NCBI RefSeq assembly: GCF_010122465.1
Contig: NZ_WLZY01000004.1
Coordinates: 248,001 to 312,000, forward strand
DNA length: 64,000 nt
Direction of reading: 5' to 3'
Origin: Phytoactinopolyspora mesophila
GTDB taxonomy: Bacteria > Actinomycetota > Actinomycetes > Jiangellales > Jiangellaceae
Shown one piece after another: positions 1 through 64,000 of the stretch (positions are counted from its first letter, which is position 1; each line of letters opens with the position of its first letter). Below the pieces are notes generated by a model. It worked only from the letters and a program-made list of their open reading frames with translations, had not been told where the DNA came from and made no database searches. The position numbers and the translations under genes were made by a program.

Positions 1-2
1 TC

Positions 3-728
3 CTGTTCGGCGCCGTCCATCCGGAGTATCGCCGCCGCGGGATCGGGCGCGCTTTGATCGAATGGTCGGAGGCTCGGGCGCGGCAGCAGCTTGGCGCGGT
101 CGATTCCTCTTTGCCGGCGCGGATCCGCGTGTTCACCGACGATCACCATATGGGCGCCAAGGCGCTGGCCGAGAGCACCGGCTTCACCCCATTGCGCTGG
201 TATGTCGAGATGCGGCGCGACCTGGCGCAGCCATTGCCCGGCGTCAATCCTGCAGAGGGAATCCGGATCGAGGGCTACTCAGCTGAGCGCGACGAAGAGG
301 TCAGGGTTACCCACAACGAGTCTTTCGCCCGGGACCATTGGGGCTCCAGCCCGATCAGCGCGGAGTCATGGCAACTCCAAGTGATCAACACCGAGGGGTT
401 CCGGCCTGACTGGAGCTTTGTCGCCTACGACACCGCTACCGGCGGCGTCGTAGGCTACACCCTCGCCAGCGCCTACAAACAGGACTGGGAGGCGCAAGGC
501 TTCAGCGAGGGCTGGACCGACCTCTTGGGTGTGCGACGCGAGTACCGAGGCCGCGGCATAGCCGGCGCCCTGTTGGCGGCTTCGATGGCCGCCTTTGCCG
601 AGTCCGGCATCGAGTACGCCGGACTCGACGTCGACACCGAGAACCCGACCGGCGCTCTCGGCGCCTACACCCGGCTCGGCTACGACCGCTGCCGCACGGG
701 CGTCCTGTACGCCAAGGAACTCAGCTGA
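3..728 (+). CDS. Tandem GNAT-family N-acetyltransferase (5' truncated by the window edge)
   Basis: The open frame runs into the window from the left, so the start is missing. The first visible residues, HPEYRRRGIGRAL, form the acetyl-CoA-binding motif A of a GNAT fold. About 160 residues further on a second copy, VRREYRGRGIAGALL, is followed by the usual GNAT C-terminal end (YTRLGYDRCRTGVLYAKEL). The protein therefore carries two GNAT domains, an arrangement known in actinobacteria (for example MshD, mycothiol synthase). Sequence similarity to MshD is not strong enough for me to assign that role, and the substrate is unknown. A TTG inside the first domain is not the real start, because conserved residues lie upstream of it. 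Confidence 0.85.
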   Translation: MFGAVHPEYRRRGIGRALIEWSEARARQQLGAVDSSLPARIRVFTDDHHMGAKALAESTGFTPLRWYVEMRRDLAQPLPGVNPAEGIRIEGYSAERDEEVRVTHNESFARDHWGSSPISAESWQLQVINTEGFRPDWSFVAYDTATGGVVGYTLASAYKQDWEAQGFSEGWTDLLGVRREYRGRGIAGALLAASMAAFAESGIEYAGLDVDTENPTGALGAYTRLGYDRCRTGVLYAKELS

Positions 729-821
729 CCACCCCGGCAGCCCGCGAATCTCCTCGATATCCCTGCCGCAAACGTGACATGAGGCACAGAATGTTGACTA
801 TCCTCATAAGTGGAGTCGCAT

Positions 822-1139
822 ATGAGGACGAGCTTCGTGGATCTGTTCCGGGCCCTGTTCCAGCGCTGGCCCGGTGATGGGCGTGAGCACCATCCGGATC
901 CCTTCGACACCCTCGCCGTTCAGTACCGCCTCTCGAGTGTCGCAGCTGAGATCCACACACTCGAGCGTGACATGCGCCGATGGGCGCGAGGACACCACTT
1001 GATCGCTGCCACGGCGGCCTACGAACATCTGCTGTGTGACGCGGCGCGGATGTCCGGGGTGCCGATTCCGGATACCGAAGGCCCCGTCCGCCGGCTGATA
1101 TTGGAAGCCGAACTTCGCAACCGGGGCTGGGAATGGTGA
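822..1139 (+). CDS. Small conserved hypothetical protein
   Basis: This 105-residue protein is not one I recognise. It is rich in Arg, His and Glu, has no signal peptide or membrane segment, and looks helical (LSSVAAEIHTLERDMRRW). The ATG at 822 is preferred to a GTG at 810 because GGAG at 812-815 lies at ribosome-binding distance from it. It stands alone between the GNAT gene and the convergent ogt gene. Codon third positions are GC-rich like its neighbours, which supports real coding. Confidence 0.6.
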   Translation: MRTSFVDLFRALFQRWPGDGREHHPDPFDTLAVQYRLSSVAAEIHTLERDMRRWARGHHLIAATAAYEHLLCDAARMSGVPIPDTEGPVRRLILEAELRNRGWEW

Positions 1140-1182
1140 CGCCGCAGGATTCTCGAGTGCCGCTCGGAGTCCACGCTGACTC

Positions 1183-1683
1183 CTACAGGAGGCTTGCTTC
1201 CTGAGACTCCATGTCCAGTAGGAGGCGTTTGCGCTCCAGGCCGCCCCCGTACCCGGTGAGTGCTCCGGATGTGCCGATGACCCGGTGGCACGGGACGATG
1301 ATCGAGATCGGGTTACGACCATTCGCCATACCCACTGCCCGCGACGCCGTGGGGCGGCCGATTTCTTCCGCGATTTCCCGGTAGCTGCGAACCTCGCCGT
1401 ACGGGATGGTCCGCAGCGAGGCCCACACCCGGCGCTGGAATGTCGTGCCGGACGGGTTGAGAGGAAGATCGAATTCTTGCAGCTCGCCCGCGAAATACGC
1501 ATCGATCTGCTTGTGTGCGTCGGCGAAGGTGGATTCGTCACGGACCCACCGCGGATCTATTCCGGCGGGCCCGTGGCGCCGCTCTTCCATGTGCAGCCCG
1601 GTGAGGCCGGCGTCGTCCGCTGTCAGTAGTAACTCGCCCACCGGACTGTCGATGGTGGTCCAATAGATCTGAGACATTGTCAT
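1183..1683 (-). CDS. ogt: Methylated-DNA--protein-cysteine methyltransferase
   Basis: This protein removes O6-alkyl groups from guanine in a suicidal reaction on an active-site cysteine. The signature [10 protein letters not shown] is present with that Cys, preceded by the helix region [24 protein letters not shown] typical of the family. Length (166 aa) matches stand-alone Ogt/MGMT. The ATG at 1683 is chosen because it forms an ATGA overlap with the stop of the upstream alkA-type gene, implying translational coupling. The alkA(Ada fusion)-ogt pair is the same arrangement as in mycobacteria and is expected to be induced by alkylation through the Ada domain of its neighbour. Confidence 0.95.
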
Positions 1684-3179
1684 TCTCCCGAAGTCGAAGT
1701 GTGAGAAGCGGCCGACCAGACGTGCATCAATGCGTACGAGCGCCACGGCCGCCATCGCTCGGCGATCGAGGTCAGCGCATCACCCTCCGTGGGCAGTCCG
1801 AGCTGACGTAAGCCGTGGACGACGCCGAGATCGGTGGGGAGGAAGACGTCTGGGTCGTTGAGCGCGCGCAGCCGCACGTAGCTAGCGGTCCACGGTCCGA
1901 TTCCGGGAACGTCGAGCAGCTGGTGTTCTGCCTCGGCGCGGTCTACGCCTGGATCGAGCCGCACGCGCCCGTCGGCGATCCGGTTGGTGAGCTCATGCAG
2001 GGTGCGTTGGCGACTCTTCGGCATGGGGAAAGTCGAGGGGTCGACGCCGGCCAGAACGGCCGGAGAAGGAAACGTGTGTGTCACCGCGCCCACGGGTGCA
2101 TCCAGCGGCTTGCCATGACTGGACACCAGCCGGCCGGCGACGGTGCGGGCAGCGGCGACCGATATCTGCTGCCCGATCACGGCCCGGACCGCGAGCTCAG
2201 CGCCGTCAGCGGCACCCGGTGACCGTCGCCCTGGCGCTGCGTCCACCAGCGGACGCAGCGCAGGATCGGCGCCCAGGATGTGGTCGACCGCCTGTGGGTC
2301 GGCGTCGAGATCGAAGATGCGGCGGCACCGGGCAACAGCGGCGGTCAGATCGCGCGGATCGGTCAGGTGCAACACGGCACGTACCCAGTGTGCTTGGGGC
2401 GTCAGCTCCGCGACCCCGGGGCCGTGCGGCAACGTGAGGCTCCTGCGGTACGTGCGTCCGCTGACCTCTTCCACGCCGGGGACTGCTCGCAAGGCCAGGA
2501 AATCCAGGATGCCGTCCAGGTCGGCAGGTTGCCGGTACGCCAGCCGTAGCTCGATGGTGCCGGTGGGCTCCAACCTGTCGGTTGCCGATGAGCGGCCTGG
2601 ACGGCTCGCGGCCCGGCGACCCGAGGCCCTGGCCCGCAGCTCGCTCGGCGTCAGCGCGTAGATCTGGCGAATCGTGTCGTTGAACTGGCGGATGCTGGCG
2701 AAACCGGCTGCGAAGGCGATCTCGGTTACCGCCATGTCGGTGGTTTCCAGCAGGATGCGTGCCGAGTGCGCGCGTTGTGACCTGGCTATCCGCAACGGGC
2801 CGGCGCCTACCTCGTTCGTCAGCGTCCGGTGGAGCTGGCGTTCGCTGTAGCCGAGTCGGTCGGCGAGCCCGGCTACGCCGTCGCGGTCGACGACGCCGTC
2901 GGCGATCATCCGCATGGCGCGCGCGGTCACGTCGGCTCGGACGTTCCATTCCGGTGAGCCGGGGGCCGTGTCCGGCCGGCAGCGCCGGCAGGCGCGAAAG
3001 CCGGCGCTCTGCGCCTCAGCCGCGGATCGGTAGAAGCGCACGTTGGCTTGTTTCGGTGTCATCGCCGGGCAGCTCGGCCGGCAATAGATTCCGGTGGACG
3101 TCACCCCGAGATAGAAGATGCCGTCGAACCGCGCGTCGCGGCCCTGGACCGCTCGGTAGCACACGTCTGCGTCAAGCAT
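1680..3179 (-). CDS. alkA: Ada-type methyl sensor/AraC regulator fused to AlkA 3-methyladenine DNA glycosylase
   Basis: Three modules are visible in 499 residues. Residues 1-75 are an Ada N-terminal domain with four zinc cysteines (Cys33, 37, 64 and 67, spaced as in E. coli Ada) in [15 protein letters not shown]; one of them accepts methyl groups from phosphotriesters. Residues 80-185 form an AraC-type DNA-binding domain. Residues 205-495 are AlkA, with [15 protein letters not shown], the helix-hairpin-helix [19 protein letters not shown] and the catalytic Asp in VFLPTDLGV. The protein should sense methyl damage, activate the adaptive response and excise alkylated bases. It is first in an operon with ogt. 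Confidence 0.95.
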
Positions 3180-3280
3180 GAGTACAGTCTGCGGGCGCGG
3201 AACCCCGATTTACTAGCGGAAATCAGACACCGCTCTGGCTGGCCCCCAGCCGCCAGCGCGTGCCTTGCCTCCTCCTGCCG

Positions 3281-4810
3281 TCACAGGTCGCGAAACGTCT
3301 CGATAGTGGCGCCCAGCAGGGACAGTCGCGCGGCCAGGTCCTCGTAACCCCGGTTGATCACGTAGACGTTACGCAGCACGGAGGTGCCCTTGGCGGCGAG
3401 CATGGCCAGCAGCACCACAACTGCGGGCCGGAGGGCCGGTGGGCAGATGATCTCGGTCCCGGACCAGTGGGTGGGACCCTCGACCATGACGCGATGCGGA
3501 TCGAGCAATGTGACCTTGCCTCCGAGCCGGGTCAGCTCGGTGAGATAGATAGCCCGATTCTCGTAGACCCAGTCGTGAATCAGCGTGGTCCCCGAGGCCG
3601 TGGCCGCGATCAGGGCGAAGAACGGCAGGTTGTCGATGTTCAAGCCTGGGAACGGCATGGGGTGGATCTTGTCGTGGGAGGGCTTGAGCATGGACGGCCG
3701 GACGGTGATGTCCACCAGCCGGGTCTCTCCGTTGCCTGCCCGGTATTCCGCGCTGAGGTCGAAGTCGAGACCCATCTCTTCCAGAAGGGCCAGCTCGATC
3801 TCGAGGAACTCCACCGGCGCGCGCGCCACCGTGACCTCGGATGATGTGACGATCGCAGCCGTCAGCAGGCTCATCGCCTCGATCGGGTCTTCCGACGGCG
3901 CATAATCGACGTCGCACTCGATGTCTTTGACCCCACGTACTGTCAACGTGGTGGTGCCGATGCCGTCGATCTCGACGCCCAGCCTGGTCAGGAAGTAGCA
4001 CAGGTCTTGAACCATGTAGTTGGGGCTGGCATTGCGGATGACGGTGACGCCGTCGTTGCGGGCGGCGGCCATGAGCGCGTTTTCAGTGACGGTGTCGCCG
4101 CGCTCGATCAGGACGATCGGGCGAGTGGGGCTGGCCGAGTGGTCGACCTCAGCGTGGTAGAAGCCGCCGGTGGCCTTGAGCTCCAGTCCGAATGGGCGCA
4201 GCGCCGCCATGTGTGGCTGTACCGTTCTGGTGCCCAAGCTGCAGCCGCCCGCGTACGGGAGCTTGAACTCTTTCTCCCGGTGCAACAGCGGCCCCAGGAA
4301 CATGATCACGCTCCGGGTGCGCCGTGCGGCGGCGACATCCATGTCGTCGAGATTCAGCCGCTCTGGAGGGACGATCTCGAGGTCGCGTTTGTCGTTGAGC
4401 CAGCGGGTCTTGATGCCGATGCTCTCGATGACCTCGATGATCCGGTTGACCTCTTCGATGCGTGCGATGCCCCGCAGTACCGTTTTGCCCTTGTTGAGCA
4501 GGCTCGCACACAGGAGGGCGACGCTTGCGTTCTTACTGGTCTTCACGTCGATACTGCCGGAGAGACGCTGGCCGCCGGTCACGCGTAGGTGGGTGGGTCC
4601 GGCCTGGCCGACTGAGACGAGCTCGCTGTCCAGCGCTTTGCCGATCCGGGCGATCATTTCCAGGCTGAGGTTCTGATGTCCACGTTCTATTCGATTGACG
4701 GCGCTTTGGCTGGTTCCCAGTTGCTCAGCCAGCTGGCTCTGGGTCCAGCCTCGATGCAATCGGGAGTCACGGATTAGGGAACCGATCTGGCCGCTGTAGT
4801 CATCTGTCAC
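3281..4810 (-). CDS. XRE-family HTH domain fused to a MurA-like UDP-GlcNAc 1-carboxyvinyltransferase
   Basis: Residues 7-65 are a Cro/C1-type helix-turn-helix (GWTQSQLAEQLGTSQSAVNRIERG). Residues about 74-505 are an EPSP-synthase fold of the MurA type. MurA catalytic features appear retained: Lys93-Asn94 in SKNASVALL, Cys190 in GGCSLGTRTVQPH (the PEP/fosfomycin Cys), an Asp in the NIDNLPFF segment, VYENRAIYLTEL, and the Arg of ALRPAVVVLLA. It should transfer enolpyruvate from PEP to UDP-GlcNAc, the first committed step of peptidoglycan synthesis. MurA is normally about 420-450 aa without the HTH. A palindrome lies 16 bp upstream of the start. It may be a self-regulating second MurA; a pure regulator or a related reaction cannot be excluded. 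Confidence 0.88.
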   Translation of the reverse strand: MTDDYSGQIGSLIRDSRLHRGWTQSQLAEQLGTSQSAVNRIERGHQNLSLEMIARIGKALDSELVSVGQAGPTHLRVTGGQRLSGSIDVKTSKNASVALLCASLLNKGKTVLRGIARIEEVNRIIEVIESIGIKTRWLNDKRDLEIVPPERLNLDDMDVAAARRTRSVIMFLGPLLHREKEFKLPYAGGCSLGTRTVQPHMAALRPFGLELKATGGFYHAEVDHSASPTRPIVLIERGDTVTENALMAAARNDGVTVIRNASPNYMVQDLCYFLTRLGVEIDGIGTTTLTVRGVKDIECDVDYAPSEDPIEAMSLLTAAIVTSSEVTVARAPVEFLEIELALLEEMGLDFDLSAEYRAGNGETRLVDITVRPSMLKPSHDKIHPMPFPGLNIDNLPFFALIAATASGTTLIHDWVYENRAIYLTELTRLGGKVTLLDPHRVMVEGPTHWSGTEIICPPALRPAVVVLLAMLAAKGTSVLRNVYVINRGYEDLAARLSLLGATIETFRDL

Positions 4811-4823
4811 GAGCGGCCACCTT

Positions 4824-4839
4824 ATCTCACATGTGAGTT
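4824..4839. promoter_or_regulatory. Palindromic operator candidate upstream of the XRE-MurA gene
   Basis: CTCACATGTGAG at 4826-4837 is a perfect 12-bp palindrome. Outer bases also pair after a one-base mismatch (TA at 4824, TA at 4839), which gives dyad symmetry over about 16-18 bp. It sits 16 bp in front of the ATG at 4810 of a gene that encodes an XRE DNA-binding domain. Autoregulation is the simplest reading but is inferred from position only. Confidence 0.5.
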
Positions 4840-5023
4840 ACCGGTCGCCCCGCCCTGGGGGGCTCGCGGGTGGACGTTCGCGCGTCTGGAGCGGCACGGC
4901 CGGGTACATGGCGTACGGGGATGCGGCCCAACCGTGTCACCTGGCCAAATGATCATGAGGGACTCCGATCTCGGTGGATTTGTCGGCGTGTGGCACCCGG
5001 ATCTGGTGGGATTTGGGGGTACC

Positions 5024-5620
5024 GTGTCGGGCATGGCCTCCGTCCGTCATCGCCGCCGCCTGACCGCAGTCCGCGCACTGGCCGTGCTCACGCCAGTCCT
5101 GACCGCTGTGGGCGCGTTGAGCGCGTACGCGATGGGGGGAAACTGGCCCGTTGTGGCGGCCGCGGTTGGAGTGGCCGCTTCTATCGTTCTCGGTACTATC
5201 GCGTTCCGTCTCGAACGTCGTCTGCGTATCGAGGTCGCTACGGTCCGTGCCGACCAAGCCGCCGAGTACGCTGATGAGCACGCCCGTTATGCCGACGAGC
5301 ATCGGGAGTTCACCAACCACATGGTTGGGCTGCTCGACGTCGCCGGTGAGCGGATCGATTCCATGCGCGGGCAAGTCAACCAGCTCCAGGTCGAGATCGC
5401 CTACACCCGCAGTACGCGCCCCGGCGCGTCGACGCCGAGCAATGAACTGGCTCGGCTTGCCGAGGGCGCCGAATGGAACGACCTTTGGCCTGACCTCTCC
5501 GATGCTCCTACCGTCGTCGATCTCGTCGCGTGGGACGACAAGAACCGCAACCTCTTGCCCGAAGCCGAAGAACCGGCTCCGGCGGCGTCTTACGACGAGC
5601 CCGAGGAACGCACCGCCTGA
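5024..5620 (+). CDS. Membrane-anchored coiled-coil protein of unknown function
   Basis: The 198-residue product starts with a short basic stretch (ASVRHRRRLTAVR) followed by two hydrophobic segments at about residues 12-35 and 40-62, then a charged, heptad-like region (LERRLRIEVATVRADQAAEYADEHARYADEHREF) and an acidic, Pro-rich tail. The topology suggests a two-helix membrane anchor with a cytoplasmic coiled coil. GTG 5024 is preferred because of the GGGGG tract just upstream; ATG 5033 is equally possible. I do not recognise the family. It stands alone, facing the convergent DeoR gene. Confidence 0.65.
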   Translation: MSGMASVRHRRRLTAVRALAVLTPVLTAVGALSAYAMGGNWPVVAAAVGVAASIVLGTIAFRLERRLRIEVATVRADQAAEYADEHARYADEHREFTNHMVGLLDVAGERIDSMRGQVNQLQVEIAYTRSTRPGASTPSNELARLAEGAEWNDLWPDLSDAPTVVDLVAWDDKNRNLLPEAEEPAPAASYDEPEERTA

Positions 5621-5662
5621 GCGGCCGCTTGCCCCTCGGTCTCGCGGTTGTTGGCTAGGGCT

Positions 5663-6487
5663 TCAGGCCAGCACAACCGTGACGCCGGCGGCCCGGAGTT
5701 CCTCGACGATGCCGGCGTCCGCGTCGCGGTCGGTCACCAAAACGTTGACCGAATCAGCATCGCAGATACGGGCGAACGAGCGTCTGCCCAGCTTCTCCGA
5801 CCCGGCGACGACGACGACACGTCGGGCGCGGCGCACCATCATGGCATTGACGCCAGCTTCGCTCTCGTCATGACAGGAGGCGCCGCTGTCGAGAGAAAAC
5901 CCGTCGACGCCCAGCATCAGCATGTCCAGCCACAGCTCCTGGAGTACAAGCGTGGCAAGCGGGCCGGTGAGCTCGTAGGACTGAGGCAAAGCGACGCCGC
6001 CCAGGATCACGGTGCGGATGAAGGGCCTCAGCACCATCTCGGTGGCGATGTTGAGCGCATTGGTGACAACCGTGACGGCCGGGCGCTGGCCTGCCTGCGC
6101 CAGCTCGGACCTGGCGGCCAGTCGCCGTGCCGTGGCCGAGGTGGTGGTACCGCCGTTGAAGGCGACCACCATGCCTGGCTCGACGAGGTCCCCGGCGGCA
6201 GCGCCGATGCGCTCCTTCGCGTTCGTGTCTCCGCGCCCGCGATAGCGCACCGGGAGATCGTAGGCCACCGAGGCGGCAACGACACCGCCATGTGTGCGGG
6301 TGACGAGTTGCTGTTCGGCCAAGGTGCTGAAGTCGCGGCGGACGGTCGCTTCGGAGACGCCGAGCGACTCCGCGGCGGAGCTGACCGATAGCCGTCCGTG
6401 CTCAGCGAGCATGTCGAGCAGAGACTGGAGCCGCTGGGCACGGTCACGGGAGTCGGAGCGCTCAGGTGGGGTTTCGATGAAGTTCAT
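5663..6487 (-). CDS. DeoR/GlpR-family sugar-phosphate-sensing transcriptional regulator
   Basis: The 274-residue protein has an N-terminal winged HTH (RAQRLQSLLDMLAEHGRLSVSSAAESLGVSEATVRRDFSTLAEQQLVTRTHGG) with the DeoR signature. A DeoRC sensor domain follows, with FNGGTTTSATARRL and VTNALNIATEM typical of sugar-phosphate binding. The family usually represses nearby sugar uptake and catabolism genes. The ATG at 6487 overlaps the stop of the upstream permease remnant (ATGA), showing that it was once the last gene of a sugar ABC transporter operon. With the transporter gone, its remaining target is unknown. Confidence 0.9.
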   Translation of the reverse strand: MNFIETPPERSDSRDRAQRLQSLLDMLAEHGRLSVSSAAESLGVSEATVRRDFSTLAEQQLVTRTHGGVVAASVAYDLPVRYRGRGDTNAKERIGAAAGDLVEPGMVVAFNGGTTTSATARRLAARSELAQAGQRPAVTVVTNALNIATEMVLRPFIRTVILGGVALPQSYELTGPLATLVLQELWLDMLMLGVDGFSLDSGASCHDESEAGVNAMMVRRARRVVVVAGSEKLGRRSFARICDADSVNVLVTDRDADAGIVEELRAAGVTVVLA

Positions 6488-6749
6488 TTCACTGCTCCGG
6501 CGGTCAGGCCCGCGACCAGGCGCTTCTCGACAAGCGCGAACGGGATCACCACGGGCACGATGCCGACTATAGAGACTCCGAAGACGTCCTGCCACGCCGA
6601 ATCGTTCCTCCCACGTGGCGGGCGGGGCGTCGCGGCCGGCTTGGTCGAAAGGTCTACGTTGTAGAACATGAGTGCGTGCCGAGTTCGCAGGAAGTGAGCA
6701 CAAGGCCGCCGACGATGGCGACGGCCGGCCAGCTTGTGGCCCGTTTCAT
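6484..6749 (-). pseudogene. Remnant of a MalG-type carbohydrate ABC transporter permease
   Basis: On the minus strand an excellent ribosome-binding site (AGGAGG at 6755-6760) precedes ATG 6749, which opens MKRATSWPAVAIVGGLVL, like a first membrane helix. That frame stops after about 31 codons. In another frame the last part reads DVFGVSIVGIVPVVIPFALVEKRL then VAGLTAGAVK and stop, which is the typical C-terminus of sugar ABC permeases. The 200-odd residues normally in between are missing. The simplest reading is a large internal deletion that joined the two ends out of frame. The stop still overlaps the DeoR start. Confidence 0.7.
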
Positions 6750-7030
6750 GTCTGCCTCCTAGGAAGAACGGCTGACGCCGAGCGCACCGGTTCGATTGTT
6801 GCACATTTATGACTGATCTAGAGTCGAAACGTTCAACATCTTGCGCTTGGGTCGCATTCTGCCTGCCCCGTCAGTTACTGGTCAAGACTCTTTGGCCATG
6901 GCGTACGATTCGGCCACGACGAGCGGGGCGGTTGAACTGCGCGGCCGTGCTCAGCGCCATCCGGAGCGCCGGACAGGCGCGGGCCCGCGAGGTGGGCGAC
7001 GTGGGTAGCCCGGATGTGTCCACTGCGGAA
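6750..7030. other. Non-coding stretch upstream of the decayed sugar operon
   Basis: No convincing gene is seen here. The part near 6780-6830 is less GC-rich (TTGTTGCACATTTATGACTGATC), which is consistent with an old promoter region for the lost sugar operon read on the minus strand. Open frames crossing 6809-7417 are shadows of the transporter ATPase gene that ends at 7031. Confidence 0.4.
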
Positions 7031-8185
7031 TCAGGCGTCGTTGACGGTGATGAGGTCGACCTCGCTCGGCGGGATGGCCTGACTCTCCGCCTCGACCGAT
7101 CGGCGGAGGGCGGCGTGGAGAGTGGCGGGCGTCAGGACGCCGAGGTATCGGTCCTCGGCGTCGAGCACCGCGATCCAGCCGGCGTTCCACTGCAGCATCT
7201 CGGCGAAAGCGACCTTCAGGCTGTCGTCCAGCCCCACCCATGCCTCCATGCGGCGAGCGTGATCGCGCACGGCCCCGTCGCCCGTGGTCACTTCCCGGCT
7301 GATCCATCCAGCAAGGCCGCCTCCGGCATCAAGGACGACCGCCCACCGGGAGGTCCCCATCGCGGCCGCGGCCACCGTGAGGGAGTCGTCCGCCCGGACC
7401 ACTGGGGGCTGTTCTAGATCCGACACGGTGACCGGCGTGACGGACAACTGCTTGAGCCCGCGGTCGAAGCCGACGAAGTCGGCGACGAAAGGCGTGGCCG
7501 GAGAGCCGAGAACGGCGGCCGGTGTGTCGAACTGTTCGAGCCGGCCACCCTGGGCGAACACCGCGATCCGGTCGCCGAGCCGCACGGCCTCCTCGATGTC
7601 GTGAGTGACGAAGAGAATGGTCTTGCGAACGTCGCTCTGCAGCCGCAGAAACTCGTCCTGGAGCTGGGACCGCACCACCGGGTCGACCGCGCTGAACGGC
7701 TCGTCCATCAACAGCACCGGAGGATCGGCGGCGAGCGCCCGAGCCACTCCGACCCGCTGGCGCTGGCCACCGGATAGTTCGTGGGGGTATCGCCGAGCAT
7801 AGATGTCCGGGTCGAGCCCGACGAGTGCGAGTAGTTCGTGGGCCCGCTCCTTCCGGCGAGCCCTCGGCCAGCCGCTCAGTTCGGGAACTACAGCCACGTT
7901 CTCTTGGATCGACCGGTGCGGGAAGAGCCCGACATTCTGAATCACATATCCGATACCGCGCCGAAGCTTGACCGTGTCGGCGTGAGTGACGTCCGCCCCG
8001 TCGACGAAGATGCGCCCGCTGCTCGGTTCGACCAAGCGGTTGACCATCTTCATGGTGGTGGTCTTCCCACAGCCGGAAGGTCCCACCAGGACGACCAGCT
8101 CACCTTGCGCCACGTCGAGTGACAACTCGTGGACGGCAACCGTGCCGTCGGGATACTGCTTCGAGACGCCATCGAGACGAATCAT
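7031..8185 (-). CDS. Osmoprotectant (glycine betaine/choline-type) ABC transporter ATP-binding protein with CBS domains
   Basis: This 384-residue ATPase has Walker A GPSGCGKTT, signature LSGGQRQRV and Walker B LLMDEP. Its C-terminal ~110 residues resemble the paired CBS domains of OpuCA/ProV-type ATPases, which sense ionic strength. It powers import of compatible solutes such as betaine, choline or carnitine. The start at 8185 (MIRLDGVSKQYPDGTVAV) fits family alignments; upstream residues in the same frame are not conserved. It is divergent from the two permeases and the binding protein, with 72 bp between them, so both units probably share a control region. Confidence 0.92.
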   Translation of the reverse strand: MIRLDGVSKQYPDGTVAVHELSLDVAQGELVVLVGPSGCGKTTTMKMVNRLVEPSSGRIFVDGADVTHADTVKLRRGIGYVIQNVGLFPHRSIQENVAVVPELSGWPRARRKERAHELLALVGLDPDIYARRYPHELSGGQRQRVGVARALAADPPVLLMDEPFSAVDPVVRSQLQDEFLRLQSDVRKTILFVTHDIEEAVRLGDRIAVFAQGGRLEQFDTPAAVLGSPATPFVADFVGFDRGLKQLSVTPVTVSDLEQPPVVRADDSLTVAAAAMGTSRWAVVLDAGGGLAGWISREVTTGDGAVRDHARRMEAWVGLDDSLKVAFAEMLQWNAGWIAVLDAEDRYLGVLTPATLHAALRRSVEAESQAIPPSEVDLITVNDA

Positions 8186-8257
8186 CGGCTCTTCTGTACC
8201 GTCTTGTGGATGGCGTTGTCCAGGGCCGTTCATACGGTAACCATCCCCGACAATTGC

Positions 8258-8911
8258 ATGGTGCGCAACGACTGGGTCTGTGCCGAGTATGTCCAGACCC
8301 GGTCCGACCACATCGTCGACGCACTTCGTGAGCACCTGTGGATCACACTCGTCGCGGTGGCCGTCGGATTCGTCCTCTCGTTCGTCCTGGCGCTCATGGC
8401 CAGGCGGTGGCGACGGCTGGCGGCTTTGATCCTCGGTACCTCGACCGTGCTGTACACAGTGCCGTCGCTGGCGATGTTCGGGCTGCTGCTCTCTGTCACC
8501 GGGCTCACCTCGACCACAGTGATCGTTGGGCTGGTGCTGTATTCACTGATCATTCTGGTGCGGGGCATCGTCACCGGCCTGGACGGGATCCCCGCCGACG
8601 TCCGGGAGGCAGCGGTGGGTATGGGATACGGCACCGTGCGGATGCTGCTGAGAGTCGAGCTGCCGCTGGCGTTACCCACGATTATCGCGGCGCTGCGTGT
8701 CGCCACCGTCTCGACGATCGCGATGACGACGCTGGGCGTCATAGTCGGTCATGGCGGCCTCGGCGAGCTCATCTTCAGTGGCCTGCGTAGCAACTTCCGG
8801 CCTGAAGTGTTGACCGCGTCGGTGCTGGTCGTCGCGCTCGCGTTGACGGCGGATCTGCTCTTGGTGTTGATGTTGCGGGTAACGACGCCGTGGCGCCGGG
8901 GGGTGAGCTGA
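8258..8911 (+). CDS. Osmoprotectant ABC transporter permease (OpuCB/YehW-like)
   Basis: The 217-residue membrane protein has about five helices and the binding-protein-dependent permease loop (EAAVGMGYGTVRMLLRVELPLALPTIIAALRVATVST). The N-terminal DHIVDALREHLWITLVAVAVGF matches the first helix of OpuC/Yeh permeases. ATG 8258 is preferred; GTG 8261 and an upstream ATG near 8210 are alternatives, but the latter would add non-conserved residues. It should pair with the next permease to form the channel energised by the divergent ATPase. Confidence 0.9.
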   Translation: MVRNDWVCAEYVQTRSDHIVDALREHLWITLVAVAVGFVLSFVLALMARRWRRLAALILGTSTVLYTVPSLAMFGLLLSVTGLTSTTVIVGLVLYSLIILVRGIVTGLDGIPADVREAAVGMGYGTVRMLLRVELPLALPTIIAALRVATVSTIAMTTLGVIVGHGGLGELIFSGLRSNFRPEVLTASVLVVALALTADLLLVLMLRVTTPWRRGVS

Positions 8912-8914
8912 CTC

Positions 8915-9613
8915 ATGAACGACTTCCTCGACGCCCTGCGCTGGCTAGGCAACGCCGATCACTGGAGGGGGCCGGACGGCGTTCCGACCCGTTTCGTCGA
9001 ACACCTCTGGCTGTCCAGCCTTTCGTTGCTGATCGTTTGTGTCATCGCGATCCCTATCGGACTCTGGCTCGGGCACATTCGCCGCGGCGGAACGCTGGCC
9101 ATCAACATCAGCAACATCGGCCGGGCGGTCCCCACGTTCGCGGTACTCGTGCTGCTGTTCATGACGCCCCTCGGGTTGTCCGACTGGACGATCATCATCG
9201 CGCTCGTCGTATTCGGACTTCCGCCGGTACTGACCAATACCTATGTCGGAGTGCATGAGGTGGATCAAGACGCGGTCGATGCCGCTCGGGGGATGGGCAT
9301 GGCCGCGACGCAGGTGGTTCGTAAGGTCGAGCTCCCTTTGGCCATACCGTTGATCGTCAACGGCGTGCGGCTGGCTGCTGTGCAGATCGTCGCGACGGCG
9401 ACCGTCGCCGCGCTGGTGGCTGGGGGCGGTCTCGGCCGGATCATCACCGCCGGGTTCGGACGCGGCGACCGGCCGCAGATGATTGCCGGTGCCATCCTGG
9501 TCGCCGCCTTGGCGTTGCTGATCGAAGCGCTGATGGAAATACTTCAGCGCCGGGTGGATCCGCTTCGCCGGAGCGAACGGCGACGGCTCGTCGAGCGGCC
9601 CGCGGGAGTCTGA
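8915..9613 (+). CDS. Osmoprotectant ABC transporter permease, second subunit
   Basis: This 232-residue permease starts 3 nt after the stop of the preceding permease. It carries the conserved cytoplasmic loop DAARGMGMAATQVVRKVELPLAIPLIVNGVRLAAVQIVATATVAALV, which contacts the ATPase, and about six hydrophobic segments. It is a paralogue of the previous gene, and OpuC/Yeh-type systems use such a heterodimer. The lipoprotein gene follows after 167 bp without an obvious terminator. Confidence 0.9.
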   Translation: MNDFLDALRWLGNADHWRGPDGVPTRFVEHLWLSSLSLLIVCVIAIPIGLWLGHIRRGGTLAINISNIGRAVPTFAVLVLLFMTPLGLSDWTIIIALVVFGLPPVLTNTYVGVHEVDQDAVDAARGMGMAATQVVRKVELPLAIPLIVNGVRLAAVQIVATATVAALVAGGGLGRIITAGFGRGDRPQMIAGAILVAALALLIEALMEILQRRVDPLRRSERRRLVERPAGV

Positions 9614-9780
9614 GGTGGAGGATGCCGAAACTCAGTACGCTGGCCGGGATGAACCTGTCAGTGCCGGATAGTTGACTGTACGTACGCGGGCGCTGTGCGC
9701 AGTGACCGCCGGACACGCGTGGGGCTACCTATGCCTCACGGGACACAGAAGGCGAACACGAGAGGTTGGTCCAAACTGTC

Positions 9781-10770
9781 ATGACCATGCGACGCACATC
9801 GGGCCTGGTCGCCGCCGGCGCGGCTTTGATGCTGGTATTGACGGCCTGCGGGGGTGACGACGACGGCAACACCGTCGATGTCGAACCCGGAGACACCACC
9901 ACCGACGACGGAGGCGATCCGGACACGGCGGGAGGTTCCGTCACCGTTGGCGGAGCCAGCTTCACCGAGATGGCAATCATGCAGGAGATTTACCGCGAGC
10001 TCCTGGAAGACGCCGGTTACGACGTCGGCATCCAATCGGCTGACAATCGCGAGATATATGCCGAGGCGCTGACAGGCGGCGAGATCGACATCGTTCCCGA
10101 GTACGCTGCGACCTTCGCCGAGTATCTGAACGTCGAGGAGAACGGGGCGCAGGCGGCGGAGGACTCCCCGATCGCCACTACGGACGCCGCGGAGACCGTC
10201 GAAGCTGCCCGGCCCCTCGCCGAAGACCGTGGGCTGGTGATCCTCGAACCAGCCGAGGCGGCCAGCCAGAACGGGTTCGCCGTCGCGGCTGACTTCGCGG
10301 AGCAGCACGGCCTGCAGACGCTCTCCGATCTTGCGGCACTGGGTGAGCCGTTGGTGTTCGCCACTACTGAGGAATGCCCGGACCGACCGTTCTGCCAGCC
10401 TGGGCTGGAGAGCGTGTACGGCCTCGAATTCAGCGAGTTGCTTCCGCTGGGCTTCGGCAGTCCACAGACCAAACAGGCCGTGACCGACGGAACAGCTGAC
10501 CTGGGAATCGTCGGCACCACGGACGGTACGCTCGAAGGCCTCGGTCTCGTCCTGCTGGAAGACGACCAGAACCTCCAGCTGGCGGACAACCTGGTGCCGG
10601 TGCTCAACGAAGACATCGCTGCTGACCAGGTCCTCGTCGACACTCTCGAGCAACTGTCGGGGGTGCTGACCACGGAAGACCTGGCCATGCTCAACGCTCA
10701 GGTGGATGCCGAGCGGCAACTTCCGGAGGATGTCGCGCGGGGCTACCTCGAGGAAAAGGGCCTGATCTGA
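9781..10770 (+). CDS. Osmoprotectant ABC transporter substrate-binding lipoprotein (OpuCC/OsmF family)
   Basis: The product has a lipoprotein signal with lipobox LTAC near residue 22, an acidic Asp/Thr-rich linker, and an OpuAC-type binding domain (VTVGGASFTEMAIMQEIYRELLEDAGYDV, GEIDIVPEYAATFAEYL, LGIVGTTDGTLEGLGLVLLEDD). It captures the solute outside the membrane and delivers it to the permease pair upstream. ATG 9781 is taken as the start; ATG 9787 and TTG 9766 are other options. The ligand cannot be fixed from sequence; betaine, choline or similar is inferred from the family. Confidence 0.9.
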   Translation: MTMRRTSGLVAAGAALMLVLTACGGDDDGNTVDVEPGDTTTDDGGDPDTAGGSVTVGGASFTEMAIMQEIYRELLEDAGYDVGIQSADNREIYAEALTGGEIDIVPEYAATFAEYLNVEENGAQAAEDSPIATTDAAETVEAARPLAEDRGLVILEPAEAASQNGFAVAADFAEQHGLQTLSDLAALGEPLVFATTEECPDRPFCQPGLESVYGLEFSELLPLGFGSPQTKQAVTDGTADLGIVGTTDGTLEGLGLVLLEDDQNLQLADNLVPVLNEDIAADQVLVDTLEQLSGVLTTEDLAMLNAQVDAERQLPEDVARGYLEEKGLI

Positions 10771-11390
10771 GTTCTCTCGACATCCTCGACTGGCGACGCC
10801 GGGTCGCAGAACTGTACGCCACCGTGCGTGCCGCCTCCGACCCGGCGGCGGGCCATGACATCTGGAAGCGAGCACGCGACGAACTCTTCCGTCGGCACCC
10901 GGCCTCCCCGATTCCCGTCGAACAACGGGCCACCTTCGACGGCCTCGCTTACGGCGAGTATCAGCCGGACCTCAGATTCGAGGTTCAGGTTGACACCAAC
11001 GTGTCACCAGAGCGGTTCGAGGTTCAGACCGGTACCGACGGCCTGGTGCCTTTCCAACGCGTCGGCCGCGTCCACTTGCCGGTCGGCGACTTGGACGTCT
11101 GGTGGCTCGACTCGTATGGCGGTGGTCTCTTCATCCCGCTCAAGGACGCCTCGGCGGGCAACATCACCTACGGTGGCGGACGGTACCTGCTGGACACCGT
11201 CAAAGGCGCTGATCTTGGCGGACACCCGCGGAACTACCTGGTTGTCGACCTCAATTTCGCCTACAACCCGTCATGCGCGTACGACCCCATGTGGGCCTGC
11301 CCGCTGGCCCCGCCCGGTAACACCATAGAGGCGAAGCTCGATGCGGGTGAGCTGAAGCCTTCGCCTGGCAAGCAATCCGGTCGCCAATAG
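10767..11390 (+). CDS. DUF1684 family protein, possible CTG start
   Basis: The motif YNPSCAYDPMWACPLAPPGN near the C-terminus identifies DUF1684, a cytoplasmic family of unknown function common in actinobacteria. The first conventional start in frame is GTG 10824, but the codons before it read LDILDWRRRVAELYATVR, which looks like the usual start of the family. The only plausible codon in front of these residues is CTG at 10767. It overlaps the TGA of the transporter lipoprotein and lies 7 nt after AGGAAAAGG (10751-10759). I therefore propose a rare CTG start coupled to the upstream gene, giving 207 aa; 10824 remains the conservative choice. Confidence 0.8.
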   Translation: MSSLDILDWRRRVAELYATVRAASDPAAGHDIWKRARDELFRRHPASPIPVEQRATFDGLAYGEYQPDLRFEVQVDTNVSPERFEVQTGTDGLVPFQRVGRVHLPVGDLDVWWLDSYGGGLFIPLKDASAGNITYGGGRYLLDTVKGADLGGHPRNYLVVDLNFAYNPSCAYDPMWACPLAPPGNTIEAKLDAGELKPSPGKQSGRQ

Positions 11391-11395
11391 CGGTA

Positions 11396-11896
11396 ATGTC
11401 GCGTGTCGTGGAGCAGCTGTTCGTGCCGCCCGGCGAAGCGTGGCAACCCGTCTCACGGAAACTCGTCACGGTTCGGTTCATCGTGCTTGGGTTGACGCTG
11501 GCCATCGTGGTGCCGGTGGTGGCGATCGGATTGTGGTTCCTGATCGGCGGCTGGGCGATAGTCGTCGCCGTTGGTGTTTTGTTGGGCGCAGGCGGATGGG
11601 GCGGCTGGCTCATCCCCAGAATCTGGAGATCGTGGGGCTATTCCGAACGTCAGGACGACCTTCTCGTCACCCATGGCGTGATGTTCCGCAAGCTGACGGT
11701 GGTGCCCTACGGGCGGATGCAGTTCGTTGACGTCAACTCCGGTCCGCTCGACCGCAAATTCGGCCTGGCCACCGTGCAACTGCACACGGCTTCGCCGGCC
11801 ACTGACGCACGAATCCCCGGGCTGCCGGCGACCGAGGCCGCCAGGCTGCGTGACCGCTTGTCGGCGCTAGGGGAGGCCAAGGCGGCCGGTCTGTGA
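11396..11896 (+). CDS. PH-domain membrane protein (YdbS-like)
   Basis: The 166-residue protein has two hydrophobic segments (about residues 25-45 and 50-75) followed by a bacterial PH-like domain (YSERQDDLLVTHGVMFRKLTVVPYGRMQFVDVNSGPLDRKFGLATVQLHTAS). This is the YdbS half of the YdbS-YdbT pair found in many Gram-positives. Its stop overlaps the GTG of the next gene (GTGA), so the two are cotranslated. In Bacillus such proteins are linked to resistance to a bacteriocin; the function here is unknown. Confidence 0.85.
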   Translation: MSRVVEQLFVPPGEAWQPVSRKLVTVRFIVLGLTLAIVVPVVAIGLWFLIGGWAIVVAVGVLLGAGGWGGWLIPRIWRSWGYSERQDDLLVTHGVMFRKLTVVPYGRMQFVDVNSGPLDRKFGLATVQLHTASPATDARIPGLPATEAARLRDRLSALGEAKAAGL

Positions 11897-13305
11897 ACCA
11901 ACCGGTGAACCACGAGACCACCGAGCTCCGGGCGTCCACTCCGGCGCATTTCAAACGCCTGCATCCATTGACGCCCCTGTTACGCGGATGGGCCTATCTC
12001 GCGGGCGTCATCGTGATCATGGGACAGAATGCGTTACGCGACCCCGGACCCATCGGCATCTACCTCGTCGTCGGTCTGGGCTTCGCCGTCCTGGCGACCA
12101 TTGCGGGAGCGGTGTCCTGGTGGTTCACCCGGTACGGCTTCGACGGTGACGCCTTGCGGATCGACTCGGGTGTGCTGATGCGCCGCAGCCGCCGGGTGCG
12201 AATGGACCGGCTGCAGGCGGTCGATGTCAACCGCCCGCTGGTCGGCCGGCTGCTCGGTGTCTCCGAGTTGCGCATGGAGGTTGCCGGTGGCGGCAGGTCC
12301 GAGGCACCGCTGAGGTACCTGTCCGGAGACGACGCCGTGCGTTTGCGCGCGGAACTGCTGGCCCGTGCCGCCGGCATCGACGCTGACACACCGGAAGCGC
12401 CGGAGCGCACTGTGCACCAGGTGAATCTCGATCGGCTGGCATGGTCCACCGTGCTGTCCGGCGGATTCGTGTTCGGTGTCTTGCTGCTAGCCGCCGTGCT
12501 GGTGGCCTTGGTCGTCGCGCCCGGAGCCGCGCGCATCGGGATCCTCACCTCGATGCTGCCGGGGCTCTTGGCCGCGGGATACGTCTTGTGGACCCAGTTG
12601 GGCAGGAACTTCGGCTTTATTCTGGCGGATTCACCCGACGGGTTCCGGATCCGCAAAGGGTTGCTCGACACCCAGCATCAGACCGTTCCGCCCGGCCGGG
12701 TGCAGGGCGTGCTGATCCGGCAGCCTCTGCTGTGGCGGCTGAAGGGCTGGGCCGAGGTACACGTAGATGTGGCCGGATATGCGGGCAGCGCCTCCGGCGA
12801 GGCCGCCACCCGGACCTCGACTCTGCTGCCGGTGGCGCCTCTCGAGGACGCCCAGGGGATCACCCGGCAGGTTCTGCACGCTGATCCATCCTCGGTGAAA
12901 CTCTTTCCGGCGCCGCAACGGTCGCGGTGGCTGCGACCCATCCAGTGGAGCCGGTTGGCATACGGCACCGACGAGAAGATCGTCGTCGTTCGCGAAGGGC
13001 GTTTCACCCGCCGGCTGGTTGTTGTGCCACATGCCAAGACGCAGAGCGTTCGGATGACTCAAGGGCCGATTCAGCGTGCACTCAAGCTGTCGTCAATACA
13101 CGTCGACACCACTCCTGGACCCGTCAACGCCATCATCCGACACCGGCCACCCGACGAAGCCCGCCGATTCGTCGAAGAACAGGCCGAACGTGCTCGGCTG
13201 GCGCGCAGGACCGACGTCCCGGAACAATGGATGACGCGCCCTGCCCCGGATGTTGTGGAGGGTAACACCGACGGTGACGCTGATCCCGGCGCATCGAATG
13301 AGTGA
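11893..13305 (+). CDS. PH-domain membrane protein (YdbT-like, multiple bPH2 domains)
   Basis: This 470-residue protein has several membrane helices (about residues 35-80, 180-240) interleaved with bPH2 repeats. Each repeat has the pattern of a hydrophobic strand pair followed by [62 protein letters not shown], or [31 protein letters not shown]. Three repeats are visible, as in YdbT. It probably forms a membrane complex with the preceding YdbS-like protein. The C-terminal ~50 residues are charged and not conserved. Confidence 0.85.
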
Positions 13306-13324
13306 GGCCGAAAGGAATCGCAAC

Positions 13325-13753
13325 GTGTTCCGAACCATGATGAAAGGCAAGATCCACCGCGCTACCGTGACCCATGCGGAGCTGCACTACGTCGGATCGC
13401 TGACCGTGGACGAGGATCTCCTCGATGCCGCTGATCTGCTTCCCGGCGAACAGGTCGATATCGTCGACATCACCAATGGCGCTCGGCTGACCACCTACGT
13501 CATCCCGGGCGAGCGAGGCTCGGGGGTGATCGGGGTGAACGGTGCCGCTGCCCGGCTGGTGCAGCCGGGCGATTTGGTCATCGTGATCAGCTACGGGATG
13601 TACGACGACGCCGAGGCGCGAGCGCTCGAGCCGCATGTGGTCCATGTCGACGAGTTCAACCGCATCGTCGCGCTCGGCTCGGACGCCGCTGAGCCAGTTC
13701 CGGGCGCTTCTGACCAAACGCCGGGCAACGCCGCCGCACCCGCTGCCGGATGA
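13325..13753 (+). CDS. panD: Aspartate 1-decarboxylase precursor
   Basis: PanD makes beta-alanine from L-aspartate for pantothenate synthesis. The proenzyme cleaves itself at Gly24-Ser25 in HYVGSLTVD to form the pyruvoyl cofactor, and both residues are present. Further family motifs are [41 protein letters not shown] and [17 protein letters not shown] 13325 is chosen because AAAGGAA lies 9-15 nt upstream and the protein then begins [16 protein letters not shown] as in other PanDs. It is about 10 kb from panC, although both are in this window. The tail after residue 120 is a variable Ala/Pro-rich extension. Confidence 0.95.
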
Positions 13754-13814
13754 ATACGCGCGGGCGCCCAGACCCGCGGAGAATGCCGAACCGAGTCTCG
13801 TGGAGGATGAGAGC

Positions 13815-15485
13815 GTGCAGCACACCAACACCCTCACTCCGCGCCAGCTCGCCGACCAGTATGTCGAGACGCTCGCGGATCTGAACCCCGTCGTTGGCGC
13901 TGCGCTGGGACTGCGCCCAGGGGACGACACCATGCCCGACTTCTCTCCAGCAGGCAGCCACACACTCGCCGACGCCCAGCGGGCCACCCTCGCCGCGCTC
14001 GATGCCGCGGAGCGGGCCGATCTCCCGCCTGAAGAGGAGCGCGCCGCTCGCCTGCTCCGGGAGCGGTTGAGCGCCGAACTGGCGATCTACGACGCGGGCG
14101 ACACCCTCTGCCGAGTGAGCAACCTGTTCTCACCGGTGCAGGCGTGCAGGTCGGTGTTCCTGCTGATGCCGACCGACACCGACGCGGACTGGTCCGTCAT
14201 CGCACGCAGGCTCGGGAACGTGCCCGCTGCGGTCAAGAGCTACCGGGTGTCTCTCGACGAGGGCATCGCCCAGGGTGTGCTGGCCGCGACCCGCCAGGTG
14301 GAGACGATAGTCGATCAGATCAGCACCTGGATCGCCACGGATTGGTTCCAGGACTTCGTCAGCACGGGACCGTCTTCGCTGCGGTCGGAGCTCAAAGCCG
14401 GCGCCGACGCCACAACCGCCGCATTCGCGGAGTTACGCGACTACCTGGTCAACACCTACACCCCGGCGGCCGAGGGCACCCCGGACGCCGTGGGGCAGCA
14501 GCGGTACCTGCGCTCGGCCCGATACTGGACCGGGTCGGATCTCGACCTCGAAGCCACTTATCGCTACGGCTGGCAGGAGTATCACCGGCTGCGCCAGGAG
14601 ATGTACACCGTCGCCGACGCGATCATGCCGGGCGCGGACCCGCAGACGGTGATGCGTCATCTCAACGAGTACGGCGAAGCCGTAGAGGGCCCGGAGCAGA
14701 TCCGGATCTGGCTCCAGCAGTTGATGGACGATGCGATCGCGGACCTCGACGGCACACACTTCGATCTGGCGGATCCGATCAAACGCGTCGAGTCGATGAT
14801 CGCGCCGCCCGGTAGTGCTGCCGCGCCGTACTATTCGCGGCCGTCCCTGGACTTTTCGAGGCCGGGACGGACGTGGTTGCCGACCCTCGGACGGGAACGG
14901 TTCCCGGTCTGGGACTTGATCAGCACCTGGTATCACGAGGGCGTGCCTGGACACCACTTGCAGCTAGCGCAGTGGGTCCACGTCCAGGACCGGCTGTCGA
15001 GGTATCAGGTCAGCGTGGGGTCAGTCAGCGCCGCGACGGAAGGTTGGGCGCTGTACGCCGAGCGGCTCATGGACGAACTCGGCTACCTGAGCGATCCCGC
15101 GCACCGCCTCGGCTACCTGGATGCGCAGATGCTGCGCGCCGTCCGGGTGGTCATCGACATCGGTATGCACGTGGGCATGGTCATTCCGGCCGACTCCGGC
15201 TTCCACCCGGGCGAGACCTGGACACCCGAACTGGCCCGCGAGTTCATGTCGCTGAATCTCGGCCGGGACCAGAAGTTCATCGACTCGGAGATCGTCCGCT
15301 ATCTCGGCTTGCCGGGTCAGGCAATCAGCTACAAGCTCGGCGAACGGGCATGGCTGACCGGCAGAGAAGCGGCGCGTGCGGCGCGTGGTGCCGATTTCGA
15401 CCTCAAAGCGTGGCACATGGCGGCGTTGTCGATGGGCGCCCTGGGACTGGACGACCTGGCTACCGAGCTCGCTCGGCTTCCCTGA
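13815..15485 (+). CDS. DUF885 family protein (putative zinc peptidase-like)
   Basis: The 556-residue protein matches DUF885, whose members resemble metallopeptidases. The core YHEGVPGHHLQLAQ carries the HExxxGHH-type metal-binding motif, followed by TEGWALYAERLMDELGYL. GTG 13815 is selected over the frame's earlier starts because GGAGGAT at 13802-13808 sits at the right distance and because upstream codons overlap panD in another frame. There is no signal peptide, so a cytoplasmic location is expected. The natural substrate is unknown. Confidence 0.85.
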   Translation: MQHTNTLTPRQLADQYVETLADLNPVVGAALGLRPGDDTMPDFSPAGSHTLADAQRATLAALDAAERADLPPEEERAARLLRERLSAELAIYDAGDTLCRVSNLFSPVQACRSVFLLMPTDTDADWSVIARRLGNVPAAVKSYRVSLDEGIAQGVLAATRQVETIVDQISTWIATDWFQDFVSTGPSSLRSELKAGADATTAAFAELRDYLVNTYTPAAEGTPDAVGQQRYLRSARYWTGSDLDLEATYRYGWQEYHRLRQEMYTVADAIMPGADPQTVMRHLNEYGEAVEGPEQIRIWLQQLMDDAIADLDGTHFDLADPIKRVESMIAPPGSAAAPYYSRPSLDFSRPGRTWLPTLGRERFPVWDLISTWYHEGVPGHHLQLAQWVHVQDRLSRYQVSVGSVSAATEGWALYAERLMDELGYLSDPAHRLGYLDAQMLRAVRVVIDIGMHVGMVIPADSGFHPGETWTPELAREFMSLNLGRDQKFIDSEIVRYLGLPGQAISYKLGERAWLTGREAARAARGADFDLKAWHMAALSMGALGLDDLATELARLP

Positions 15486-15492
15486 GGCTGTC

Positions 15493-15861
15493 ATGGTCGA
15501 CTTTCTCGTATACCCGATCGTTGTCGCGGCCCTCGGTTTCGCCGGGTGGGCACTGGTGGCTGCGGTGATCAACCGGAACCCTCGGGAACTCTTCGTCATC
15601 GGCGCGGCGGTAGTGGAATTGCTGCTGCTGATCCAGGCTGTGGTGGCGATCATCATCATGATCATGGGCAATGGACCCGACGAGACCGCATTGTTCATCA
15701 GCTATCTCGTTTTCGTCTTGTTGCTCATGCCGATCGGCCTGTTCTGGGCCCTCGCCGAGAAATCACGGTGGGGCACCGCGGTGCTGGTCTTCGTCGCGTT
15801 GGTCGTGGCAGCGCTGATGGTGCGGCTGCAAGACATCTGGGACGGGATGCCCGTTGGTTAA
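15493..15861 (+). CDS. Small integral membrane protein, unknown function
   Basis: The 122-residue protein is almost entirely hydrophobic, with four predicted helices (residues about 5-25, 35-60, 68-88 and 93-112). The ATG at 15493 begins 8 nt after the DUF885 stop, and its own stop overlaps the next start by 8 nt, so the three genes look cotranscribed. The layout resembles small actinobacterial proteins of the ATP synthase subunit I-like or integral membrane type, but I cannot assign a family. Confidence 0.7.
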   Translation: MVDFLVYPIVVAALGFAGWALVAAVINRNPRELFVIGAAVVELLLLIQAVVAIIIMIMGNGPDETALFISYLVFVLLLMPIGLFWALAEKSRWGTAVLVFVALVVAALMVRLQDIWDGMPVG

Positions 15862-16300
15862 GGAACGTTCCGCCGAGCAGACGCCGGATCCCCGGGCCGG
15901 CACGGTGACGGGACCAGGCCGGGTGCTCGTGGCCCTTTACGCACTCTTCGCTGTCGCCGCCACCTCGAGGGCGGTCTATCAGATCGCCACCAAGTTCGAG
16001 GAGGCGCCGCTGGCCTACGTGCTTTCGGCTTTCGCGGCTCTCGTCTACGTGGTAGCGACGGTCGCGTTGTCGCGCGCTGGGTCCACACCCCGCTCGATAG
16101 CTCTGGTCGCCGTCGTCATCGAATTCATCGGCGTGCTGGTGATCGGCACCATCACGGCGACCGGTGTCCTCGACTTCCCCGACGACACCGTGTGGTCGAC
16201 CTACGGTCGCGGATATCTCTTCATCCCGCTTTTCCTGCCCGTGCTCGGTCTGCTCTGGCTCCGCCGGGTGGGTGCGCTGGGAACCCGCGCGGGTTCTTAG
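15854..16300 (+). CDS. Four-helix membrane protein, unknown function
   Basis: This 148-residue product has a short charged N-terminus and four hydrophobic segments (about 22-40, 52-75, 82-105, 117-138) ending in LLWLRRVGALG. The TTG at 15854 overlaps the end of the previous membrane protein gene; a later GTG near residue 16 is possible. With its neighbour it forms a pair of small membrane proteins of a kind frequently adjacent in actinobacteria. The end overlaps by 4 nt with the convergent lipoprotein gene. Confidence 0.7.
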   Translation: MVKERSAEQTPDPRAGTVTGPGRVLVALYALFAVAATSRAVYQIATKFEEAPLAYVLSAFAALVYVVATVALSRAGSTPRSIALVAVVIEFIGVLVIGTITATGVLDFPDDTVWSTYGRGYLFIPLFLPVLGLLWLRRVGALGTRAGS

Positions 16301-16926
16301 CCGTCGGTGAGCTGAATGGTCTCTCGGGCGAGGATGTAGGCCGGCAGCATGCCTTCGTATTCCTCGGTGTCGAGCCCGCTGACCGTGATGATCGCCATGC
16401 CGTCAGTCACCGGCAGCGCGAGTGCCCGTTGCCGTTTGCGCTCGTCGAGTGCTGCCAGGTGATAGACGTAGTGGATTTCCTCCGCCGCGGTGCCACCCAC
16501 GTCGACAGCGCGGGTCTCGGCGTCCTCGATCTCTCCGGGGTGCCCGTCGAGGAAGAAGCCCAGGGCGTCTTGCGGGTCGTCGCCCGGGCCGGTCCACACC
16601 CGGATGTAGCCGATCCATCCCGCGGGTTTCGCGTCGATCTCGCAGCGGGGAAGGAAGCCGCCGCGTTCGAAATCCGAGTCGGCTGGGACTGCCTCGGCGG
16701 TCCACTGAGCGGCCAGGTCGAATGTCAACGGCAGATCGCAGGCGCCGCTGTCCGTCAAGCTCATACTGCTTGCGGCGGCGGTAGCGCCTTCGTCGAAGGG
16801 GTCGCCCGGCGTGGTCGTGGGAGCCACTGGTGTGGGCGCCGGGGCGGCGTCGCCGGCTGATCCGCCGCAACTGCTGATCGAATACGCGATGGCGACCACG
16901 AGAGCCGCCGTGCCGCGATTGAGCAT
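16297..16926 (-). CDS. Putative lipoprotein, unknown function
   Basis: Residues 1-20 form a lipoprotein signal with lipobox SISSC followed by GGSAGDAAPAPTPVAPTTTPGD, a low-complexity linker usual for actinobacterial lipoproteins. The remaining ~160 residues contain two cysteines (SGACDLPL and LPRCEID) that could form a disulfide, and no domain I recognise. The protein should be anchored on the outside of the membrane. It is monocistronic as far as can be seen, with the MFS transporter gene upstream on the same strand. Confidence 0.75.
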   Translation of the reverse strand: MLNRGTAALVVAIAYSISSCGGSAGDAAPAPTPVAPTTTPGDPFDEGATAAASSMSLTDSGACDLPLTFDLAAQWTAEAVPADSDFERGGFLPRCEIDAKPAGWIGYIRVWTGPGDDPQDALGFFLDGHPGEIEDAETRAVDVGGTAAEEIHYVYHLAALDERKRQRALALPVTDGMAIITVSGLDTEEYEGMLPAYILARETIQLTDG

Positions 16927-17004
16927 GGACCGTTCCTTGAGTGAGCCGGCACACGGTGTCGGCTGTTGGCCGTGCCGAGGCGCCTGTGTGATCGTTCGAG
17001 CGGT

Positions 17005-18219
17005 TCAGGAGCCTACCCGGGTGTCTTCTGGCTCTTCCTTGCGGGCAGAGGCCGCGACGGCGGCGCCCAGCGCACCGGCAGCGGCGGCCACGAGTAGTGC
17101 TCGCGTGACGCCTTGGTGGTCGCCGATCCAGCCCAGTAGTGGTGGCCCGGCCAGAAAGGCGGTGTAGCCGATGGATGAGACAACGCTGACCCGGGCGGCC
17201 GCCCGCCGGGGATCGTCAGCCGCTGCGCTCATGCCGATGGGGAAGCCCAGAGCCGCGCCGATCCCCCAGATCACGATGCCGACGATCGCGAACGGCACGG
17301 AGGGGCCTAGGGCCACCATGCTGGCGCCGATCAACGCGAGGGCACCGCTCACCCGCAGCACTCGCAACCGGCCGTACATGTTCAGCAGCGCTGAACCGGA
17401 CAGCCGGCCTATGGTCATCGCCGTGACGAAAAGCGCGAAGCCGGCGGATCCAGCGGCATTGGGTATGTCGTAACCGTCGACCAGGCCGACCGCGAGCCAG
17501 TCGTTGGCGATGCCCTCGATCAGCGCGAAGGACAGCACCATCACGCCGACCACCAGCGTGCGTGGTTCTCGCCAGGCCCGCAGGACAGCGGCTCGAGAGG
17601 TACGGGCGTCGTCGCGGTCGGCCGGCAGCGGCATGAAATGCCGCACACTCAGCGCCACCACGACGATAACGATGATGCCGACCATGCTCAGGTGCACCGG
17701 CACGGGGACTCTTAGCCATGTCATCCCCGCACCGATGCCGGCCCCAACGACGGTGCCGAGGCTGAACGCGGCGTGGAAACGCGGCATGATGTTCTTCTCG
17801 AGGAGCCGCTCGACCGCCGCGCCCTCGACGTTCATCGCGACATCCCAGGAACCGGTGCCGTACCCGAGGGCCGCCAGGCCGATGGCGACCGCGACGACGC
17901 TGCTCATCGGGTCGGTGCCGAAGCTGGCGAAGATCAGGCCGCCACCTGCGAGAAGCGATCCGAGAGCAACCGTGCGGGCCGCTCCGATCCGTCCGACCAC
18001 GAAGCCAGATGTCGGGAGCGCGACCACGGCGCCGATTGCGAGCGCCAGCAGGAGCTTGCCGAGTTCACCTGGCGTCAGCTCCAGCGAGTCGCGTACCCCA
18101 GGAATGCGTGACATCCACGACGCGAAGCCGAAGCCATTGACCGCGAAGACGAGGTAGACGGCATTTCGGGCGGTCGTCACCTGGCGCAGGGCCTGCGACG
18201 GTGGGTCGGAGCGCGACAT
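17005..18219 (-). CDS. MFS transporter
   Basis: The 404-residue protein has about twelve hydrophobic segments and the MFS loop motif GFVVGRIGAARTVALGSLLAGGG between helices 2 and 3. The start FAVNGFGFASWMSRIPGVRDSLELTPGELGKLLLALAIGAVVALPTSG resembles the YbjJ/fucose-permease-like branch of MFS, often annotated as sugar or drug exporters. It diverges from a LacI regulator, with a 34-bp palindrome beginning 26 bp upstream of its start. It is thus very probably controlled by that regulator, which hints at a sugar or a glycosylated compound as substrate. Confidence 0.88.
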   Translation of the reverse strand: MSRSDPPSQALRQVTTARNAVYLVFAVNGFGFASWMSRIPGVRDSLELTPGELGKLLLALAIGAVVALPTSGFVVGRIGAARTVALGSLLAGGGLIFASFGTDPMSSVVAVAIGLAALGYGTGSWDVAMNVEGAAVERLLEKNIMPRFHAAFSLGTVVGAGIGAGMTWLRVPVPVHLSMVGIIVIVVVALSVRHFMPLPADRDDARTSRAAVLRAWREPRTLVVGVMVLSFALIEGIANDWLAVGLVDGYDIPNAAGSAGFALFVTAMTIGRLSGSALLNMYGRLRVLRVSGALALIGASMVALGPSVPFAIVGIVIWGIGAALGFPIGMSAAADDPRRAAARVSVVSSIGYTAFLAGPPLLGWIGDHQGVTRALLVAAAAGALGAAVAASARKEEPEDTRVGS

Positions 18220-18244
18220 TGGCTGCTTCCTCAGATGTGACGGG

Positions 18245-18278
18245 TACTCGAATCGATTCGATCGAATCGATTCGAGTA
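18245..18278. promoter_or_regulatory. Perfect 34-bp palindrome, tandem LacI-type operators
   Basis: The 34 bp from 18245 to 18278 equal their own reverse complement. The core is two head-to-tail copies of the palindromic 14-mer TCGAATCGATTCGA (18248-18261 and 18262-18275), each with the central CG that LacI-family proteins recognise. The site lies between the divergent MFS and LacI genes, 26 bp from the MFS start, so it probably covers the MFS promoter and binds the neighbouring regulator. Confidence 0.75.
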
Positions 18279-18429
18279 GTTATGCTGCCATGTGTTCGCT
18301 GAGGAGCGCAAGCCTGTTTCTCGCGGTGTGTACGTCTTCGACGTGGATGGCCCGCATGTGCGGGAATGCGCGTCAGAGCCGTCTATGTGGTACCAACACT
18401 CTCGTCGCAGCCACGTCAGGAGGTCAGCA

Positions 18430-19482
18430 GTGAGCGGACAGCGGGCGACGCTCGCGGCAGTGGCCGCGCGGGCCGGCGTGTCCCCGTCGACGGCATCACT
18501 GGCGTTCAGTGGCGCCGGGCCGGTCGCCGAAAGCACGCGGGAGCGGGTTTTCCAGGCGGCCCGTGAGCTGGGCTACTCCGGGCCGGATCCGATGGCCAGC
18601 TCGCTCCGTCGGGGGCGCTCCGGCATCGTCGGTGCCCTGATCGGCGAAAGACTGCTCTACGCGTTCCGCGATCCGGTGGCGGTCGGGCTGCTCGACGGCC
18701 TTGCTGAAGAACTCTCCACGCTGGGATCAGGACTGTTGCTGATCTCCGGCGACGCCGACCGGACCGGCCCCACACCCGCTCAGGTGGCGCGGATGCCGAT
18801 GGACGTCGTGATCTTCGCTACCTGCGGTGGTGACGACGATCCCCTGCTCGATCACTTCCTGGGCCGCGGGGTTCCAGTGGTGGCCGTCGACGGCCCTCAT
18901 CGAGACGACGTCGTCGTGCTCGGCATCGACGACTACGGTGGAACGCTGACGATGGCCCGCTACTTGGCCGATCTCGGCCACCGACACGTCGGGACGGTGA
19001 CGTTGCCGCTGCGCCTGGACGGGCGCCGTGGGCCCATCGACGAAGCCCGGCGGAAGACGGCCGCCTACGCCGACGCTCGCCTCCGGTTGCAGGCGGTTCG
19101 AGATGTCTTCGGCAGTGTCGCCGCGGTCGAGTCGGCGACCAATCTGATCGAAGAAGGTGAGGTTGCGGCGGCGAGTCTGCTCGATGCTCCCGACCGCCCT
19201 ACCGCCGTGATCGCACAGAGCGATCTGCTGGCCGTCGGGGTGATCCGCGCCGCCGTGGGCCTCGGCCTGCGAGTCCCGCAGGATCTCAGTGTCGTCGGGT
19301 TCGACGGCATCGACGCGGGATGGCTGGATGGGTGGCTGCTGACCACCATCGAACAGCCCATCGTCGAGAAGGGGCGGATGGCGGGCAGGATGGTCGTGGA
19401 CATCCTGGCTGACCGGAAGCCGTCGAGCACCCAGCTACCGGTGAATATGCGCGTCGGCGCCACCACCGCGCCTCCGCCGTGA
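18430..19482 (+). CDS. LacI-family transcriptional regulator (divergent to the MFS transporter)
   Basis: The 350-residue protein has the LacI N-terminal HTH (ATLAAVAARAGVSPSTASLAFSGAGPVAESTRERVFQAARELGY) and a periplasmic-binding-protein-like sensor domain (PTAVIAQSDLLAVGVIRAAVGLGLRVPQDLSVVGFDGIDAGWL). GTG 18430 is chosen because a strong AGGAGG (18418-18423) precedes it. The same frame is open further upstream but the residues are not LacI-like. It probably represses the divergent MFS gene, and perhaps itself, from the palindrome at 18245-18278. The effector is unknown. Confidence 0.93.
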   Translation: MSGQRATLAAVAARAGVSPSTASLAFSGAGPVAESTRERVFQAARELGYSGPDPMASSLRRGRSGIVGALIGERLLYAFRDPVAVGLLDGLAEELSTLGSGLLLISGDADRTGPTPAQVARMPMDVVIFATCGGDDDPLLDHFLGRGVPVVAVDGPHRDDVVVLGIDDYGGTLTMARYLADLGHRHVGTVTLPLRLDGRRGPIDEARRKTAAYADARLRLQAVRDVFGSVAAVESATNLIEEGEVAAASLLDAPDRPTAVIAQSDLLAVGVIRAAVGLGLRVPQDLSVVGFDGIDAGWLDGWLLTTIEQPIVEKGRMAGRMVVDILADRKPSSTQLPVNMRVGATTAPPP

Positions 19483-19540
19483 CCACGGCCCCTTGCGCGG
19501 ACCGAGACAGCCGCCGCGGCTAGCTCGGTACGCTGGCGCC

Positions 19541-20440
19541 GTGGAGGAAACAGATGAGCAGCGCCCCGCCCGGCTCGATGTGGGTGTGGTGGGAACGGGC
19601 CGCGTAGGCGCTGTGCTGGGCGCTGCGCTGGCGCGGTCCGGGCACCGGGTCGTCGCTGGTTACGGTGTGTCGGTCACCAGCCGCAGCCGGGCCGACGCCC
19701 TTCTGCCCGGACTCGAGATGCTGGAGGTGGCGGAGGTTTTCGAACGGGCCGACCTGGTCCTGCTAACCGTTCCGGACGATGTCCTGCCCGGGCTGGTCGA
19801 CGGCCTGGCAAACACCGGGGCGATCCGGTCCGGGCAGTTCGTCGTACACACGAGCGGCAGGTTCGGTGTGTCGGTGCTCGACCCAGCCACCCGTGCCGGA
19901 GGTCTTCCGCTGGCCCTGCATCCGGCGATGACGTTCACCGGCACATCGGTCGATCTACAGCGTCTCGAGGGCGCCACCTTCGGCGTGACAGCGCCGGAGC
20001 TGCTGTGGCCGGTGGCCGAGGCGCTGGTGATCGAGATGGGTTCGGAGCCGGTGCGGGTGGCTGAAGACCAGCGCGCCCTCTACCACGCGGCGCTGACCCA
20101 TGGTGCCAATCACCTCGTCACTCTCGTCAACGATGCGATGGACATGCTGCGCGCGGCCGGTGTTGCGTTGCCGGAGCGCTCGCTGGCGCCATTGCTCTCG
20201 GCAGCGCTCGACAACACCCTGCGTCAAGGGGACGATGCGCTGACCGGGCCGGTGTCAAGGGGCGACTCAGGCACCGTGGCCGGGCACCTCCAGGAGATCG
20301 ACCGGGCGATGCCGGAAGCAACCGCTGTCTACACGGCACTGGCCAGGCGTACCGCCGGCCGAGCGCTGGCCTCCGGCCGGCTCCAGGCCACCGATGCCGA
20401 GCCGCTTCTCGAAATCCTCGCCTCCGACCCACCCGAATGA
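19541..20440 (+). CDS. Rossmann-fold DUF2520 oxidoreductase-like protein
   Basis: The N-terminal half is an NAD(P)-binding Rossmann fold (VGVVGTGRVGAVLGAALARSGHRV) and the C-terminal half is DUF2520 (ALYHAALTHGANHLVTLVNDAMDMLRAAGV). It resembles the ProC/ketopantoate-reductase group and in many actinobacteria sits directly before panC, so a role near pantothenate synthesis is often suspected but not proven. GTG 19541 follows a TACGCT-like box at leaderless distance. The TGA stop lies inside a palindromic element that continues to about 20516. Confidence 0.85.
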   Translation: MEETDEQRPARLDVGVVGTGRVGAVLGAALARSGHRVVAGYGVSVTSRSRADALLPGLEMLEVAEVFERADLVLLTVPDDVLPGLVDGLANTGAIRSGQFVVHTSGRFGVSVLDPATRAGGLPLALHPAMTFTGTSVDLQRLEGATFGVTAPELLWPVAEALVIEMGSEPVRVAEDQRALYHAALTHGANHLVTLVNDAMDMLRAAGVALPERSLAPLLSAALDNTLRQGDDALTGPVSRGDSGTVAGHLQEIDRAMPEATAVYTALARRTAGRALASGRLQATDAEPLLEILASDPPE

Positions 20441-20516
20441 TCATGTTTGGTGGGTTTTCTCGTGCCCTACCATGCCTGCAGTCCTGTTGAGGTGCGAGAA
20501 GTCCTAGGTATGTTCC
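20437..20516. repeat. Palindromic element family A, degenerate copy
   Basis: The left arm ATGATCATGTTTGGTGGG with TTTTCTCG (20437-20462) and the core (ACCATGCCTGCAGTCCTGT) match the intact copies at 47119-47232 and 54157-54248. The right arm has decayed. The element begins at the last codon of the DUF2520 gene and supplies its TGA stop. Confidence 0.75.
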
Positions 20517-20573
20517 GCGTGTTCGTGGCAACAATCGACCCAGGGCACGGCCGGAGCTCACCTCGGTAGTTGC

Positions 20574-21542
20574 CTAAGTCGACAAGTACAGGCGGCGGAC
20601 AACATCCTCGATGTCCGGCTCCTCGATACTCAGATCACGTACCTCTGTCCGTTCAGCAGCGGCTTTGAGTACGGCTGCGGCCGTCGTCGTTCCCGGGACG
20701 AATGACAACCGCTGACGTAGCCCTCCGGCCTCCACCGCCACAACGCGCGTGCCGGCGATGCCCTCGAGCGGCGGCGCGGGATCCACCAGGTCCAGCATGA
20801 TGACCCGCTCGGCGCCGACCCGGTCCACTAAGCCGGGTAGCCCGCCGTCGTACACCATCCGGCCGCGGTCGACGACGACGATCCGCTCGGTCAGCCGCTG
20901 GACGTCGTCCATGTCGTGAGTGGTGAGCAGCAGGCTGGTGCCGTGCAGTTCACGCTGCTCGGTGAGGAACACCCGCAGGCGCTCCTTGCTGAGCACATCC
21001 AGCCCGATCGTCGGCTCGTCGAGAATGAGCAATGACGGCGAGTGCAACAGCGCCGCGGCGATCTCACCGCGAATTCGCTGGCCGAGGGAGAGCTGGCGAA
21101 CCGGCGTGTCGACGAAGGAGCCGAGATCGAGCCGGTCGATCAGCTCGTCCCGGCGCTTCGGCCAAGCATTCGACGGCAGCCGGTGGATCGCCGCGAGGGT
21201 CCGGTAGGACTCCCGCAACGGCAGGTCCCACCATAGCTGCGTGCGCTGGCCGAAAACGACGCCGATCTGTCTGGCCAGCCGTTTTCGCTGGCGCACGGGA
21301 TGCAACCCGCAGGTGCGGACCGAGCCGGACGAGGGAACCAGGATTCCAGTGATCATCTTGATGGTGGTCGACTTTCCCGCACCATTGGCGCCGATGTAGC
21401 CGAGCGCCGAGCCGTCGGCCAGATCGAGGCTGAGGCCGTCGACGGCGTGGACAACGTTGCGGGTACGACGCAGCCGCCCCGCCGGCGAGCGCACGGTGAA
21501 CTGCCGCCGGAGATCGCGGAGTTGAATGACCGGTTCGTTCAT
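20574..21542 (-). CDS. ABC-2 type transporter ATP-binding protein
   Basis: The 322-residue ATPase has Walker A (ANGAGKSTT), signature LSLGQRIRGEIAAAL, Walker B LLILDEPTIGLD and an H-loop in LLLTTHDMDDV. The extended N-terminus and the QRTQLWWDLPLRESY segment resemble ATPases of the DUF990-type ABC-2 exporters found with two permease genes. ATG 21542 overlaps the stop of the adjacent permease (ATGA). Together the three genes should form an exporter of unknown substrate. Confidence 0.9.
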   Translation of the reverse strand: MNEPVIQLRDLRRQFTVRSPAGRLRRTRNVVHAVDGLSLDLADGSALGYIGANGAGKSTTIKMITGILVPSSGSVRTCGLHPVRQRKRLARQIGVVFGQRTQLWWDLPLRESYRTLAAIHRLPSNAWPKRRDELIDRLDLGSFVDTPVRQLSLGQRIRGEIAAALLHSPSLLILDEPTIGLDVLSKERLRVFLTEQRELHGTSLLLTTHDMDDVQRLTERIVVVDRGRMVYDGGLPGLVDRVGAERVIMLDLVDPAPPLEGIAGTRVVAVEAGGLRQRLSFVPGTTTAAAVLKAAAERTEVRDLSIEEPDIEDVVRRLYLST

Positions 21543-22348
21543 GAGCCTGCTCCTGTGTAGTGACGAAGACCAGCACGCCAGCCGGTGAGTGCGACGCCCC
21601 AGATGACCACGGCCATCACCGGCGAACACCAGCCGAGCCAGGCCGGGAGCCCGGGCGGGCCGGCGAGATCCAGAAGGGCAAGTGTCGGCAGATAAGCGAC
21701 GAAGGCTGCCGGTACGACGAAGGTGAACAGCACCCGTACTGGAAGCGCGAAGATGCTGGCGGGATACTGCGAGGCGTACGAGCCGCCGTACGTGAACGAG
21801 TTGGAGAACTCCGAGCCCTCTACCAGCCAGAACTGGACGGCCGCGGCGCAGACGAACAAGGCCGCGAAGATGGCGGTTCCGGCGACGACGGCCAGCGCCA
21901 GAAGCGCCACCTTGTCTGGTCCCCAGCTGATGTCGTTGAGCGGAAGCGCCACACCCAGCACGACGACGGCCACTGCGGTGCGGCCCAGCCGGCGCAACGA
22001 CAGGTCGCTCGTGATCAGCTGAGCGAGGACCGGCAACGGCCGCAGGAGGAAGGCGTCCAGGGTGCCCTGCCGCAAGTAGGTGGGCAGCCGGTCGGCATGG
22101 CCGACGATCATGTCGGCGAGGCTGAAGCAGATGTTGGCCAGCGCGAACAGCAGCGCGGCCGCCGCGAAGTCGAGCTCGCCGAGGACGTCGATATTGGTGA
22201 AGATGACGAAGACCTCGCCGAATTCGAGCGCTCCGATCGCGACGCTTCCCAGCACGTCCATGGCGAAGGACCGGCGGTATGCCGTCTGTGAGCGCAGCCT
22301 GGAACTGAGCAGGACTCGATATGGGTGCAGCCGTCCGGTATCAGCCAC
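21539..22348 (-). CDS. ABC-2 type transporter permease (DUF990-like)
   Basis: This 269-residue protein has six hydrophobic segments and the family pattern HADRLPTYLRQGTLDAFLLRPLPVLAQLI plus SNSFTYGGSYASQYPASIFALPVRVLFTFVVP. It belongs to the ABC-2 permease group that works as a heterodimer with the product of the upstream gene. The start overlaps the end of that gene by 8 nt. The whole operon lies between DUF2520 and panC on the opposite strand. Confidence 0.85.
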   Translation of the reverse strand: MADTGRLHPYRVLLSSRLRSQTAYRRSFAMDVLGSVAIGALEFGEVFVIFTNIDVLGELDFAAAALLFALANICFSLADMIVGHADRLPTYLRQGTLDAFLLRPLPVLAQLITSDLSLRRLGRTAVAVVVLGVALPLNDISWGPDKVALLALAVVAGTAIFAALFVCAAAVQFWLVEGSEFSNSFTYGGSYASQYPASIFALPVRVLFTFVVPAAFVAYLPTLALLDLAGPPGLPAWLGWCSPVMAVVIWGVALTGWRAGLRHYTGAGS

Positions 22349-23156
22349 CTTGAACCACCAGCCGCTTGGCTCCCGTCCGGAACACCAGCCGACCGGCGAT
22401 GATCAGTCCCGACAGCCACAGCGCCTGCGTGCCGATGAGCATGAGCGCATCGGTTCCCTCGGCGCGGGCGGTGATGACGTCGATCGGGGTCTGGATCAAG
22501 GAGGGGAACGGCGTCCAAGCGGCCGCCGTTGCCAGCCACTCAGGAAACCAATGGATCGGTACCACCATCCCGCTCAGAAACGTGCACGCGACCATGTAGA
22601 GCGTTGTCACGCCCCGCAGGTCGAGTAGCCAGAAGGCGGTCAGGTTCATCAGCCACAGGCAGGAGAACGAAACCATCACGGCGAGCAGCAGGCTCAGTGC
22701 GGCCAGGAGGTATGGGAGCGGGGTGGCGGGCAGTGCCAGGCCCGTCACCAGTGCGCCCACCAGCAGTGGTGGTGCGCCGCGGGGAATGAACGAGTATGCG
22801 GCCCGGCCCAGATCGGCTGCCATGAACGCGAGCTGTGGATCGACGGGCCGGGCCAGGTCGATGGAGATGTCGCCGGTGCGAATGCGCAGCGCGAGTTCTT
22901 GCCAGCCGAAGACGTTGACCGGCGCCAGTAGCGCCTGCGCCAGCCAGGCATAGGTGGCGCCGGTGACGGCGTCGTAGCCGCCGAGTGTGCCGCCTGCGGC
23001 GCCGATCGCACCGATGGTGATGTAGGCCTTGATCAGTCCGAAGATGGTGTTGGTGAAGGCTCCGGCGGCTGTCGCCAGCCGGTAGGTGGACCAGCGACGG
23101 AAGCCCATGGCGATGTGCGCGGTGACGACGGCGATCCGGAGGCGGACGGGTGACAT
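22341..23156 (-). CDS. ABC-2 type transporter permease, first gene of the operon
   Basis: The 271-residue protein has six hydrophobic segments and contains ELALRIRTGDISIDLARPVDPQLAFMAADLGRAAY and GMVVPIHWFPEWLATAAAWTPFPSLIQTPIDVI, both typical of DUF990-type ABC-2 permeases. It would form the membrane channel with the next permease. It is the promoter-proximal gene, divergent from panC across 183 bp, where I see no clear operator. Confidence 0.85.
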   Translation of the reverse strand: MSPVRLRIAVVTAHIAMGFRRWSTYRLATAAGAFTNTIFGLIKAYITIGAIGAAGGTLGGYDAVTGATYAWLAQALLAPVNVFGWQELALRIRTGDISIDLARPVDPQLAFMAADLGRAAYSFIPRGAPPLLVGALVTGLALPATPLPYLLAALSLLLAVMVSFSCLWLMNLTAFWLLDLRGVTTLYMVACTFLSGMVVPIHWFPEWLATAAAWTPFPSLIQTPIDVITARAEGTDALMLIGTQALWLSGLIIAGRLVFRTGAKRLVVQGG

Positions 23157-23339
23157 GGCGGGAGAACTCCTCGGGCTCGGCGGAAGATGATGCGTTCCGA
23201 CGGCCCGGGCACCCGGTCCGGTCGTGAAGGGCTCAAGATACTAGTGGCGGTCCCAGAACTCCGTCAACTCGTCTGAACCGATCACCAGTACGGTTGGACC
23301 GGGCCACTCGCAGCGGGGTGCCCGGGAGGAGCGCGGAAC

Positions 23340-24188
23340 GTGAGCACACCGGTAGTAGCGCGTACCAGGGACGAGCTGGGCGACGCGCTGGCACAGGCCG
23401 AAACCTTGAGCGCAGTAGTCATGACGATGGGCGCGCTTCACCAGGGGCACGCCGCCCTGATGCGCGCTGCTCGCTCAGAGGTCGGCCCGGAGGGGCTGGT
23501 GATCGTGACGATCTTTGTGAATCCCCTTCAGTTCGGCGCGGGTGAGGACCTCGACCGCTATCCGCGGAGCATGGACGAGGACCTCGCCATGTGCGCGACG
23601 GAAATGGTGGACGTGGTGTTCACGCCGGAGCGCGCCGAGATCTACCCGGAAGGCGACCCGCAGGTCACCGTCGATCCAGGGCCGCTCGGCCGGGAACTCG
23701 AAGGCGCGTCACGTCCGGGACACTTCACCGGCGTGCTGACCGTCGTGGCCAAGCTGCTCAACCTGACGGTGCCCACGTACGCGATGTTCGGCGAGAAGGA
23801 CTATCAGCAGCTGACCTTGGTCCGCCGGATGGTGACTGACCTGGAGATGCCGTACGAGATCGTCGGCGTGCCCACGGTGCGTGAGCCAAGCGGCCTGGCG
23901 TTGTCGAGCAGGAACCGCTATTTGAACGACGACGAGCGCCGCCTCGCCTCGTCGTTGTCGGTAGCCCTCCAGGCCGGTGCCCACGCCTCCGCGGAAGGAC
24001 CTGAAGCCGTCGTAAACGCCGCACAAGCAGTGCTGGACGAGAACCCGGGTCTAGACGTGGACTATCTGGCGCTGCGGGCGGGCGACCTCGGCACCGTTTC
24101 GGGACCGGGACCGGCGCGGCTGCTCGTCGCCGCCCGGATCGGCTCGACCCGCCTGATCGACAACATCGCCGTCGACCTGGCCGGTTGA
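23340..24188 (+). CDS. panC: Pantothenate synthetase (pantoate--beta-alanine ligase)
   Basis: PanC joins pantoate and beta-alanine with ATP. The nucleotidyl-transferase motif [71 protein letters not shown] and [15 protein letters not shown] are all conserved. The 282-aa length is normal. GTG 23340 follows GGGAGGAG at a good distance. The beta-alanine comes from PanD (13325-13753). The ABC-2 operon separates panC from the DUF2520 gene that commonly precedes it. Confidence 0.97.
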
Positions 24189-24284
24189 TACCGCTGTGCT
24201 GATGTGCGCCGACCATGGGCGGCTTCGCCCGGAGTCAGCTGCGGCGGACGGGTGAGTGGTCGAGAGCCGGAGCCAAGAGAGCTC

Positions 24285-24300
24285 TGTGATGTGTTTCACA
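24285..24300. promoter_or_regulatory. CRP/GlxR-type site upstream of nadB
   Basis: TGTGATGTGTTTCACA is an exact TGTGA-N6-TCACA match, the consensus for cAMP-receptor-protein family regulators (Crp, GlxR). It lies in the 229-bp gap between panC and nadB, about 118 bp before the nadB start. No crp gene is in the window, so the link is by motif only. Confidence 0.55.
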
Positions 24301-24417
24301 TGAAGCCTTCCGGCCCGGGGCGTAGGCGGGTTGGTGTCCTCTTCCAGGCATTCACCGCGGGTCAGTCTGCAAGACACGGGCGCTAAAAGGATGTGGGAGG
24401 CCGTAGGCTTGCCAGGC

Positions 24418-26076
24418 GTGACCGAAGTTCGAATACCGCGCCAGCTCCTGACCGAGCAACCAGGCTGGGCAGAGCAGGCTGATGTGGTCGTCGTCGGCAG
24501 TGGCATCGCCGGTCTGACAACCGCTCTCGAGGCCCGGAAGGCCGGGCGTGTCCTCCTGGTCACGAAGACGAGCCTGTCCGCTGGTTCCACGGCGTGGGCG
24601 CAGGGAGGCATCGCGGCGGCGCTCGGTCCTGAAGACAGCCCGGACCAGCACCTGCGGGACACCCTGGTGGCCGGTGTTGGACTCTGCGATGAGACGGCCG
24701 TGCGCACCTTGGTGACCGAAGGGCCGTGGCGGGTTCGCGAGCTGGCGGCGCTCGGTGCGGAATTCGAGCGGGCCGACGACGGCACCATAGCCCTGACCAG
24801 GGAAGGCGGCCATCGGCGAGACCGCATCGCACATGCTGGCGGCGACGCCACCGGCAAGGAGATCTCCCGAGCCCTCATCGAAGCGCTGCGAGCGGTAGAG
24901 GAAGACCCCGGCATCCAGGTCATCGAACATGCTCTGGTGACCGACGTGCTGACCGATTCGACCGGGCGGGCTTGCGGTGTCGCGCTGCACGTCATCGGTG
25001 AAGGACGTATTGACGGCGTTGGAGCCGCGCTGGGACGGGCGGTGGTTCTCGCCACAGGTGGCCTCGGCCAGGTGTACGCCTCGACGACCAACCCGTCGGT
25101 TGCCACTGGCGACGGTGTTGCCGCGGCGCTTCGCGCCGGTGCGGAGGTCGTCGACCTCGAGTTCGTCCAGTTTCATCCAACGGTCCTTTGGCTCGGCCGC
25201 TCGGCCAAGGGGCAACAGCCCTTGATCTCTGAGGCGGTGCGGGGTGAAGGTGCACATCTGCGAGACGTCGAAGGCCGCCGGTTCATGGTCGGCCAGCACC
25301 AACTCGCCGAGCTTGCCCCGCGGCACGTGGTGGCGAAGGGCATCGTCACGGCGATGGCCGAGACCGGGGCAGAACACGTCTGGCTCGATGCCAGGCATCT
25401 CGGCGCCGCTTTTCTCGAGGAGCGTTTCCCGACCATCGTCGCCCGTTGCCGTTCCTACGGCATCGATCCCGCGACGGATCTGGTCCCCGTTGCTCCAGCG
25501 CAGCACTATGCCAGCGGCGGGGTGTGGACAAGCGGACGTGGGCGGAGCACCGTCCCAGGGCTTTACGCCTGTGGTGAGGTGGCGTGCACGGGAGTGCACG
25601 GTGCCAATCGGTTGGCGTCCAATTCGCTGTTGGAAGGGCTGGTCTGGGGGCATCGAATCGCCGTCGATCTGGCGGAGAGCCTCGCCGGTGTGCCCATCGG
25701 TGATCCGGTGCCGCGGCCCGGAGGTACTGGGCTGCTGAATGCCGATGCCGGGCGCTTCGTTCAGGCGGCAATGACGGCCGGCGCCGGTGTGCTGCGTTCC
25801 GGCAGCTCATTGGCGACACTGCAGGCGCGTCTCGCGCAGTTGAGCGAGGAACGCAGTAGTACGGTTCCCACGCCACTCGCGTGGGAGACCACCAACCTGC
25901 ATGCTGTGGCAGTTACGCTCGGACGTCATGCCGCAATGCGTGAGGAGACCCGCGGGGGTCATTGGCGGGAGGATTTCCCGGAGCGCGACGACGCCCGCTG
26001 GCGCGGGCATCTGGTGAGCACACTGGATCCGGACGGGATCCTAGGGACGACATTTCAGCCTATGAGGGAGAAGTAA
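24418..26076 (+). CDS. nadB: L-aspartate oxidase
   Basis: NadB oxidises L-aspartate to iminoaspartate using FAD, the first step of de novo NAD synthesis. The N-terminal FAD motif DVVVVGSGIAGLTTALEA, the STAWAQGGIAAAL loop, the EFVQFHPT segment, LISEAVRGEGAHL and the HxxxxGGVWTSGRGRSTVPGLYACGEVACTGVHGANRLASNSLLEGLVWG stretch are conserved. GTG 24418 gives the family-type start TEVRIPRQLL; TAGGCT at 24404-24409 suggests a leaderless mRNA. The earlier ATG 24391 would add non-conserved residues. Its stop overlaps the nadC start by one base (TAATG). nadA is not adjacent. Confidence 0.95.
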   Translation: MTEVRIPRQLLTEQPGWAEQADVVVVGSGIAGLTTALEARKAGRVLLVTKTSLSAGSTAWAQGGIAAALGPEDSPDQHLRDTLVAGVGLCDETAVRTLVTEGPWRVRELAALGAEFERADDGTIALTREGGHRRDRIAHAGGDATGKEISRALIEALRAVEEDPGIQVIEHALVTDVLTDSTGRACGVALHVIGEGRIDGVGAALGRAVVLATGGLGQVYASTTNPSVATGDGVAAALRAGAEVVDLEFVQFHPTVLWLGRSAKGQQPLISEAVRGEGAHLRDVEGRRFMVGQHQLAELAPRHVVAKGIVTAMAETGAEHVWLDARHLGAAFLEERFPTIVARCRSYGIDPATDLVPVAPAQHYASGGVWTSGRGRSTVPGLYACGEVACTGVHGANRLASNSLLEGLVWGHRIAVDLAESLAGVPIGDPVPRPGGTGLLNADAGRFVQAAMTAGAGVLRSGSSLATLQARLAQLSEERSSTVPTPLAWETTNLHAVAVTLGRHAAMREETRGGHWREDFPERDDARWRGHLVSTLDPDGILGTTFQPMREK

Positions 26077-27062
26077 TGAGTCTGGCCGAGTCGGTGACGA
26101 GCGCCCTGCGTGACGCGAGCCTCGACCCGCTCTACGTGGAAGACCTGGTCCGGGCGACACTCGAGGAAGACTTGGCTGGTGGCGTCGACATCACGAGCGA
26201 AGCGACCATCCCGGCCGGTCAGCGGGCAAGGGCCACGTTGGCCACCCGCCAGGAGGGCGTGGTCGCCGGACTGCCGGTGATCGAGACAGTCTTCTCCGCC
26301 ACCAGCGACGACGTCGTACTCGAGCGGCGTGTAGCCGACGGCAGCTGGGTGGAGCCAGGCACGCCGGTGCTCACGGTCACCGGTCTGACACGTGAGATCC
26401 TGGCCGCGGAACGGACGGCGCTGAACCTGGGTTCGCGGCTCTCCGGTATCGCGACGGCTACCAGCCAGTGGGTTTACGAGCTTCGCGGCACCCGGACGGT
26501 GGTGCGCGACACCCGGAAGACCACGCCGTTGCTCCGGCCCCTGGAGAAGTACGCGGTGCGGGTCGGCGGCGGCGAGAACCATCGGTTCTCCTTGTCGGAA
26601 GCCGCATTGATCAAAGACAACCACATTGTGGCGGCGGGTGGCATCACCGCCGCGTTTCGCGCTGTCAAGCAGGCGTCGCCGGAGATACCGGTGGAGGTGG
26701 AGGTCGACGACGTCGCCGGCGCGGTCGAGGCGGTCGAGGCCGGTGCCGAGCTGGTGCTGCTCGACAACTTCTCGGTGGACGAGGTCCGCGAGGCGGTCGC
26801 TGTTGTCGGCGGCCGGGCTCGTCTAGAGGTCAGCGGTGGTCTGACCCTCGACGGTGCTCGTGCCTACGCCGAAACGGGCGTCGACTATCTCTCGGTCGGT
26901 GCTTTGACGCATTCCGTCGTCGCGCTCGACCTCGGGCTGGATGTGGAACAGGTGCAGAGCATGCCTGGTCACCAGCAGCAGTGGTCTTCCCGGCGTGCGG
27001 ACATGAATCTGGTCCGGGAGCAGCGATACGCCGATACGGCCGAGAACCCGGTGTTCGGCTAG
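26076..27062 (+). CDS. nadC: Nicotinate-nucleotide pyrophosphorylase (quinolinate phosphoribosyltransferase)
   Basis: NadC converts quinolinate and PRPP to nicotinate mononucleotide. RDTRKTTPLLRPLEKYAVRVGGGENHRFSLSEAALIKDNHI, EVEVDDVAGAVEAVEAGAELVLLDN and EVSGGLTLDGARAYAETGVDYLSVGALTHS are the catalytic and binding segments. The ATG overlaps the nadB stop and GGGAG lies 7 nt upstream, so translation is coupled. The protein ends with about 40 additional residues beyond the usual ALDLGLDV terminus, a charged Gln/Arg-rich tail of unknown role. Confidence 0.96.
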   Translation: MSLAESVTSALRDASLDPLYVEDLVRATLEEDLAGGVDITSEATIPAGQRARATLATRQEGVVAGLPVIETVFSATSDDVVLERRVADGSWVEPGTPVLTVTGLTREILAAERTALNLGSRLSGIATATSQWVYELRGTRTVVRDTRKTTPLLRPLEKYAVRVGGGENHRFSLSEAALIKDNHIVAAGGITAAFRAVKQASPEIPVEVEVDDVAGAVEAVEAGAELVLLDNFSVDEVREAVAVVGGRARLEVSGGLTLDGARAYAETGVDYLSVGALTHSVVALDLGLDVEQVQSMPGHQQQWSSRRADMNLVREQRYADTAENPVFG

Positions 27063-27091
27063 CCCGCCCGGGCGCAGACGGGAGACACCCC

Positions 27092-27913
27092 ATGTTGCTC
27101 GCGATCGATGTCGGTAATACCGAGACGGTGGTCGGCCTTCTCGACGGCCTCGAGGTGAAGCACCACTGGCGGGTATCCACCGTGGCCAACCGGACCGCGG
27201 ATGAGTTGATGGCGTTGTTGCGCGGGCTGTTCACCGGTGTTCACGATCACGATGTGGACGGCGTCGCCGTGTGCTCCACCGTTCCAGCGGTGCTGCGCCC
27301 GGTACGGGCCCTGGTCGAGCGCTATTACCCGAACGTGCCGTCGGTGCTGGTTGAGCCCGGGGTGCGCACCGGCGTGCCCGTTCTGACGGAGAATCCGCGC
27401 GAGGTCGGCTCCGACCGTGTCGTCAACACGTTGGCGGCGATCCATCTATTCGGTGGGCCGTGCATCGTCGTCGATTTCGGTACGGCTACCACGTTCGACG
27501 TCGTGTCGGCCAAGGGCGAGTACATCGGCGGCGCGATCGCCCCAGGCATCGGCGTCTCGCTGGACGCGCTCGGCGATGCCGGAGCTCAGCTGCGCAGGGT
27601 TGAACTGGCCGCGCCGCGTTCGGTGATCGCGAAGAACACGGTCGAGGCACTGCAGTCCGGCGCTTTGTACGGGTTCAGTGGTCAGGTGGACGGAATCGTG
27701 ACTCGGATGGCACACGAGCTCGCCGTGTCGCTGGACGGCCTGCCGGTTATCGCCACCGGTGGCCTCGCGACGGTGGTGTTGGACGAGGCCGCGACGATCA
27801 ACCGCCACGAGCCGTGGTTGACGCTGATCGGCTTGGGTCTCGTCTTCGACCGGAATCTCAACTCGGCTGGGACAGAAGAGCGCCGAGGTCACCGACTTGC
27901 CCCAGGTGGGTGA
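27092..27913 (+). CDS. coaX: Type III pantothenate kinase
   Basis: CoaX phosphorylates pantothenate, the first step of CoA synthesis from the vitamin. Motifs are LLAIDVGNTETVVGL (phosphate-binding), RTADELMALLRGLF, NPREVGSDRVVNTLAAI, CIVVDFGTATTFDVVSAKGEYIGGAIAPGIGVSLDAL and VIATGGLATVV. The gene follows nadC after 29 bp in the same unit, so pantothenate production and use and NAD synthesis are organised together. The last ~18 codons overlap the tail of the convergent sigma-factor gene by 56 bp. Confidence 0.95.
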   Translation: MLLAIDVGNTETVVGLLDGLEVKHHWRVSTVANRTADELMALLRGLFTGVHDHDVDGVAVCSTVPAVLRPVRALVERYYPNVPSVLVEPGVRTGVPVLTENPREVGSDRVVNTLAAIHLFGGPCIVVDFGTATTFDVVSAKGEYIGGAIAPGIGVSLDALGDAGAQLRRVELAAPRSVIAKNTVEALQSGALYGFSGQVDGIVTRMAHELAVSLDGLPVIATGGLATVVLDEAATINRHEPWLTLIGLGLVFDRNLNSAGTEERRGHRLAPGG

Positions 27914-28763
27914 GCTTCTCGGGGTTGATGACACTGTGCATCGTGTGAATCTGCCCGTCGGCGACACCGAAGGTCAGGACGCCGAGCACCTCGTCGCGGG
28001 GTGAGAAGACCCGGAGCGCCGGCTGGCCGTTGGCTTCCACGGGTTCGATGCGCATTCCCACCCGGGCGCTCTGTTTGAGCAGTCCGATGAAGAACCGCGC
28101 GACCTGCACGGGACCGCCGACCGGGTGCTCGAGAGCCGGTGCGTTGCCGCCACCGTCTCCGACGAAGACGACATCGTCAGCGAGTAGCTGATGCAGCGCT
28201 TCCATGTTGCCCTCGTTGGCGGCAGTGAGAAAGCTCTTGGCCAGTTCTGCCTGGTGCTGCCGGTCGGCTTCGAACCTCGGGCGCCGCTCAGCAATCGCTC
28301 GCTTGGCTCTCGCGAGAATCTGGCGGCAGTTGCTCTCGCTCTTCTCGACGATGCCGGCGATCTCGTCATAGCCGTAGCCGAAGACCTCACGCAACAGGAA
28401 GACCGCGCGTTCTACCGGTGCCAGCGTCTCGAGTAGCACGAGGAACGCCGTCGATATGGTCTCATCGGTCTCGACGCGGCGTGCGGGTTCGTCGTCGGAG
28501 GTGATCAGCGGCTCTGGGAGCCACTGCCCGACGTAATGCTCGCGTCGTACCCGTGCCGATCGGAGCGCGTCGATGGCCAGCCGGGTTGTGATGGTGGTGG
28601 CGAAGGCGTCCGGTGAGTCGATGGCGGTGCCGTCCAGCTCACTCTTGTACATCCGCAGGAAGGCATCCTGGACGATGTCTTCGGCCTCGGCCACGCTGCC
28701 GAGCATCCGGTAGGCGATGGAGAACATCAGCGGCCGGAGTTCGTCGTGCTGGAGTACGGTCAC
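27858..28763 (-). CDS. sigJ: ECF41-family RNA polymerase sigma factor with C-terminal SnoaL-like domain
   Basis: Sigma region 2 (LMFSIAYRMLGSVAEAEDIVQDAFLRMYK) and region 4 (VLLETLAPVERAVFLLREVFGYGYDEIAGIVEKSESNCRQILARAKRAI) are joined by a linker carrying WLPEPL. A SnoaL/NTF2-like C-terminal domain with DGGGN and NPEKL follows. These three motifs mark the ECF41 group (M. tuberculosis SigJ type), in which the C-terminal domain modulates activity in place of a separate anti-sigma factor. GTG 28763 is the likely start (MTVLQHDELRPLMFSI). The divergent epimerase gene carries an exact ECF41-type promoter, so it is the probable target. Confidence 0.93.
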   Translation of the reverse strand: MTVLQHDELRPLMFSIAYRMLGSVAEAEDIVQDAFLRMYKSELDGTAIDSPDAFATTITTRLAIDALRSARVRREHYVGQWLPEPLITSDDEPARRVETDETISTAFLVLLETLAPVERAVFLLREVFGYGYDEIAGIVEKSESNCRQILARAKRAIAERRPRFEADRQHQAELAKSFLTAANEGNMEALHQLLADDVVFVGDGGGNAPALEHPVGGPVQVARFFIGLLKQSARVGMRIEPVEANGQPALRVFSPRDEVLGVLTFGVADGQIHTMHSVINPEKLTHLGQVGDLGALLSQPS

Positions 28764-28839
28764 AGGCCGATATAACCATGATCCTGCCCTGCCCACCATG
28801 ACGCCGACATGTTCCAGATATCCGATTTCTTCGATCGAC

Positions 28840-28866
28840 TGTCACAACCGGCTGGGGTGTCTCGTC
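28840..28866 (+). promoter_or_regulatory. ECF41-dependent promoter of the epimerase gene
   Basis: TGTCACA at 28840-28846 is followed after exactly 16 bp by CGTC at 28863-28866. This is the -35/-10 pair described for ECF41 sigma factors. The element lies 26 bp before the epimerase ATG and about 77 bp from the divergent ECF41 gene itself. Confidence 0.8.
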
Positions 28867-28892
28867 GTAGGGGAAACAGAGAGGAGCAGGAC

Positions 28893-29831
28893 ATGAAGAT
28901 CTTCGTAGCGGGTGCCGCCGGCGTGGTCGGCAAACACCTGGTTCCCGAGTTGGTCGCCGCTGGACACGACGTGGTGGGGACCACCCGGGATGCCATGAAG
29001 GCAGACCAAGTGCGAGCTCTTGGCGCGGAGCCGGTTGTGCTCGACGCCCTGGACCGCGACGCCGTCATGACGGCGGTCGCCGATGCACATCCAGATGTCG
29101 TCATCCATCAGCTGACAGCTATCGGCGCGACTGATTTCAAGAAGTTCGACGAGAGCTACGAGATGACTAACCGGCTGCGCACCGAAGGGCTCGACTATCT
29201 CCTGGAAGCTGCCAGGGAGGCCGGTGCCAAGCGATTCATCGCGCAGAGCTTCACCGGCTGGCCGAATGCACGCACCGGCAGCGAGATCAAGACCGAAGAA
29301 GACGCGCTGGACCCGGCCCCGTCGCCGGCGTCCACGAAGTCGCTGGAGGCGATCCGCCACCTGGAGTCTGCCGTGACGGCGGCGGCCGGGATCGAGGGAA
29401 TCGTCCTGCGATATGGCGTGCTCTACGGTCCGGGGACCGCCTTCGGTGCCGGTGGTGAGATGGTGGAGGTGGTTTCCAAGCGCAAGATGCCGATTGTGGG
29501 CGGCGGCGCGGGCGTGTTCTCGTTCGTCCACGTGGCTGATGCCGCGGCAGCAACGGTTGCGGCGCTAGAGAACGGCCGTCCCGGCATCTACAACATCGTC
29601 GACGACGAACCCGCGCCGGTTGTCACCTGGCTGCCGTACCTGGCCGATGTGCTCGGCGCGAAGAATCCGATGAAAATGCCGGCCTTCCTGGCCAAACCGA
29701 TGCTCGGCGAGTTCGGCGTGACGACGATGACGGCCATGCGGGGCTCGTCCAACGCAAAAGCCAAGCGCCAACTCGGCTGGACGCCGGTCCACCGGACGTG
29801 GCGGGACGGGTTCCGCACGCTGACCTCTTGA
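28893..29831 (+). CDS. NAD(P)-dependent epimerase/dehydratase family protein, likely ECF41 target
   Basis: The 312-residue protein is an extended short-chain dehydrogenase: Rossmann motif IFVAGAAGVVGKHLVPELVAAGHDVVG at the N-terminus and the atypical SDR segments ESAVTAAAGIEGIVLRYGVLYGPGTAFG and FSFVHVADAAAATVAALENGRPGIYNIVDDEP. The classical YxxxK Tyr is not obvious. ATG 28893 follows GAGGAG at good distance. Oxidoreductases and epimerases are the usual neighbours and targets of ECF41 sigma factors, and the promoter at 28840-28866 fits this. The substrate is unknown. Confidence 0.9.
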   Translation: MKIFVAGAAGVVGKHLVPELVAAGHDVVGTTRDAMKADQVRALGAEPVVLDALDRDAVMTAVADAHPDVVIHQLTAIGATDFKKFDESYEMTNRLRTEGLDYLLEAAREAGAKRFIAQSFTGWPNARTGSEIKTEEDALDPAPSPASTKSLEAIRHLESAVTAAAGIEGIVLRYGVLYGPGTAFGAGGEMVEVVSKRKMPIVGGGAGVFSFVHVADAAAATVAALENGRPGIYNIVDDEPAPVVTWLPYLADVLGAKNPMKMPAFLAKPMLGEFGVTTMTAMRGSSNAKAKRQLGWTPVHRTWRDGFRTLTS

Positions 29832-29834
29832 GCG

Positions 29835-30185
29835 CTAGCGCACGCCGCCGGCGTCCGGCGCCGGCGGAGGGCTCTTTTCGACGAACTCCCAGCCTGCCGT
29901 TTCGATAGCGCGGTGCGCTGGACCCGTCAAGGCGGCGAAAGACACCTCGAAGCCCGTAGCCTCGCCACGGGCCGTGAGGTTGCGAAGAAACTCAAGCCCA
30001 ACCTCGCCTAGGGAGCGCACCCGGTGCATGTCGACGACGGCATGGGTGAGCCCGCTGATCTGTACAAGCTCGGCGACTTCTTCCACGGCGGCCCTCAACT
30101 GGAGAGCCAGCGCATCGTCGATGTCGCCCGAGAGGAAGACGACGATCTCGCGTCCTCCCCGGTCGACAACCTCGACGGTGTTCAT
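29835..30185 (-). CDS. STAS-domain protein (anti-sigma factor antagonist-like)
   Basis: The 116-residue protein is a single STAS domain: VEVVDRGGREIVVFLSGDIDDALALQLRAAVEEVAELV followed by THAVVDMHRVRSLGEVGLEFLRNL. In SpoIIAA/RsbV relatives a Ser at about the RVRSLG position is phosphorylated by an anti-sigma kinase, and a Ser is present here. ATG 30185 is chosen because AGGAGGAGGTGAGG lies just upstream; the GTG at 30194 falls within that ribosome-binding site. No partner kinase is encoded nearby. It may feed a stress sigma-factor network. Confidence 0.82.
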   Translation of the reverse strand: MNTVEVVDRGGREIVVFLSGDIDDALALQLRAAVEEVAELVQISGLTHAVVDMHRVRSLGEVGLEFLRNLTARGEATGFEVSFAALTGPAHRAIETAGWEFVEKSPPPAPDAGGVR

Positions 30186-30381
30186 GGGCCTCACCTCCTC
30201 CTAGAAGCGTGACACCAGGGGTGGACGGACGCAATGAAGACGACTATTTGTGATCGCTCGAAATGCCTTGGCGAGCGACTCCGGCCACATGAGATCCTGG
30301 CCGTGATACCCGCAGCGGGTATCTGGGCACCTCTGCGTACCGTGCGCGGGAAGAGAATCGAAGACCACTAGGCTGGTGAGT

Positions 30382-31881
30382 ATGAGCGAGCAGATACCCA
30401 CGACCACAGACGACGACCTTCCGGAGCAGATGCGGATCCGTCGTCAGAAGCGTGCGGAACTGCTCGAATCCGGGGCGGAAGCGTATCCCCGGAACTTCGC
30501 GCGTACGCATACGCTCGCTGAGCTCCGGTCCGAGTACCCCAGCCTCGAACCAGGCACTGAGACCGGCGACCGAGTGGCCGTCAGTGGCCGGGTGATCTTC
30601 CTGCGTAACACCGGCAAGCTCTGTTTCGCTCGGCTTCGCGCGGGCGATGGTACCGAGCTGCAGGCAATGCTGGCTCTCGACCGCATCGGTGAGCAGCGCC
30701 TCGCCGACTGGAAACACCTTGTCGACATCGGCGACCACGTAGGTATCGAAGGCGAAGTCATCGCCAGCAAACGCGGCGAACTGTCGGTCCTGGCGGAGAC
30801 TTGGGCCACGGTATCCAAAGCACTTCGTCCGCTGCCGATCGCCCACAAGGCACTGAACGAGGAAACTCGCGTCCGGCAACGCTACGTGGACCTGATTGTC
30901 AACGCGCAAGCGCGAGAGATGGTTCGCACCCGCGCGGCAGTAGTGCGGTCGTTACGTGAAACGCTGCACCAACGTGGTTGCGTCGAAGTGGAGACACCTG
31001 TGCTGCAGGCGATTCACGGCGGCGCGACAGCTCGCCCCTTCGAAACCCATCTCAACGCCTTCGACCTCCCGATGACCCTCCGCATTGCTCTTGAGCTGCA
31101 CCTCAAACGGGCCATCGTGGGCGGTGTCGACCGGGTGTACGAGATAGGCCGGATCTTCCGGAACGAAGGCGTCGACTCGACGCACAGCCCTGAATTCACC
31201 ATGCTCGAGGTCTACGAGGCCTACGGCGATTACGACACGATGGCCGATCTGACTCGGGACCTGGTGCTCGACGCCGCCAAAGCCATTGGGCGCACCGTGG
31301 TTCCGGACGGTCACGGCGCGGAAATAGACCTCGAGGCGCCATGGCGCCGGGTGACGTTGCACGACGCCGTGTCCGACGCCGTGAGCGAAGACATCAACGT
31401 TGACACGCCCGCGTCGCGGCTGCGTGAACTCGCGGCCAAACACGACGTCGCGCTGCAGCCCGGATGGGAAGCAGGCGAGATCGTTCTGGAGCTCTTCGAG
31501 AAACTCGTCGAGCACACCCTGATGACACCCACATTCGTGTGCGACTATCCCGCTTCGGTGCGCCCGCTGGCGCGTGCGCATCGAGCCGATCCGCGGCTGA
31601 CCGAGTCCTGGGATCTGTTTGTGGCCGGGTTCGAACTCGGTGTGGCGTATACCGAGTTGGTCGATCCCGTCATCCAACGCGAACGCCTGGAGGCCCAGTC
31701 TTTGCTTGCGGCGGCGGGCGATCCCGAGGCGATGCAACTGGACGAGGACTTCCTCCGGGCCCTCGAGTACGGCATGCCGCCAACCGGCGGTCTAGGAGTG
31801 GGTGTCGACCGCCTGGTGATGTTGCTGACCGGCAGTGGAATCCGGGACACGATCCTGTTCCCCGTGGTGAAGCCCGAGTGA
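30382..31881 (+). CDS. lysS: Lysyl-tRNA synthetase, class II
   Basis: The 499-residue enzyme charges tRNA-Lys. Residues ~65-165 form the OB-fold anticodon-binding domain (VAVSGRVIFLRNTGKLCFARLRAGDG) and the rest is the class II core: motif 1 around VRSLRETLHQRGCVEVETPVLQAIHGGATARPF, motif 2 YEIGRIFRNEGVDSTHSPEFTMLEVYEAY, motif 3 YGMPPTGGLGVGVDRLVMLL. TAGGCT at 30369-30374 places the transcript start at about ATG 30382, so a leaderless message is likely; GTG 30376 is less favoured. The stop overlaps the next gene (GTGA). Confidence 0.96.
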   Translation: MSEQIPTTTDDDLPEQMRIRRQKRAELLESGAEAYPRNFARTHTLAELRSEYPSLEPGTETGDRVAVSGRVIFLRNTGKLCFARLRAGDGTELQAMLALDRIGEQRLADWKHLVDIGDHVGIEGEVIASKRGELSVLAETWATVSKALRPLPIAHKALNEETRVRQRYVDLIVNAQAREMVRTRAAVVRSLRETLHQRGCVEVETPVLQAIHGGATARPFETHLNAFDLPMTLRIALELHLKRAIVGGVDRVYEIGRIFRNEGVDSTHSPEFTMLEVYEAYGDYDTMADLTRDLVLDAAKAIGRTVVPDGHGAEIDLEAPWRRVTLHDAVSDAVSEDINVDTPASRLRELAAKHDVALQPGWEAGEIVLELFEKLVEHTLMTPTFVCDYPASVRPLARAHRADPRLTESWDLFVAGFELGVAYTELVDPVIQRERLEAQSLLAAAGDPEAMQLDEDFLRALEYGMPPTGGLGVGVDRLVMLLTGSGIRDTILFPVVKPE

Positions 31882-32480
31882 CTGAACGCGCCGGTCCGGA
31901 GCGCGGCGAACAACTAGACGACGCTTCTCCTCCTGCCGTGCCGCCGGGTACGTCTCCATCCTCTTCGGCTCGGCCGCCTTTTATCGTCCGGCGTGCCCGT
32001 ACGGCAGATGTAAAGGAGATACGTCAACTTCTTGATGATTACGCGAGTAAGCGGATATTGCTGTCCAAAGAGACGGTCACCCTCTATGAAGACGTGCAAG
32101 AGTTCTGGGTGGCCGAGACTCCGAGTGATGGCCGCGTGATCGGCTGTGGCGCATTGCATGTCATGTGGGAGGATCTGGCCGAAGTCCGCACATTGGCGAC
32201 TGCTCCGCAGTGGCGCGGCCATGGCGTAGGTCACGTTATCCTCACCAAGTTGCTTGACGTCGCCGTAGAACTCGGCGTGACGCGTGTCTTCTGTCTTACG
32301 TTCGAGGTCGACTTCTTCGCGCGTCACGGGTTCGAAATAGTGGAGAGCGCTCCAGTTGCTCCGGAAGTCTATGCGCAGTTACTCCGTTCCTACGACGAAG
32401 GCGTTGCCGAGTTCCTTGATCTGGACCGAGTCAAACCAAACACGCTGGGCAACATCAGGATGTTGCGACGTTTTGCATGA
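31878..32480 (+). CDS. argA: Amino-acid N-acetyltransferase (ArgA-type GNAT)
   Basis: After a ~35-residue Ser/Pro-rich N-terminus comes a GNAT domain: FIVRRARTADVKEIRQLLDDYASKRILLSKETVTLYEDVQEFWVAE, then ALHVMWEDLAEVRTLATAPQWRGHGVGHVILTKLLDVAVELGVTRVFCLTFEVDFFARHGFE. This is the single-domain N-acetylglutamate synthase type used by actinobacteria for the first step of arginine synthesis. GTG 31878 overlaps the lysS stop, so it is cotranslated. The substrate is inferred from family resemblance. Confidence 0.88.
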   Translation: MTERAGPERGEQLDDASPPAVPPGTSPSSSARPPFIVRRARTADVKEIRQLLDDYASKRILLSKETVTLYEDVQEFWVAETPSDGRVIGCGALHVMWEDLAEVRTLATAPQWRGHGVGHVILTKLLDVAVELGVTRVFCLTFEVDFFARHGFEIVESAPVAPEVYAQLLRSYDEGVAEFLDLDRVKPNTLGNIRMLRRFA

Positions 32481-32601
32481 TGATCCGTTCGCTGTCTACG
32501 CCAGAAGCCTTGTGTAGTCGTAGATTGCAGTTTTACAAATAGTGGCGTACTAATAGAGTCTTAGAACATCCAACAGTGCATGCATTACGAGGGGATCTAA
32601 G
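32481..32601 (+). promoter_or_regulatory. Relatively AT-rich upstream region of lsr2
   Basis: The 121 bp before lsr2 contain runs such as AGTTTTACAAATAG and TACTAATAGAG and are clearly poorer in GC than the rest of the window. Lsr2 binds AT-rich DNA and is often autoregulated, so this may be both promoter and binding target. The TACTAATAG segment is a reasonable -10 candidate. This is inferred from base composition. Confidence 0.4.
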
Positions 32602-32934
32602 ATGGCCCAGAAGGTTCAAGTCATTCTTCTCGACGACCTAGACGGCGGCGAGGCGGATGAAACCATCAACTTCGGTCTGGACGGCGCAAGCTACGAGATC
32701 GATCTGTCGAAGAAGAACGCCGCGAAGCTGCGTGACGTTCTTGCCCCCTATGTCGCGACGGCGCGTAAAGCTGGCACCAAGCGTGCCCGTGGTCGCGCCA
32801 GGTCCGGAGCAGGTCGTGGTAGCGCCACAGATACCGCGGCTGTTCGTGAATGGGCTCGTGCGCAAGGGCTCAAGGTGTCCGACCGTGGCCGTATTCCGGC
32901 TGACATTCTCGAGAAGTATGAGGCCAGCCGCTGA
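32602..32934 (+). CDS. lsr2: Lsr2 nucleoid-associated protein
   Basis: Lsr2 is the actinobacterial H-NS counterpart that bridges and silences AT-rich, often foreign, DNA. The N-terminal dimerisation domain (AQKVQVILLDDLDGGEADETINFGLDGASYEIDLSKKNAAKLRDVLAPYV) is followed by a basic linker and the C-terminal DNA-binding domain with its AT-hook-like RGR (VREWARAQGLKVSDRGRIPADILEKYEAS). Length (110 aa) is standard. A strong hairpin terminator follows at 33006-33041. Confidence 0.97.
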   Translation: MAQKVQVILLDDLDGGEADETINFGLDGASYEIDLSKKNAAKLRDVLAPYVATARKAGTKRARGRARSGAGRGSATDTAAVREWARAQGLKVSDRGRIPADILEKYEASR

Positions 32935-33005
32935 ATCGTGGTTGGCAGTGCGGGGCGCAAGCCCAGCAGGGGTTTAAGAGCAGGCGCCGAAACTGGTGCC
33001 GAACC

Positions 33006-33041
33006 GTCAAGGGCTCCCACGTGGATGTGGGAGCCCTTGAC
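33006..33041. terminator. Strong hairpin between lsr2 and the FAH gene
   Basis: A perfect 15-bp stem (33006-33020 with 33027-33041; arm GTCAAGGGCTCCCAC) closes a 6-nt loop. It lies between two convergent genes, lsr2 and the FAH hydrolase, and should terminate in both directions. There is no long T-run, as is common for actinobacterial terminators. Confidence 0.8.
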
Positions 33042-33089
33042 GCTTGTCCAGGCCACTGCTCTGGTCCCCGTGGCCAGTCTCGTGCCCAG

Positions 33090-33938
33090 TCAGGCCGGTA
33101 CGAGCGTCTGGCGCTGACGGCCGAGGCCGGGAATCTCTAGTTCGACGACGTCACCTGGCTTCAGGTATGGCTGCCCAGCCATACCGAGCGCAACGCCCGC
33201 AGGCGTGCCGGTATTCACGAGGTCGCCGGGTTCGAGCACCATGAACTGGCTCAGATACCAGATGACATGTCCGATTCCAAAGATCAGATTCGACGAGTTC
33301 CCATCCTGCCTGAGTTCGCCATTGACCCAAAGCCGTAGGTCGAGTTTCTCTGCGTCGGGCACTTCTTGGGCCGGCACCAGCCACGGCCCGAGCGGATTGA
33401 ACGTTTCACATGATTTGCCTTTGTCCCATTGGCCGCCGCGTTCGAGTTGGAACTCTCGCTCGGAGACGTCATGAGAGATGGTGTAGCCGGCGATCACGTC
33501 CATCGCGGCGGCCGGCGAATCCAGGTAGCGGCCGGTCTTCCCGATCACCACTCCGAGTTCGATTTCCCAGTCGGTCTTCTTGCTGCCGCGCGGTATCAGG
33601 ACGTCGTCGTTCGGGCCGACGACGGTGTATGGCGCCTTCATGAAGATGACGGGTTCGCTAGGAATGTCCATCCCGCTCTCGGCGGCGTGATCGCTGTAGT
33701 TCAGGCCGATGCACACAATCTTTCCGGGGCGCGCGATCGGAGCGCCGATTCGCTGGCCCGATGATTCCACTGGAGCCAGTTCACCCGCCTCCAATGCCTG
33801 GCGGGTCCGAGCGATTCCGTCATCCGCCAAGAATGCCCCGTCGATATCGGAAGTGATCGGCGCGAGATCGAAGGTGGTCTCGTCGACTCGGACAGCGGGA
33901 CGCTCGGCGCCAGCTTCTCCGATGCGCAAAAGCTGCAT
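33090..33938 (-). CDS. Fumarylacetoacetate hydrolase (FAH) family protein
   Basis: The 282-residue protein has a FAH fold: VCIGLNYSDHAAESGMDIPSEPVIFMKAPYTVVGPNDDVLIP, then KTDWEIELGVVIGK with the Glu-x-Glu metal ligands, and LEPGDLVNTGTPAGVALG. Such enzymes hydrolyse C-C bonds of diketo acids or act on ureidoglycolate, oxaloacetate or 2,4-diketo-3-deoxy sugar acids. Its position next to lactate and rhamnose genes suggests a sugar-acid substrate, but the sequence does not decide it. The start at 33938 has AGGAGAG at the proper distance. Confidence 0.88.
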   Translation of the reverse strand: MQLLRIGEAGAERPAVRVDETTFDLAPITSDIDGAFLADDGIARTRQALEAGELAPVESSGQRIGAPIARPGKIVCIGLNYSDHAAESGMDIPSEPVIFMKAPYTVVGPNDDVLIPRGSKKTDWEIELGVVIGKTGRYLDSPAAAMDVIAGYTISHDVSEREFQLERGGQWDKGKSCETFNPLGPWLVPAQEVPDAEKLDLRLWVNGELRQDGNSSNLIFGIGHVIWYLSQFMVLEPGDLVNTGTPAGVALGMAGQPYLKPGDVVELEIPGLGRQRQTLVPA

Positions 33939-34147
33939 GCTTACTCTCCTGAGGATATAGGGATCTCGGTTAACGATTCTGTCAGTTTGCCCGACGAAAC
34001 CAAAGTCGTAGTCAGAGTGCGAGACAGGCCGGTCTTTCTACTTTCGGTCCGGTTATCCGATCAACTATGCCGGCACCCGGAAATCGAGCTATTTGACCAG
34101 GATTCGGGGTTAGGAGTCGTGCGGCATGTGGCCCAGACAAATGATGA

Positions 34148-35359
34148 TCACGGAACGCGTACATGGTCCGGGCTGAGCTCGCTCACGGATTGCACGCCAA
34201 GCAATTGCATCGTGCGCCGAACCTCGGTCGAGAGGATCTCCGCGGCCCGGGATACGCCGCGTTCGCCCCCGGCCATCAGGCCGTATAGGTACGCGCGCCC
34301 CACCAGGCAGGCGTCAGCACCGAGAGCCATCGCCGCCACCACGTCGGCTCCGTTCGTGATGCCGGTGTCAAGGTAGACCTCGGCGCGGTTTCCGATGGCG
34401 GCGACGACATCGGGGAGTAGCCGCAGCGGCGTGGGAGCACGGTCGAGCTGGCGGCCACCGTGATTCGACAAGACGATCGCGTCCGCGCCCGCATCGACCA
34501 CTCGCTCGGCGTCAGCGGTTGTCTGTATGCCTTTGACGATCAGCGGGCCGTTCCAGATAGACCGGAGCCAGGCGAGATCGTCGACCGTCATTGTCGGGTC
34601 GAACAGTGTGTTCAGGAGTTCGGCGACCGTTCCCTGCCATTCGGAAAGCGACGCGAACGCGAGCGGCTCGGTGGTGAGTAGGTTGACCCACCAGCTGGGA
34701 TGCATGGCGGCGTCGAGAACCGTCTTGGCGGTCAAGGTGGGTGGCAATGTGAAGCCGTTGCGTACGTCTCTGAGCCGGGCTCCGGCCACGGGAACGTCAA
34801 CGGTCAGCATCAGTGCCTCGTAGCCGGCAGCCGCCGCCCGCTTGACCAGCTCCTCCCCGGCCGCCCGGTCCTTCCAGACGTAGAGCTGGAACCAGGTGCG
34901 AGCGGTGGGTGCCGCGGCGGCCACGTCTTCGATCGACGTGGTTCCCATCGTGGAGAGGGCGTACGGGATGCCGGCGCGTTCGGCGACGCGTACTACTGCG
35001 CTTTCGCCCTCGTGATGCATCATCCGGGTGAAGCCCGTAGGCGCGAATGCGAACGGCATGGCGCTCGGTTTGCCCAGGATACTCGTCGAGGTGTCGACTT
35101 CTGCGACGTTGCGCAGGACCGACGGCCGCAGCTCCAGGTCGCGGAAGAGCTGCCGGGCACGGCGGAGGCTGATCTCGGCTTCGGCGGCGCCGTCGGTGTA
35201 GTCGAATACCGAGCGTGGCGTGCGGCGCCTGGCGATCCGGCGCAGGTCGGAGATGGTCAGGGCTTTCTCGAGGCGACGGTCGGTCGGGTTGACCGTCATC
35301 GGCTTGGTGCGGAGAAGCGGTTTGAGTTCGGACCATCTCGGTAGCTGGCGCTGGGTCAT
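34148..35359 (-). CDS. lldD: L-lactate dehydrogenase, FMN-dependent (alpha-hydroxy-acid oxidase family)
   Basis: The 403-residue flavoprotein has the family landmarks: an N-terminal [96 protein letters not shown], the active-site [15 protein letters not shown] with the catalytic His and Arg, and the FMN-phosphate site [25 protein letters not shown]. It oxidises L-lactate to pyruvate at the membrane. Divergent from an LldR-type regulator with two matching operators. In this island it would consume the lactate formed from rhamnose. Mycofactocin-linked homologues exist, so other hydroxy acids are possible. Confidence 0.9.
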
Positions 35360-35438
35360 CGAACACTCCGGCAGTGGTCTAAGGGTCGCGCCGGTGGGCC
35401 GGCTGGACCGTCGGATACGGTGCCACGTCTGGCAACCG

Positions 35439-35453
35439 TGTGGTCCTACCACA
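35439..35453. promoter_or_regulatory. LldR/FadR-type operator 1
   Basis: TGTGGTCCTACCACA is a perfect inverted repeat TGTGGT-N3-ACCACA that fits the FCD-GntR consensus TNGTNNNACNA. It lies between lldD and its divergent regulator, about 80 bp upstream of lldD. Confidence 0.8.
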
Positions 35454-35462
35454 GTAGGCGCG

Positions 35463-35477
35463 TGTGGTTAGACCACA
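35463..35477. promoter_or_regulatory. LldR/FadR-type operator 2
   Basis: TGTGGTTAGACCACA is a second copy of the same inverted repeat, 24 bp centre to centre from operator 1; flanking G and C extend its symmetry. The regulator's putative -10 is TAGGCT at 35493-35498, so this operator covers the -35 position of the regulator's promoter. Confidence 0.8.
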
Positions 35478-35504
35478 CAAAGGCGCAGGAAGTAGGCTGA
35501 TCAC

Positions 35505-36194
35505 GTGAAGGCGTACGAGCTCGTGCTGGAGTGGGTCGAAGCTGAGATCGCCGGGCACCGCCTTCGTTTGGGCGACCGGCTGCCGAGTGAGCGTGCGATG
35601 GCCGACCAGCTGGGAGTCAGCCGTACATCAGTGCGTGAGGCGATCCGGGTCCTGGAGGCCATGGGTGTGATCAGGACCGCCGTGGGCTCCGGCCCCGAGG
35701 CCGGCGCCGTGATCGTCGCTGAGCCGCGTTCGCCCCTCACCTCCGCCTTGAGGCTGCATCTGGCGACCAGCCATCTGCCGATCGGGGATATCGTCCAAAC
35801 CCGCATCTTGCTCGAATCCTGGGCAGTCCGCCAGGCCGGCGAGGGGGCTGATTCAGACGCCCTCGGTGTCGCTGAGCGGTTGCTCGACGCCATGGACGAT
35901 CCGGGGCTCGGGCCGGAGCAGTTCCATCTGCTTGATGCCGAGTTTCACGTCGTGCTTACGGCCCTCGCGGGCAACGCCCTCGTCACTACGGTCATGGCGG
36001 CACTTCGCGAGGCGATCCACGGATACGTCATCGAAGCCGTGCCACGTCTCGACAACTGGGCGGAGACGGCGTTCCGGTTGCGTCGCGAGCATCGGGATGT
36101 GCTGGCGGCCGTACGTGCCGGCGACGCCGAGGGGGCGGCCACCCTGGTCACGGACCATATCGATGGATTTTACCGGGCCGCCCGGCTGCATTGA
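35505..36194 (+). CDS. lldR: GntR/FadR-family (FCD) regulator, LldR-like
   Basis: The 229-residue protein has a GntR winged helix (LGDRLPSERAMADQLGVSRTSVREAIRVLEAMGVIRTAVGSG) and a helical FCD sensor domain with metal-ligand residues in FHLLDAEFHVVLTALAGNALV, EAIHG and REHRDVLAAVRAGD. LldR members bind L-lactate and de-repress lactate dehydrogenase genes; its position and operators fit that. GTG 35505 is probably leaderless (TAGGCT at 35493-35498). It ends 2 nt before the convergent LacI gene. Confidence 0.9.
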   Translation: MKAYELVLEWVEAEIAGHRLRLGDRLPSERAMADQLGVSRTSVREAIRVLEAMGVIRTAVGSGPEAGAVIVAEPRSPLTSALRLHLATSHLPIGDIVQTRILLESWAVRQAGEGADSDALGVAERLLDAMDDPGLGPEQFHLLDAEFHVVLTALAGNALVTTVMAALREAIHGYVIEAVPRLDNWAETAFRLRREHRDVLAAVRAGDAEGAATLVTDHIDGFYRAARLH

Positions 36195-36196
36195 GT

Positions 36197-37216
36197 TCAG
36201 CGTTGCCGCGCGCTGGACGCGCGGACGATCAACTCAGGCTCGAATACCACCTGGCGATGTTCATGGTCAGGGTTGCTGGTCTCGTCGAGCAACTGCTCGG
36301 CGCCCGTGCGGCCGAGCAACTGGCGGGGCTGACGAATCGAGGACAGCGGCACTGCGGCGGCAGCGGCGAAATCGATGTCGTCATACCCCACGATTGCGAC
36401 GTCTGCCGGGACGCGGAGGCCAGCATGGGTGAGTGCCTGCAGCAGGCCCAAGGCAACCAGGTCATTGGCGCAGAACACCGCGCTGGGGCGCTGCGTTTCC
36501 GGGAGAGCGGCGATTTGGTCGCCGGCGTCCCGGCCGCCAGTGACATTGAGCGCCGAGGTGCTCATGACCGTGAGTTCGACCTGGGCGGTGGCCTGTTGGG
36601 CGGCTTGTACGGCGCCCTCGTGCCGCTCCCGGACCTGCCGGAGGGTGGACGGCCCGCCGAGGAAGAGGATTGTGCGATGGCCGCGTTCGATGAGGTGCTC
36701 CACGGCCTGTTTCCCGCCCAGGATGTCATCGACGGCCACCGAGCACTCGTCCGGCGATTCGGCCTGGCGGTCGAAGAGCACGACGGGTGTGCCGCGCTCC
36801 CGCAGCGCTTTTATCCGTTCCCCGGACTCCTCGATCGGATTGATCAGCACCCCTTGAACTCGCATCTCGGCCAGCAGGTCGAGGTGCGATGCTTCCTTGG
36901 CGGCGTCTTCGTCGCTGTTGCAGACGATGACGGCCAGCCCTTCACGGTTGGCGGTGTCCTCGACGCCGCGGGCGACATCGGTGAAGAAGGGGTTCGAGAT
37001 GTCGAGCACCACCAAGCCGAGCGTTCTGCTCCGGCCGACACGTAGCTGGCGTGCCGAGTCGTTGCGGACGAACCGCAGGTCCCTGATGGCGGCCTCGACC
37101 CGTTCACGAGTGCTGGGTGTGACGAGCTCGGGGCGGTTGAGCACATTTGAGACCGTCCCCACCGAAACCCCGGCTCGCTGCGCAACCTGCCGGATGTTCG
37201 GAGAGGGCCGGGTCAT
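36197..37216 (-). CDS. LacI-family regulator of the rhamnose operon
   Basis: The 339-residue protein has a LacI HTH (NIRQVAQRAGVSVGTVSNVLNRPELVTPSTRERVEAAIRDL) and a sugar-binding-like domain (TLGLVVLDISNPFFTDVARGVED, VFCANDLVALGLLQALTHAGLRVPADVAIVGYDDIDFAAAAAVPLSSIRQP). ATG 37216 follows GGGGAGG; the same frame stays open far upstream but that part is a shadow of the divergent rhaI gene. It is divergent from rhaI, whose promoter carries a LacI-type operator at 37371-37382, so it is very likely the rhamnose repressor. Confidence 0.92.
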   Translation of the reverse strand: MTRPSPNIRQVAQRAGVSVGTVSNVLNRPELVTPSTRERVEAAIRDLRFVRNDSARQLRVGRSRTLGLVVLDISNPFFTDVARGVEDTANREGLAVIVCNSDEDAAKEASHLDLLAEMRVQGVLINPIEESGERIKALRERGTPVVLFDRQAESPDECSVAVDDILGGKQAVEHLIERGHRTILFLGGPSTLRQVRERHEGAVQAAQQATAQVELTVMSTSALNVTGGRDAGDQIAALPETQRPSAVFCANDLVALGLLQALTHAGLRVPADVAIVGYDDIDFAAAAAVPLSSIRQPRQLLGRTGAEQLLDETSNPDHEHRQVVFEPELIVRASSARQR

Positions 37217-37338
37217 GTCGTGCCTCCCCAAAGATGTGTCCGCGGCTTTCAGAGGTCTAACTCCGTTGTGCCGTCGATGGTACGTGATGGCTGGTCCGGA
37301 CCTGGGTAGACGGGCCGGCCGGGGCGGAACCGGCCGTA

Positions 37339-37367
37339 TTGACAACCGGCAGTGGCGTGCGTACGTT
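37339..37367 (+). promoter_or_regulatory. Sigma70-type promoter of the rhamnose operon
   Basis: TTGACA (37339-37344) and TACGTT (37362-37367) are separated by 17 bp, a near-ideal housekeeping promoter, unusual in clarity for this GC-rich DNA. Transcription would start at about 37374, within the adjacent operator. Confidence 0.75.
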
Positions 37368-37370
37368 GAA

Positions 37371-37382
37371 TGAAACGATTCA
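37371..37382. promoter_or_regulatory. LacI-type operator at the rhaI transcription start
   Basis: TGAAACGATTCA has the LacI-family form TGAAnCGnTTCA with a central CG. It begins 3 bp after the -10 box, so a bound repressor would block the transcription start. The regulator encoded divergently at 36197-37216 is the obvious candidate. Confidence 0.7.
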
Positions 37383-37432
37383 GAGCTTGGCTCTGCCGAT
37401 CTGATCGACCCTGTGTCGGGAGTGGTGTGTGG

Positions 37433-38599
37433 GTGAGTGAGATGACGATCATTGAAGCCGGGTTGCGTGCTCTGGCTGTCGAGACGGCGTCCTGGGCGTA
37501 CGCGAACTCCGGCACGCGGTTCAAGGTGTTCGCCCAGCCAGGGGTGCCGAGAGACCCATTCGAGAAGATCGAGGACGCCGCCGTCGTTCATCGGCTCACC
37601 GGCGCCGCGCCATCGGTTGCGCTGCATATCCCCTGGGATCGGGTAGCCGACTACGCCAAGTTGGCCGATCATGCCAAACAAGAAGGCGTGAAGATCGGCG
37701 CGATCAACGCGAACGTCTTCCAGGACGACGACTACAAGCTGGGCAGCGTGACGCATCCCGACCCGTCGGTGCGGCGAAAAGCCACAGACCACCTGCTCGA
37801 GTGCATAGATGTCATGGACCTCACCGGGTCGGACACCCTGAAGCTCTGGTTCGCGGACGGCACCAACTACCCCGGCCAGGACAGTATCCGCGCGCGGCAA
37901 GACCGCCTCGCCGAGGCCCTCGCGGAGACGTACAACCGCCTCGGGGAGCACCAGAGGATGCTCCTGGAGTACAAACTCTTCGAGCCATCGTTCTACACCA
38001 TGGATGTGCCGGACTGGGGTACGTCATATGCGCATTGCCTAGAGCTGGGACCAAAGGCGCAAGTGGTCATCGACACCGGCCACCACGCACCTGGCACCAA
38101 CATCGAGTTCATCGTGGCCTTCCTGCTACGTGCGAACAAGCTCGGCGGATTCGACTTCAACTCACGGTTCTACGCCGACGACGACCTGATGGTGGGCGCC
38201 GCGGACCCGTTCCAGTTGTTCCGGATCATGCACGAGATCGTCAGCGCCGGTGCATTGGACCCGGAGGCCGGCATCGCGTTCATGCTCGACCAATGCCACA
38301 ACATCGAGCCGAAGATCCCGGCGATCATCCGCTCCGTGCTCAACGTTCAGGAACTGACCGCCAAGGCGCTGCTGATCGACGCTTCAGCGTTGGCAGCGGC
38401 CCAGGAGAACGGCGATGTGCTAGGCGCCAACGAGATCTTCATGGACGCCTTCTACACCGACGTGCGGCCACTGCTCGCGCAGTGGCGCATAGATCGAGGC
38501 CTCGATGCCGACCCTATGGCGGCCTACCGGCAGTCAGGTTACGACGAGAAGATCACAGCGGAGCGGGTCGGCGGCGAACAAGCTGGCTGGGGCGCATGA
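37433..38599 (+). CDS. rhaI: L-rhamnose isomerase (actinobacterial/Gram-positive RhaI type)
   Basis: RhaI converts L-rhamnose to L-rhamnulose. The 388-residue protein is a TIM-barrel isomerase of the RhaI subgroup (not the RhaA subgroup): ETASWAYANSGTRFKVFAQPGVPRDPFEKIEDAA, VALHIPWDRVADYAKLADHAKQEGVKIGAINANVFQDDDYKLGSVTHPD, metal-binding residues around LEYKLFEPSFY, VIDTGHHAPGTNIEFIVAFLL and GGFDFNSRFYADDDLMVGAADPFQLFRIM. GTG 37433 has GGGAG 11 nt upstream; ATG 37442 is the alternative. First gene of the operon. Confidence 0.93.
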   Translation: MSEMTIIEAGLRALAVETASWAYANSGTRFKVFAQPGVPRDPFEKIEDAAVVHRLTGAAPSVALHIPWDRVADYAKLADHAKQEGVKIGAINANVFQDDDYKLGSVTHPDPSVRRKATDHLLECIDVMDLTGSDTLKLWFADGTNYPGQDSIRARQDRLAEALAETYNRLGEHQRMLLEYKLFEPSFYTMDVPDWGTSYAHCLELGPKAQVVIDTGHHAPGTNIEFIVAFLLRANKLGGFDFNSRFYADDDLMVGAADPFQLFRIMHEIVSAGALDPEAGIAFMLDQCHNIEPKIPAIIRSVLNVQELTAKALLIDASALAAAQENGDVLGANEIFMDAFYTDVRPLLAQWRIDRGLDADPMAAYRQSGYDEKITAERVGGEQAGWGA

Positions 38600-38615
38600 G
38601 GGGCAACGAGAAGGG

Positions 38616-40661
38616 ATGAATGACGTGACGACGCCTGAGGTGCAGGCGCTTCTGGAACGAAGCAACCGGCTCGGATCCGATCCGCGGTACACAAACTACG
38701 CCGGCGGCAACACCTCGGCCAAAGGTGTGGCCGTTGATCCGGTGACCGGCGCCGACGTCGAGCTGCTCTGGGTCAAAGGCTCCGGAGGTGACCTGGGGAC
38801 GCTGACCTCCAACGGCCTTGCGGTGCTGCGGCTGGACCGGATGCGTGCGCTCGTCGACGTCTACCCCGGTGTCGCGCAAGAGGACGAGATGGTGGCCGCC
38901 TTCGACTATTGCCTGCACGGCAAGGGTGGCGCGGCGCCGTCGATCGACACCGCGATGCATGGCCTCGTGGACACCGCGCATGTCGATCATCTGCATCCCG
39001 ACGCGGGCATCGCGCTGGCCACTGCCGCCGAGGGCGAAGCATTGACCAAAGAGTGCTTCGGCGATCGTGTGGTCTGGGTCCCGTGGCGCCGGCCCGGATT
39101 CCAGCTCGGTCTCGATATCGCCGCCATCAAGAGGGCGAACCCACAGGCTATCGGCTGCATTCTCGGCGGACACGGGATCACTGCCTGGGGTGAGACCAGC
39201 GAAGAGTGCGAGGCCCGGTCGTTGGAGATCATCCAGACCGCCGAGCGGTTCATCTCCACGCGTGGCACCGCTGATCCCTTCGGTCCGGTTGTCGCCGGTC
39301 TGGAGCCACTACCCGAGGCGGAACGACGCCGGCGGGCGGCCGAGCTGGCACCGCTGATCCGCGGCCTGGCGTCGACAGACAAGCCGATGGTCGGGCATTT
39401 CACCGATTCCGAGGCGGTACTGGACTTCCTGGCTCGGGAAAAGCTGCAGCCTCTGGCCGCGCTGGGAACGTCGTGCCCTGATCATTTTCTGCGCACCAAG
39501 GTGCGGCCGTTGGTCCTGGATCTGCCGCCCAGCGCCCCGCTCGCGGAGACGGTGGCCAGGCTCGAGCAACTGCACGCCGCCTACCGCGCGGACTATGCGG
39601 CCTACTATTCCCGTCACGCCACTGCCGACAGCCCGCCGATGCGTGGCGCGGACCCGGCAATCGTGCTCGTTCCCGGTGTCGGCATGTTCAGCTTCGGCCA
39701 GGACAAGCAGACCGCGCGGGTCGCGGGTGAGTTCTACGTCAATGCCATCAACGTGATGCGCGGGGCCGAAGCCATATCGACATACGCCCCGATTGCCGAG
39801 AGCGAGAAGTTCCGGATCGAGTATTGGGCGCTCGAGGAGGCCAAACTTCAGCGCAAGCCCGCGCCGAAGGCACTGGCCGGGCGGGTCGCACTGGTCACCG
39901 GGGGCGGTTCCGGCATTGGTAAAGCCATCGCCGCCCGTCTGGCCGCCGAAGGCGCGTGCGTCGTCGTCGCTGACATGAACGCTGACACCGCGGCGGCCAC
40001 CGCCGCGGAGCTCGGCAGCACCGACGTCGCCGTGCCGGTCACCGTTGACGTCACGGACGAAGCCCAGGTCAGCGCCGCATTCGCGGATGCCGCGCTGGCA
40101 TTCGGGGGGGTGGACCTGATCGTCAACAACGCCGGGTTGTCGATATCGAAGCCGTTGCTCGAAACAACCGCCCGCGATTGGGACCTGCAACACGATGTCA
40201 TGGCCCGCGGCTCGTTCCTGGTCTCGCGGGAAGCGGCCCGGGTGATGACCGCGCAACGCATGGGCGGCGACATCGTATACATCGCCAGCAAGAACGGTGT
40301 CTTCGCCGGGCCGAACAACGTCGCCTACGGGGCTGCGAAGGCCGACCAGGCACACCAGGTACGGCTGCTCGCGGCAGAGCTGGGCGAACACGGTATCCGG
40401 GTCAACGGCGTCAACCCGGATGGAGTTGTCCAAGGGTCCGGCATCTTTGCCGGCGGGTGGGGCGCGCAACGCGCGGCCGTGTACGGCGTCCCGGAGGAAG
40501 AGTTGGGTGCCTTCTACGCCAAACGCACCTTGTTGAAGCGCGAAGTGCTCCCCGAGAACGTGGCCAACGCCGTATTCGCACTGACCGGCGGCGAGCTGAG
40601 TCACACCACCGGACTGCACATACCGGTCGATGCCGGCGTGGCGGCAGCGTTCCTGCGGTGA
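38616..40661 (+). CDS. rhaEW: Bifunctional rhamnulose-1-phosphate aldolase / L-lactaldehyde dehydrogenase
   Basis: The 681-residue fusion has a class II aldolase domain (residues ~10-420; NYAGGNTSAKG, DTAHVDHLHPDAGIALATA, metal His residues) and a short-chain dehydrogenase (residues ~430-681; GRVALVTGGGSGIGKAIAARLAAEGA, DLIVNNAGLS, YGAAKADQAHQVRLLAAELGEHGIRVNGVNPDGV). The first domain splits rhamnulose-1-phosphate into DHAP and L-lactaldehyde, and the second oxidises the lactaldehyde to lactate, as in Bacillus RhaEW. ATG 38616 is very close to GAGAAGGG; GTG 38625 would be better spaced. It starts 16 bp after rhaI. Confidence 0.93.
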   Translation: MNDVTTPEVQALLERSNRLGSDPRYTNYAGGNTSAKGVAVDPVTGADVELLWVKGSGGDLGTLTSNGLAVLRLDRMRALVDVYPGVAQEDEMVAAFDYCLHGKGGAAPSIDTAMHGLVDTAHVDHLHPDAGIALATAAEGEALTKECFGDRVVWVPWRRPGFQLGLDIAAIKRANPQAIGCILGGHGITAWGETSEECEARSLEIIQTAERFISTRGTADPFGPVVAGLEPLPEAERRRRAAELAPLIRGLASTDKPMVGHFTDSEAVLDFLAREKLQPLAALGTSCPDHFLRTKVRPLVLDLPPSAPLAETVARLEQLHAAYRADYAAYYSRHATADSPPMRGADPAIVLVPGVGMFSFGQDKQTARVAGEFYVNAINVMRGAEAISTYAPIAESEKFRIEYWALEEAKLQRKPAPKALAGRVALVTGGGSGIGKAIAARLAAEGACVVVADMNADTAAATAAELGSTDVAVPVTVDVTDEAQVSAAFADAALAFGGVDLIVNNAGLSISKPLLETTARDWDLQHDVMARGSFLVSREAARVMTAQRMGGDIVYIASKNGVFAGPNNVAYGAAKADQAHQVRLLAAELGEHGIRVNGVNPDGVVQGSGIFAGGWGAQRAAVYGVPEEELGAFYAKRTLLKREVLPENVANAVFALTGGELSHTTGLHIPVDAGVAAAFLR

Positions 40662-40665
40662 GTGC

Positions 40666-40717
40666 TCCTGCGTCCTGCAGAACGAGCCCTGGAGCGCTCG
40701 GTCAGCAGGACGCAGGA
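40666..40717 (+). promoter_or_regulatory. Intercistronic inverted repeat between rhaEW and rhaB
   Basis: Perfect 13-bp arms TCCTGCGTCCTGC (40666-40678) and GCAGGACGCAGGA (40705-40717) flank a 26-nt loop in the 79-bp gap between the two genes. It is followed at once by the rhaB ribosome-binding site (GGTGAGGAGAAGG). Such stems can stabilise the upstream message or lower downstream expression. It lacks a T-run and is probably not a full terminator. Confidence 0.5.
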
Positions 40718-40740
40718 TCCACTGGTGAGGAGAAGGACGG

Positions 40741-42201
40741 ATGAGCGACGAGACCTTCAGTGCGGCGGCCGTCGATCTGGGAGCTTCCAGCGGGCGGGTG
40801 GTCCTGGGCCGGATCGGTCCGGAGCGGCTCGAGGCGGACGTGGTGCACCGATTCGCCAACAAGCCTTATCGCGACGACGAGCGGCTGTGCTGGAATCTCG
40901 GCGAGCTGTTCGATGGGATCGTGAACGGCCTGGCGCGGGCTCGTGCCGCAGACCAGGGGCTCGAATCGGTGGCGGTGGATTCGTGGGCGGTGGACTACGG
41001 TCTCCTCGACGCCGACGGCTCGCTGCTGGGCGCTCCGGTGCACTACCGCGACTCGCGAACCGATGGGATCATGGACACGATCCGGCAGCGGCTCGGCGAC
41101 GAGCACCTGTATGCCATCACCGGCCTGCAATTCCTCCCGTTCAACACGCTCTACCAGTTGCTGGCCGAAGGTCCTGAACGGCTGGAGCGAGCGGCGACCA
41201 TTTTGCTCATGCCAGATCTGCTCACCCACGCGTTGACCGGCGCTGTGGGCGCGGAACGAACCAACGCCTCGACGACCCAGCTCTATGACGTCTCCCGGGG
41301 CGAATGGGCGGCGGAACTGGCCACCGACCTGGGGATACCGCGACGAATTCTGCCGGACATTCACGACCCGGGAGACCCGCGTGGCCGGCTGCTGCCGGAG
41401 CTCCGGGAGCGGGTGGGCGACGACGGACGGATCATGGTGCGCGCCGCAGGCTCTCACGACACCGCGTCGGCCGTGGCCGCCGTACCTGCGTTGGGGGAAC
41501 GTTTCGCGTACATCTCCTGCGGAACGTGGTCGTTGGTCGGCGTCGAGCTCGACGCGCCGGTGCTCAGCCTGGAGAGCGCTGCTGCCAATTTCACCAACGA
41601 GGTCGGGGTCGACGGCACCATCAGGTACCTGCGAAACGTCATTGGTCTATGGCCGCTGCAGGAGTGTGTCCGTGAGTGGGCGGTTGACGGTGGTTCCGCG
41701 TCGGCCGAGTTCGCTGAGTTGCTCGAGGCCGCTAACCGGGAACCGGCGCTGCGCAGTGTGTTCGATCCGGATTCGGCCGAGCTGTTGTCACCTGGTGACA
41801 TGCCGGAACGTATCCGCAAGCTGTGCGCCGATGCGGGATTGCCGGTCCCCGAGACCCGGGCTGCCGTGGTCCGATGCATCTTGGACAGTCTGGCGATTGG
41901 CCATGCTCGTGCGGTCCGTGATGCCTCGCGGTTGTCCGGCCGGGCGGTAGACGTCGTTCACCTGGTGGGTGGCGGCTCGCAGAACCGGCTGCTGGCGCAG
42001 CTCACCGCGGAGGCCACGGGGCTTCCGGTTCTGGCTGGGCCAACGGAGGCGACAGCTCTGGGTAACCTGCTGGTGCAGGCGCGTGCCGCGGGCGTTCTGG
42101 GGAGCCAGGCCGAAGCACGCGCACTTGTCGCAGCTACGCAGCGGATAGAGCGGTTTGAACCCGCCGGCGGCCTTGACTGGTCGCCCTGGATCGCGGCCTG
42201 A
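40741..42201 (+). CDS. rhaB: Rhamnulokinase
   Basis: RhaB phosphorylates L-rhamnulose with ATP. The 486-residue protein is a FGGY-family kinase: AAVDLGASSGRVVLGRIG at the N-terminus, NLGELFDGIVNGLARA, VDSWAVDYGLLDADGSLLGAPVHYRDSRTDGIMD, LPFNTLYQLLAE, AGSHDTASAVAAVPA, FAYISCGTWSLVGVELDAPV and HLVGGGSQNRLLAQLTAEATGLPVLAGPTEATALGNLLVQA. AGGAGAAGG precedes the ATG. Last gene of the operon; no mutarotase or rhamnose transporter gene is in the window. Confidence 0.96.
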   Translation: MSDETFSAAAVDLGASSGRVVLGRIGPERLEADVVHRFANKPYRDDERLCWNLGELFDGIVNGLARARAADQGLESVAVDSWAVDYGLLDADGSLLGAPVHYRDSRTDGIMDTIRQRLGDEHLYAITGLQFLPFNTLYQLLAEGPERLERAATILLMPDLLTHALTGAVGAERTNASTTQLYDVSRGEWAAELATDLGIPRRILPDIHDPGDPRGRLLPELRERVGDDGRIMVRAAGSHDTASAVAAVPALGERFAYISCGTWSLVGVELDAPVLSLESAAANFTNEVGVDGTIRYLRNVIGLWPLQECVREWAVDGGSASAEFAELLEAANREPALRSVFDPDSAELLSPGDMPERIRKLCADAGLPVPETRAAVVRCILDSLAIGHARAVRDASRLSGRAVDVVHLVGGGSQNRLLAQLTAEATGLPVLAGPTEATALGNLLVQARAAGVLGSQAEARALVAATQRIERFEPAGGLDWSPWIAA

Positions 42202-42226
42202 CCACGCCACGATCACCCCCATCACC

Positions 42227-42370
42227 GTCACCCACCCCCGGTCACCCACCCCAGTCACCCACCCCAGTCACCCACCCCAGTCACCCACCCCAGTCACCCA
42301 CCCCAGTCACCCACCCCAGTCACCCACCCCAGTCACCCACCCCAGTCACCCACCCCAGTCACCGTCACCC
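42227..42370. repeat. 13-bp tandem repeat array, nine exact units
   Basis: GTCACCCACCCCA is repeated nine times without error from 42241 to 42357, preceded by one 14-bp imperfect unit (42227-42240) and followed by a decayed part. The array begins 25 bp after the rhaB stop. Error-free units suggest recent expansion by slippage. There are no spacers, so it is not a CRISPR array. The strand is strongly purine/pyrimidine-biased. Confidence 0.95.
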
Positions 42371-42381
42371 CGCCACCCTGT

Positions 42382-42474
42382 TCGGTGATCGTCAGTGGGT
42401 TGTGGTCGTAAGCCCACGTAACAAAGCTCGCAAATCGGTCTCCGCGACGACCACAACCCACTGACGATCACCGA
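42382..42474. repeat. Palindromic element family B, intact copy
   Basis: Perfect 28-bp arms lie at 42382-42409 and 42447-42474 (arm starts TCGGTGATCGTCAGTGGG and ends TTGTGGTCGT) around a 37-nt centre. The right arm ends 12 bp after the Uma2 stop codon. A degenerate copy of the same arms occurs at 53938-54029. Confidence 0.9.
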
Positions 42475-42485
42475 TACGCGGAGCG

Positions 42486-43055
42486 TCACTTTTCGAGGTC
42501 GGTGATGGTGAGGTCGAGGTGAAACGGCTCGGTCAGGTGGGCTACGTCGCCTACCAGCCAGGCGCCGACCTCGGTGTAGACGCTGGCGTCGTCGGTCAGC
42601 GTATAGGCGGTGAGGCTGGTCCGCGGCTCAGTTTCGACACACCAGTAGGCCGGGATCCCGGCCGCGGCATACGTAGCTGGTTTGAGTGTTCGATCGGCAG
42701 AAGCCGAGCCGCGCGAGACGACCTCGACCGCTAGTACCAGCTCTGATGGGTAGACGAGCCCGTTGGCCGGCTGACTCGGGTTCATGCCGGCTACAGCGAG
42801 GTCCGGTATGAGATACGAGGGATGGATATCCACCACGACCGGCCCCAGAAGGCGATGGGAAGGGTCCAGCGCATCGGCGATGAACTGCTCCAGGCGCGCA
42901 CGTACCCCCTCGTGGGTTTCGCCGGGCGGCGGCGTCATGTGCAGCCCGCCGTCGATGATCTCGAAGCGCCACGGCGAGTCGGGAAAGCCGCGGAGATCCT
43001 CGAATGTCCACGGCTCAACCCGGTCGGTGGGTATTCTGTGCGCCTTGTTGACCAC
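42486..43055 (-). CDS. Uma2-family (PD-(D/E)XK-like) putative endonuclease
   Basis: The 189-residue protein shows the Uma2 pattern: WRFEIIDGGLHMTPPPGETHEGVRARLEQFI, YLIPDLAVAG (conserved Asp) and LAVEVVSRGSASADRTLKPATYAAAGIPAYWCVE (conserved Glu and Lys). The fold is related to restriction endonucleases. Uma2 genes are present in many scattered copies in cyanobacteria and actinobacteria, with no proven role. GTG 43055 is preferred because AGGAGG lies 5 nt upstream. A perfect palindromic element follows its stop, and the tandem array lies beyond. Confidence 0.85.
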   Translation of the reverse strand: MVNKAHRIPTDRVEPWTFEDLRGFPDSPWRFEIIDGGLHMTPPPGETHEGVRARLEQFIADALDPSHRLLGPVVVDIHPSYLIPDLAVAGMNPSQPANGLVYPSELVLAVEVVSRGSASADRTLKPATYAAAGIPAYWCVETEPRTSLTAYTLTDDASVYTEVGAWLVGDVAHLTEPFHLDLTITDLEK

Positions 43056-43288
43056 GAGCACCTCCTGCCTGCTGCAAGTTTGCATCACGGTCGATTACGC
43101 CGCCAGTCTTGGAACCCGCGCCAATAGGGAGTCGAGTCGCCGGGCTCGCCGGCCCGGCATGCCAGCCGTCGGGAACTACCAACGTTGATCGTCAGGCGAC
43201 GCACAAACCCAGTGCGACTCCTTCCTCCACCTTGTTGTCCAGGCGCCCGATCCCGCTCACTATCCGGCGCCCCTAATCGCGCGGGTCC

Positions 43289-46200
43289 TTAGCCGGCCGG
43301 CTGGAGCACCCGGGCCACATAGTCCGACGCCGGTTCGTCCCCGGCGACCCTGCCGTCGGCGACGACGACGACCCGGTCGACCCAATGCAGCGACTGCGGC
43401 CGATGCGTGACCACCAGTGTCGTCCGCCCGGCCGACGCCACCCGCATCGCCTGGTTGACCCGCCGTTCGCTGGCTAGATCGAGGTTGGACGTGGCCTCGT
43501 CGAGAATCAGGATCGACGGGTCATGCAACAGGGCACGTGCGAGGCAGATCAGCTGGCGCTGACCGGCCGACAGTGACCGGCCGCGCTCGGCGACCACGTG
43601 GTGGTACCCGCCGGGCAGCCGCTCGATGAACTCGTGAGCTCCTACGGCGCGCGCGGCGGCCTCGACCTCGGCGTCACTCGCAGTTGCTTTCGCGTAGGCG
43701 ATGTTCTCCCGGACCGTCCGGGAGAACAGGAACGGCTCCTGTGGGACGTAGCCGAGCTGCCGCCGGTAGCTGGTGATGTCGAGCCCGTCCAGTGGCCGGC
43801 CGTCGACCAGCACCGTTCCGGAGGTGGGGTCGTAGAAGCGAGCGATCAGCTTGGACAACGTCGACTTTCCGGCGCCGGTGCGACCCACAAAGGCGACACG
43901 TTGGCCTGGAGGAACGTGCAACCCCACGTCGCGGATGGCGTCGGTGGAGGTGCCGGCATAGCGCAGCCGCACCTGGTGGAAGCGGACGTCGCCGCGCAGT
44001 TGCGGGACCGGTTCGGCGTTGGGCTGGACCGGCGTGGACGTCTCCAGTTCGAGTAACCGGCGGACTCGGACCAAGCCGGTCCGGGCCCGCTGGTACACGT
44101 CGAACACTTGGGAGAGCTGCTGGATCGGCGCGAAGACCTGAGCCAGGTACAGCAGGAACGCGATGAGCGTCCCCAGCGCCAGCGTTCCCGCCTCGATCCG
44201 GGCTGCTCCGACGCCGAGCACCGCGGCGATGGCGAGCACGGACAGCAGTTCGATGGAGGCGACGTAGGCCGACGTGGCGAAATGTCCGCGCAGACTCGCC
44301 GAGACGTACTCGCGGCCGAGCGCTGCGAAGCGCCGCAGGTTGACCGCCTCGCGCCGGAATGCATGGGTGACCCGGATCCCGGCCATGCTTTCCTGGATGT
44401 TGGCGTTGATCAGCGATGTCTGCTCGCGGGCGCGGTCATAGGCTGGGAAGGCGCGGCGTCGGTACCACCACGTGCTCAACGCGGCGAACGGGATGACACC
44501 GAGTACCACGAGCGCCAGCAGCGGGTCGAGCACGACGACCACCACGGACATTCCCGCGAATGTCGTCAGGCTGACGACGGTGTTGATCAGGCCGACCTGG
44601 AAAAGCTGGGCGATGGCGTCCACGTCGGATGTCATCCGGGTCATGATCCGGCCGGCCTGCGTGCGGTCGTAGTAGTCGATTCCTAGCCGTTGCAACTGGC
44701 CGAAGATCCGCACCCGCAGCGCGAGCAGGAGACGTTCGGTGCTGCGCGCGGTCCAGAGCAATCCGGTCCGCTGGTCCCACCACAACACACCGACCAGGCC
44801 GGCGGCGATGGCGCAGATGGTCAGCAGCACCGGTAGCGAACCGGCCAGCATCCCGTCGTCGACGGCACGACGGACCAGCATCGGGTTGAGCAGTACGATC
44901 GCGGCTTCTAGCACGACGAGGCCCAGCCCCACCAGCAGGCCGCCGATGTACGGGCGGATGAACGACGCCAGCCGGAGCGGTCCGGCGGTGCTGCCCTCGC
45001 GGGCGAGGTCGACGCCCGGGGCGTCCTTCGGCGGCGGGAGCTTGGCGATCTGCTCGGCGACCGGTTGCGGGATCTCCATCTCTGCCGGCGGCAGATGGCC
45101 GGTGGCATCTTGACGGGATTCCCACGCCGATGCGGTGGCCTCGAACCTCCCGGAGCGGGCGCGGCTGATCAGACCGGCCGGACCGGCGTCGTCGGCCGCG
45201 TCTTCGGCGTCGCCGAAGAGGTCCCGGTAGAGCGCGGATCGTTGCAGCAGTTCGTGGTGGCTGCCTTGGTCGACGACGCGGCCACCGTCCACAAGGACAA
45301 CCCGGTCGGCCAGGCGCAGAGTCGACTCACGGTAGGCGACCAAGAGAACGGTTCGCTCGGCCAGGAAGGGTTTGAGGTTCGCGTGAATGCGCTCTTCCAC
45401 CTGGACATCGACGGACGACGTGGCGTCGTCGAGCAGAAGGATGTCGGGCTCGGCGAGCAGGGCTCGGGCCAGTGCGACCCGCTGCCGCTGTCCACCCGAG
45501 AGCGTGATTCCTTCTTCTCCGACCATCGTGTCGTACCCGTCGGAGAGTTCGGTGATGAACTCGTCCGCCGCCGCGGCTTTCGCGGCGGCGCGGATTTCGT
45601 CGTCGGTGGCTTCGGGCCGGCCATAGGCGATGTTTGCGCTGATCGTGTCGGAGAACAGGAAACTGTTCTCGAACACGACACCGATCCGGCTCCGCAGTTC
45701 TGGCAGCGACCACCGCCGCACGTCGATGCCGTCGACGGTGATGGTTCCGGCGTCGGGGTCGAAGAACCGGGGCAGCATGGTCAGCGCCGTGGACTTGCCA
45801 CACCCCGAGGGTCCGACCAGCGCTATTGTCTCCCCGGCCGCGACGTCGAGACTGAAACCGTTCATGACCTGGTGACCGTCGCCGTCGGCGTAGGCGAAAC
45901 GGACCTGATGGAACGACACCGCACCGCCGTCAGAACTGACGTCGACCGGTCGGGCCGGTTCGGTGATCTCGGCTTGCAGATCGAGTAGTTCCCCGACCCG
46001 CTCCGTCGCCGCCCGGCACATGGGCGCGTTGGTCAGGACCATGCCGGCGATCCGGGCGACGCCGACCAGCTCGGCGAGGTAACCGGTGCAGGCGAGGAAC
46101 ACGCCGATGGTGAGATGGCCGTTGAGAACCAGGATGCCGCCGACCAACAACACCAGCACCTGCCCGGCCAACGGCGCACCCTGCAACGACGCCATGAAAG

Positions 46201-47014
46201 GCGCCCGGAGCCGAACCGCGCGGACCCGGGCGGCGAACATGTCCAGTAGTGAGTCGTGCAGTCGGTCTGTCTCGGCCGGCTGCTGGCCGAAGGCGCGCAC
46301 CACCCGGACGCCGGTGATGGTCTCTTCGACCCGGGTGGTCATCTGGGCTTCGCGCTGCTGCGCGTCCCAACCGGCGGCGTAGACCTTGCGTCGTTGCCGA
46401 TTGGTCACGGCGAACACCGCGATGATCACCGCGAGGACGAGCGTCGCGACAGGCGGCGACAGCGTGAACATGATCGCGATGGCCAGCGTGGCCGAAAGCA
46501 ATGAGCCGGCCACTTGCGGGATCCACATCAGCAGCATGTGAACGTAGCGCAGGTCGCTGCTGATCCGGGACACGAGCTGACCACTCTGCAGCTGTGCATG
46601 TCCGGTGAAGTCGAGGCGCTGCAGGGTGTCGTAGACGTCGAGGCGGATGTCGTCCTGGATGCGGAACGCGGTCTTGCCCCCGATGTAGCGCCAGCCGGTG
46701 GACAGCAGGAACCGGGCGATCGCGATCGAGACGAGCAACACCAGCAGTGGCATCAACGGTGCCGTGCCGTCGATGATGGCGTGATCGATGACCCTGCCCT
46801 GGGTGACCGGCACGAGCGCGACCGTGCCAGCCCAGAACAGGGCTAGCAGAATGGAGACGAGCAACGTGCGCTTGTGCTTGAGTAAGTAGGGCTCGAGCCG
46901 GCGGAACGTTCCGAGGTGGCTGCGGTTGGAGCCTTGCGGCCTTGAGGGAGTGGGCGAATCTGAAGGTAGCGGGTTTGACGGGCCTGAAGGATTTGCCGAT
47001 TGGCGGCGCGGCAC
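43289..47014 (-). CDS. Fused ABC exporter, two transmembrane/ATPase modules in one chain
   Basis: The 1241-residue protein contains TMD1 (about 40-330), NBD1 (about 365-600), a linker, TMD2 (about 690-970) and NBD2 (about 1000-1235). NBD2 is canonical: GRTGAGKST, LSAGQRQLICLARALL, ILILDEATSNLD, VVTHRPQSL. NBD1 has GPSGCGKST and LSGGQRQRVALARALL, but Walker B is ILLLDDATSSVD (Asp instead of the catalytic Glu) and the H-loop is LLVAYRESTL (Tyr instead of His). This is a heterodimeric exporter fused into one polypeptide with one degenerate ATP site, like M. tuberculosis Rv0194. The substrate could be a drug, lipid or peptide and is unknown. Confidence 0.93.
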   Translation of the reverse strand: MPRRQSANPSGPSNPLPSDSPTPSRPQGSNRSHLGTFRRLEPYLLKHKRTLLVSILLALFWAGTVALVPVTQGRVIDHAIIDGTAPLMPLLVLLVSIAIARFLLSTGWRYIGGKTAFRIQDDIRLDVYDTLQRLDFTGHAQLQSGQLVSRISSDLRYVHMLLMWIPQVAGSLLSATLAIAIMFTLSPPVATLVLAVIIAVFAVTNRQRRKVYAAGWDAQQREAQMTTRVEETITGVRVVRAFGQQPAETDRLHDSLLDMFAARVRAVRLRAPFMASLQGAPLAGQVLVLLVGGILVLNGHLTIGVFLACTGYLAELVGVARIAGMVLTNAPMCRAATERVGELLDLQAEITEPARPVDVSSDGGAVSFHQVRFAYADGDGHQVMNGFSLDVAAGETIALVGPSGCGKSTALTMLPRFFDPDAGTITVDGIDVRRWSLPELRSRIGVVFENSFLFSDTISANIAYGRPEATDDEIRAAAKAAAADEFITELSDGYDTMVGEEGITLSGGQRQRVALARALLAEPDILLLDDATSSVDVQVEERIHANLKPFLAERTVLLVAYRESTLRLADRVVLVDGGRVVDQGSHHELLQRSALYRDLFGDAEDAADDAGPAGLISRARSGRFEATASAWESRQDATGHLPPAEMEIPQPVAEQIAKLPPPKDAPGVDLAREGSTAGPLRLASFIRPYIGGLLVGLGLVVLEAAIVLLNPMLVRRAVDDGMLAGSLPVLLTICAIAAGLVGVLWWDQRTGLLWTARSTERLLLALRVRIFGQLQRLGIDYYDRTQAGRIMTRMTSDVDAIAQLFQVGLINTVVSLTTFAGMSVVVVVLDPLLALVVLGVIPFAALSTWWYRRRAFPAYDRAREQTSLINANIQESMAGIRVTHAFRREAVNLRRFAALGREYVSASLRGHFATSAYVASIELLSVLAIAAVLGVGAARIEAGTLALGTLIAFLLYLAQVFAPIQQLSQVFDVYQRARTGLVRVRRLLELETSTPVQPNAEPVPQLRGDVRFHQVRLRYAGTSTDAIRDVGLHVPPGQRVAFVGRTGAGKSTLSKLIARFYDPTSGTVLVDGRPLDGLDITSYRRQLGYVPQEPFLFSRTVRENIAYAKATASDAEVEAAARAVGAHEFIERLPGGYHHVVAERGRSLSAGQRQLICLARALLHDPSILILDEATSNLDLASERRVNQAMRVASAGRTTLVVTHRPQSLHWVDRVVVVADGRVAGDEPASDYVARVLQPAG

Positions 47015-47118
47015 AACAATCTCCGGGAAGAGTGGAACGGGTGGGGAAAATCCGATGCGGACCGCAACTATCTTACCGGCTCAGATGAGAGCGGCAACAG
47101 AATTCTTCACACCGTGCC

Positions 47119-47232
47119 CCTCACCCCACCTAGATGATCATGTTTGGTGGGTTTCCCCGTGCGTCAATAGGCCTACAGGCATGGTGACGCCCGAGAAAAC
47201 CCACCAAACATGATCATCTAGGTGGGGTGAGG
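47119..47232. repeat. Palindromic element family A, best copy (36-bp arms)
   Basis: Perfect inverted arms span 47119-47154 and 47197-47232, with a 42-nt centre. The arm contains CCCCACCTAGATGATCATG then TTTGGTGGGTTT. The element lies 10 bp beyond the gpmA stop and before the exporter gene. Its centre matches the copy at 54157-54248 in inverted orientation. It encodes no protein. Confidence 0.9.
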
Positions 47233-47242
47233 AAGAGCAGCG

Positions 47243-47989
47243 TCAGCGGCCCTGGTTCTTGACCGCTTCGATCGCGGCGGCCGCAGCGTCGGGGTCGAGG
47301 TACTGTCCGCCCGTGGTGACCGGCCGCATCGACTCGTCGAGTTCATACAGCAGTGGCACACCGGTGGGGATGTTCAGCCCGGCGATGGCGTCGTCGCTGA
47401 TGCCGTCCAGGTGCTTCACGAGCGCACGCAGTGAGTTCCCATGGGCGACGACCGCCACCGTCTGTCCACGTCGCAGGTCCGGCACGATCGCGTCGTACCA
47501 ATACGGCAGGAAGCGCTGCAGGACGTCCTTCAAGCACTCGGTGCGAGGCATGACTTCCGACGGGAGGTCCGCGTAGCGGGCATCTCCGACCTGCGAGAAC
47601 TCGTCGTCGTCAGCGATGGGCGGCGGCGGGGTGTCGTACGAGCGGCGCCAGAGCATGAACTGCTCCTCGCCGAACTCTTCCAAAGTCTGCTTCTTGTCTT
47701 TGCCCTGCAGCGCGCCGTAGTGGCGCTCGTTGAGCCGCCAGGAACGACGGACCGGAATCCAGTGCCGGTCTGCGACATCAAGAGTGATGTTGGCGGTGCG
47801 AATGGCCCGCCGGAGCACGCTGGTGTGCACGACGTCGGGAAGGACGCCACGCTCGGTCAGCAGTTCGCCGCCACGCCGTGCCTCGGCCTCGCCGGTAGCG
47901 GTCAGGTCGACGTCGACCCAGCCGGTGAAGAGGTTCTTCGCGTTCCAATCGCTCTCGCCGTGACGGAGCAGCACCAGACGGTAGGTCAT
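47243..47989 (-). CDS. gpmA: 2,3-bisphosphoglycerate-dependent phosphoglycerate mutase
   Basis: GpmA interconverts 3- and 2-phosphoglycerate in glycolysis and gluconeogenesis. The 248-residue protein begins [26 protein letters not shown], containing the phospho-histidine of the RHGE motif, and also has [25 protein letters not shown] and [17 protein letters not shown] with the second catalytic His. It lies next to ybjN and mshA, the usual actinobacterial order gpm-ybjN-mshA near phoU-senX3-regX3. Confidence 0.97.
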
Positions 47990-48073
47990 GGCCCGACTTT
48001 ACCGAGTCTTGTTCACACCCCTTCCAGCCGGGGCGACGATGCCGTGGACGTTGAAGTCGGCGACGGCGACCGG

Positions 48074-48559
48074 TCAAGCGTCGCGAGGCCGGAGATGCTC
48101 GAAGGCGGCCAGGTTGCGGGTGGATTCACCCCGCGCCAGTCTCCAGGCCCACTCGCGCCGGATCGAGCTGGCGAAGCCCAGGTCCAAGATCGTGTTGAAC
48201 GACGAGTCGGCGGTGTCGAGCACGGCGCCCAGCAGCCGGTCCAGCTCGTCAGCGGTCACGGCATGCAAGGGGAGCTTGGCCACCAGGTAGATGTCGCCGG
48301 CCTGGTCGATGGCGAAAGCGATCCCCGGCAGGCGGGCGTTGCGTTCCAGCATCCAGCGATGGACCTCGTCGTGGTTCTCGTCGGGACGGCGCGCCACGAA
48401 GGCGTTGACGACGAGACTGTGGTCACGTACTGCCAGGCTGCACGCGGTCGTCAGTTTGCGTTCGCCGGGAAGTTCGACGGAGAACGCTCCCGGGGCGGAT
48501 TCCTCCCACGGCGCGCCGGAGGCTGCCAGATACTCCCGGACGATGTCGACGGGCTTCAT
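48074..48559 (-). CDS. YbjN-domain protein
   Basis: The 161-residue protein fits the YbjN (bacterial sensory transduction regulator-like) family, which has a type III secretion chaperone-like fold: [86 protein letters not shown]. The function is unknown. ATG 48559 overlaps the mshA stop (ATGA), so it is cotranslated with mshA, as in other actinobacteria. Confidence 0.88.
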
Positions 48560-49848
48560 GAGCAACACATCTCGAACAGATCGGCCCGGCGCCGGGCACA
48601 AGCATCGGTGTAGACATCAAGGACACGTGCCGCCGTGCTGTCCCAGCCGAATCTCGACGCATGCTCGACCGCGCCGCGGCTGAGCCGCCCCAGCCGGGCG
48701 GGGTCGTCCATCAGTGCGCTGATGACGTGAGCCCAGTCGCCCGGATAGTGTCCTTCGACGAGCACACCGGACTGACCATCGTGTACCGCGGTCCGCAACC
48801 CCCCGACGGCTGAAGCCACGACAGGTGTGCCGCATGCTTGTGACTCCAGAGCCACGAGGCCGAACGACTCGCTGTACGACGGCACCACGGTCATGTCGCT
48901 GGCGCGGTACCAGTCGGCCAGGGTGGCTTGATCAACCGGGGGATGGAAACTGACGACATCGTCTACCCCGAGCGAGCGGGCGAGCTGGGCGATTTCGTCT
49001 GGGCGCTCGGCGCCGGTGCCGGACGGACCACCGACGACGGGTACGACGATCCGGCCGCGAAGGTCGGGCTCGGCAGCTAGCAGCCGGGCAACCGTGCGGA
49101 CGAGCACATCCGGTGCTTTGAGTGGCTGTATTCGTCCGGCGAATAACAGCACTATGGCTTGCTGGGCCAGACCGAGGCGCTGCCGGGCACTGCTCTGGCT
49201 GCCTGGTGTGAAGATCGACAGATCAGCGCCAGGCCACACAGTGTCGACTTTGCCTGCTTCAGCACCATATAGCTGGACGAGCTGGCGTGCTTCGTCGTCG
49301 GTGTTGGCGATGAGCCGATGGGCGGCCCGTACGACCTGTTCCTCTCCCAGCTCCCTGGGACGTGGCTCGGGGCGCTCTCCCATGGCGAGCGCGCGGTTCT
49401 TCACTCTTGCCATGGTGTGCATCGAGTGGACCAGCGGCACTCCCCACCGTTCGGTGGCCAGCTGGCCGACCTGGCCGGAGAGCCAATAGTGCGAATGAAC
49501 GAGGCTGTACCAACCCGGTTCACGGGCGGCCTCGGCGCGTAGGACGCCGGACGCGAACGAACACATCTGGGCCGGAAGCTCTTCTTTCGGAAGCGGTTCG
49601 TAGGGTCCGGCCGCGATGTGCCGGACGGTGACGCCGGGCGCCGCTTCGACCCGGGGCGGGAGATCGGACGACGTGGACCGGGTGAAGATCTCGATCTCGA
49701 CGCCTGCGGCGGCGAGTTCTCTGGCCAGCTCGACGACGTACACATTCATCCCCCCGGCGTCACCGATGCCGGGCTGATCGAGAGGTGAGGTGTGCACGCT
49801 GAGCATGGCTACTCGCCGGGGGACGCCGGTGCGACTCCTGTCAGACAC
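48556..49848 (-). CDS. mshA: D-inositol-3-phosphate glycosyltransferase (mycothiol synthesis)
   Basis: MshA transfers GlcNAc from UDP-GlcNAc to inositol-3-phosphate, the first step of mycothiol synthesis. The 430-residue GT4 enzyme has [106 protein letters not shown] and [28 protein letters not shown] with the nucleotide-sugar Glu. GTG 49848 is selected from the family-like start; the frame is open further upstream without conservation. Its presence means that the organism uses mycothiol. Confidence 0.95.
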
Positions 49849-50071
49849 CTGGTAGCGCCCCTTTCTGTCTGGTCGGTCTCGGCTGCTTCGCCTCTTCACA
49901 ACGTGCTGATTGCTATTTCTCTTCCAACACGGCATGCACCTGATTCATAACTCTGTGGCCAACTCGTAATATGCCATTTGATGCGATCGGTGCAACCTGC
50001 CCGGCAGCATGAGCGTCATGGTGAGTGGGGGCGGCGTCGAGCCGTGCTGTGCCGGGCCAGAAGGGGAAGTA

Positions 50072-51235
50072 GTGCGCAACAGGAAATTCGTGAGGAATGT
50101 CCTCATCGCATCGCTGATCGTCGTTGTCGGCGCGGGGGGCGCCTACGGAGTCAACCAGCTCGTCGGCGACGAGACCGCGGAGGCGACCACACCACTGGCT
50201 CGGTCGAGTGTGTCAGCCGTCCCGAGCCCGGAGGATGTCGTCACGCTGGAGCCCGCCGAGACCACACCTGAGCCCACCATCACTCCGGAACCCGAACCCA
50301 CCGAGACGCCCGAGCCGGAACCGTTGCTGGCTGCCGGCGCCAGCGGTGGCGAAGTCCGCGACCTGCAGGCCAGGCTCAAGCAGATCGGCTGGTTCGAGCC
50401 GGATATCTCCGGTGAGTACGACGATGTCACGGTTGAAGCCGTGACCGGCTTCCAGGCGCGGCGAGAGCTGCCGGAAACCGGCGAGGTGGACGAGGAGACC
50501 TGGGACCGGCTGGTGGGCATGACGCGGGAGCCGACCGACGACGAGATGCACAACCGCATCGTTGCCGGGCCGCCCATCTTGCAGCCCGGTGACTCCGGCG
50601 AACGGGTCCGCGAGCTTCAAGCTCGGCTGAAGCAGATCGGCTGGTTCGAGGGCGAGATCACGCCGAACTACGGCGATATGACCAAGCTGGCTGTCGCGGG
50701 CTTCCAAGCGCGCCGAGAGCTGCCGGAAACCGGCGACGTCGACCAGGAAACCTGGGACCGGCTGGTCGCCATGACCCAGAAACCCACCGACGACGAGCTG
50801 CACAACCGGGAACCGGAGGCGGAGGAACCCGACGAGGACGAGCCCGGCACTGAGGTGCCAGGCCTGGACCCGCGCTGTGCCACTGGACGTGCGCTGTGTA
50901 TCGACAAAACCAGCAACAGCATGCGCTGGGTCATCGACGGGCAGGTCAAGATGACGCTCGACGTCCGGTTCGGTTCCGAGATGACCCCTACGCGTGAGGG
51001 CGGCTTCCAGGTGGGCTGGAAGTCGCGCGATCATGTCTCGTCCTTGTATGACACCCCGATGCCGTACGCGATGTTCTTCAGCGGCGGGCAGGCCGTGCAC
51101 TATTCACCTGACTTCGCCGAGAACGGCTACAACGGAGCGTCCCACGGCTGCGTCAATGTCCGGGACAGGGACGCCATCGCCTCGCTGTTCGACCAGGTCA
51201 ACGTCGGCGACAAGGTCATCGTCTACCGGTCCTGA
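50072..51235 (+). CDS. L,D-transpeptidase with two peptidoglycan-binding domains
   Basis: The 387-residue protein has an N-terminal membrane anchor or signal (VRNVLIASLIVVVGAGGAYGV), a Pro/Glu/Thr-rich linker, two PG_binding_1 repeats (residues ~92-150 and ~175-235; EVRDLQARLKQIGWFE...FQARRELPETGEVDEETWDRLV) that are near duplicates at DNA level, and a C-terminal YkuD domain with SHGCVNVRD, where Cys is the nucleophile. It should form 3-3 cross-links or attach proteins to the wall outside the membrane. GTG 50072 follows AGAAGGGGA. It is inserted between mshA and phoU and ends directly against phoU. Confidence 0.92.
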   Translation: MRNRKFVRNVLIASLIVVVGAGGAYGVNQLVGDETAEATTPLARSSVSAVPSPEDVVTLEPAETTPEPTITPEPEPTETPEPEPLLAAGASGGEVRDLQARLKQIGWFEPDISGEYDDVTVEAVTGFQARRELPETGEVDEETWDRLVGMTREPTDDEMHNRIVAGPPILQPGDSGERVRELQARLKQIGWFEGEITPNYGDMTKLAVAGFQARRELPETGDVDQETWDRLVAMTQKPTDDELHNREPEAEEPDEDEPGTEVPGLDPRCATGRALCIDKTSNSMRWVIDGQVKMTLDVRFGSEMTPTREGGFQVGWKSRDHVSSLYDTPMPYAMFFSGGQAVHYSPDFAENGYNGASHGCVNVRDRDAIASLFDQVNVGDKVIVYRS

Positions 51236-51877
51236 CTACCTGACCTCACCGGTGACCAGATATCGCACGTTGGCCGCGATCTCGACGGCGTGGTCGGCGA
51301 AGCGTTCGTAGTAGCGGCCGAGGAGCGCGATGTCGACGGCGGCCTCGACGCCCCGGTCCCAGTTCTCGTCGAAGAGCACCAGGAACAGGGAGCGGTGCAG
51401 CCGGTCCATCTCGTTGTCGTCCCGGGCCAGCTCGGCGGCCGCGGCGAGGTCGTGACTGCGCAGAACGCCCACCGCCTTGTCCACCATGTTCTCGGCCGTG
51501 CGGCCCATGGCGGCAAACGTGCTGCGCAGGTCTTCCGGAACGGCGTGGTCCGGATAGCGCATGCGGGTGATCTTGGCGATGTGGACGGTCAGGTCGCCCA
51601 TCCGCTCGATATCCGCGGTAGTGCGCAGCGACGACGTCGTGAACCGAAGGTCGCCGGCGACGGGACTCTGGGTGGCCATCACCTCGATGGTCATCTCGTC
51701 GATTTCGAGCTGATCCCGGTTGATCGAAGGGTCGGCCTCGACGACCTTTTCGGCGAGCGCCAGATCAGCGGTCAATAATGCGCTGGTGGCCCATCGCATC
51801 TGTTCGTTCGCCTTGCGCGCCATGCCGATCAATCGGCCGGTCACGGCGTCGAGTTGTTCGCGGTAGGCGTCGCGCAT
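51236..51877 (-). CDS. phoU: Phosphate transport system regulator PhoU
   Basis: The 213-residue all-helical protein has the two PhoU repeats: RLIGMARKANEQMRWATSALLTADLALAEKVVEADPSINRDQLEIDEMTIEVMATQSPVAGDLRFTTSSLRTTADIERMGDLTVHIAKI, then a second similar half ending FADHAVEIAANVRYLV. PhoU dampens signalling between the Pst transporter and the sensor kinase. It is divergent from senX3, as in other actinobacteria. The pst genes are not in this window. Confidence 0.95.
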   Translation of the reverse strand: MRDAYREQLDAVTGRLIGMARKANEQMRWATSALLTADLALAEKVVEADPSINRDQLEIDEMTIEVMATQSPVAGDLRFTTSSLRTTADIERMGDLTVHIAKITRMRYPDHAVPEDLRSTFAAMGRTAENMVDKAVGVLRSHDLAAAAELARDDNEMDRLHRSLFLVLFDENWDRGVEAAVDIALLGRYYERFADHAVEIAANVRYLVTGEVR

Positions 51878-51959
51878 GGGTCGTACGTCCCGTCGTGAGG
51901 TCGGATAGCGGGGCGGTGCCGAAGCTCACGCTAGGACGACAGCATGGACGGACGGCGGC

Positions 51960-51992
51960 TCAAGGTGAACCAACTGCGAAAATCGGATGAAC
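51960..51992. promoter_or_regulatory. PHO-box-like direct repeats between phoU and senX3
   Basis: GGTGAAC (51964-51970) and GATGAAC (51986-51992) are spaced exactly 22 bp apart, i.e. two 11-bp units with a weak unit between. Read on the minus strand these are GTTCATC and GTTCACC, matching the GTTCACC direct repeats of actinobacterial PHO boxes. Position suggests control of phoU and/or senX3-regX3 by RegX3 itself. Confidence 0.5.
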
Positions 51993-52058
51993 ATAGCCGC
52001 CGGGCGGCCGTCTGAGGCGCCTTTTGTGCAGCAAAAGCTCCGATGACCCTTACTATCG

Positions 52059-53240
52059 ATGAATGTGGACGTCATTGCCGCAGGAGTGCTGGCTGCCGTC
52101 GTCGGGCTCGCCGTAGGTCTAGTGCTCGGCTGGAGGGTGCGGGCTCGTAGCCGTCAGCCCGTATCTCCGCAGCCGTCAGCTGGCTCGCCGATCCCCGAAG
52201 GCGCAGCCGAGGTGGTGGCTGTGCTGCGCTCCAGCGCCATCGTGCTGGACGAGAACACCGCCGTCGTGAAGGCCAGCCCTTCGGCGTACGCGTTCGGGCT
52301 GGTGCGGCAGGACCGGATCGCAGTACCGGAATTGTTACGGCTGGCGGAGAAGGTTCAGCGAGACGGCCAGATCCGGGAGCTTCAACTCGAGGTCCCTCGT
52401 TCCCGCGACACGACCCAGACGTTGCACGTCTCCGCCCGGGTGGCGCCGCTCGGCGACCGGCTGTTGCTCGCATTGGTCGAGGACCGCACCCATCAGATCC
52501 GGATCGATGAGGTCCGGCGGGACTTCGTCGCCAACGTCTCGCATGAGCTCAAGACCCCGGTCGGTGCGCTGATGTTGCTGGCCGAGGCGGTCCAGGACGC
52601 CAGCGACGACCCCGAGGCGGTTCAGCGCTTCGCCGCGAGGATGCAGCGCGAAGGCACCCGGCTGAGCCGGCTGGTCGAGGAGATCATCGATCTGTCGCGG
52701 TTGCAGTACGACGATCCGGTCGATTCGCCGGAACCGGTGGAGATCGACAACGTGGTCGCGGCTGCCATCGACCGCTGCCGGGTCGATGCCGAGAACCGGC
52801 ATGTCCGCCTGACCGCGGGAGGAACGGCCGACCTGCAGGTTCTCGGGAATGAGAAGCAACTCGTCATCGCGGTGGGCAACCTCGTCGAGAACGCGGTCAG
52901 CTACAGCCCCGAAGGGAGCAAGGTGGCCGTCGGCGTCGGGCGACGTGAGGACTTGGTGGAGATCAGCGTCACCGATCAGGGCTACGGGATCGCCGAGACT
53001 GAGCTCGACCGGATCTTCGAGCGTTTCTACCGCGTGGATCCGGCACGTTCCCGGGAGACCGGGGGGACCGGCCTCGGATTGTCAATCGTCAAGCACATCG
53101 CCGCCAGCCACGGCGGCGACGTGAATGTGTGGAGCGTGCAAGGCGCGGGCTCGACCTTTACTCTGCGGCTTCCGCTCCATCCGTATCGACCTGGGCAACC
53201 GCCGGGGGTCGTTTCGCACGCTGCTAGGGAGGCACCGTGA
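52059..53240 (+). CDS. senX3: Phosphate-responsive sensor histidine kinase
   Basis: The 393-residue kinase has one N-terminal membrane helix (VIAAGVLAAVVGLAVGLVLGW), a degenerate PAS-like region (about 45-145), the H-box FVANVSHELKTPVGAL (His162), and HATPase motifs LVENAVSYSPEGSKV, DQGYGIAETELDRIFERFYR and GTGLGLSIVKHIA. It matches SenX3/PhoR. A TACTAT box at 52051-52056 lies very close to ATG 52059, so a leaderless start at GTG 52065 (two codons later) is possible. Its stop overlaps the regX3 start (GTGA). Confidence 0.94.
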   Translation: MNVDVIAAGVLAAVVGLAVGLVLGWRVRARSRQPVSPQPSAGSPIPEGAAEVVAVLRSSAIVLDENTAVVKASPSAYAFGLVRQDRIAVPELLRLAEKVQRDGQIRELQLEVPRSRDTTQTLHVSARVAPLGDRLLLALVEDRTHQIRIDEVRRDFVANVSHELKTPVGALMLLAEAVQDASDDPEAVQRFAARMQREGTRLSRLVEEIIDLSRLQYDDPVDSPEPVEIDNVVAAAIDRCRVDAENRHVRLTAGGTADLQVLGNEKQLVIAVGNLVENAVSYSPEGSKVAVGVGRREDLVEISVTDQGYGIAETELDRIFERFYRVDPARSRETGGTGLGLSIVKHIAASHGGDVNVWSVQGAGSTFTLRLPLHPYRPGQPPGVVSHAAREAP

Positions 53241-53917
53241 CCCGAGTGCTGGTCGTCGAGGACGAAGAGTCCTTCAGCGACGCACTGTCGTACATGCTCA
53301 AGAAGGAAGGCTTCGAGGTGGCAGTCGCCGCGACCGGCGACGACGCTCTCGACGAGTTCGACCGCGCCGGAGCCGATCTTGTGCTGCTCGATCTCATGCT
53401 GCCCGGCCTGTCCGGCACCGAGGTATGCAGGCAGCTCCGGCAACGCTCCGCCGTCCCGGTGATCATGCTGACCGCGAAGGACTCCGAGGTGGACAAGGTC
53501 GTGGGCCTGGAGTTGGGCGCCGACGACTACGTCACGAAGCCGTTCTCGTCCCGGGAGCTGGTGGCACGGATCCGGGCGGTGCTGCGCCGTGGCACTGAGC
53601 CCGCCGAATCCAGCCCGTCGGTACTCGAGGCCGGGCCGGTGCGGATGGACACCGAGCGGCATGTCGTGTCGGTCAGTGGTGTCTCGGTGCGGCTGCCGTT
53701 GAAGGAGTTCGAGCTACTGGAGCTGCTCCTGCGTAATGCCGGCCGGGTACTCACCAGGGCGCAGCTGATCGACCGGATCTGGGGCGCGGACTATGTCGGG
53801 GACACGAAAACCCTGGACGTGCACGTCAAGCGCCTTCGGGCCAAGATCGAACCGGACCCGGCGACCCCGACGTACCTGCTCACCGTTCGGGGTCTGGGCT
53901 ACAAGCTGGAGACCTGA
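53237..53917 (+). CDS. regX3: Phosphate-responsive response regulator (OmpR/PhoB type)
   Basis: The 226-residue protein has a receiver domain (VLVVEDEESFSDALSYMLKKEGFEV; phospho-acceptor Asp52 in LLDLMLPG; conserved Lys in MLTAKDSEV) and a winged-helix DNA-binding domain (LPLKEFELLELLLRNAGRVLTRAQLIDRIWGADYVGDTKTLDVHVKRLRAKIEPDP). It is translationally coupled to senX3 and should activate phosphate-starvation genes. Two palindromic elements of different families follow its stop. Confidence 0.96.
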   Translation: MTRVLVVEDEESFSDALSYMLKKEGFEVAVAATGDDALDEFDRAGADLVLLDLMLPGLSGTEVCRQLRQRSAVPVIMLTAKDSEVDKVVGLELGADDYVTKPFSSRELVARIRAVLRRGTEPAESSPSVLEAGPVRMDTERHVVSVSGVSVRLPLKEFELLELLLRNAGRVLTRAQLIDRIWGADYVGDTKTLDVHVKRLRAKIEPDPATPTYLLTVRGLGYKLET

Positions 53918-53937
53918 CTCTCCACACCCGCGCGTCC

Positions 53938-54029
53938 CGGTGATCATGAGTAGCATGTGGTCGTGGAACAACGACCAGAATCCACTGACGATCATCGAAT
54001 CGCGACCCCGGGCCACTGACGATCACCGA
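53938..54029. repeat. Palindromic element family B, degenerate copy plus extra half
   Basis: The arms at 53938-53964 and 53971-53997 (CGGTGATCATGAG... and ...CCACTGACGATCATCG) are imperfect versions of the family B arms at 42382-42474, here around a loop of about 6 nt. A third half, CCACTGACGATCACCGA, follows at 54013-54029. It begins 20 bp after the regX3 stop. Confidence 0.7.
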
Positions 54030-54156
54030 TGAGATGGGCGGTCCGGAACTGGCTGGACAGGTTCCGGGTCGACGTAGCGGGCCGCGGGCCGGACGATCTT
54101 GCGGTGCGCGGCTTCCTCCGGAGTGTCGGCGGCCCCACCCCAGCCGCTCGGCCCGA

Positions 54157-54248
54157 CTAGATGATCATGTTTGGTGGGTTTTCTCGCGCCTCACCATGCC
54201 TACAGTCCTGTCGACGCACGAGGAAACCCACCAAACATGATCATCTAG
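54157..54248. repeat. Palindromic element family A, second intact copy
   Basis: Arms at 54157-54181 and 54224-54248 (CTAGATGATCATG then TTTGGTGGGTTT) are perfect over 25 bp, and pairing continues inwards with one G-T wobble (TTCTCG with CGAGGA). The centre (TCACCATGCCTACAGTCCTG) resembles the other family A copies. The TAG at the outer end is the stop codon of the Gfo/Idh/MocA gene (54245-54247, minus strand). Confidence 0.9.
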
Positions 54249-55579
54249 GTGGGGATGGAGATCAGGTCGCTGATCCGGACTGGGAGGCCCGTGGCGAAGG
54301 AACGGTTGGCGGCGGCGCCGGTCAGCATCGCGTAGGCGCCGTCGACCGGCCCGGCGGCGCGGCCGAGTGGATCCGGCTCCCGAGTGCCCGCGAACACGTC
54401 GGCCAGCAGCCGTCGATCGCCGCCACCGTGCCCGCCGCCCCCTTCCTCCTCGAGCCCGATCGGCCGCGGCGTCTCCCACAACGGTCGCAGCGTGAGCCGG
54501 GTCTGGTCGATGGGTTCGTTGCCCGGCTGGTCGGCACCGGCGGCATTGGGATCGATGACGTCACCGCTGACGTAGGAGCGCTCGACGACGTCCAGCTCCA
54601 GCCTCCCCCGCGTGCCGTTGAAGCCGACCCGGTAGCCCTCCCACGGCGAGTAGGCAGTGAGGTGGTAGCTGAGGGTGGCGCCAGTGTCGTATCGCACGAG
54701 CACGGCCATGTCGTCCTCGATGCTGATGCCGTCGGTGAAGACGTTGCGGTCTCGGATGTAGCCGTCCTCGTGCTCGGCGTCCAGATAGAGTGCCTTCAGC
54801 TCGGGTGTCGCGGCCAGGTCGATCGCCCAGGGGTCCGTGGCGATGTCCGGGCTGCCGTGACTCCGGTGCGAGCGAACCTTCTCGCCCCGGCGCTCAGCGT
54901 TGTCGCTGCCGTAGAAGCGCAGGTCACCGAAGCCGAAGACGGTCTGGGGAACGGCGCCGAGCCACCAGTTGACCAGGTCGAAGTGGTGGCTGGACTTGTG
55001 GACCATCAAGCCACCGGAATTGCGCTTGTCCCGGTGCCAGCGACGGAAATAGTCCGCCCCATGCCTGGTATCGAGTAGCCACTCGAAATGCACTGACTGC
55101 ACGTCACCGATCGCGCCGGAGGAGATGAGCTCCTTGACGGCGCTGTTCCGCGGCGCGTACCGGTAGTTGAACGTCACCGTCAGTTGCCGTCCGGTCCGGG
55201 CTTGCGCATCGAGGATTTGCTGACACTTCTCTTCATCCGTGGTCAGCGGCTTCTCGGTGATGACGTCGCGGCCGTGCTCCATCGCCGTGACGATGTACCG
55301 GTGATGGGTGCGGTCGACGCTTGTCACGATCACCGCATCAACGCGCTGCTCGTCCAGCATGCGCACGAAGTCCGCCGGGCCGTAGCAAGGCACCGGCCCA
55401 GCGCCGAAATCCGTCGCGAACCAGCCGTTGTGGTGGTCCATCCGGGTCTGGTTCACGTCGCACAACGCGACCAGTTCGCCGTCGTCGCTGTGCTCTTCCA
55501 GCAGGGCCCGGGTGAACATCTTGGAGCGACTCCCGAGGCCGACTACGGCATAGCGTGCTTTCGGGCGGAGACTGGTCAT
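54245..55579 (-). CDS. Gfo/Idh/MocA-family oxidoreductase
   Basis: The 444-residue protein has an N-terminal NAD(P)-binding fold (RYAVVGLGSRSKMFTRALLEEH), the EKPLTTDEEKCQQIL motif and a C-terminal alpha/beta domain. Members oxidise or epimerise sugars and sugar acids. It starts 4 bp after the UxuB-like gene and is the third gene of the hexuronate operon, so a uronic-acid-derived substrate is likely. The last codons and the TAG stop (Pro-Thr-stop) are contributed by a palindromic repeat element, so the C-terminus may have been changed by its insertion. Confidence 0.9.
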   Translation of the reverse strand: MTSLRPKARYAVVGLGSRSKMFTRALLEEHSDDGELVALCDVNQTRMDHHNGWFATDFGAGPVPCYGPADFVRMLDEQRVDAVIVTSVDRTHHRYIVTAMEHGRDVITEKPLTTDEEKCQQILDAQARTGRQLTVTFNYRYAPRNSAVKELISSGAIGDVQSVHFEWLLDTRHGADYFRRWHRDKRNSGGLMVHKSSHHFDLVNWWLGAVPQTVFGFGDLRFYGSDNAERRGEKVRSHRSHGSPDIATDPWAIDLAATPELKALYLDAEHEDGYIRDRNVFTDGISIEDDMAVLVRYDTGATLSYHLTAYSPWEGYRVGFNGTRGRLELDVVERSYVSGDVIDPNAAGADQPGNEPIDQTRLTLRPLWETPRPIGLEEEGGGGHGGGDRRLLADVFAGTREPDPLGRAAGPVDGAYAMLTGAAANRSFATGLPVRISDLISIPT

Positions 55580-55583
55580 ATGG

Positions 55584-57062
55584 TCATGCTCCCTTCAAAG
55601 TCTGTTCGACGCCGTGCCGGCGCAGGGCGTCGAACCAATACGCCACGGCGTCCATGAGATCGGTGTCGTCCGCCAGGTCGGCGCCGAAAATCTCGTGAAC
55701 CGCGAACACTTCTCGGACGACGTCCCGGTCCGGCGCGGCGCGCGTCAACATCGGCGTCAGTCGCTCGGCCATCGGGTCGGAGACCTGCAGGGCGTCGCCG
55801 TTGTCGTCCCGCCCGATCAGAAATCGCATCCACGCCGCGACGAGCAGCGCCGCCATCGAGGGGACGACCCCATGGGCACGTCGTTCCCGGACGGCGGACA
55901 GAACGCGCTGCGGTAGCTTCTGGCTGCCGTCCATGGCGACCTGCGCGGTGCGGTGGCCCAGCGCGGGGTTCGCGAACCTGTCCAGCACGCTTTCCCGGTA
56001 ATCGATCAGATCAAGACCGTCCGGCGCGACGATTGTCGGCAGTTGGTCGTCGTCGATCAATTGCCTCGCCGCTTGCTCGATACGGGCGTCGGCCAGTGCC
56101 TCGGCGATGGTCCTGTACCCGGCCAGCGCTCCCAGGTAGGCGATGAGTGAATGCGTGGCGTTCAGCAGGCGGAGCTTGACGCGCTCGTAGCCGGCGACGT
56201 CGGTGGTGAGGATTGCGCCGGCGGCTTCCCATGATGGTCGTGGGCCGCCGAATTCGTCAGCGATCACCCACTGGCTGAACGGCTCGGCGACGACGGCCGC
56301 GTCGTCACGCACACCGCTGAGCAGCCGTTGCACCTCCGCGCGGTCGGAGTCGGCCGTGGCTGGAACGATACGGTCGACCATGGTGGACGGGAATGTGGTG
56401 TGTCGCTCGATGAAGTCCTGGAGGATATCGGTCCCAGGTCCGGTCAGTCTCTCCGCGAAATCGCGAACCAGCTGGCGGAGGATGGTCCCGTTGTCGCTGA
56501 GGTTGTCGCATGAGATCAGTGTGATTGGACCGGCGCCGGCGGCGGCGCGTCTCTGTAGTCCTCTGACCAGCTGGCCGACGACGGTTGCCGGGGGGCGGCC
56601 GAGCAGATCCGCCTCGACGTCGGAATCCACGTGGAGCCGCCCGCCGACGGCTCGGTAACCCTTCTCGGTCACGGTGAGGGTCACGACGTGGACGGCTGGA
56701 TCAGCCAGCGCGGCGACGATGTCCTCCGGCTCGCGCGCCGCGCAGGCGGTACGACGGATGACGCCGACAACGTCGATCTTCGGCGCGCCGCGGGTGGGAC
56801 GCTCCAGCACGCTGTAGAGGCCGTCCTGCGCGCTGAGCTGGTCGGCGACCTCGGGTGAGCGCTGGCTGGTCGCCATGATGCCCCAGTTGCTGTCTCCAGC
56901 AGCCGCGACGGCGTGGGTGTAGCAAGCTTGATGTGCCCGGAAGAACGCGCCCGCGCCGAGGTGGACGAGGCCGATCCGCAGGTCCCGAGGGTCGTACGCC
57001 GGGCGCGCGGCAGTCGGTACGCTGCCCAGCGTGGCCAGCGACAGTTGCGGGGCGGGCATCAC
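55584..57062 (-). CDS. Mannitol dehydrogenase-family protein, probable fructuronate reductase (UxuB-like)
   Basis: The 492-residue protein has the long-chain mannitol dehydrogenase pattern: IGLVHLGAGAFFRAHQACYTHA (NAD-binding) and the catalytic KLRLLNATHSLIAYLGALAGYRTIAEA with the conserved Lys-x6-Asn/His. Next to glucuronate isomerase, the expected reaction is reduction of fructuronate to mannonate. Tagaturonate or mannitol are alternatives. The start is GTG 57062 or ATG 57059; both overlap the uxaC stop, and AGGAGG lies 10-13 nt upstream. Mannonate dehydratase is not in the window. Confidence 0.9.
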   Translation of the reverse strand: MMPAPQLSLATLGSVPTAARPAYDPRDLRIGLVHLGAGAFFRAHQACYTHAVAAAGDSNWGIMATSQRSPEVADQLSAQDGLYSVLERPTRGAPKIDVVGVIRRTACAAREPEDIVAALADPAVHVVTLTVTEKGYRAVGGRLHVDSDVEADLLGRPPATVVGQLVRGLQRRAAAGAGPITLISCDNLSDNGTILRQLVRDFAERLTGPGTDILQDFIERHTTFPSTMVDRIVPATADSDRAEVQRLLSGVRDDAAVVAEPFSQWVIADEFGGPRPSWEAAGAILTTDVAGYERVKLRLLNATHSLIAYLGALAGYRTIAEALADARIEQAARQLIDDDQLPTIVAPDGLDLIDYRESVLDRFANPALGHRTAQVAMDGSQKLPQRVLSAVRERRAHGVVPSMAALLVAAWMRFLIGRDDNGDALQVSDPMAERLTPMLTRAAPDRDVVREVFAVHEIFGADLADDTDLMDAVAYWFDALRRHGVEQTLKGA

Positions 57063-58471
57063 AGGTCGTACACCTCCTTGGCACGCGCATACGCCATCGC
57101 GTGGGCGGTGTCGTGTGCCTCGTCGAGTTCGAGCCGGTGCTCCGCGACCAGCTGCGCCAGGTAGCCACAGTCGACGCGGCGAGCCACGTCATGCCGGACA
57201 GGGATGGACGCGAAGGCCCGAGTGTCGTCGTTGAACCCCGCGGTGTTGAAGAAGCCCGCGGTCTCGGTCACCAGTTCCCGGTACCGGCGGATGCCGTGTG
57301 GGCTGTCGAAGAACCACCAGGCCGGTCCGAGCAGCATCGCGGGATAGTAGCCGGCGAGCGGGGCGAGCTCGCGCGAATAGGTGGTCTCGTCCAGCGTTGA
57401 GACGACGAATCGTAGAGACGGCTCATTGCCGAAGCGGTTGAGCAACGGACGCAGACCGTTCACGTAGTCGATGGTTCCGGGGATGTCCGCGCCCTTGTCC
57501 GCCCCGTACCGCGTGTGCAACTGAGGGTCATGGTTGCGGATGGATCCGGGGTGTAGCTGCATGACCAGGTGATCATCCAGGCTCATGGCGGCCATCTGCA
57601 TGAGCATGTGACCCCGGAACAGTTCGGCGTCCGCCGGATCGGGGGTGCCCTCGGTGACCCTGCGGAAGAGCTTCTCGGCATCGACGTCATTCAGCTCGGC
57701 GGTGAATGCGCTGGGGTGGCCGTGGTCGGTGGCCGTGGCGCCCAGCTGTTTGAAGTATTCGCGCCGTTGGCGCAGTGCCGACATGTAGCCCTGGTAAGTC
57801 GTCGCATCTTCCCCGGTCACCTCGGACAGCTGACGTAGCGAATCCTGGAAGGCTGGATTCTCCGGGTCCAGAACCTTGTCCGGGCGAAACGTCGGGATCA
57901 CGGTGCCGTTCCACGCGCTTTCGCGGATCCGCCGGTGGTGTTGGAGTTGATCTGTGGCGTCGTCGGTCGTGGCGAGCGCTTCGATGTTGAACCGTTCGAA
58001 CAACGCTCGGGGGCGGAAGTCGGGCTGGGCCAGGCGCTCGAGCAGGGTGTCGAAGACGTCGTCGGCGGTGTGGGCGGACAGCCGGGTGTGAATACCGAAG
58101 ACGTCGGCCAGTTCCATTTCCAGCCATAGTTTGCTTGGCGTGCCGCGGAACAGGTGCCAGTTCTCGCAGAGCCGCCGCCAGACTTGCCGGGAATCGGTCT
58201 CTTGCTGGTGTCCTTCCAGGTCCGTCAGCCCGAGTTCGCCATGTGACAGGCCGGCAGAGTGCAGCATCCGGTGGACGTAGTGATCCGGGATCACCAACAG
58301 CTCAGCGGGATCGGGAAACGGCTGGTCGTCGGCTAGCAGAGCGGGATCGACGTGCCCGTGCGGGCACACCAGCGGGAGATCCTTCACCTGTGCGTAAAGC
58401 TCCCTGGTGATCGCCCGCACCGTGGGATCGGGCGGAAACAAACGCTCGTCTCTCGTATCCGCTTCGGCCAT
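57059..58471 (-). CDS. uxaC: Glucuronate isomerase
   Basis: UxaC converts glucuronate to fructuronate (or galacturonate to tagaturonate). The 470-residue protein has the family's landmarks: LPLVCPHGHVDPALLADDQPF with the metal-binding His-x-His, RRLCENWHLFRGTPSKLWLEMEL, and ARRVDCGYLAQLVAEHRLELDEA at the C-terminus. ATG 58471 is chosen because AGGAG lies 7 nt upstream and gives normal length; an ATG at 58495 is possible. First gene of the operon, behind a LacI-type operator. Confidence 0.95.
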   Translation of the reverse strand: MAEADTRDERLFPPDPTVRAITRELYAQVKDLPLVCPHGHVDPALLADDQPFPDPAELLVIPDHYVHRMLHSAGLSHGELGLTDLEGHQQETDSRQVWRRLCENWHLFRGTPSKLWLEMELADVFGIHTRLSAHTADDVFDTLLERLAQPDFRPRALFERFNIEALATTDDATDQLQHHRRIRESAWNGTVIPTFRPDKVLDPENPAFQDSLRQLSEVTGEDATTYQGYMSALRQRREYFKQLGATATDHGHPSAFTAELNDVDAEKLFRRVTEGTPDPADAELFRGHMLMQMAAMSLDDHLVMQLHPGSIRNHDPQLHTRYGADKGADIPGTIDYVNGLRPLLNRFGNEPSLRFVVSTLDETTYSRELAPLAGYYPAMLLGPAWWFFDSPHGIRRYRELVTETAGFFNTAGFNDDTRAFASIPVRHDVARRVDCGYLAQLVAEHRLELDEAHDTAHAMAYARAKEVYDL

Positions 58472-58531
58472 GCCGACGCTCCTAACCGGTTGCATCGAAA
58501 CCTCTGTCTGCGCGTGGAGCAATTGCGCGAC

Positions 58532-58552
58532 AGCATACAGGAAACCGGTTTC
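58532..58552 (-). promoter_or_regulatory. LacI-type operator and -10 box of the uxaC operon
   Basis: GAAACCGGTTTC (58541-58552) is a perfect palindrome with central CG, a classic LacI-family operator. On the minus strand it is followed by TATGCT (58537-58532), a plausible -10 box, so the operator would occupy the promoter spacer. The LacI gene at 59419-60459 is the nearest candidate regulator. Confidence 0.7.
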
Positions 58553-58599
58553 AGAACGTTGCCGGACTCTCCCCTAACGAGACGGAGCTCGTGGCGATT

Positions 58600-59244
58600 T
58601 CAGTCGCCGCGGCCGGTACGAAGATCGGGCGCGCTCATGTCTCCCGTCCCGGGTATGCCCTCGGCGAGCCCGTAGCGCAGATAGACGGTGCCCTTGGAGT
58701 CGGCTACAGGCGGTTCCAGGAGCGTGACGTTCGTCGGTACCGCGCCACCGTCGAACACCTTCTTCCCGACGCCGAGCACGATCGGGTGCACCCAGAGGTC
58801 GAGACGGTCGAACAGCTTCTCACGCAGGAGGGTCTGTACCAGATTCAGGCTCCCGACGACCTTCACGTGCTCGTGCCGGTCCCGGATCTCTCGTACCCCG
58901 CCGGCCAGATCCGGGCCGAGCAGGGTGGAGCCGGCCCACGAAAGAGCGGGCGTGCCGCGAGAGGCAACGTACTTCGGGACGCTGTTGAAGAGCGTGGCTA
59001 TCTTGTTGTCCTCGCCTTCTTCCTGATTCGGCCAGTAGGCGGCGAAGATGTCATACGTCCGCCGGCCGAGCAGCAGTGCGTCCGTGCCCTCGTAGGCGGC
59101 CAGGATCTGCGCTCCGGTGACCTTGTCCAGCAAGGGTGCCTGCCAGCCACCGAACGGGAATCCAAGTGGGTCTTCTTCGGGGGTGCCGGGCGACTGCCCG
59201 ACGAGGTCGAGGGTAGCGAACAGTTCGATGTGGATGAGGCCCAT
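58600..59244 (-). CDS. Dihydrofolate reductase-family protein (RibD C-terminal-like)
   Basis: The 214-residue protein starts IHIELFATLDLVGQSPGTPEEDPLGFPFGGWQAP and contains YEGTDALLLGRRTYDIFAAYWP and LREKLFDRLDLWVHPIVLGVGKKVFDGG, the pattern of the DHFR/RibD-C superfamily often called YwjB/YyaP-like. These are NADPH-binding proteins of uncertain substrate. ATG 59244 follows GGGAG at good distance; upstream in-frame residues are not conserved. It is located between the uxaC operator and the LacI gene on the same strand. Confidence 0.88.
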   Translation of the reverse strand: MGLIHIELFATLDLVGQSPGTPEEDPLGFPFGGWQAPLLDKVTGAQILAAYEGTDALLLGRRTYDIFAAYWPNQEEGEDNKIATLFNSVPKYVASRGTPALSWAGSTLLGPDLAGGVREIRDRHEHVKVVGSLNLVQTLLREKLFDRLDLWVHPIVLGVGKKVFDGGAVPTNVTLLEPPVADSKGTVYLRYGLAEGIPGTGDMSAPDLRTGRGD

Positions 59245-59418
59245 GACTGCTCCCGATGAGTAGATTGTCGCGGTCACGAAGGTAGACCGGTGGGCGCCCG
59301 CGGACTCATCGCCGCGACGGGACCAACTTGTACCGGTGGGCCTGAGGAATGCGCGGAACACTTGCTGCTGACGTTGTTGGGGCGGACCTGTGCGCACCGC
59401 GGTTCGCCGGAGGCGACC

Positions 59419-60459
59419 CTAGTCAGGGGCGGGCCCGGTGCTGCCGCGGACCTGGAGGCGGGGCCGGAACCGGACGTTCTGCTCAGGCTCTTCGTTGTTC
59501 ATCAAGCCCCAGAGGCGCCGCCAAGCCTCAGGGCCCAGCTGGTCGTGCGGGACCGAGGCCGTGGTGAGCGGCGGCGTCGTGTAACGGGCGAACGGGATGT
59601 CGTCGAATCCGACGATCGACATCTGTGCCGGCACCTTGATTCCGAGCTCGTGCAACCGGCTCAGCGCGCCGAAGGCGACGAGGTCGTTATAGGCGATCAG
59701 AGCGGTGACATCGAGGTCGAGAAGCTGGTCGGCCACCGCATGCCCATCGGCGAACGTGACCCCGCAGGGCAACTCCACGAGTTCGTAGTTTTCTCCCGCG
59801 CCGGCACGCAGGGTCTCCAGCCGGATGCGATTGGATGCGCTGGTGTCCGGGCCGGCAAGAAAAGCCAGCTTGCGGTGACCGAGTCCGAGGAGATGTGCGA
59901 CGAGATCGCGGATGCCGATCGCGAAATCGATCATCAGCATCGGTGTCTCTATGCCGGGCAGTTCGCGGTTGATGAGGACGAACGGCGAGAGGCGTGGTGC
60001 CAGTGCGTGGAGTTGTTCATCAGGCATGCGGGGAGCGCACAGGACTAGGCCGTCGCACCTCCGCCGCGCTTCTATGGCCAGGACCGGCTCCTCGTTGACG
60101 TTCTCGTTGGAGTCAGCGACCAGCAGGCGATAGTTCTGCTCGCCGGCCGCTGCGGTCAGACCGTGGAGCACACCCTGGAACATCGGATTGCCAAGATCGG
60201 GGACTAGCATCGCGACGATGCCGGTCCGGCCGAGGGCGAGGCTGCGTGCCACTGGGCTGGGCTCGTAGCCCAGCTCTCGTGCCGCAGTGCGGACCCGTTC
60301 CGCCAGGTCTGGGGCCACCTTCGGATTGCCGTTCATGACGCGCGACACCGTGGCGCGCGACACCCCTGCCGTCTTGGCGACGAGCCCTATGGTGACCTGA
60401 ACGGGCTTTGCCGGGCCCGTCACGTCGGTATGACCGTTGTGCTGAGACCGGTTGCTCAT
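59419..60459 (-). CDS. LacI-family regulator, probable hexuronate operon regulator
   Basis: The 346-residue protein has a LacI HTH (TIGLVAKTAGVSRATVSRVMNGNPKVAPDLAERVRTAARELGYEPSPVARSLALGRTG) and a sensor domain (AMLVPDLGNPMFQGVLHGL, TALIAYNDLVAFGALSRLHELGIKVPAQMSIVGFDDIPFARYTTPPLTTAS). ATG 60459 has GGAGG 10 nt upstream. It lies one gene away from the uxaC operon, on the same strand. The LacI-type palindrome in front of uxaC makes that operon the likely target. The effector is presumed to be a uronate or its product. Confidence 0.92.
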   Translation of the reverse strand: MSNRSQHNGHTDVTGPAKPVQVTIGLVAKTAGVSRATVSRVMNGNPKVAPDLAERVRTAARELGYEPSPVARSLALGRTGIVAMLVPDLGNPMFQGVLHGLTAAAGEQNYRLLVADSNENVNEEPVLAIEARRRCDGLVLCAPRMPDEQLHALAPRLSPFVLINRELPGIETPMLMIDFAIGIRDLVAHLLGLGHRKLAFLAGPDTSASNRIRLETLRAGAGENYELVELPCGVTFADGHAVADQLLDLDVTALIAYNDLVAFGALSRLHELGIKVPAQMSIVGFDDIPFARYTTPPLTTASVPHDQLGPEAWRRLWGLMNNEEPEQNVRFRPRLQVRGSTGPAPD

Positions 60460-60605
60460 CTCTGCGGCCTCCTCACCTCTCGCCATGGATCTGATGCCCA
60501 AAGTAGACCACGGCGGGGCGGGGAGGAGCGGGACCGTTCACATGCGGGGTGCCGAGTCTCCGGGATCGGCCGGGCAGCACCCGCACACCGCCACTTTGGT
60601 CGCGG

Positions 60606-61193
60606 CTACTCTTCGTCGTCCTCGATGTCTTCGTCGGTGTCCGCGGGGTCTTCGTCGTCGGCGTCTGCGTCCTCTGGGTCCTCGTCCTCCGCGACATCGA
60701 GTGCGGTGTCGTCGTCCGAGGCCGACGACTCGGCGAAAGTCACGTGCGCGTACCGGCCCTCCGCTTCCTTGACCAAGGCCTCGACGGTGACCCGTGGCGC
60801 CTCGGCGAAGTGGTACTCGACCTCGGTCAACAGGCCTGGGGTGATCTCGACGTCGGTGAACTCGATCTGCGTGGCGCTGGGCTCGAGGGCGGCGTAACCG
60901 CGTGCCGGGATTTCCAGCGGACCGTCCGGGGGCGTCGCCGATGAGCCGGCGACGCGCACCTCGAGAAGCTCGTCGTCGGAGCCGCGGTTGGCGAACGATG
61001 TCAGGAGAGTGGCGCGGCCGTCGGCGGACGTGACGACGACGACGTTGCGTAGCCCGATATCGCCCGCTTCTGCCGGAACTCCGTCATATCGCGGGTCCCA
61101 CCATTGAGACTTGTCTTGGACATTGCACCCGGCGAGTACAAACGCCAGCGTCGGGATGCTGACCAGCACGCAGCGGCGGACGGCAGGTTTCAC
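60606..61193 (-). CDS. LpqE-like lipoprotein with a highly acidic C-terminal tail
   Basis: The 195-residue protein has a lipoprotein signal (LVSIPTLAFVLAGC) and a beta-rich domain (IGLRNVVVVTSADGRATLLTSFANRGSDDELLEVRVAG, LLTEVEYHFAEAPRVTVEALV) resembling the LpqE/PCu(A)C-like group. In mycobacteria lpqE is likewise next to carD-ispD-ispF. The last ~40 residues are almost entirely Asp, Glu and Ala, a low-complexity acidic tail that should be exposed outside the membrane and could bind cations. Divergent from carD across 270 bp. Confidence 0.8.
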   Translation of the reverse strand: MKPAVRRCVLVSIPTLAFVLAGCNVQDKSQWWDPRYDGVPAEAGDIGLRNVVVVTSADGRATLLTSFANRGSDDELLEVRVAGSSATPPDGPLEIPARGYAALEPSATQIEFTDVEITPGLLTEVEYHFAEAPRVTVEALVKEAEGRYAHVTFAESSASDDDTALDVAEDEDPEDADADDEDPADTDEDIEDDEE

Positions 61194-61463
61194 CGGATGA
61201 CTCCTCGAGAACAGTGCGGTTCGGTCGTCTTACCGCCGTCAAGGGTACCGAGACGCGAATTCGGCCAGGTCCCGGGGACTTATGAGGGCCTGGTGACAAG
61301 GTTGCCGGGAGTGTACCGGCACCCTGTCTCGGCCCTGGCGAACGGGGTGGGAGCACGTGCGGCTTTGAATGTCAACCCCAACCTTCCGTCCTGACCAGCG
61401 CAAACGCAGTGGAGGTCCGGCGGAGTCGTGCTATCCTTGCTATGGGAAAGGGGACAGAAACAT

Positions 61464-61946
61464 ATGACTTTCAAGGTCGGCGAGACGGTTGTCTACCCGC
61501 ACCACGGGGCTGCGCTCATCGAAGCGATCGAGTCCCGGGTCATCAAAGGAGAAGAGCGTCAGTACCTCGTCCTGAGGGTCACCCAGGGTGATCTGACGGT
61601 CAAGGTTCCGGCGGATAACGTCGACCTTGTCGGCGTCCGTGACGTGGTCAACCAAGAAGGGCTTGACCGGGTCTTCTCGGTCTTACGTGCCCCGCATACC
61701 GAAGAACCCACCAACTGGTCACGTCGCTACAAGGCAAACCTGGAGAAGCTCGCTTCCGGGGATGTCATCAAGGTCGCCGAGGTTGTTCGTGACCTCTGGC
61801 GGCGAGAGCGTGATCGTGGACTGTCGGCTGGCGAAAAGCGCATGCTGGCCAAGGCGCGGCAGATTCTCGTTTCAGAACTGGCTCTGGCCGAGCACACCAA
61901 TGAAGACAAGGCAGAGACACTTCTTGACGAGGTCCTGGCTGGCTGA
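61464..61946 (+). CDS. carD: CarD-family RNA polymerase-binding regulator
   Basis: CarD binds the RNA polymerase beta subunit and stabilises open complexes, notably at rRNA promoters. The N-terminal Tudor-like domain ([60 protein letters not shown]) and the helical DNA-binding domain ([60 protein letters not shown]) are complete in 160 aa. ATG 61464 gives the family start MTFKVGE, and GGGAAAGGGG lies upstream. Confidence 0.97.
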
Positions 61947-61975
61947 GAAGATCCACGCCTGCTTGTATCGGTTGC

Positions 61976-62008
61976 CTGAGTCGTCCCGGACACATCGGGA
62001 CGACTCAG
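61976..62008 (+). terminator. Hairpin between carD and ispD
   Basis: A 13-bp perfect stem (CTGAGTCGTCCCG at 61976-61988 with 61996-62008) and a 7-nt loop begin 29 bp after the carD stop, followed by CGCTGGTTTTGG. It probably ends or attenuates carD transcription before ispD. Confidence 0.75.
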
Positions 62009-62036
62009 CGCTGGTTTTGGGCCGGGGTCACGAGAC

Positions 62037-62777
62037 ATGAACGGCATGGCTGCGGTTGGGCTGATCATTCCGGCTGCCGGGATGGGTGAACGCTTGGGTG
62101 TAGGAGTGCCCAAAGCGTTGTACACGGTCGGTGGCCAGACGCTGCTCGGCCACGCGCTCAGGTCCAGCGTGGACTCCGGTGTGGTCTCGTCTGTGGTGAT
62201 CGCCGCGCCGGTCGGGCTGGCCGGCAGAGTGCTGGACATCCTTCAGCCGCCGCTTCCCAGAACGGTCAACGTGCAGGTTGTTGATGGCGGCCGGTCCCGG
62301 CAGGAGTCCGTGCGAGCCGCGCTGGCCGTGCTGCCGGAGAATCTGGATGTCGTGCTGGTACACGATGCCGCCCGGTGCCTGACGCCGGCAAAGATGTTCG
62401 TGGACATCGCGCACGCTGTATGGAGCGGCCACGACGCCGTCGTTCCGGGTCTTCCTGTGGTCGACACCCTCAAACAGGTCAACGGTGCCGGCGAGGTGAC
62501 CGGCACGCCGGATCGCTCTGTCTTGCGTGCCGTGCAGACCCCACAGGGCTTCCGTCGTGCGGTTCTCGAACGTGCTCACAACGCCGGAGCGCAGAACGGC
62601 AGCGATGCCACGGACGACGCCGGCTTGGTGGAGCGTATGGGCTCCCCGGTGCACGTCGTTCCCGGTGACGAGGAAGCATTCAAGGTGACCCGGCCGCTGG
62701 ATCTTCTACTGGCCGAAGCGGTGCTGGCCAGGCGCCGAGCCGCGGATGGGCCTGACGAGCCAGGTACTGAGCGTTGA
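62037..62777 (+). CDS. ispD: 2-C-methyl-D-erythritol 4-phosphate cytidylyltransferase
   Basis: IspD makes CDP-methylerythritol in the non-mevalonate isoprenoid pathway. Motifs are [34 protein letters not shown] (CTP-binding), [90 protein letters not shown]. The 246-aa length is normal; ATG 62046 is an alternative start. It is coupled with ispF downstream, as usual. Confidence 0.96.
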
Positions 62778-62808
62778 TAGGCAGATCTCCGAGCCGGCGA
62801 GCCGCCGC

Positions 62809-63279
62809 ATGATTCCCCGAGTAGGTATCGGCACTGACGTGCACCCGCTCGAGGCGGGCCGGCCGTGTTGGGTCGCGGGTCTCCTGTGGCCGGACGAGCC
62901 TGCGGGTTGTGCAGGGCATTCCGACGGCGACGTCGCCGCGCACGCGGCATGTGATGCCGTGCTCTCGGCGGCGGGGTTGGGCGACGTTGGTGCGGTCTTC
63001 GGCACCGGCCGCCCGGAATGGGCCGGAGCCTCCGGGGTGACACTATTGACCGAGGTCGCCAGGTTAGTGCGGCAGGCATCCGGAACCATCGGCAATGTCA
63101 CTGTTCAAGTAATCGGCGACCGTCCCAAGATCGGGTCGCGGCGCGCGGAGGCGGAAAGTGTGCTGAGCCGAGCCGTGGGTGCACCGGTCAGCGTCAGTGG
63201 AACCACCACTGACGGGCTCGGCCTCACTGGCCGTGGGGAAGGGCTCGCCGCGGTTGCTGTCGCCTTAGTGAGTTTCTGA
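62809..63279 (+). CDS. ispF: 2-C-methyl-D-erythritol 2,4-cyclodiphosphate synthase
   Basis: IspF cyclises CDP-methylerythritol phosphate in the isoprenoid pathway. The metal-binding [55 protein letters not shown] and the C-terminal [23 protein letters not shown] are conserved. ATG 62809 gives the family start [11 protein letters not shown] and 156 aa; an in-frame ATG at 62746 would overlap ispD by 32 nt and add 21 residues. It overlaps the convergent PAP2 gene by 15 bp. Confidence 0.95.
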
Positions 63280-63984
63280 CGGCCGGCTGGTGGGGCGCCC
63301 TAGCACCGGCCACGGAAGCGGCGCTCGCAGAATCGCGATGGCCACCGCGAGCGCCAGACCTCCGAGCAGCCAGCCACCAGGGATATCGCTGAACCAGTGG
63401 TAGTCGAGCAGTGTCATCAACATGCCCACGACGAACACCGCGCCGAATGCGACAGCCAACCAGTGCCGGAACAACCGGCGATTGGGTCGTCCGCCCCATG
63501 CGCTGAAGAGGACCACCACGATGAGAATCCAGGTGAGTGTGGCGTTGGCCGTGTGCCCGGATGGAAACGCCTGGCCCTCGCCGTGGAGGATGTCGATCCC
63601 GGTGTGCGGCGGGGTGCGGGACAAGCTGAACTTGATCCAGTAGCCGACGAAGAAGACGGTGGCCAGGCCGGCGCCGATGGCGATGAGCGGGCGGATATTG
63701 CGCTGGTTCCACGCTACCCATGCCCCAGTTGTCACCAGGATGGGCAGGGTGTAGAGCCGCTGGCCGCCCAGGCTGGCGATGCCGTTGAGAATGCCGCGGG
63801 CGATGCCTGAAGGTTGCCGCGGATCGACGTAGCTGTGCAGGGGCCAGTCCCAGGCGATGGCCGGTCCGCGCACCACCACCTGCCAGGTCAGCAAACCCAG
63901 CAACGCCGCGCTAGTGGCGCCGAGGATCAGCGGCAGTACCCACCACCGGGTGTTCTCCTGGTCGCCGGGCACCCGAAGGTGCAT
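63265..63984 (-). CDS. PAP2-family phosphatase (membrane)
   Basis: The 239-residue integral membrane protein has about six helices and the three-part acid-phosphatase signature: KFSLSRTPP (motif 1), the segment FPSGHTANA (motif 2 with His) and the [17 protein letters not shown] stretch (motif 3 with His and Asp). It probably dephosphorylates a lipid such as undecaprenyl pyrophosphate or phosphatidic acid on the outer face. The first ATG at 63984 is only 17 bp from the window edge, so a start further upstream cannot be excluded. Confidence 0.9.
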
Positions 63985-64000
63985 GTCAGCGCCATTCTCC

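Follow-up and report, generated by a model that had tools for sequence, protein, structure and literature searches.

Palindromic repeats that carry a GTAG or a CGTC tag are the nearest described concept to the elements considered here (PMC3733652). The survey dealing with both groups names no actinobacterium, treats the CGTC repeats as apparently lacking a dedicated transposase and places the Rickettsia palindromic elements (RPE) with them (PMC3733652), and it is RPE that provide the precedent for in-frame insertion of a palindrome (PMC10969869). The present study concerns a dispersed palindrome, family A, first met in a 64,000-nucleotide stretch of Phytoactinopolyspora mesophila DNA ('the window': contig NZ_WLZY01000004.1, positions 248,001 to 312,000). 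No earlier description of repeats with its TGATCRT foot was found in the open-access literature.

Anatomy of the copies in the window

The window comes from a 6.5-Mb genome of Phytoactinopolyspora type (Jiangellaceae). The inverted repeat at 47119-47232 has arms of 56 nt, 2 nt apart and 89% complementary, with its centre at 47175/47176. A preliminary description made from the sequence of the window had given it perfect arms of 36 bp and a size of about 90-114 bp, and had counted three places with the same palindrome. The outer 36 bp of the arms are indeed perfect, but the 11 bp farthest out on either side belong to this copy alone; the perfect family arm there is therefore about 25 bp, and the unit that is repeated is 92 bp long with the layout C-Y-R-R-ATGATCATG ... 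CATGATCAT-Y-Y-R-G (Table 1). Two of the three places are full copies; the third is half-decayed, its left arm being intact and its right arm decayed. That the 47119 copy is opposite in orientation to the other two was borne out by the ACCATG half-core. A 21-mer of the arm occurs five times in the window, where shuffles give an expectation of 0.00.

As had been surmised, the element encodes no transposase, nor any other gene of its own, and is not a named repeat: it has no Rfam match above the gathering score, and nothing matching it was found in the open-access literature. Copies may supply the stop codons of adjoining genes. The CTA at 54245-54247, the last bases of the 54157 copy, is the TAG stop of a minus-strand gene (54245-55579), and the gene 19493-20440 stops at the TGA of 20438-20440, within the half-decayed copy.

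Table 1. Features of the window (strand of family A copies: orientation with the ACCATG half-core on the left)
Feature	Position	Strand	Comment
Family A palindrome, full 92-bp copy	47130..47221	-	
Private outer stem, left arm	47119..47129	.	CCTCACCCCAC; pairs with 47222-47232; copy-specific, not family
Private outer stem, right arm	47222..47232	.	GTGGGGTGAGG; of the 47119 copy
Family A palindrome, second full copy	54157..54248	+	
Family A copy	20433..20524	+	Left arm intact, right arm decayed
85-bp palindrome	42386..42470	.	Other family of the TGATCRT superfamily; foot TGATCGTC
Phosphoglycerate mutase-like gene (His_Phos_1, gpm)	47243..47989	-	Stop 10 bp from the 47119 palindrome
ABC transporter fusion gene, downstream	43289..47014	-	P. 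halophila has the same gene order without the palindrome

Family A has company. The 85-bp palindrome with foot TGATCGTC has perfect 28-bp arms at 42382-42409 and 42447-42474, and more copies of its family were seen in three other loci (L218, L223 and L227). Another type, with GCGTCCTGCA near the foot, is present at 40666-40717 of the window and, in this genome and a congener, at L219:13665-13712 and L255:15726-15845; it is possibly a second tagged family. Two near-perfect inverted repeats at 33002-33045 and 18245-18278 have no TGATC foot and are probably terminator or operator sites.

Copy number and species-specific arms

Genome-wide there are 120 matches to the arm with 0-2 mismatches, as against 0 for a reversed control, and at least 57 distinct places were extracted. 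The worry that there might be no further copies, or that those in the window merely reflect duplication of neighbouring genes, can thus be put aside, the flanks of the copies being unrelated. The search was extended, as had been proposed, to the named relatives P. halotolerans, P. alkaliphila, P. halophila and P. endophytica. An alignment of 107 copies from five species, selected for having both feet nearly intact, is free of gaps, every copy being exactly 92 bp. Invariant or nearly so are the foot ATGATCATGT, most of TTTTCTCG and the tip CTGCAG. The ends, C-Y-R-R followed by ATGATCATG, are paired on both sides in the 107 copies and so are not an unpaired GTAG end tag, and a CGTC terminal tag is absent from the alignment.

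Columns 15-21 harbour an arm module of 7-8 nt that differs by species and is re-paired on the opposite arm: TTTGGTGG in the window genome, TGAAGTGG in P. halotolerans, TAAACCAT in P. alkaliphila and TTTGGTAC in P. halophila. Double-change cells number 488, compared with 200 +/- 22 after shuffling and 20-92 when the arms are slid; paired cells amount to 88.6% (32-44% when slid) and covariation is 0.252 versus 0.119. Since arm-to-arm copying of DNA can also yield covariation in a palindrome, these values prove paired change and not RNA function. Mosaic copies, whose two arms carry different modules, occur in P. halotolerans and P. alkaliphila. An exact search of genome and viral collections with a 22-mer of the arm came back empty because that arm variant is species-specific, and no plasmid or phage relatives of the element were found on searching. 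A long G run followed by N in one locus (L259 of G004, about 2285-2400) is likely an assembly artefact.

Gene 3' ends, orthologous slots and the folded transcript

Gene context was provided, for 56 placed copies, by a codon-usage gene caller written for this analysis. Convergent gaps, which make up 17% of gaps, hold 21 of the 56 (P = 2e-4), and divergent gaps hold four, a depletion with P = 0.02 when reckoned by gaps and 3e-5 when reckoned by length. The gene-end location suspected from the window holds for the genome at large: 70% of copies are 30 bp or less from a stop codon, versus 19% of random intergenic placements. In about 20 family A copies the stop codon is supplied by the element itself. 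Most orthologous proteins have their ends only a few residues apart, so genes are not seriously truncated, and no in-frame insertion of family A in coding genes was found in the window genome.

Are the same gene ends occupied in different species? The comparison covered 30 genes that have a family A copy at their end, with 70 orthologues from three relatives. Family A is at the same gene end in 12 of the 70, each time with the module of its own species, and another TGATCAT palindrome is at about 8 (counts after inspection), the remainder having neither; the offset from the stop is often unlike between orthologous slots. Judging from the number of copies per gene, a shared slot would be expected by chance at a rate of about 1-2%. 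On these sequence comparisons the shared slots are read as repeated use of the same sites, though the slots that keep the element across species could instead reflect shared ancestry with concerted change. The comparison with empty sites that had been advised is illustrated by the gpm slot, where P. halophila keeps the downstream sequence and a promoter-like motif with the palindrome missing and has family A elsewhere in its genome. Jiangella and P. endophytica have short hairpins at that slot instead.

Such a distribution invites the thought that the palindrome is the host's own 3'-end signal, a terminator or mRNA-protecting hairpin that is inherited vertically and homogenised within each species by gene conversion. 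The orthologous ends that keep the element with the local module, the closeness to stops, the strong depletion in divergent gaps and the mosaic arms within single P. halotolerans copies all fit with this, but most orthologous ends are without the element and, where it is present, offsets differ. The transcript of the 47119 copy is predicted to fold with -90 to -96 kcal/mol (z about -16), with a C-rich flank before the element and a G-rich one after; no U-tract directly follows the hairpin, which makes an intrinsic terminator unlikely. An alternative terminator, CCCACC...GGTGGGTTTT, was considered and rejected as not conserved across species, its CCCACC/GGTGGG pairing not being kept where the module is another. 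With, in addition, sister elements standing in frame inside coding genes (see below), a host-owned signal seems rather unlikely to be what family A is. Stable 3' hairpins are in general plausible as barriers to 3' exonucleases or as targets of RNase III, and a multi-copy RNA hairpin, which the preliminary description had mooted, may be possible as a consequence of position.

A wider set of palindromes with a common foot

Within 400 kb of this genome, TGATCR is present in the arm of 22 of the 42 hairpins with arms of at least 14 bp, and in a congener the figure is 18 of 40; these hairpins form several families. Of 297 Actinomycetes genomes, 93 have the foot pair TGATCATG-N20-80-CATGATCA, with controls giving 0 or 1. 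This genome has 145 occurrences of the pair and a relative as many as 194. Where another genus gives a single match, this may be due to chance within coding sequence. Genera with many copies (e.g. G168, G257 and G050) have arms of their own, mostly beside gene 3' ends, and again a left flank that is C-rich and a right flank that is G-rich. Jiangella has two families of fixed length, 57 and 49 bp. The 20-bp arms are conserved in G168 (L378, L396-L403) and G050 (L411-L415), and the loops vary in length and sequence from copy to copy, in contrast to the fixed-length families of Jiangellaceae. The common foot, structure and location suggest that all TGATCRT palindromes constitute one mobile superfamily.

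Short conserved TGATCATG words standing as inverted pairs at gene ends recall the DNA-uptake-type signals, doubling as terminators, of Neisseria or Pasteurellaceae. That they are such signals is extremely improbable, given that 39 of 62 word sites are in the 12% of sequence that is non-coding, that members of a family have far more in common than the word and that nothing points to uptake.

Insertion, and what might perform it

Alignment of the flanks of Jiangella elements across species caught insertion by its results. One G015 element (L424, around 1501-1557) is inside a gene and missing from nine other species, the differences in site length, where computed from matched segments, being 84, 69 or 75 bp; the reading frame stays open through the element. 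A second (L420, around 1501-1557, also in G015) is inside a gene that by sequence looks tilS-like; three species have it, with different arms, and four lack it. In both genes the element is translated in the same frame, as VDHGE...LHDQQ. Two intergenic sites also show presence and absence, one with a plain hairpin replacing the element. This is direct evidence of insertion in the sister families. Family A itself has presumably inserted likewise, its insertion not having been caught between very close genomes and the polymorphism evidence coming from these sister families with the common foot. The in-frame palindromes were seen at loci L420, L424, L475 and L476.

No target-site duplication was recognised; flanks are too diverged, and some families have inverted flank complementarity instead. 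In sister families the immediate flanks are complementary in a copy-specific way, most strongly in G003 (8.55 of 12 matched versus 5.46 when shuffled, with a maximum of 6.65 in 1000); in this genome's family A the effect is weak, and the family A of relatives lacks it. Both insertion into hairpins already present and snap-back copying of a flank would generate such complementarity, and the private 11-bp stem of the 47119 copy may be a case. Insertion into the loop of pre-existing hairpins was not adopted for family A, where flank complementarity is weak or absent.

The preliminary description had supposed a REP- or MITE-like element moved in trans. Mobility in trans is supported by the occupied and empty sites in the Jiangella sister families; the kinship with REP is not, and the parent insertion sequence of a MITE was not found among the loci of copy pairs read. 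As palindromic, multi-copy elements at gene ends, with a conserved foot tag and several families per genome, they do resemble REP/REPIN elements mobilised by a RAYT (Y1 transposase). However, the RAYT signature Y1_Tnp (PF01797), for which a search had been recommended, is absent from all Jiangellaceae genomes tested: it was found in none of the 22 genomes of a first set, the window genome included, and is absent from 16 of the 17 element-carrying genomes of a second, partly overlapping set, the same search being positive in 5 of 14 known genomes. Together with the lack of a single-ended GTAG or CGTC tag, and a length of 92 bp versus 20-40 bp, this makes such an origin very improbable; for Jiangellaceae, where membership is rejected on the missing enzyme and the missing GTAG tag, it is already refuted, barring a Y1 enzyme so diverged that PF01797 misses it. 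G235 (L482, L483), the only element-carrying actinomycete in which Y1_Tnp was found, has two such genes. A search for Y2_Tnp (Y2/IS91) gave zero matches but is uninformative, its positive control having been silent too.

A MITE of the classical kind, descended from a DDE insertion sequence that has long terminal inverted repeats, would share with these elements a size of 50-120 bp, fixed length, in-trans mobility and insertion polymorphism. We nevertheless think it unlikely. A full-length parent with the same ends was not found among the loci of copy pairs read (the scan for insertion sequences not being exhaustive), pairs 0.3-1.6 kb apart proving to be two distinct copies flanked or separated by ordinary genes, no target duplication was recognised, and the palindrome is continuous to its centre.

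Proposed explanation

Family A itself is dispersed in many copies of fixed length, has paired arms that are specific to the species and is concentrated at gene 3' ends, and in the Jiangella sister families the presence or absence of elements site by site extends to in-frame insertion into coding genes. In our judgement it is probably a mobile DNA hairpin that is non-autonomous, keeps a fixed length of 92 bp and belongs, as one family among others, to an actinomycete superfamily with a TGATCRT foot. An enzyme encoded elsewhere would recognise the conserved foot and the family-specific arm and would insert copies in trans, re-using the same 3'-end slots; neither that enzyme nor a full-length parent was found. 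Species-specific arms would then arise as a new variant amplifies and replaces older copies. More speculatively, the transcript of a copy in a 3' UTR would form a hairpin of great stability, at which 3' exonucleases could be halted or RNase III could cut, and protection or cleavage of that kind would explain why copies are tolerated or kept.

A bolder proposal, offered tentatively and with doubt somewhat outweighing conviction, is that the TGATCRT palindromes rank, alongside the GTAG and CGTC repeats, as a third great superfamily of mobile palindromes with a tag. They would occur widely among Actinomycetes, and the enzyme that moves them would belong neither with the Y1 transposases nor with the recognised transposases of insertion sequences; its recognition of the exchangeable arm module would drive the species-wide rewriting, and insertion would be directed to 3'-end hairpin slots.

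The concept of tagged palindromic mobile repeats is hereby extended to Actinomycetes, a group for which the open-access papers searched gave no earlier report. The polymorphic sites of Jiangella and the species-specific arm modules make both the enzyme and its specificity searchable, and the in-frame insertions are a second case, outside Rickettsia, of palindrome insertion changing proteins.

Comparison with known systems

MITEs (Correia/NEMIS, RUP and others) are, like these elements, small, non-coding and mobile in trans; here neither a parent insertion sequence nor a target duplication was seen, and the palindrome continues to its tip. ERIC sequences are enterobacterial, and we know of no sequence relation between them and the present elements. 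They too are palindromes of about 100 bp near gene 3' ends, whereas here there is a superfamily with a common foot and exchangeable arms. GTAG-tagged REP/REPIN elements with their RAYT share with the present ones tagged hairpins, several families per genome, mobility in trans and an extragenic location between convergent or unidirectional genes, but the elements here are longer (47-118 bp), their tag stands paired on the two sides, and Jiangellaceae have no Y1 transposase.

The likeness to RPE takes in several families of palindromes of similar size with no dedicated transposase known, and in-frame insertion in unrelated genes with a conserved encoded peptide (here in two genes, in the Jiangella sister families). 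The differences are the phylum, the foot, which here is TGATCRT and present in both arms where RPE have CGTC at one end, and, in the elements described here, a position mostly at gene 3' ends with arm modules that are species-wide.
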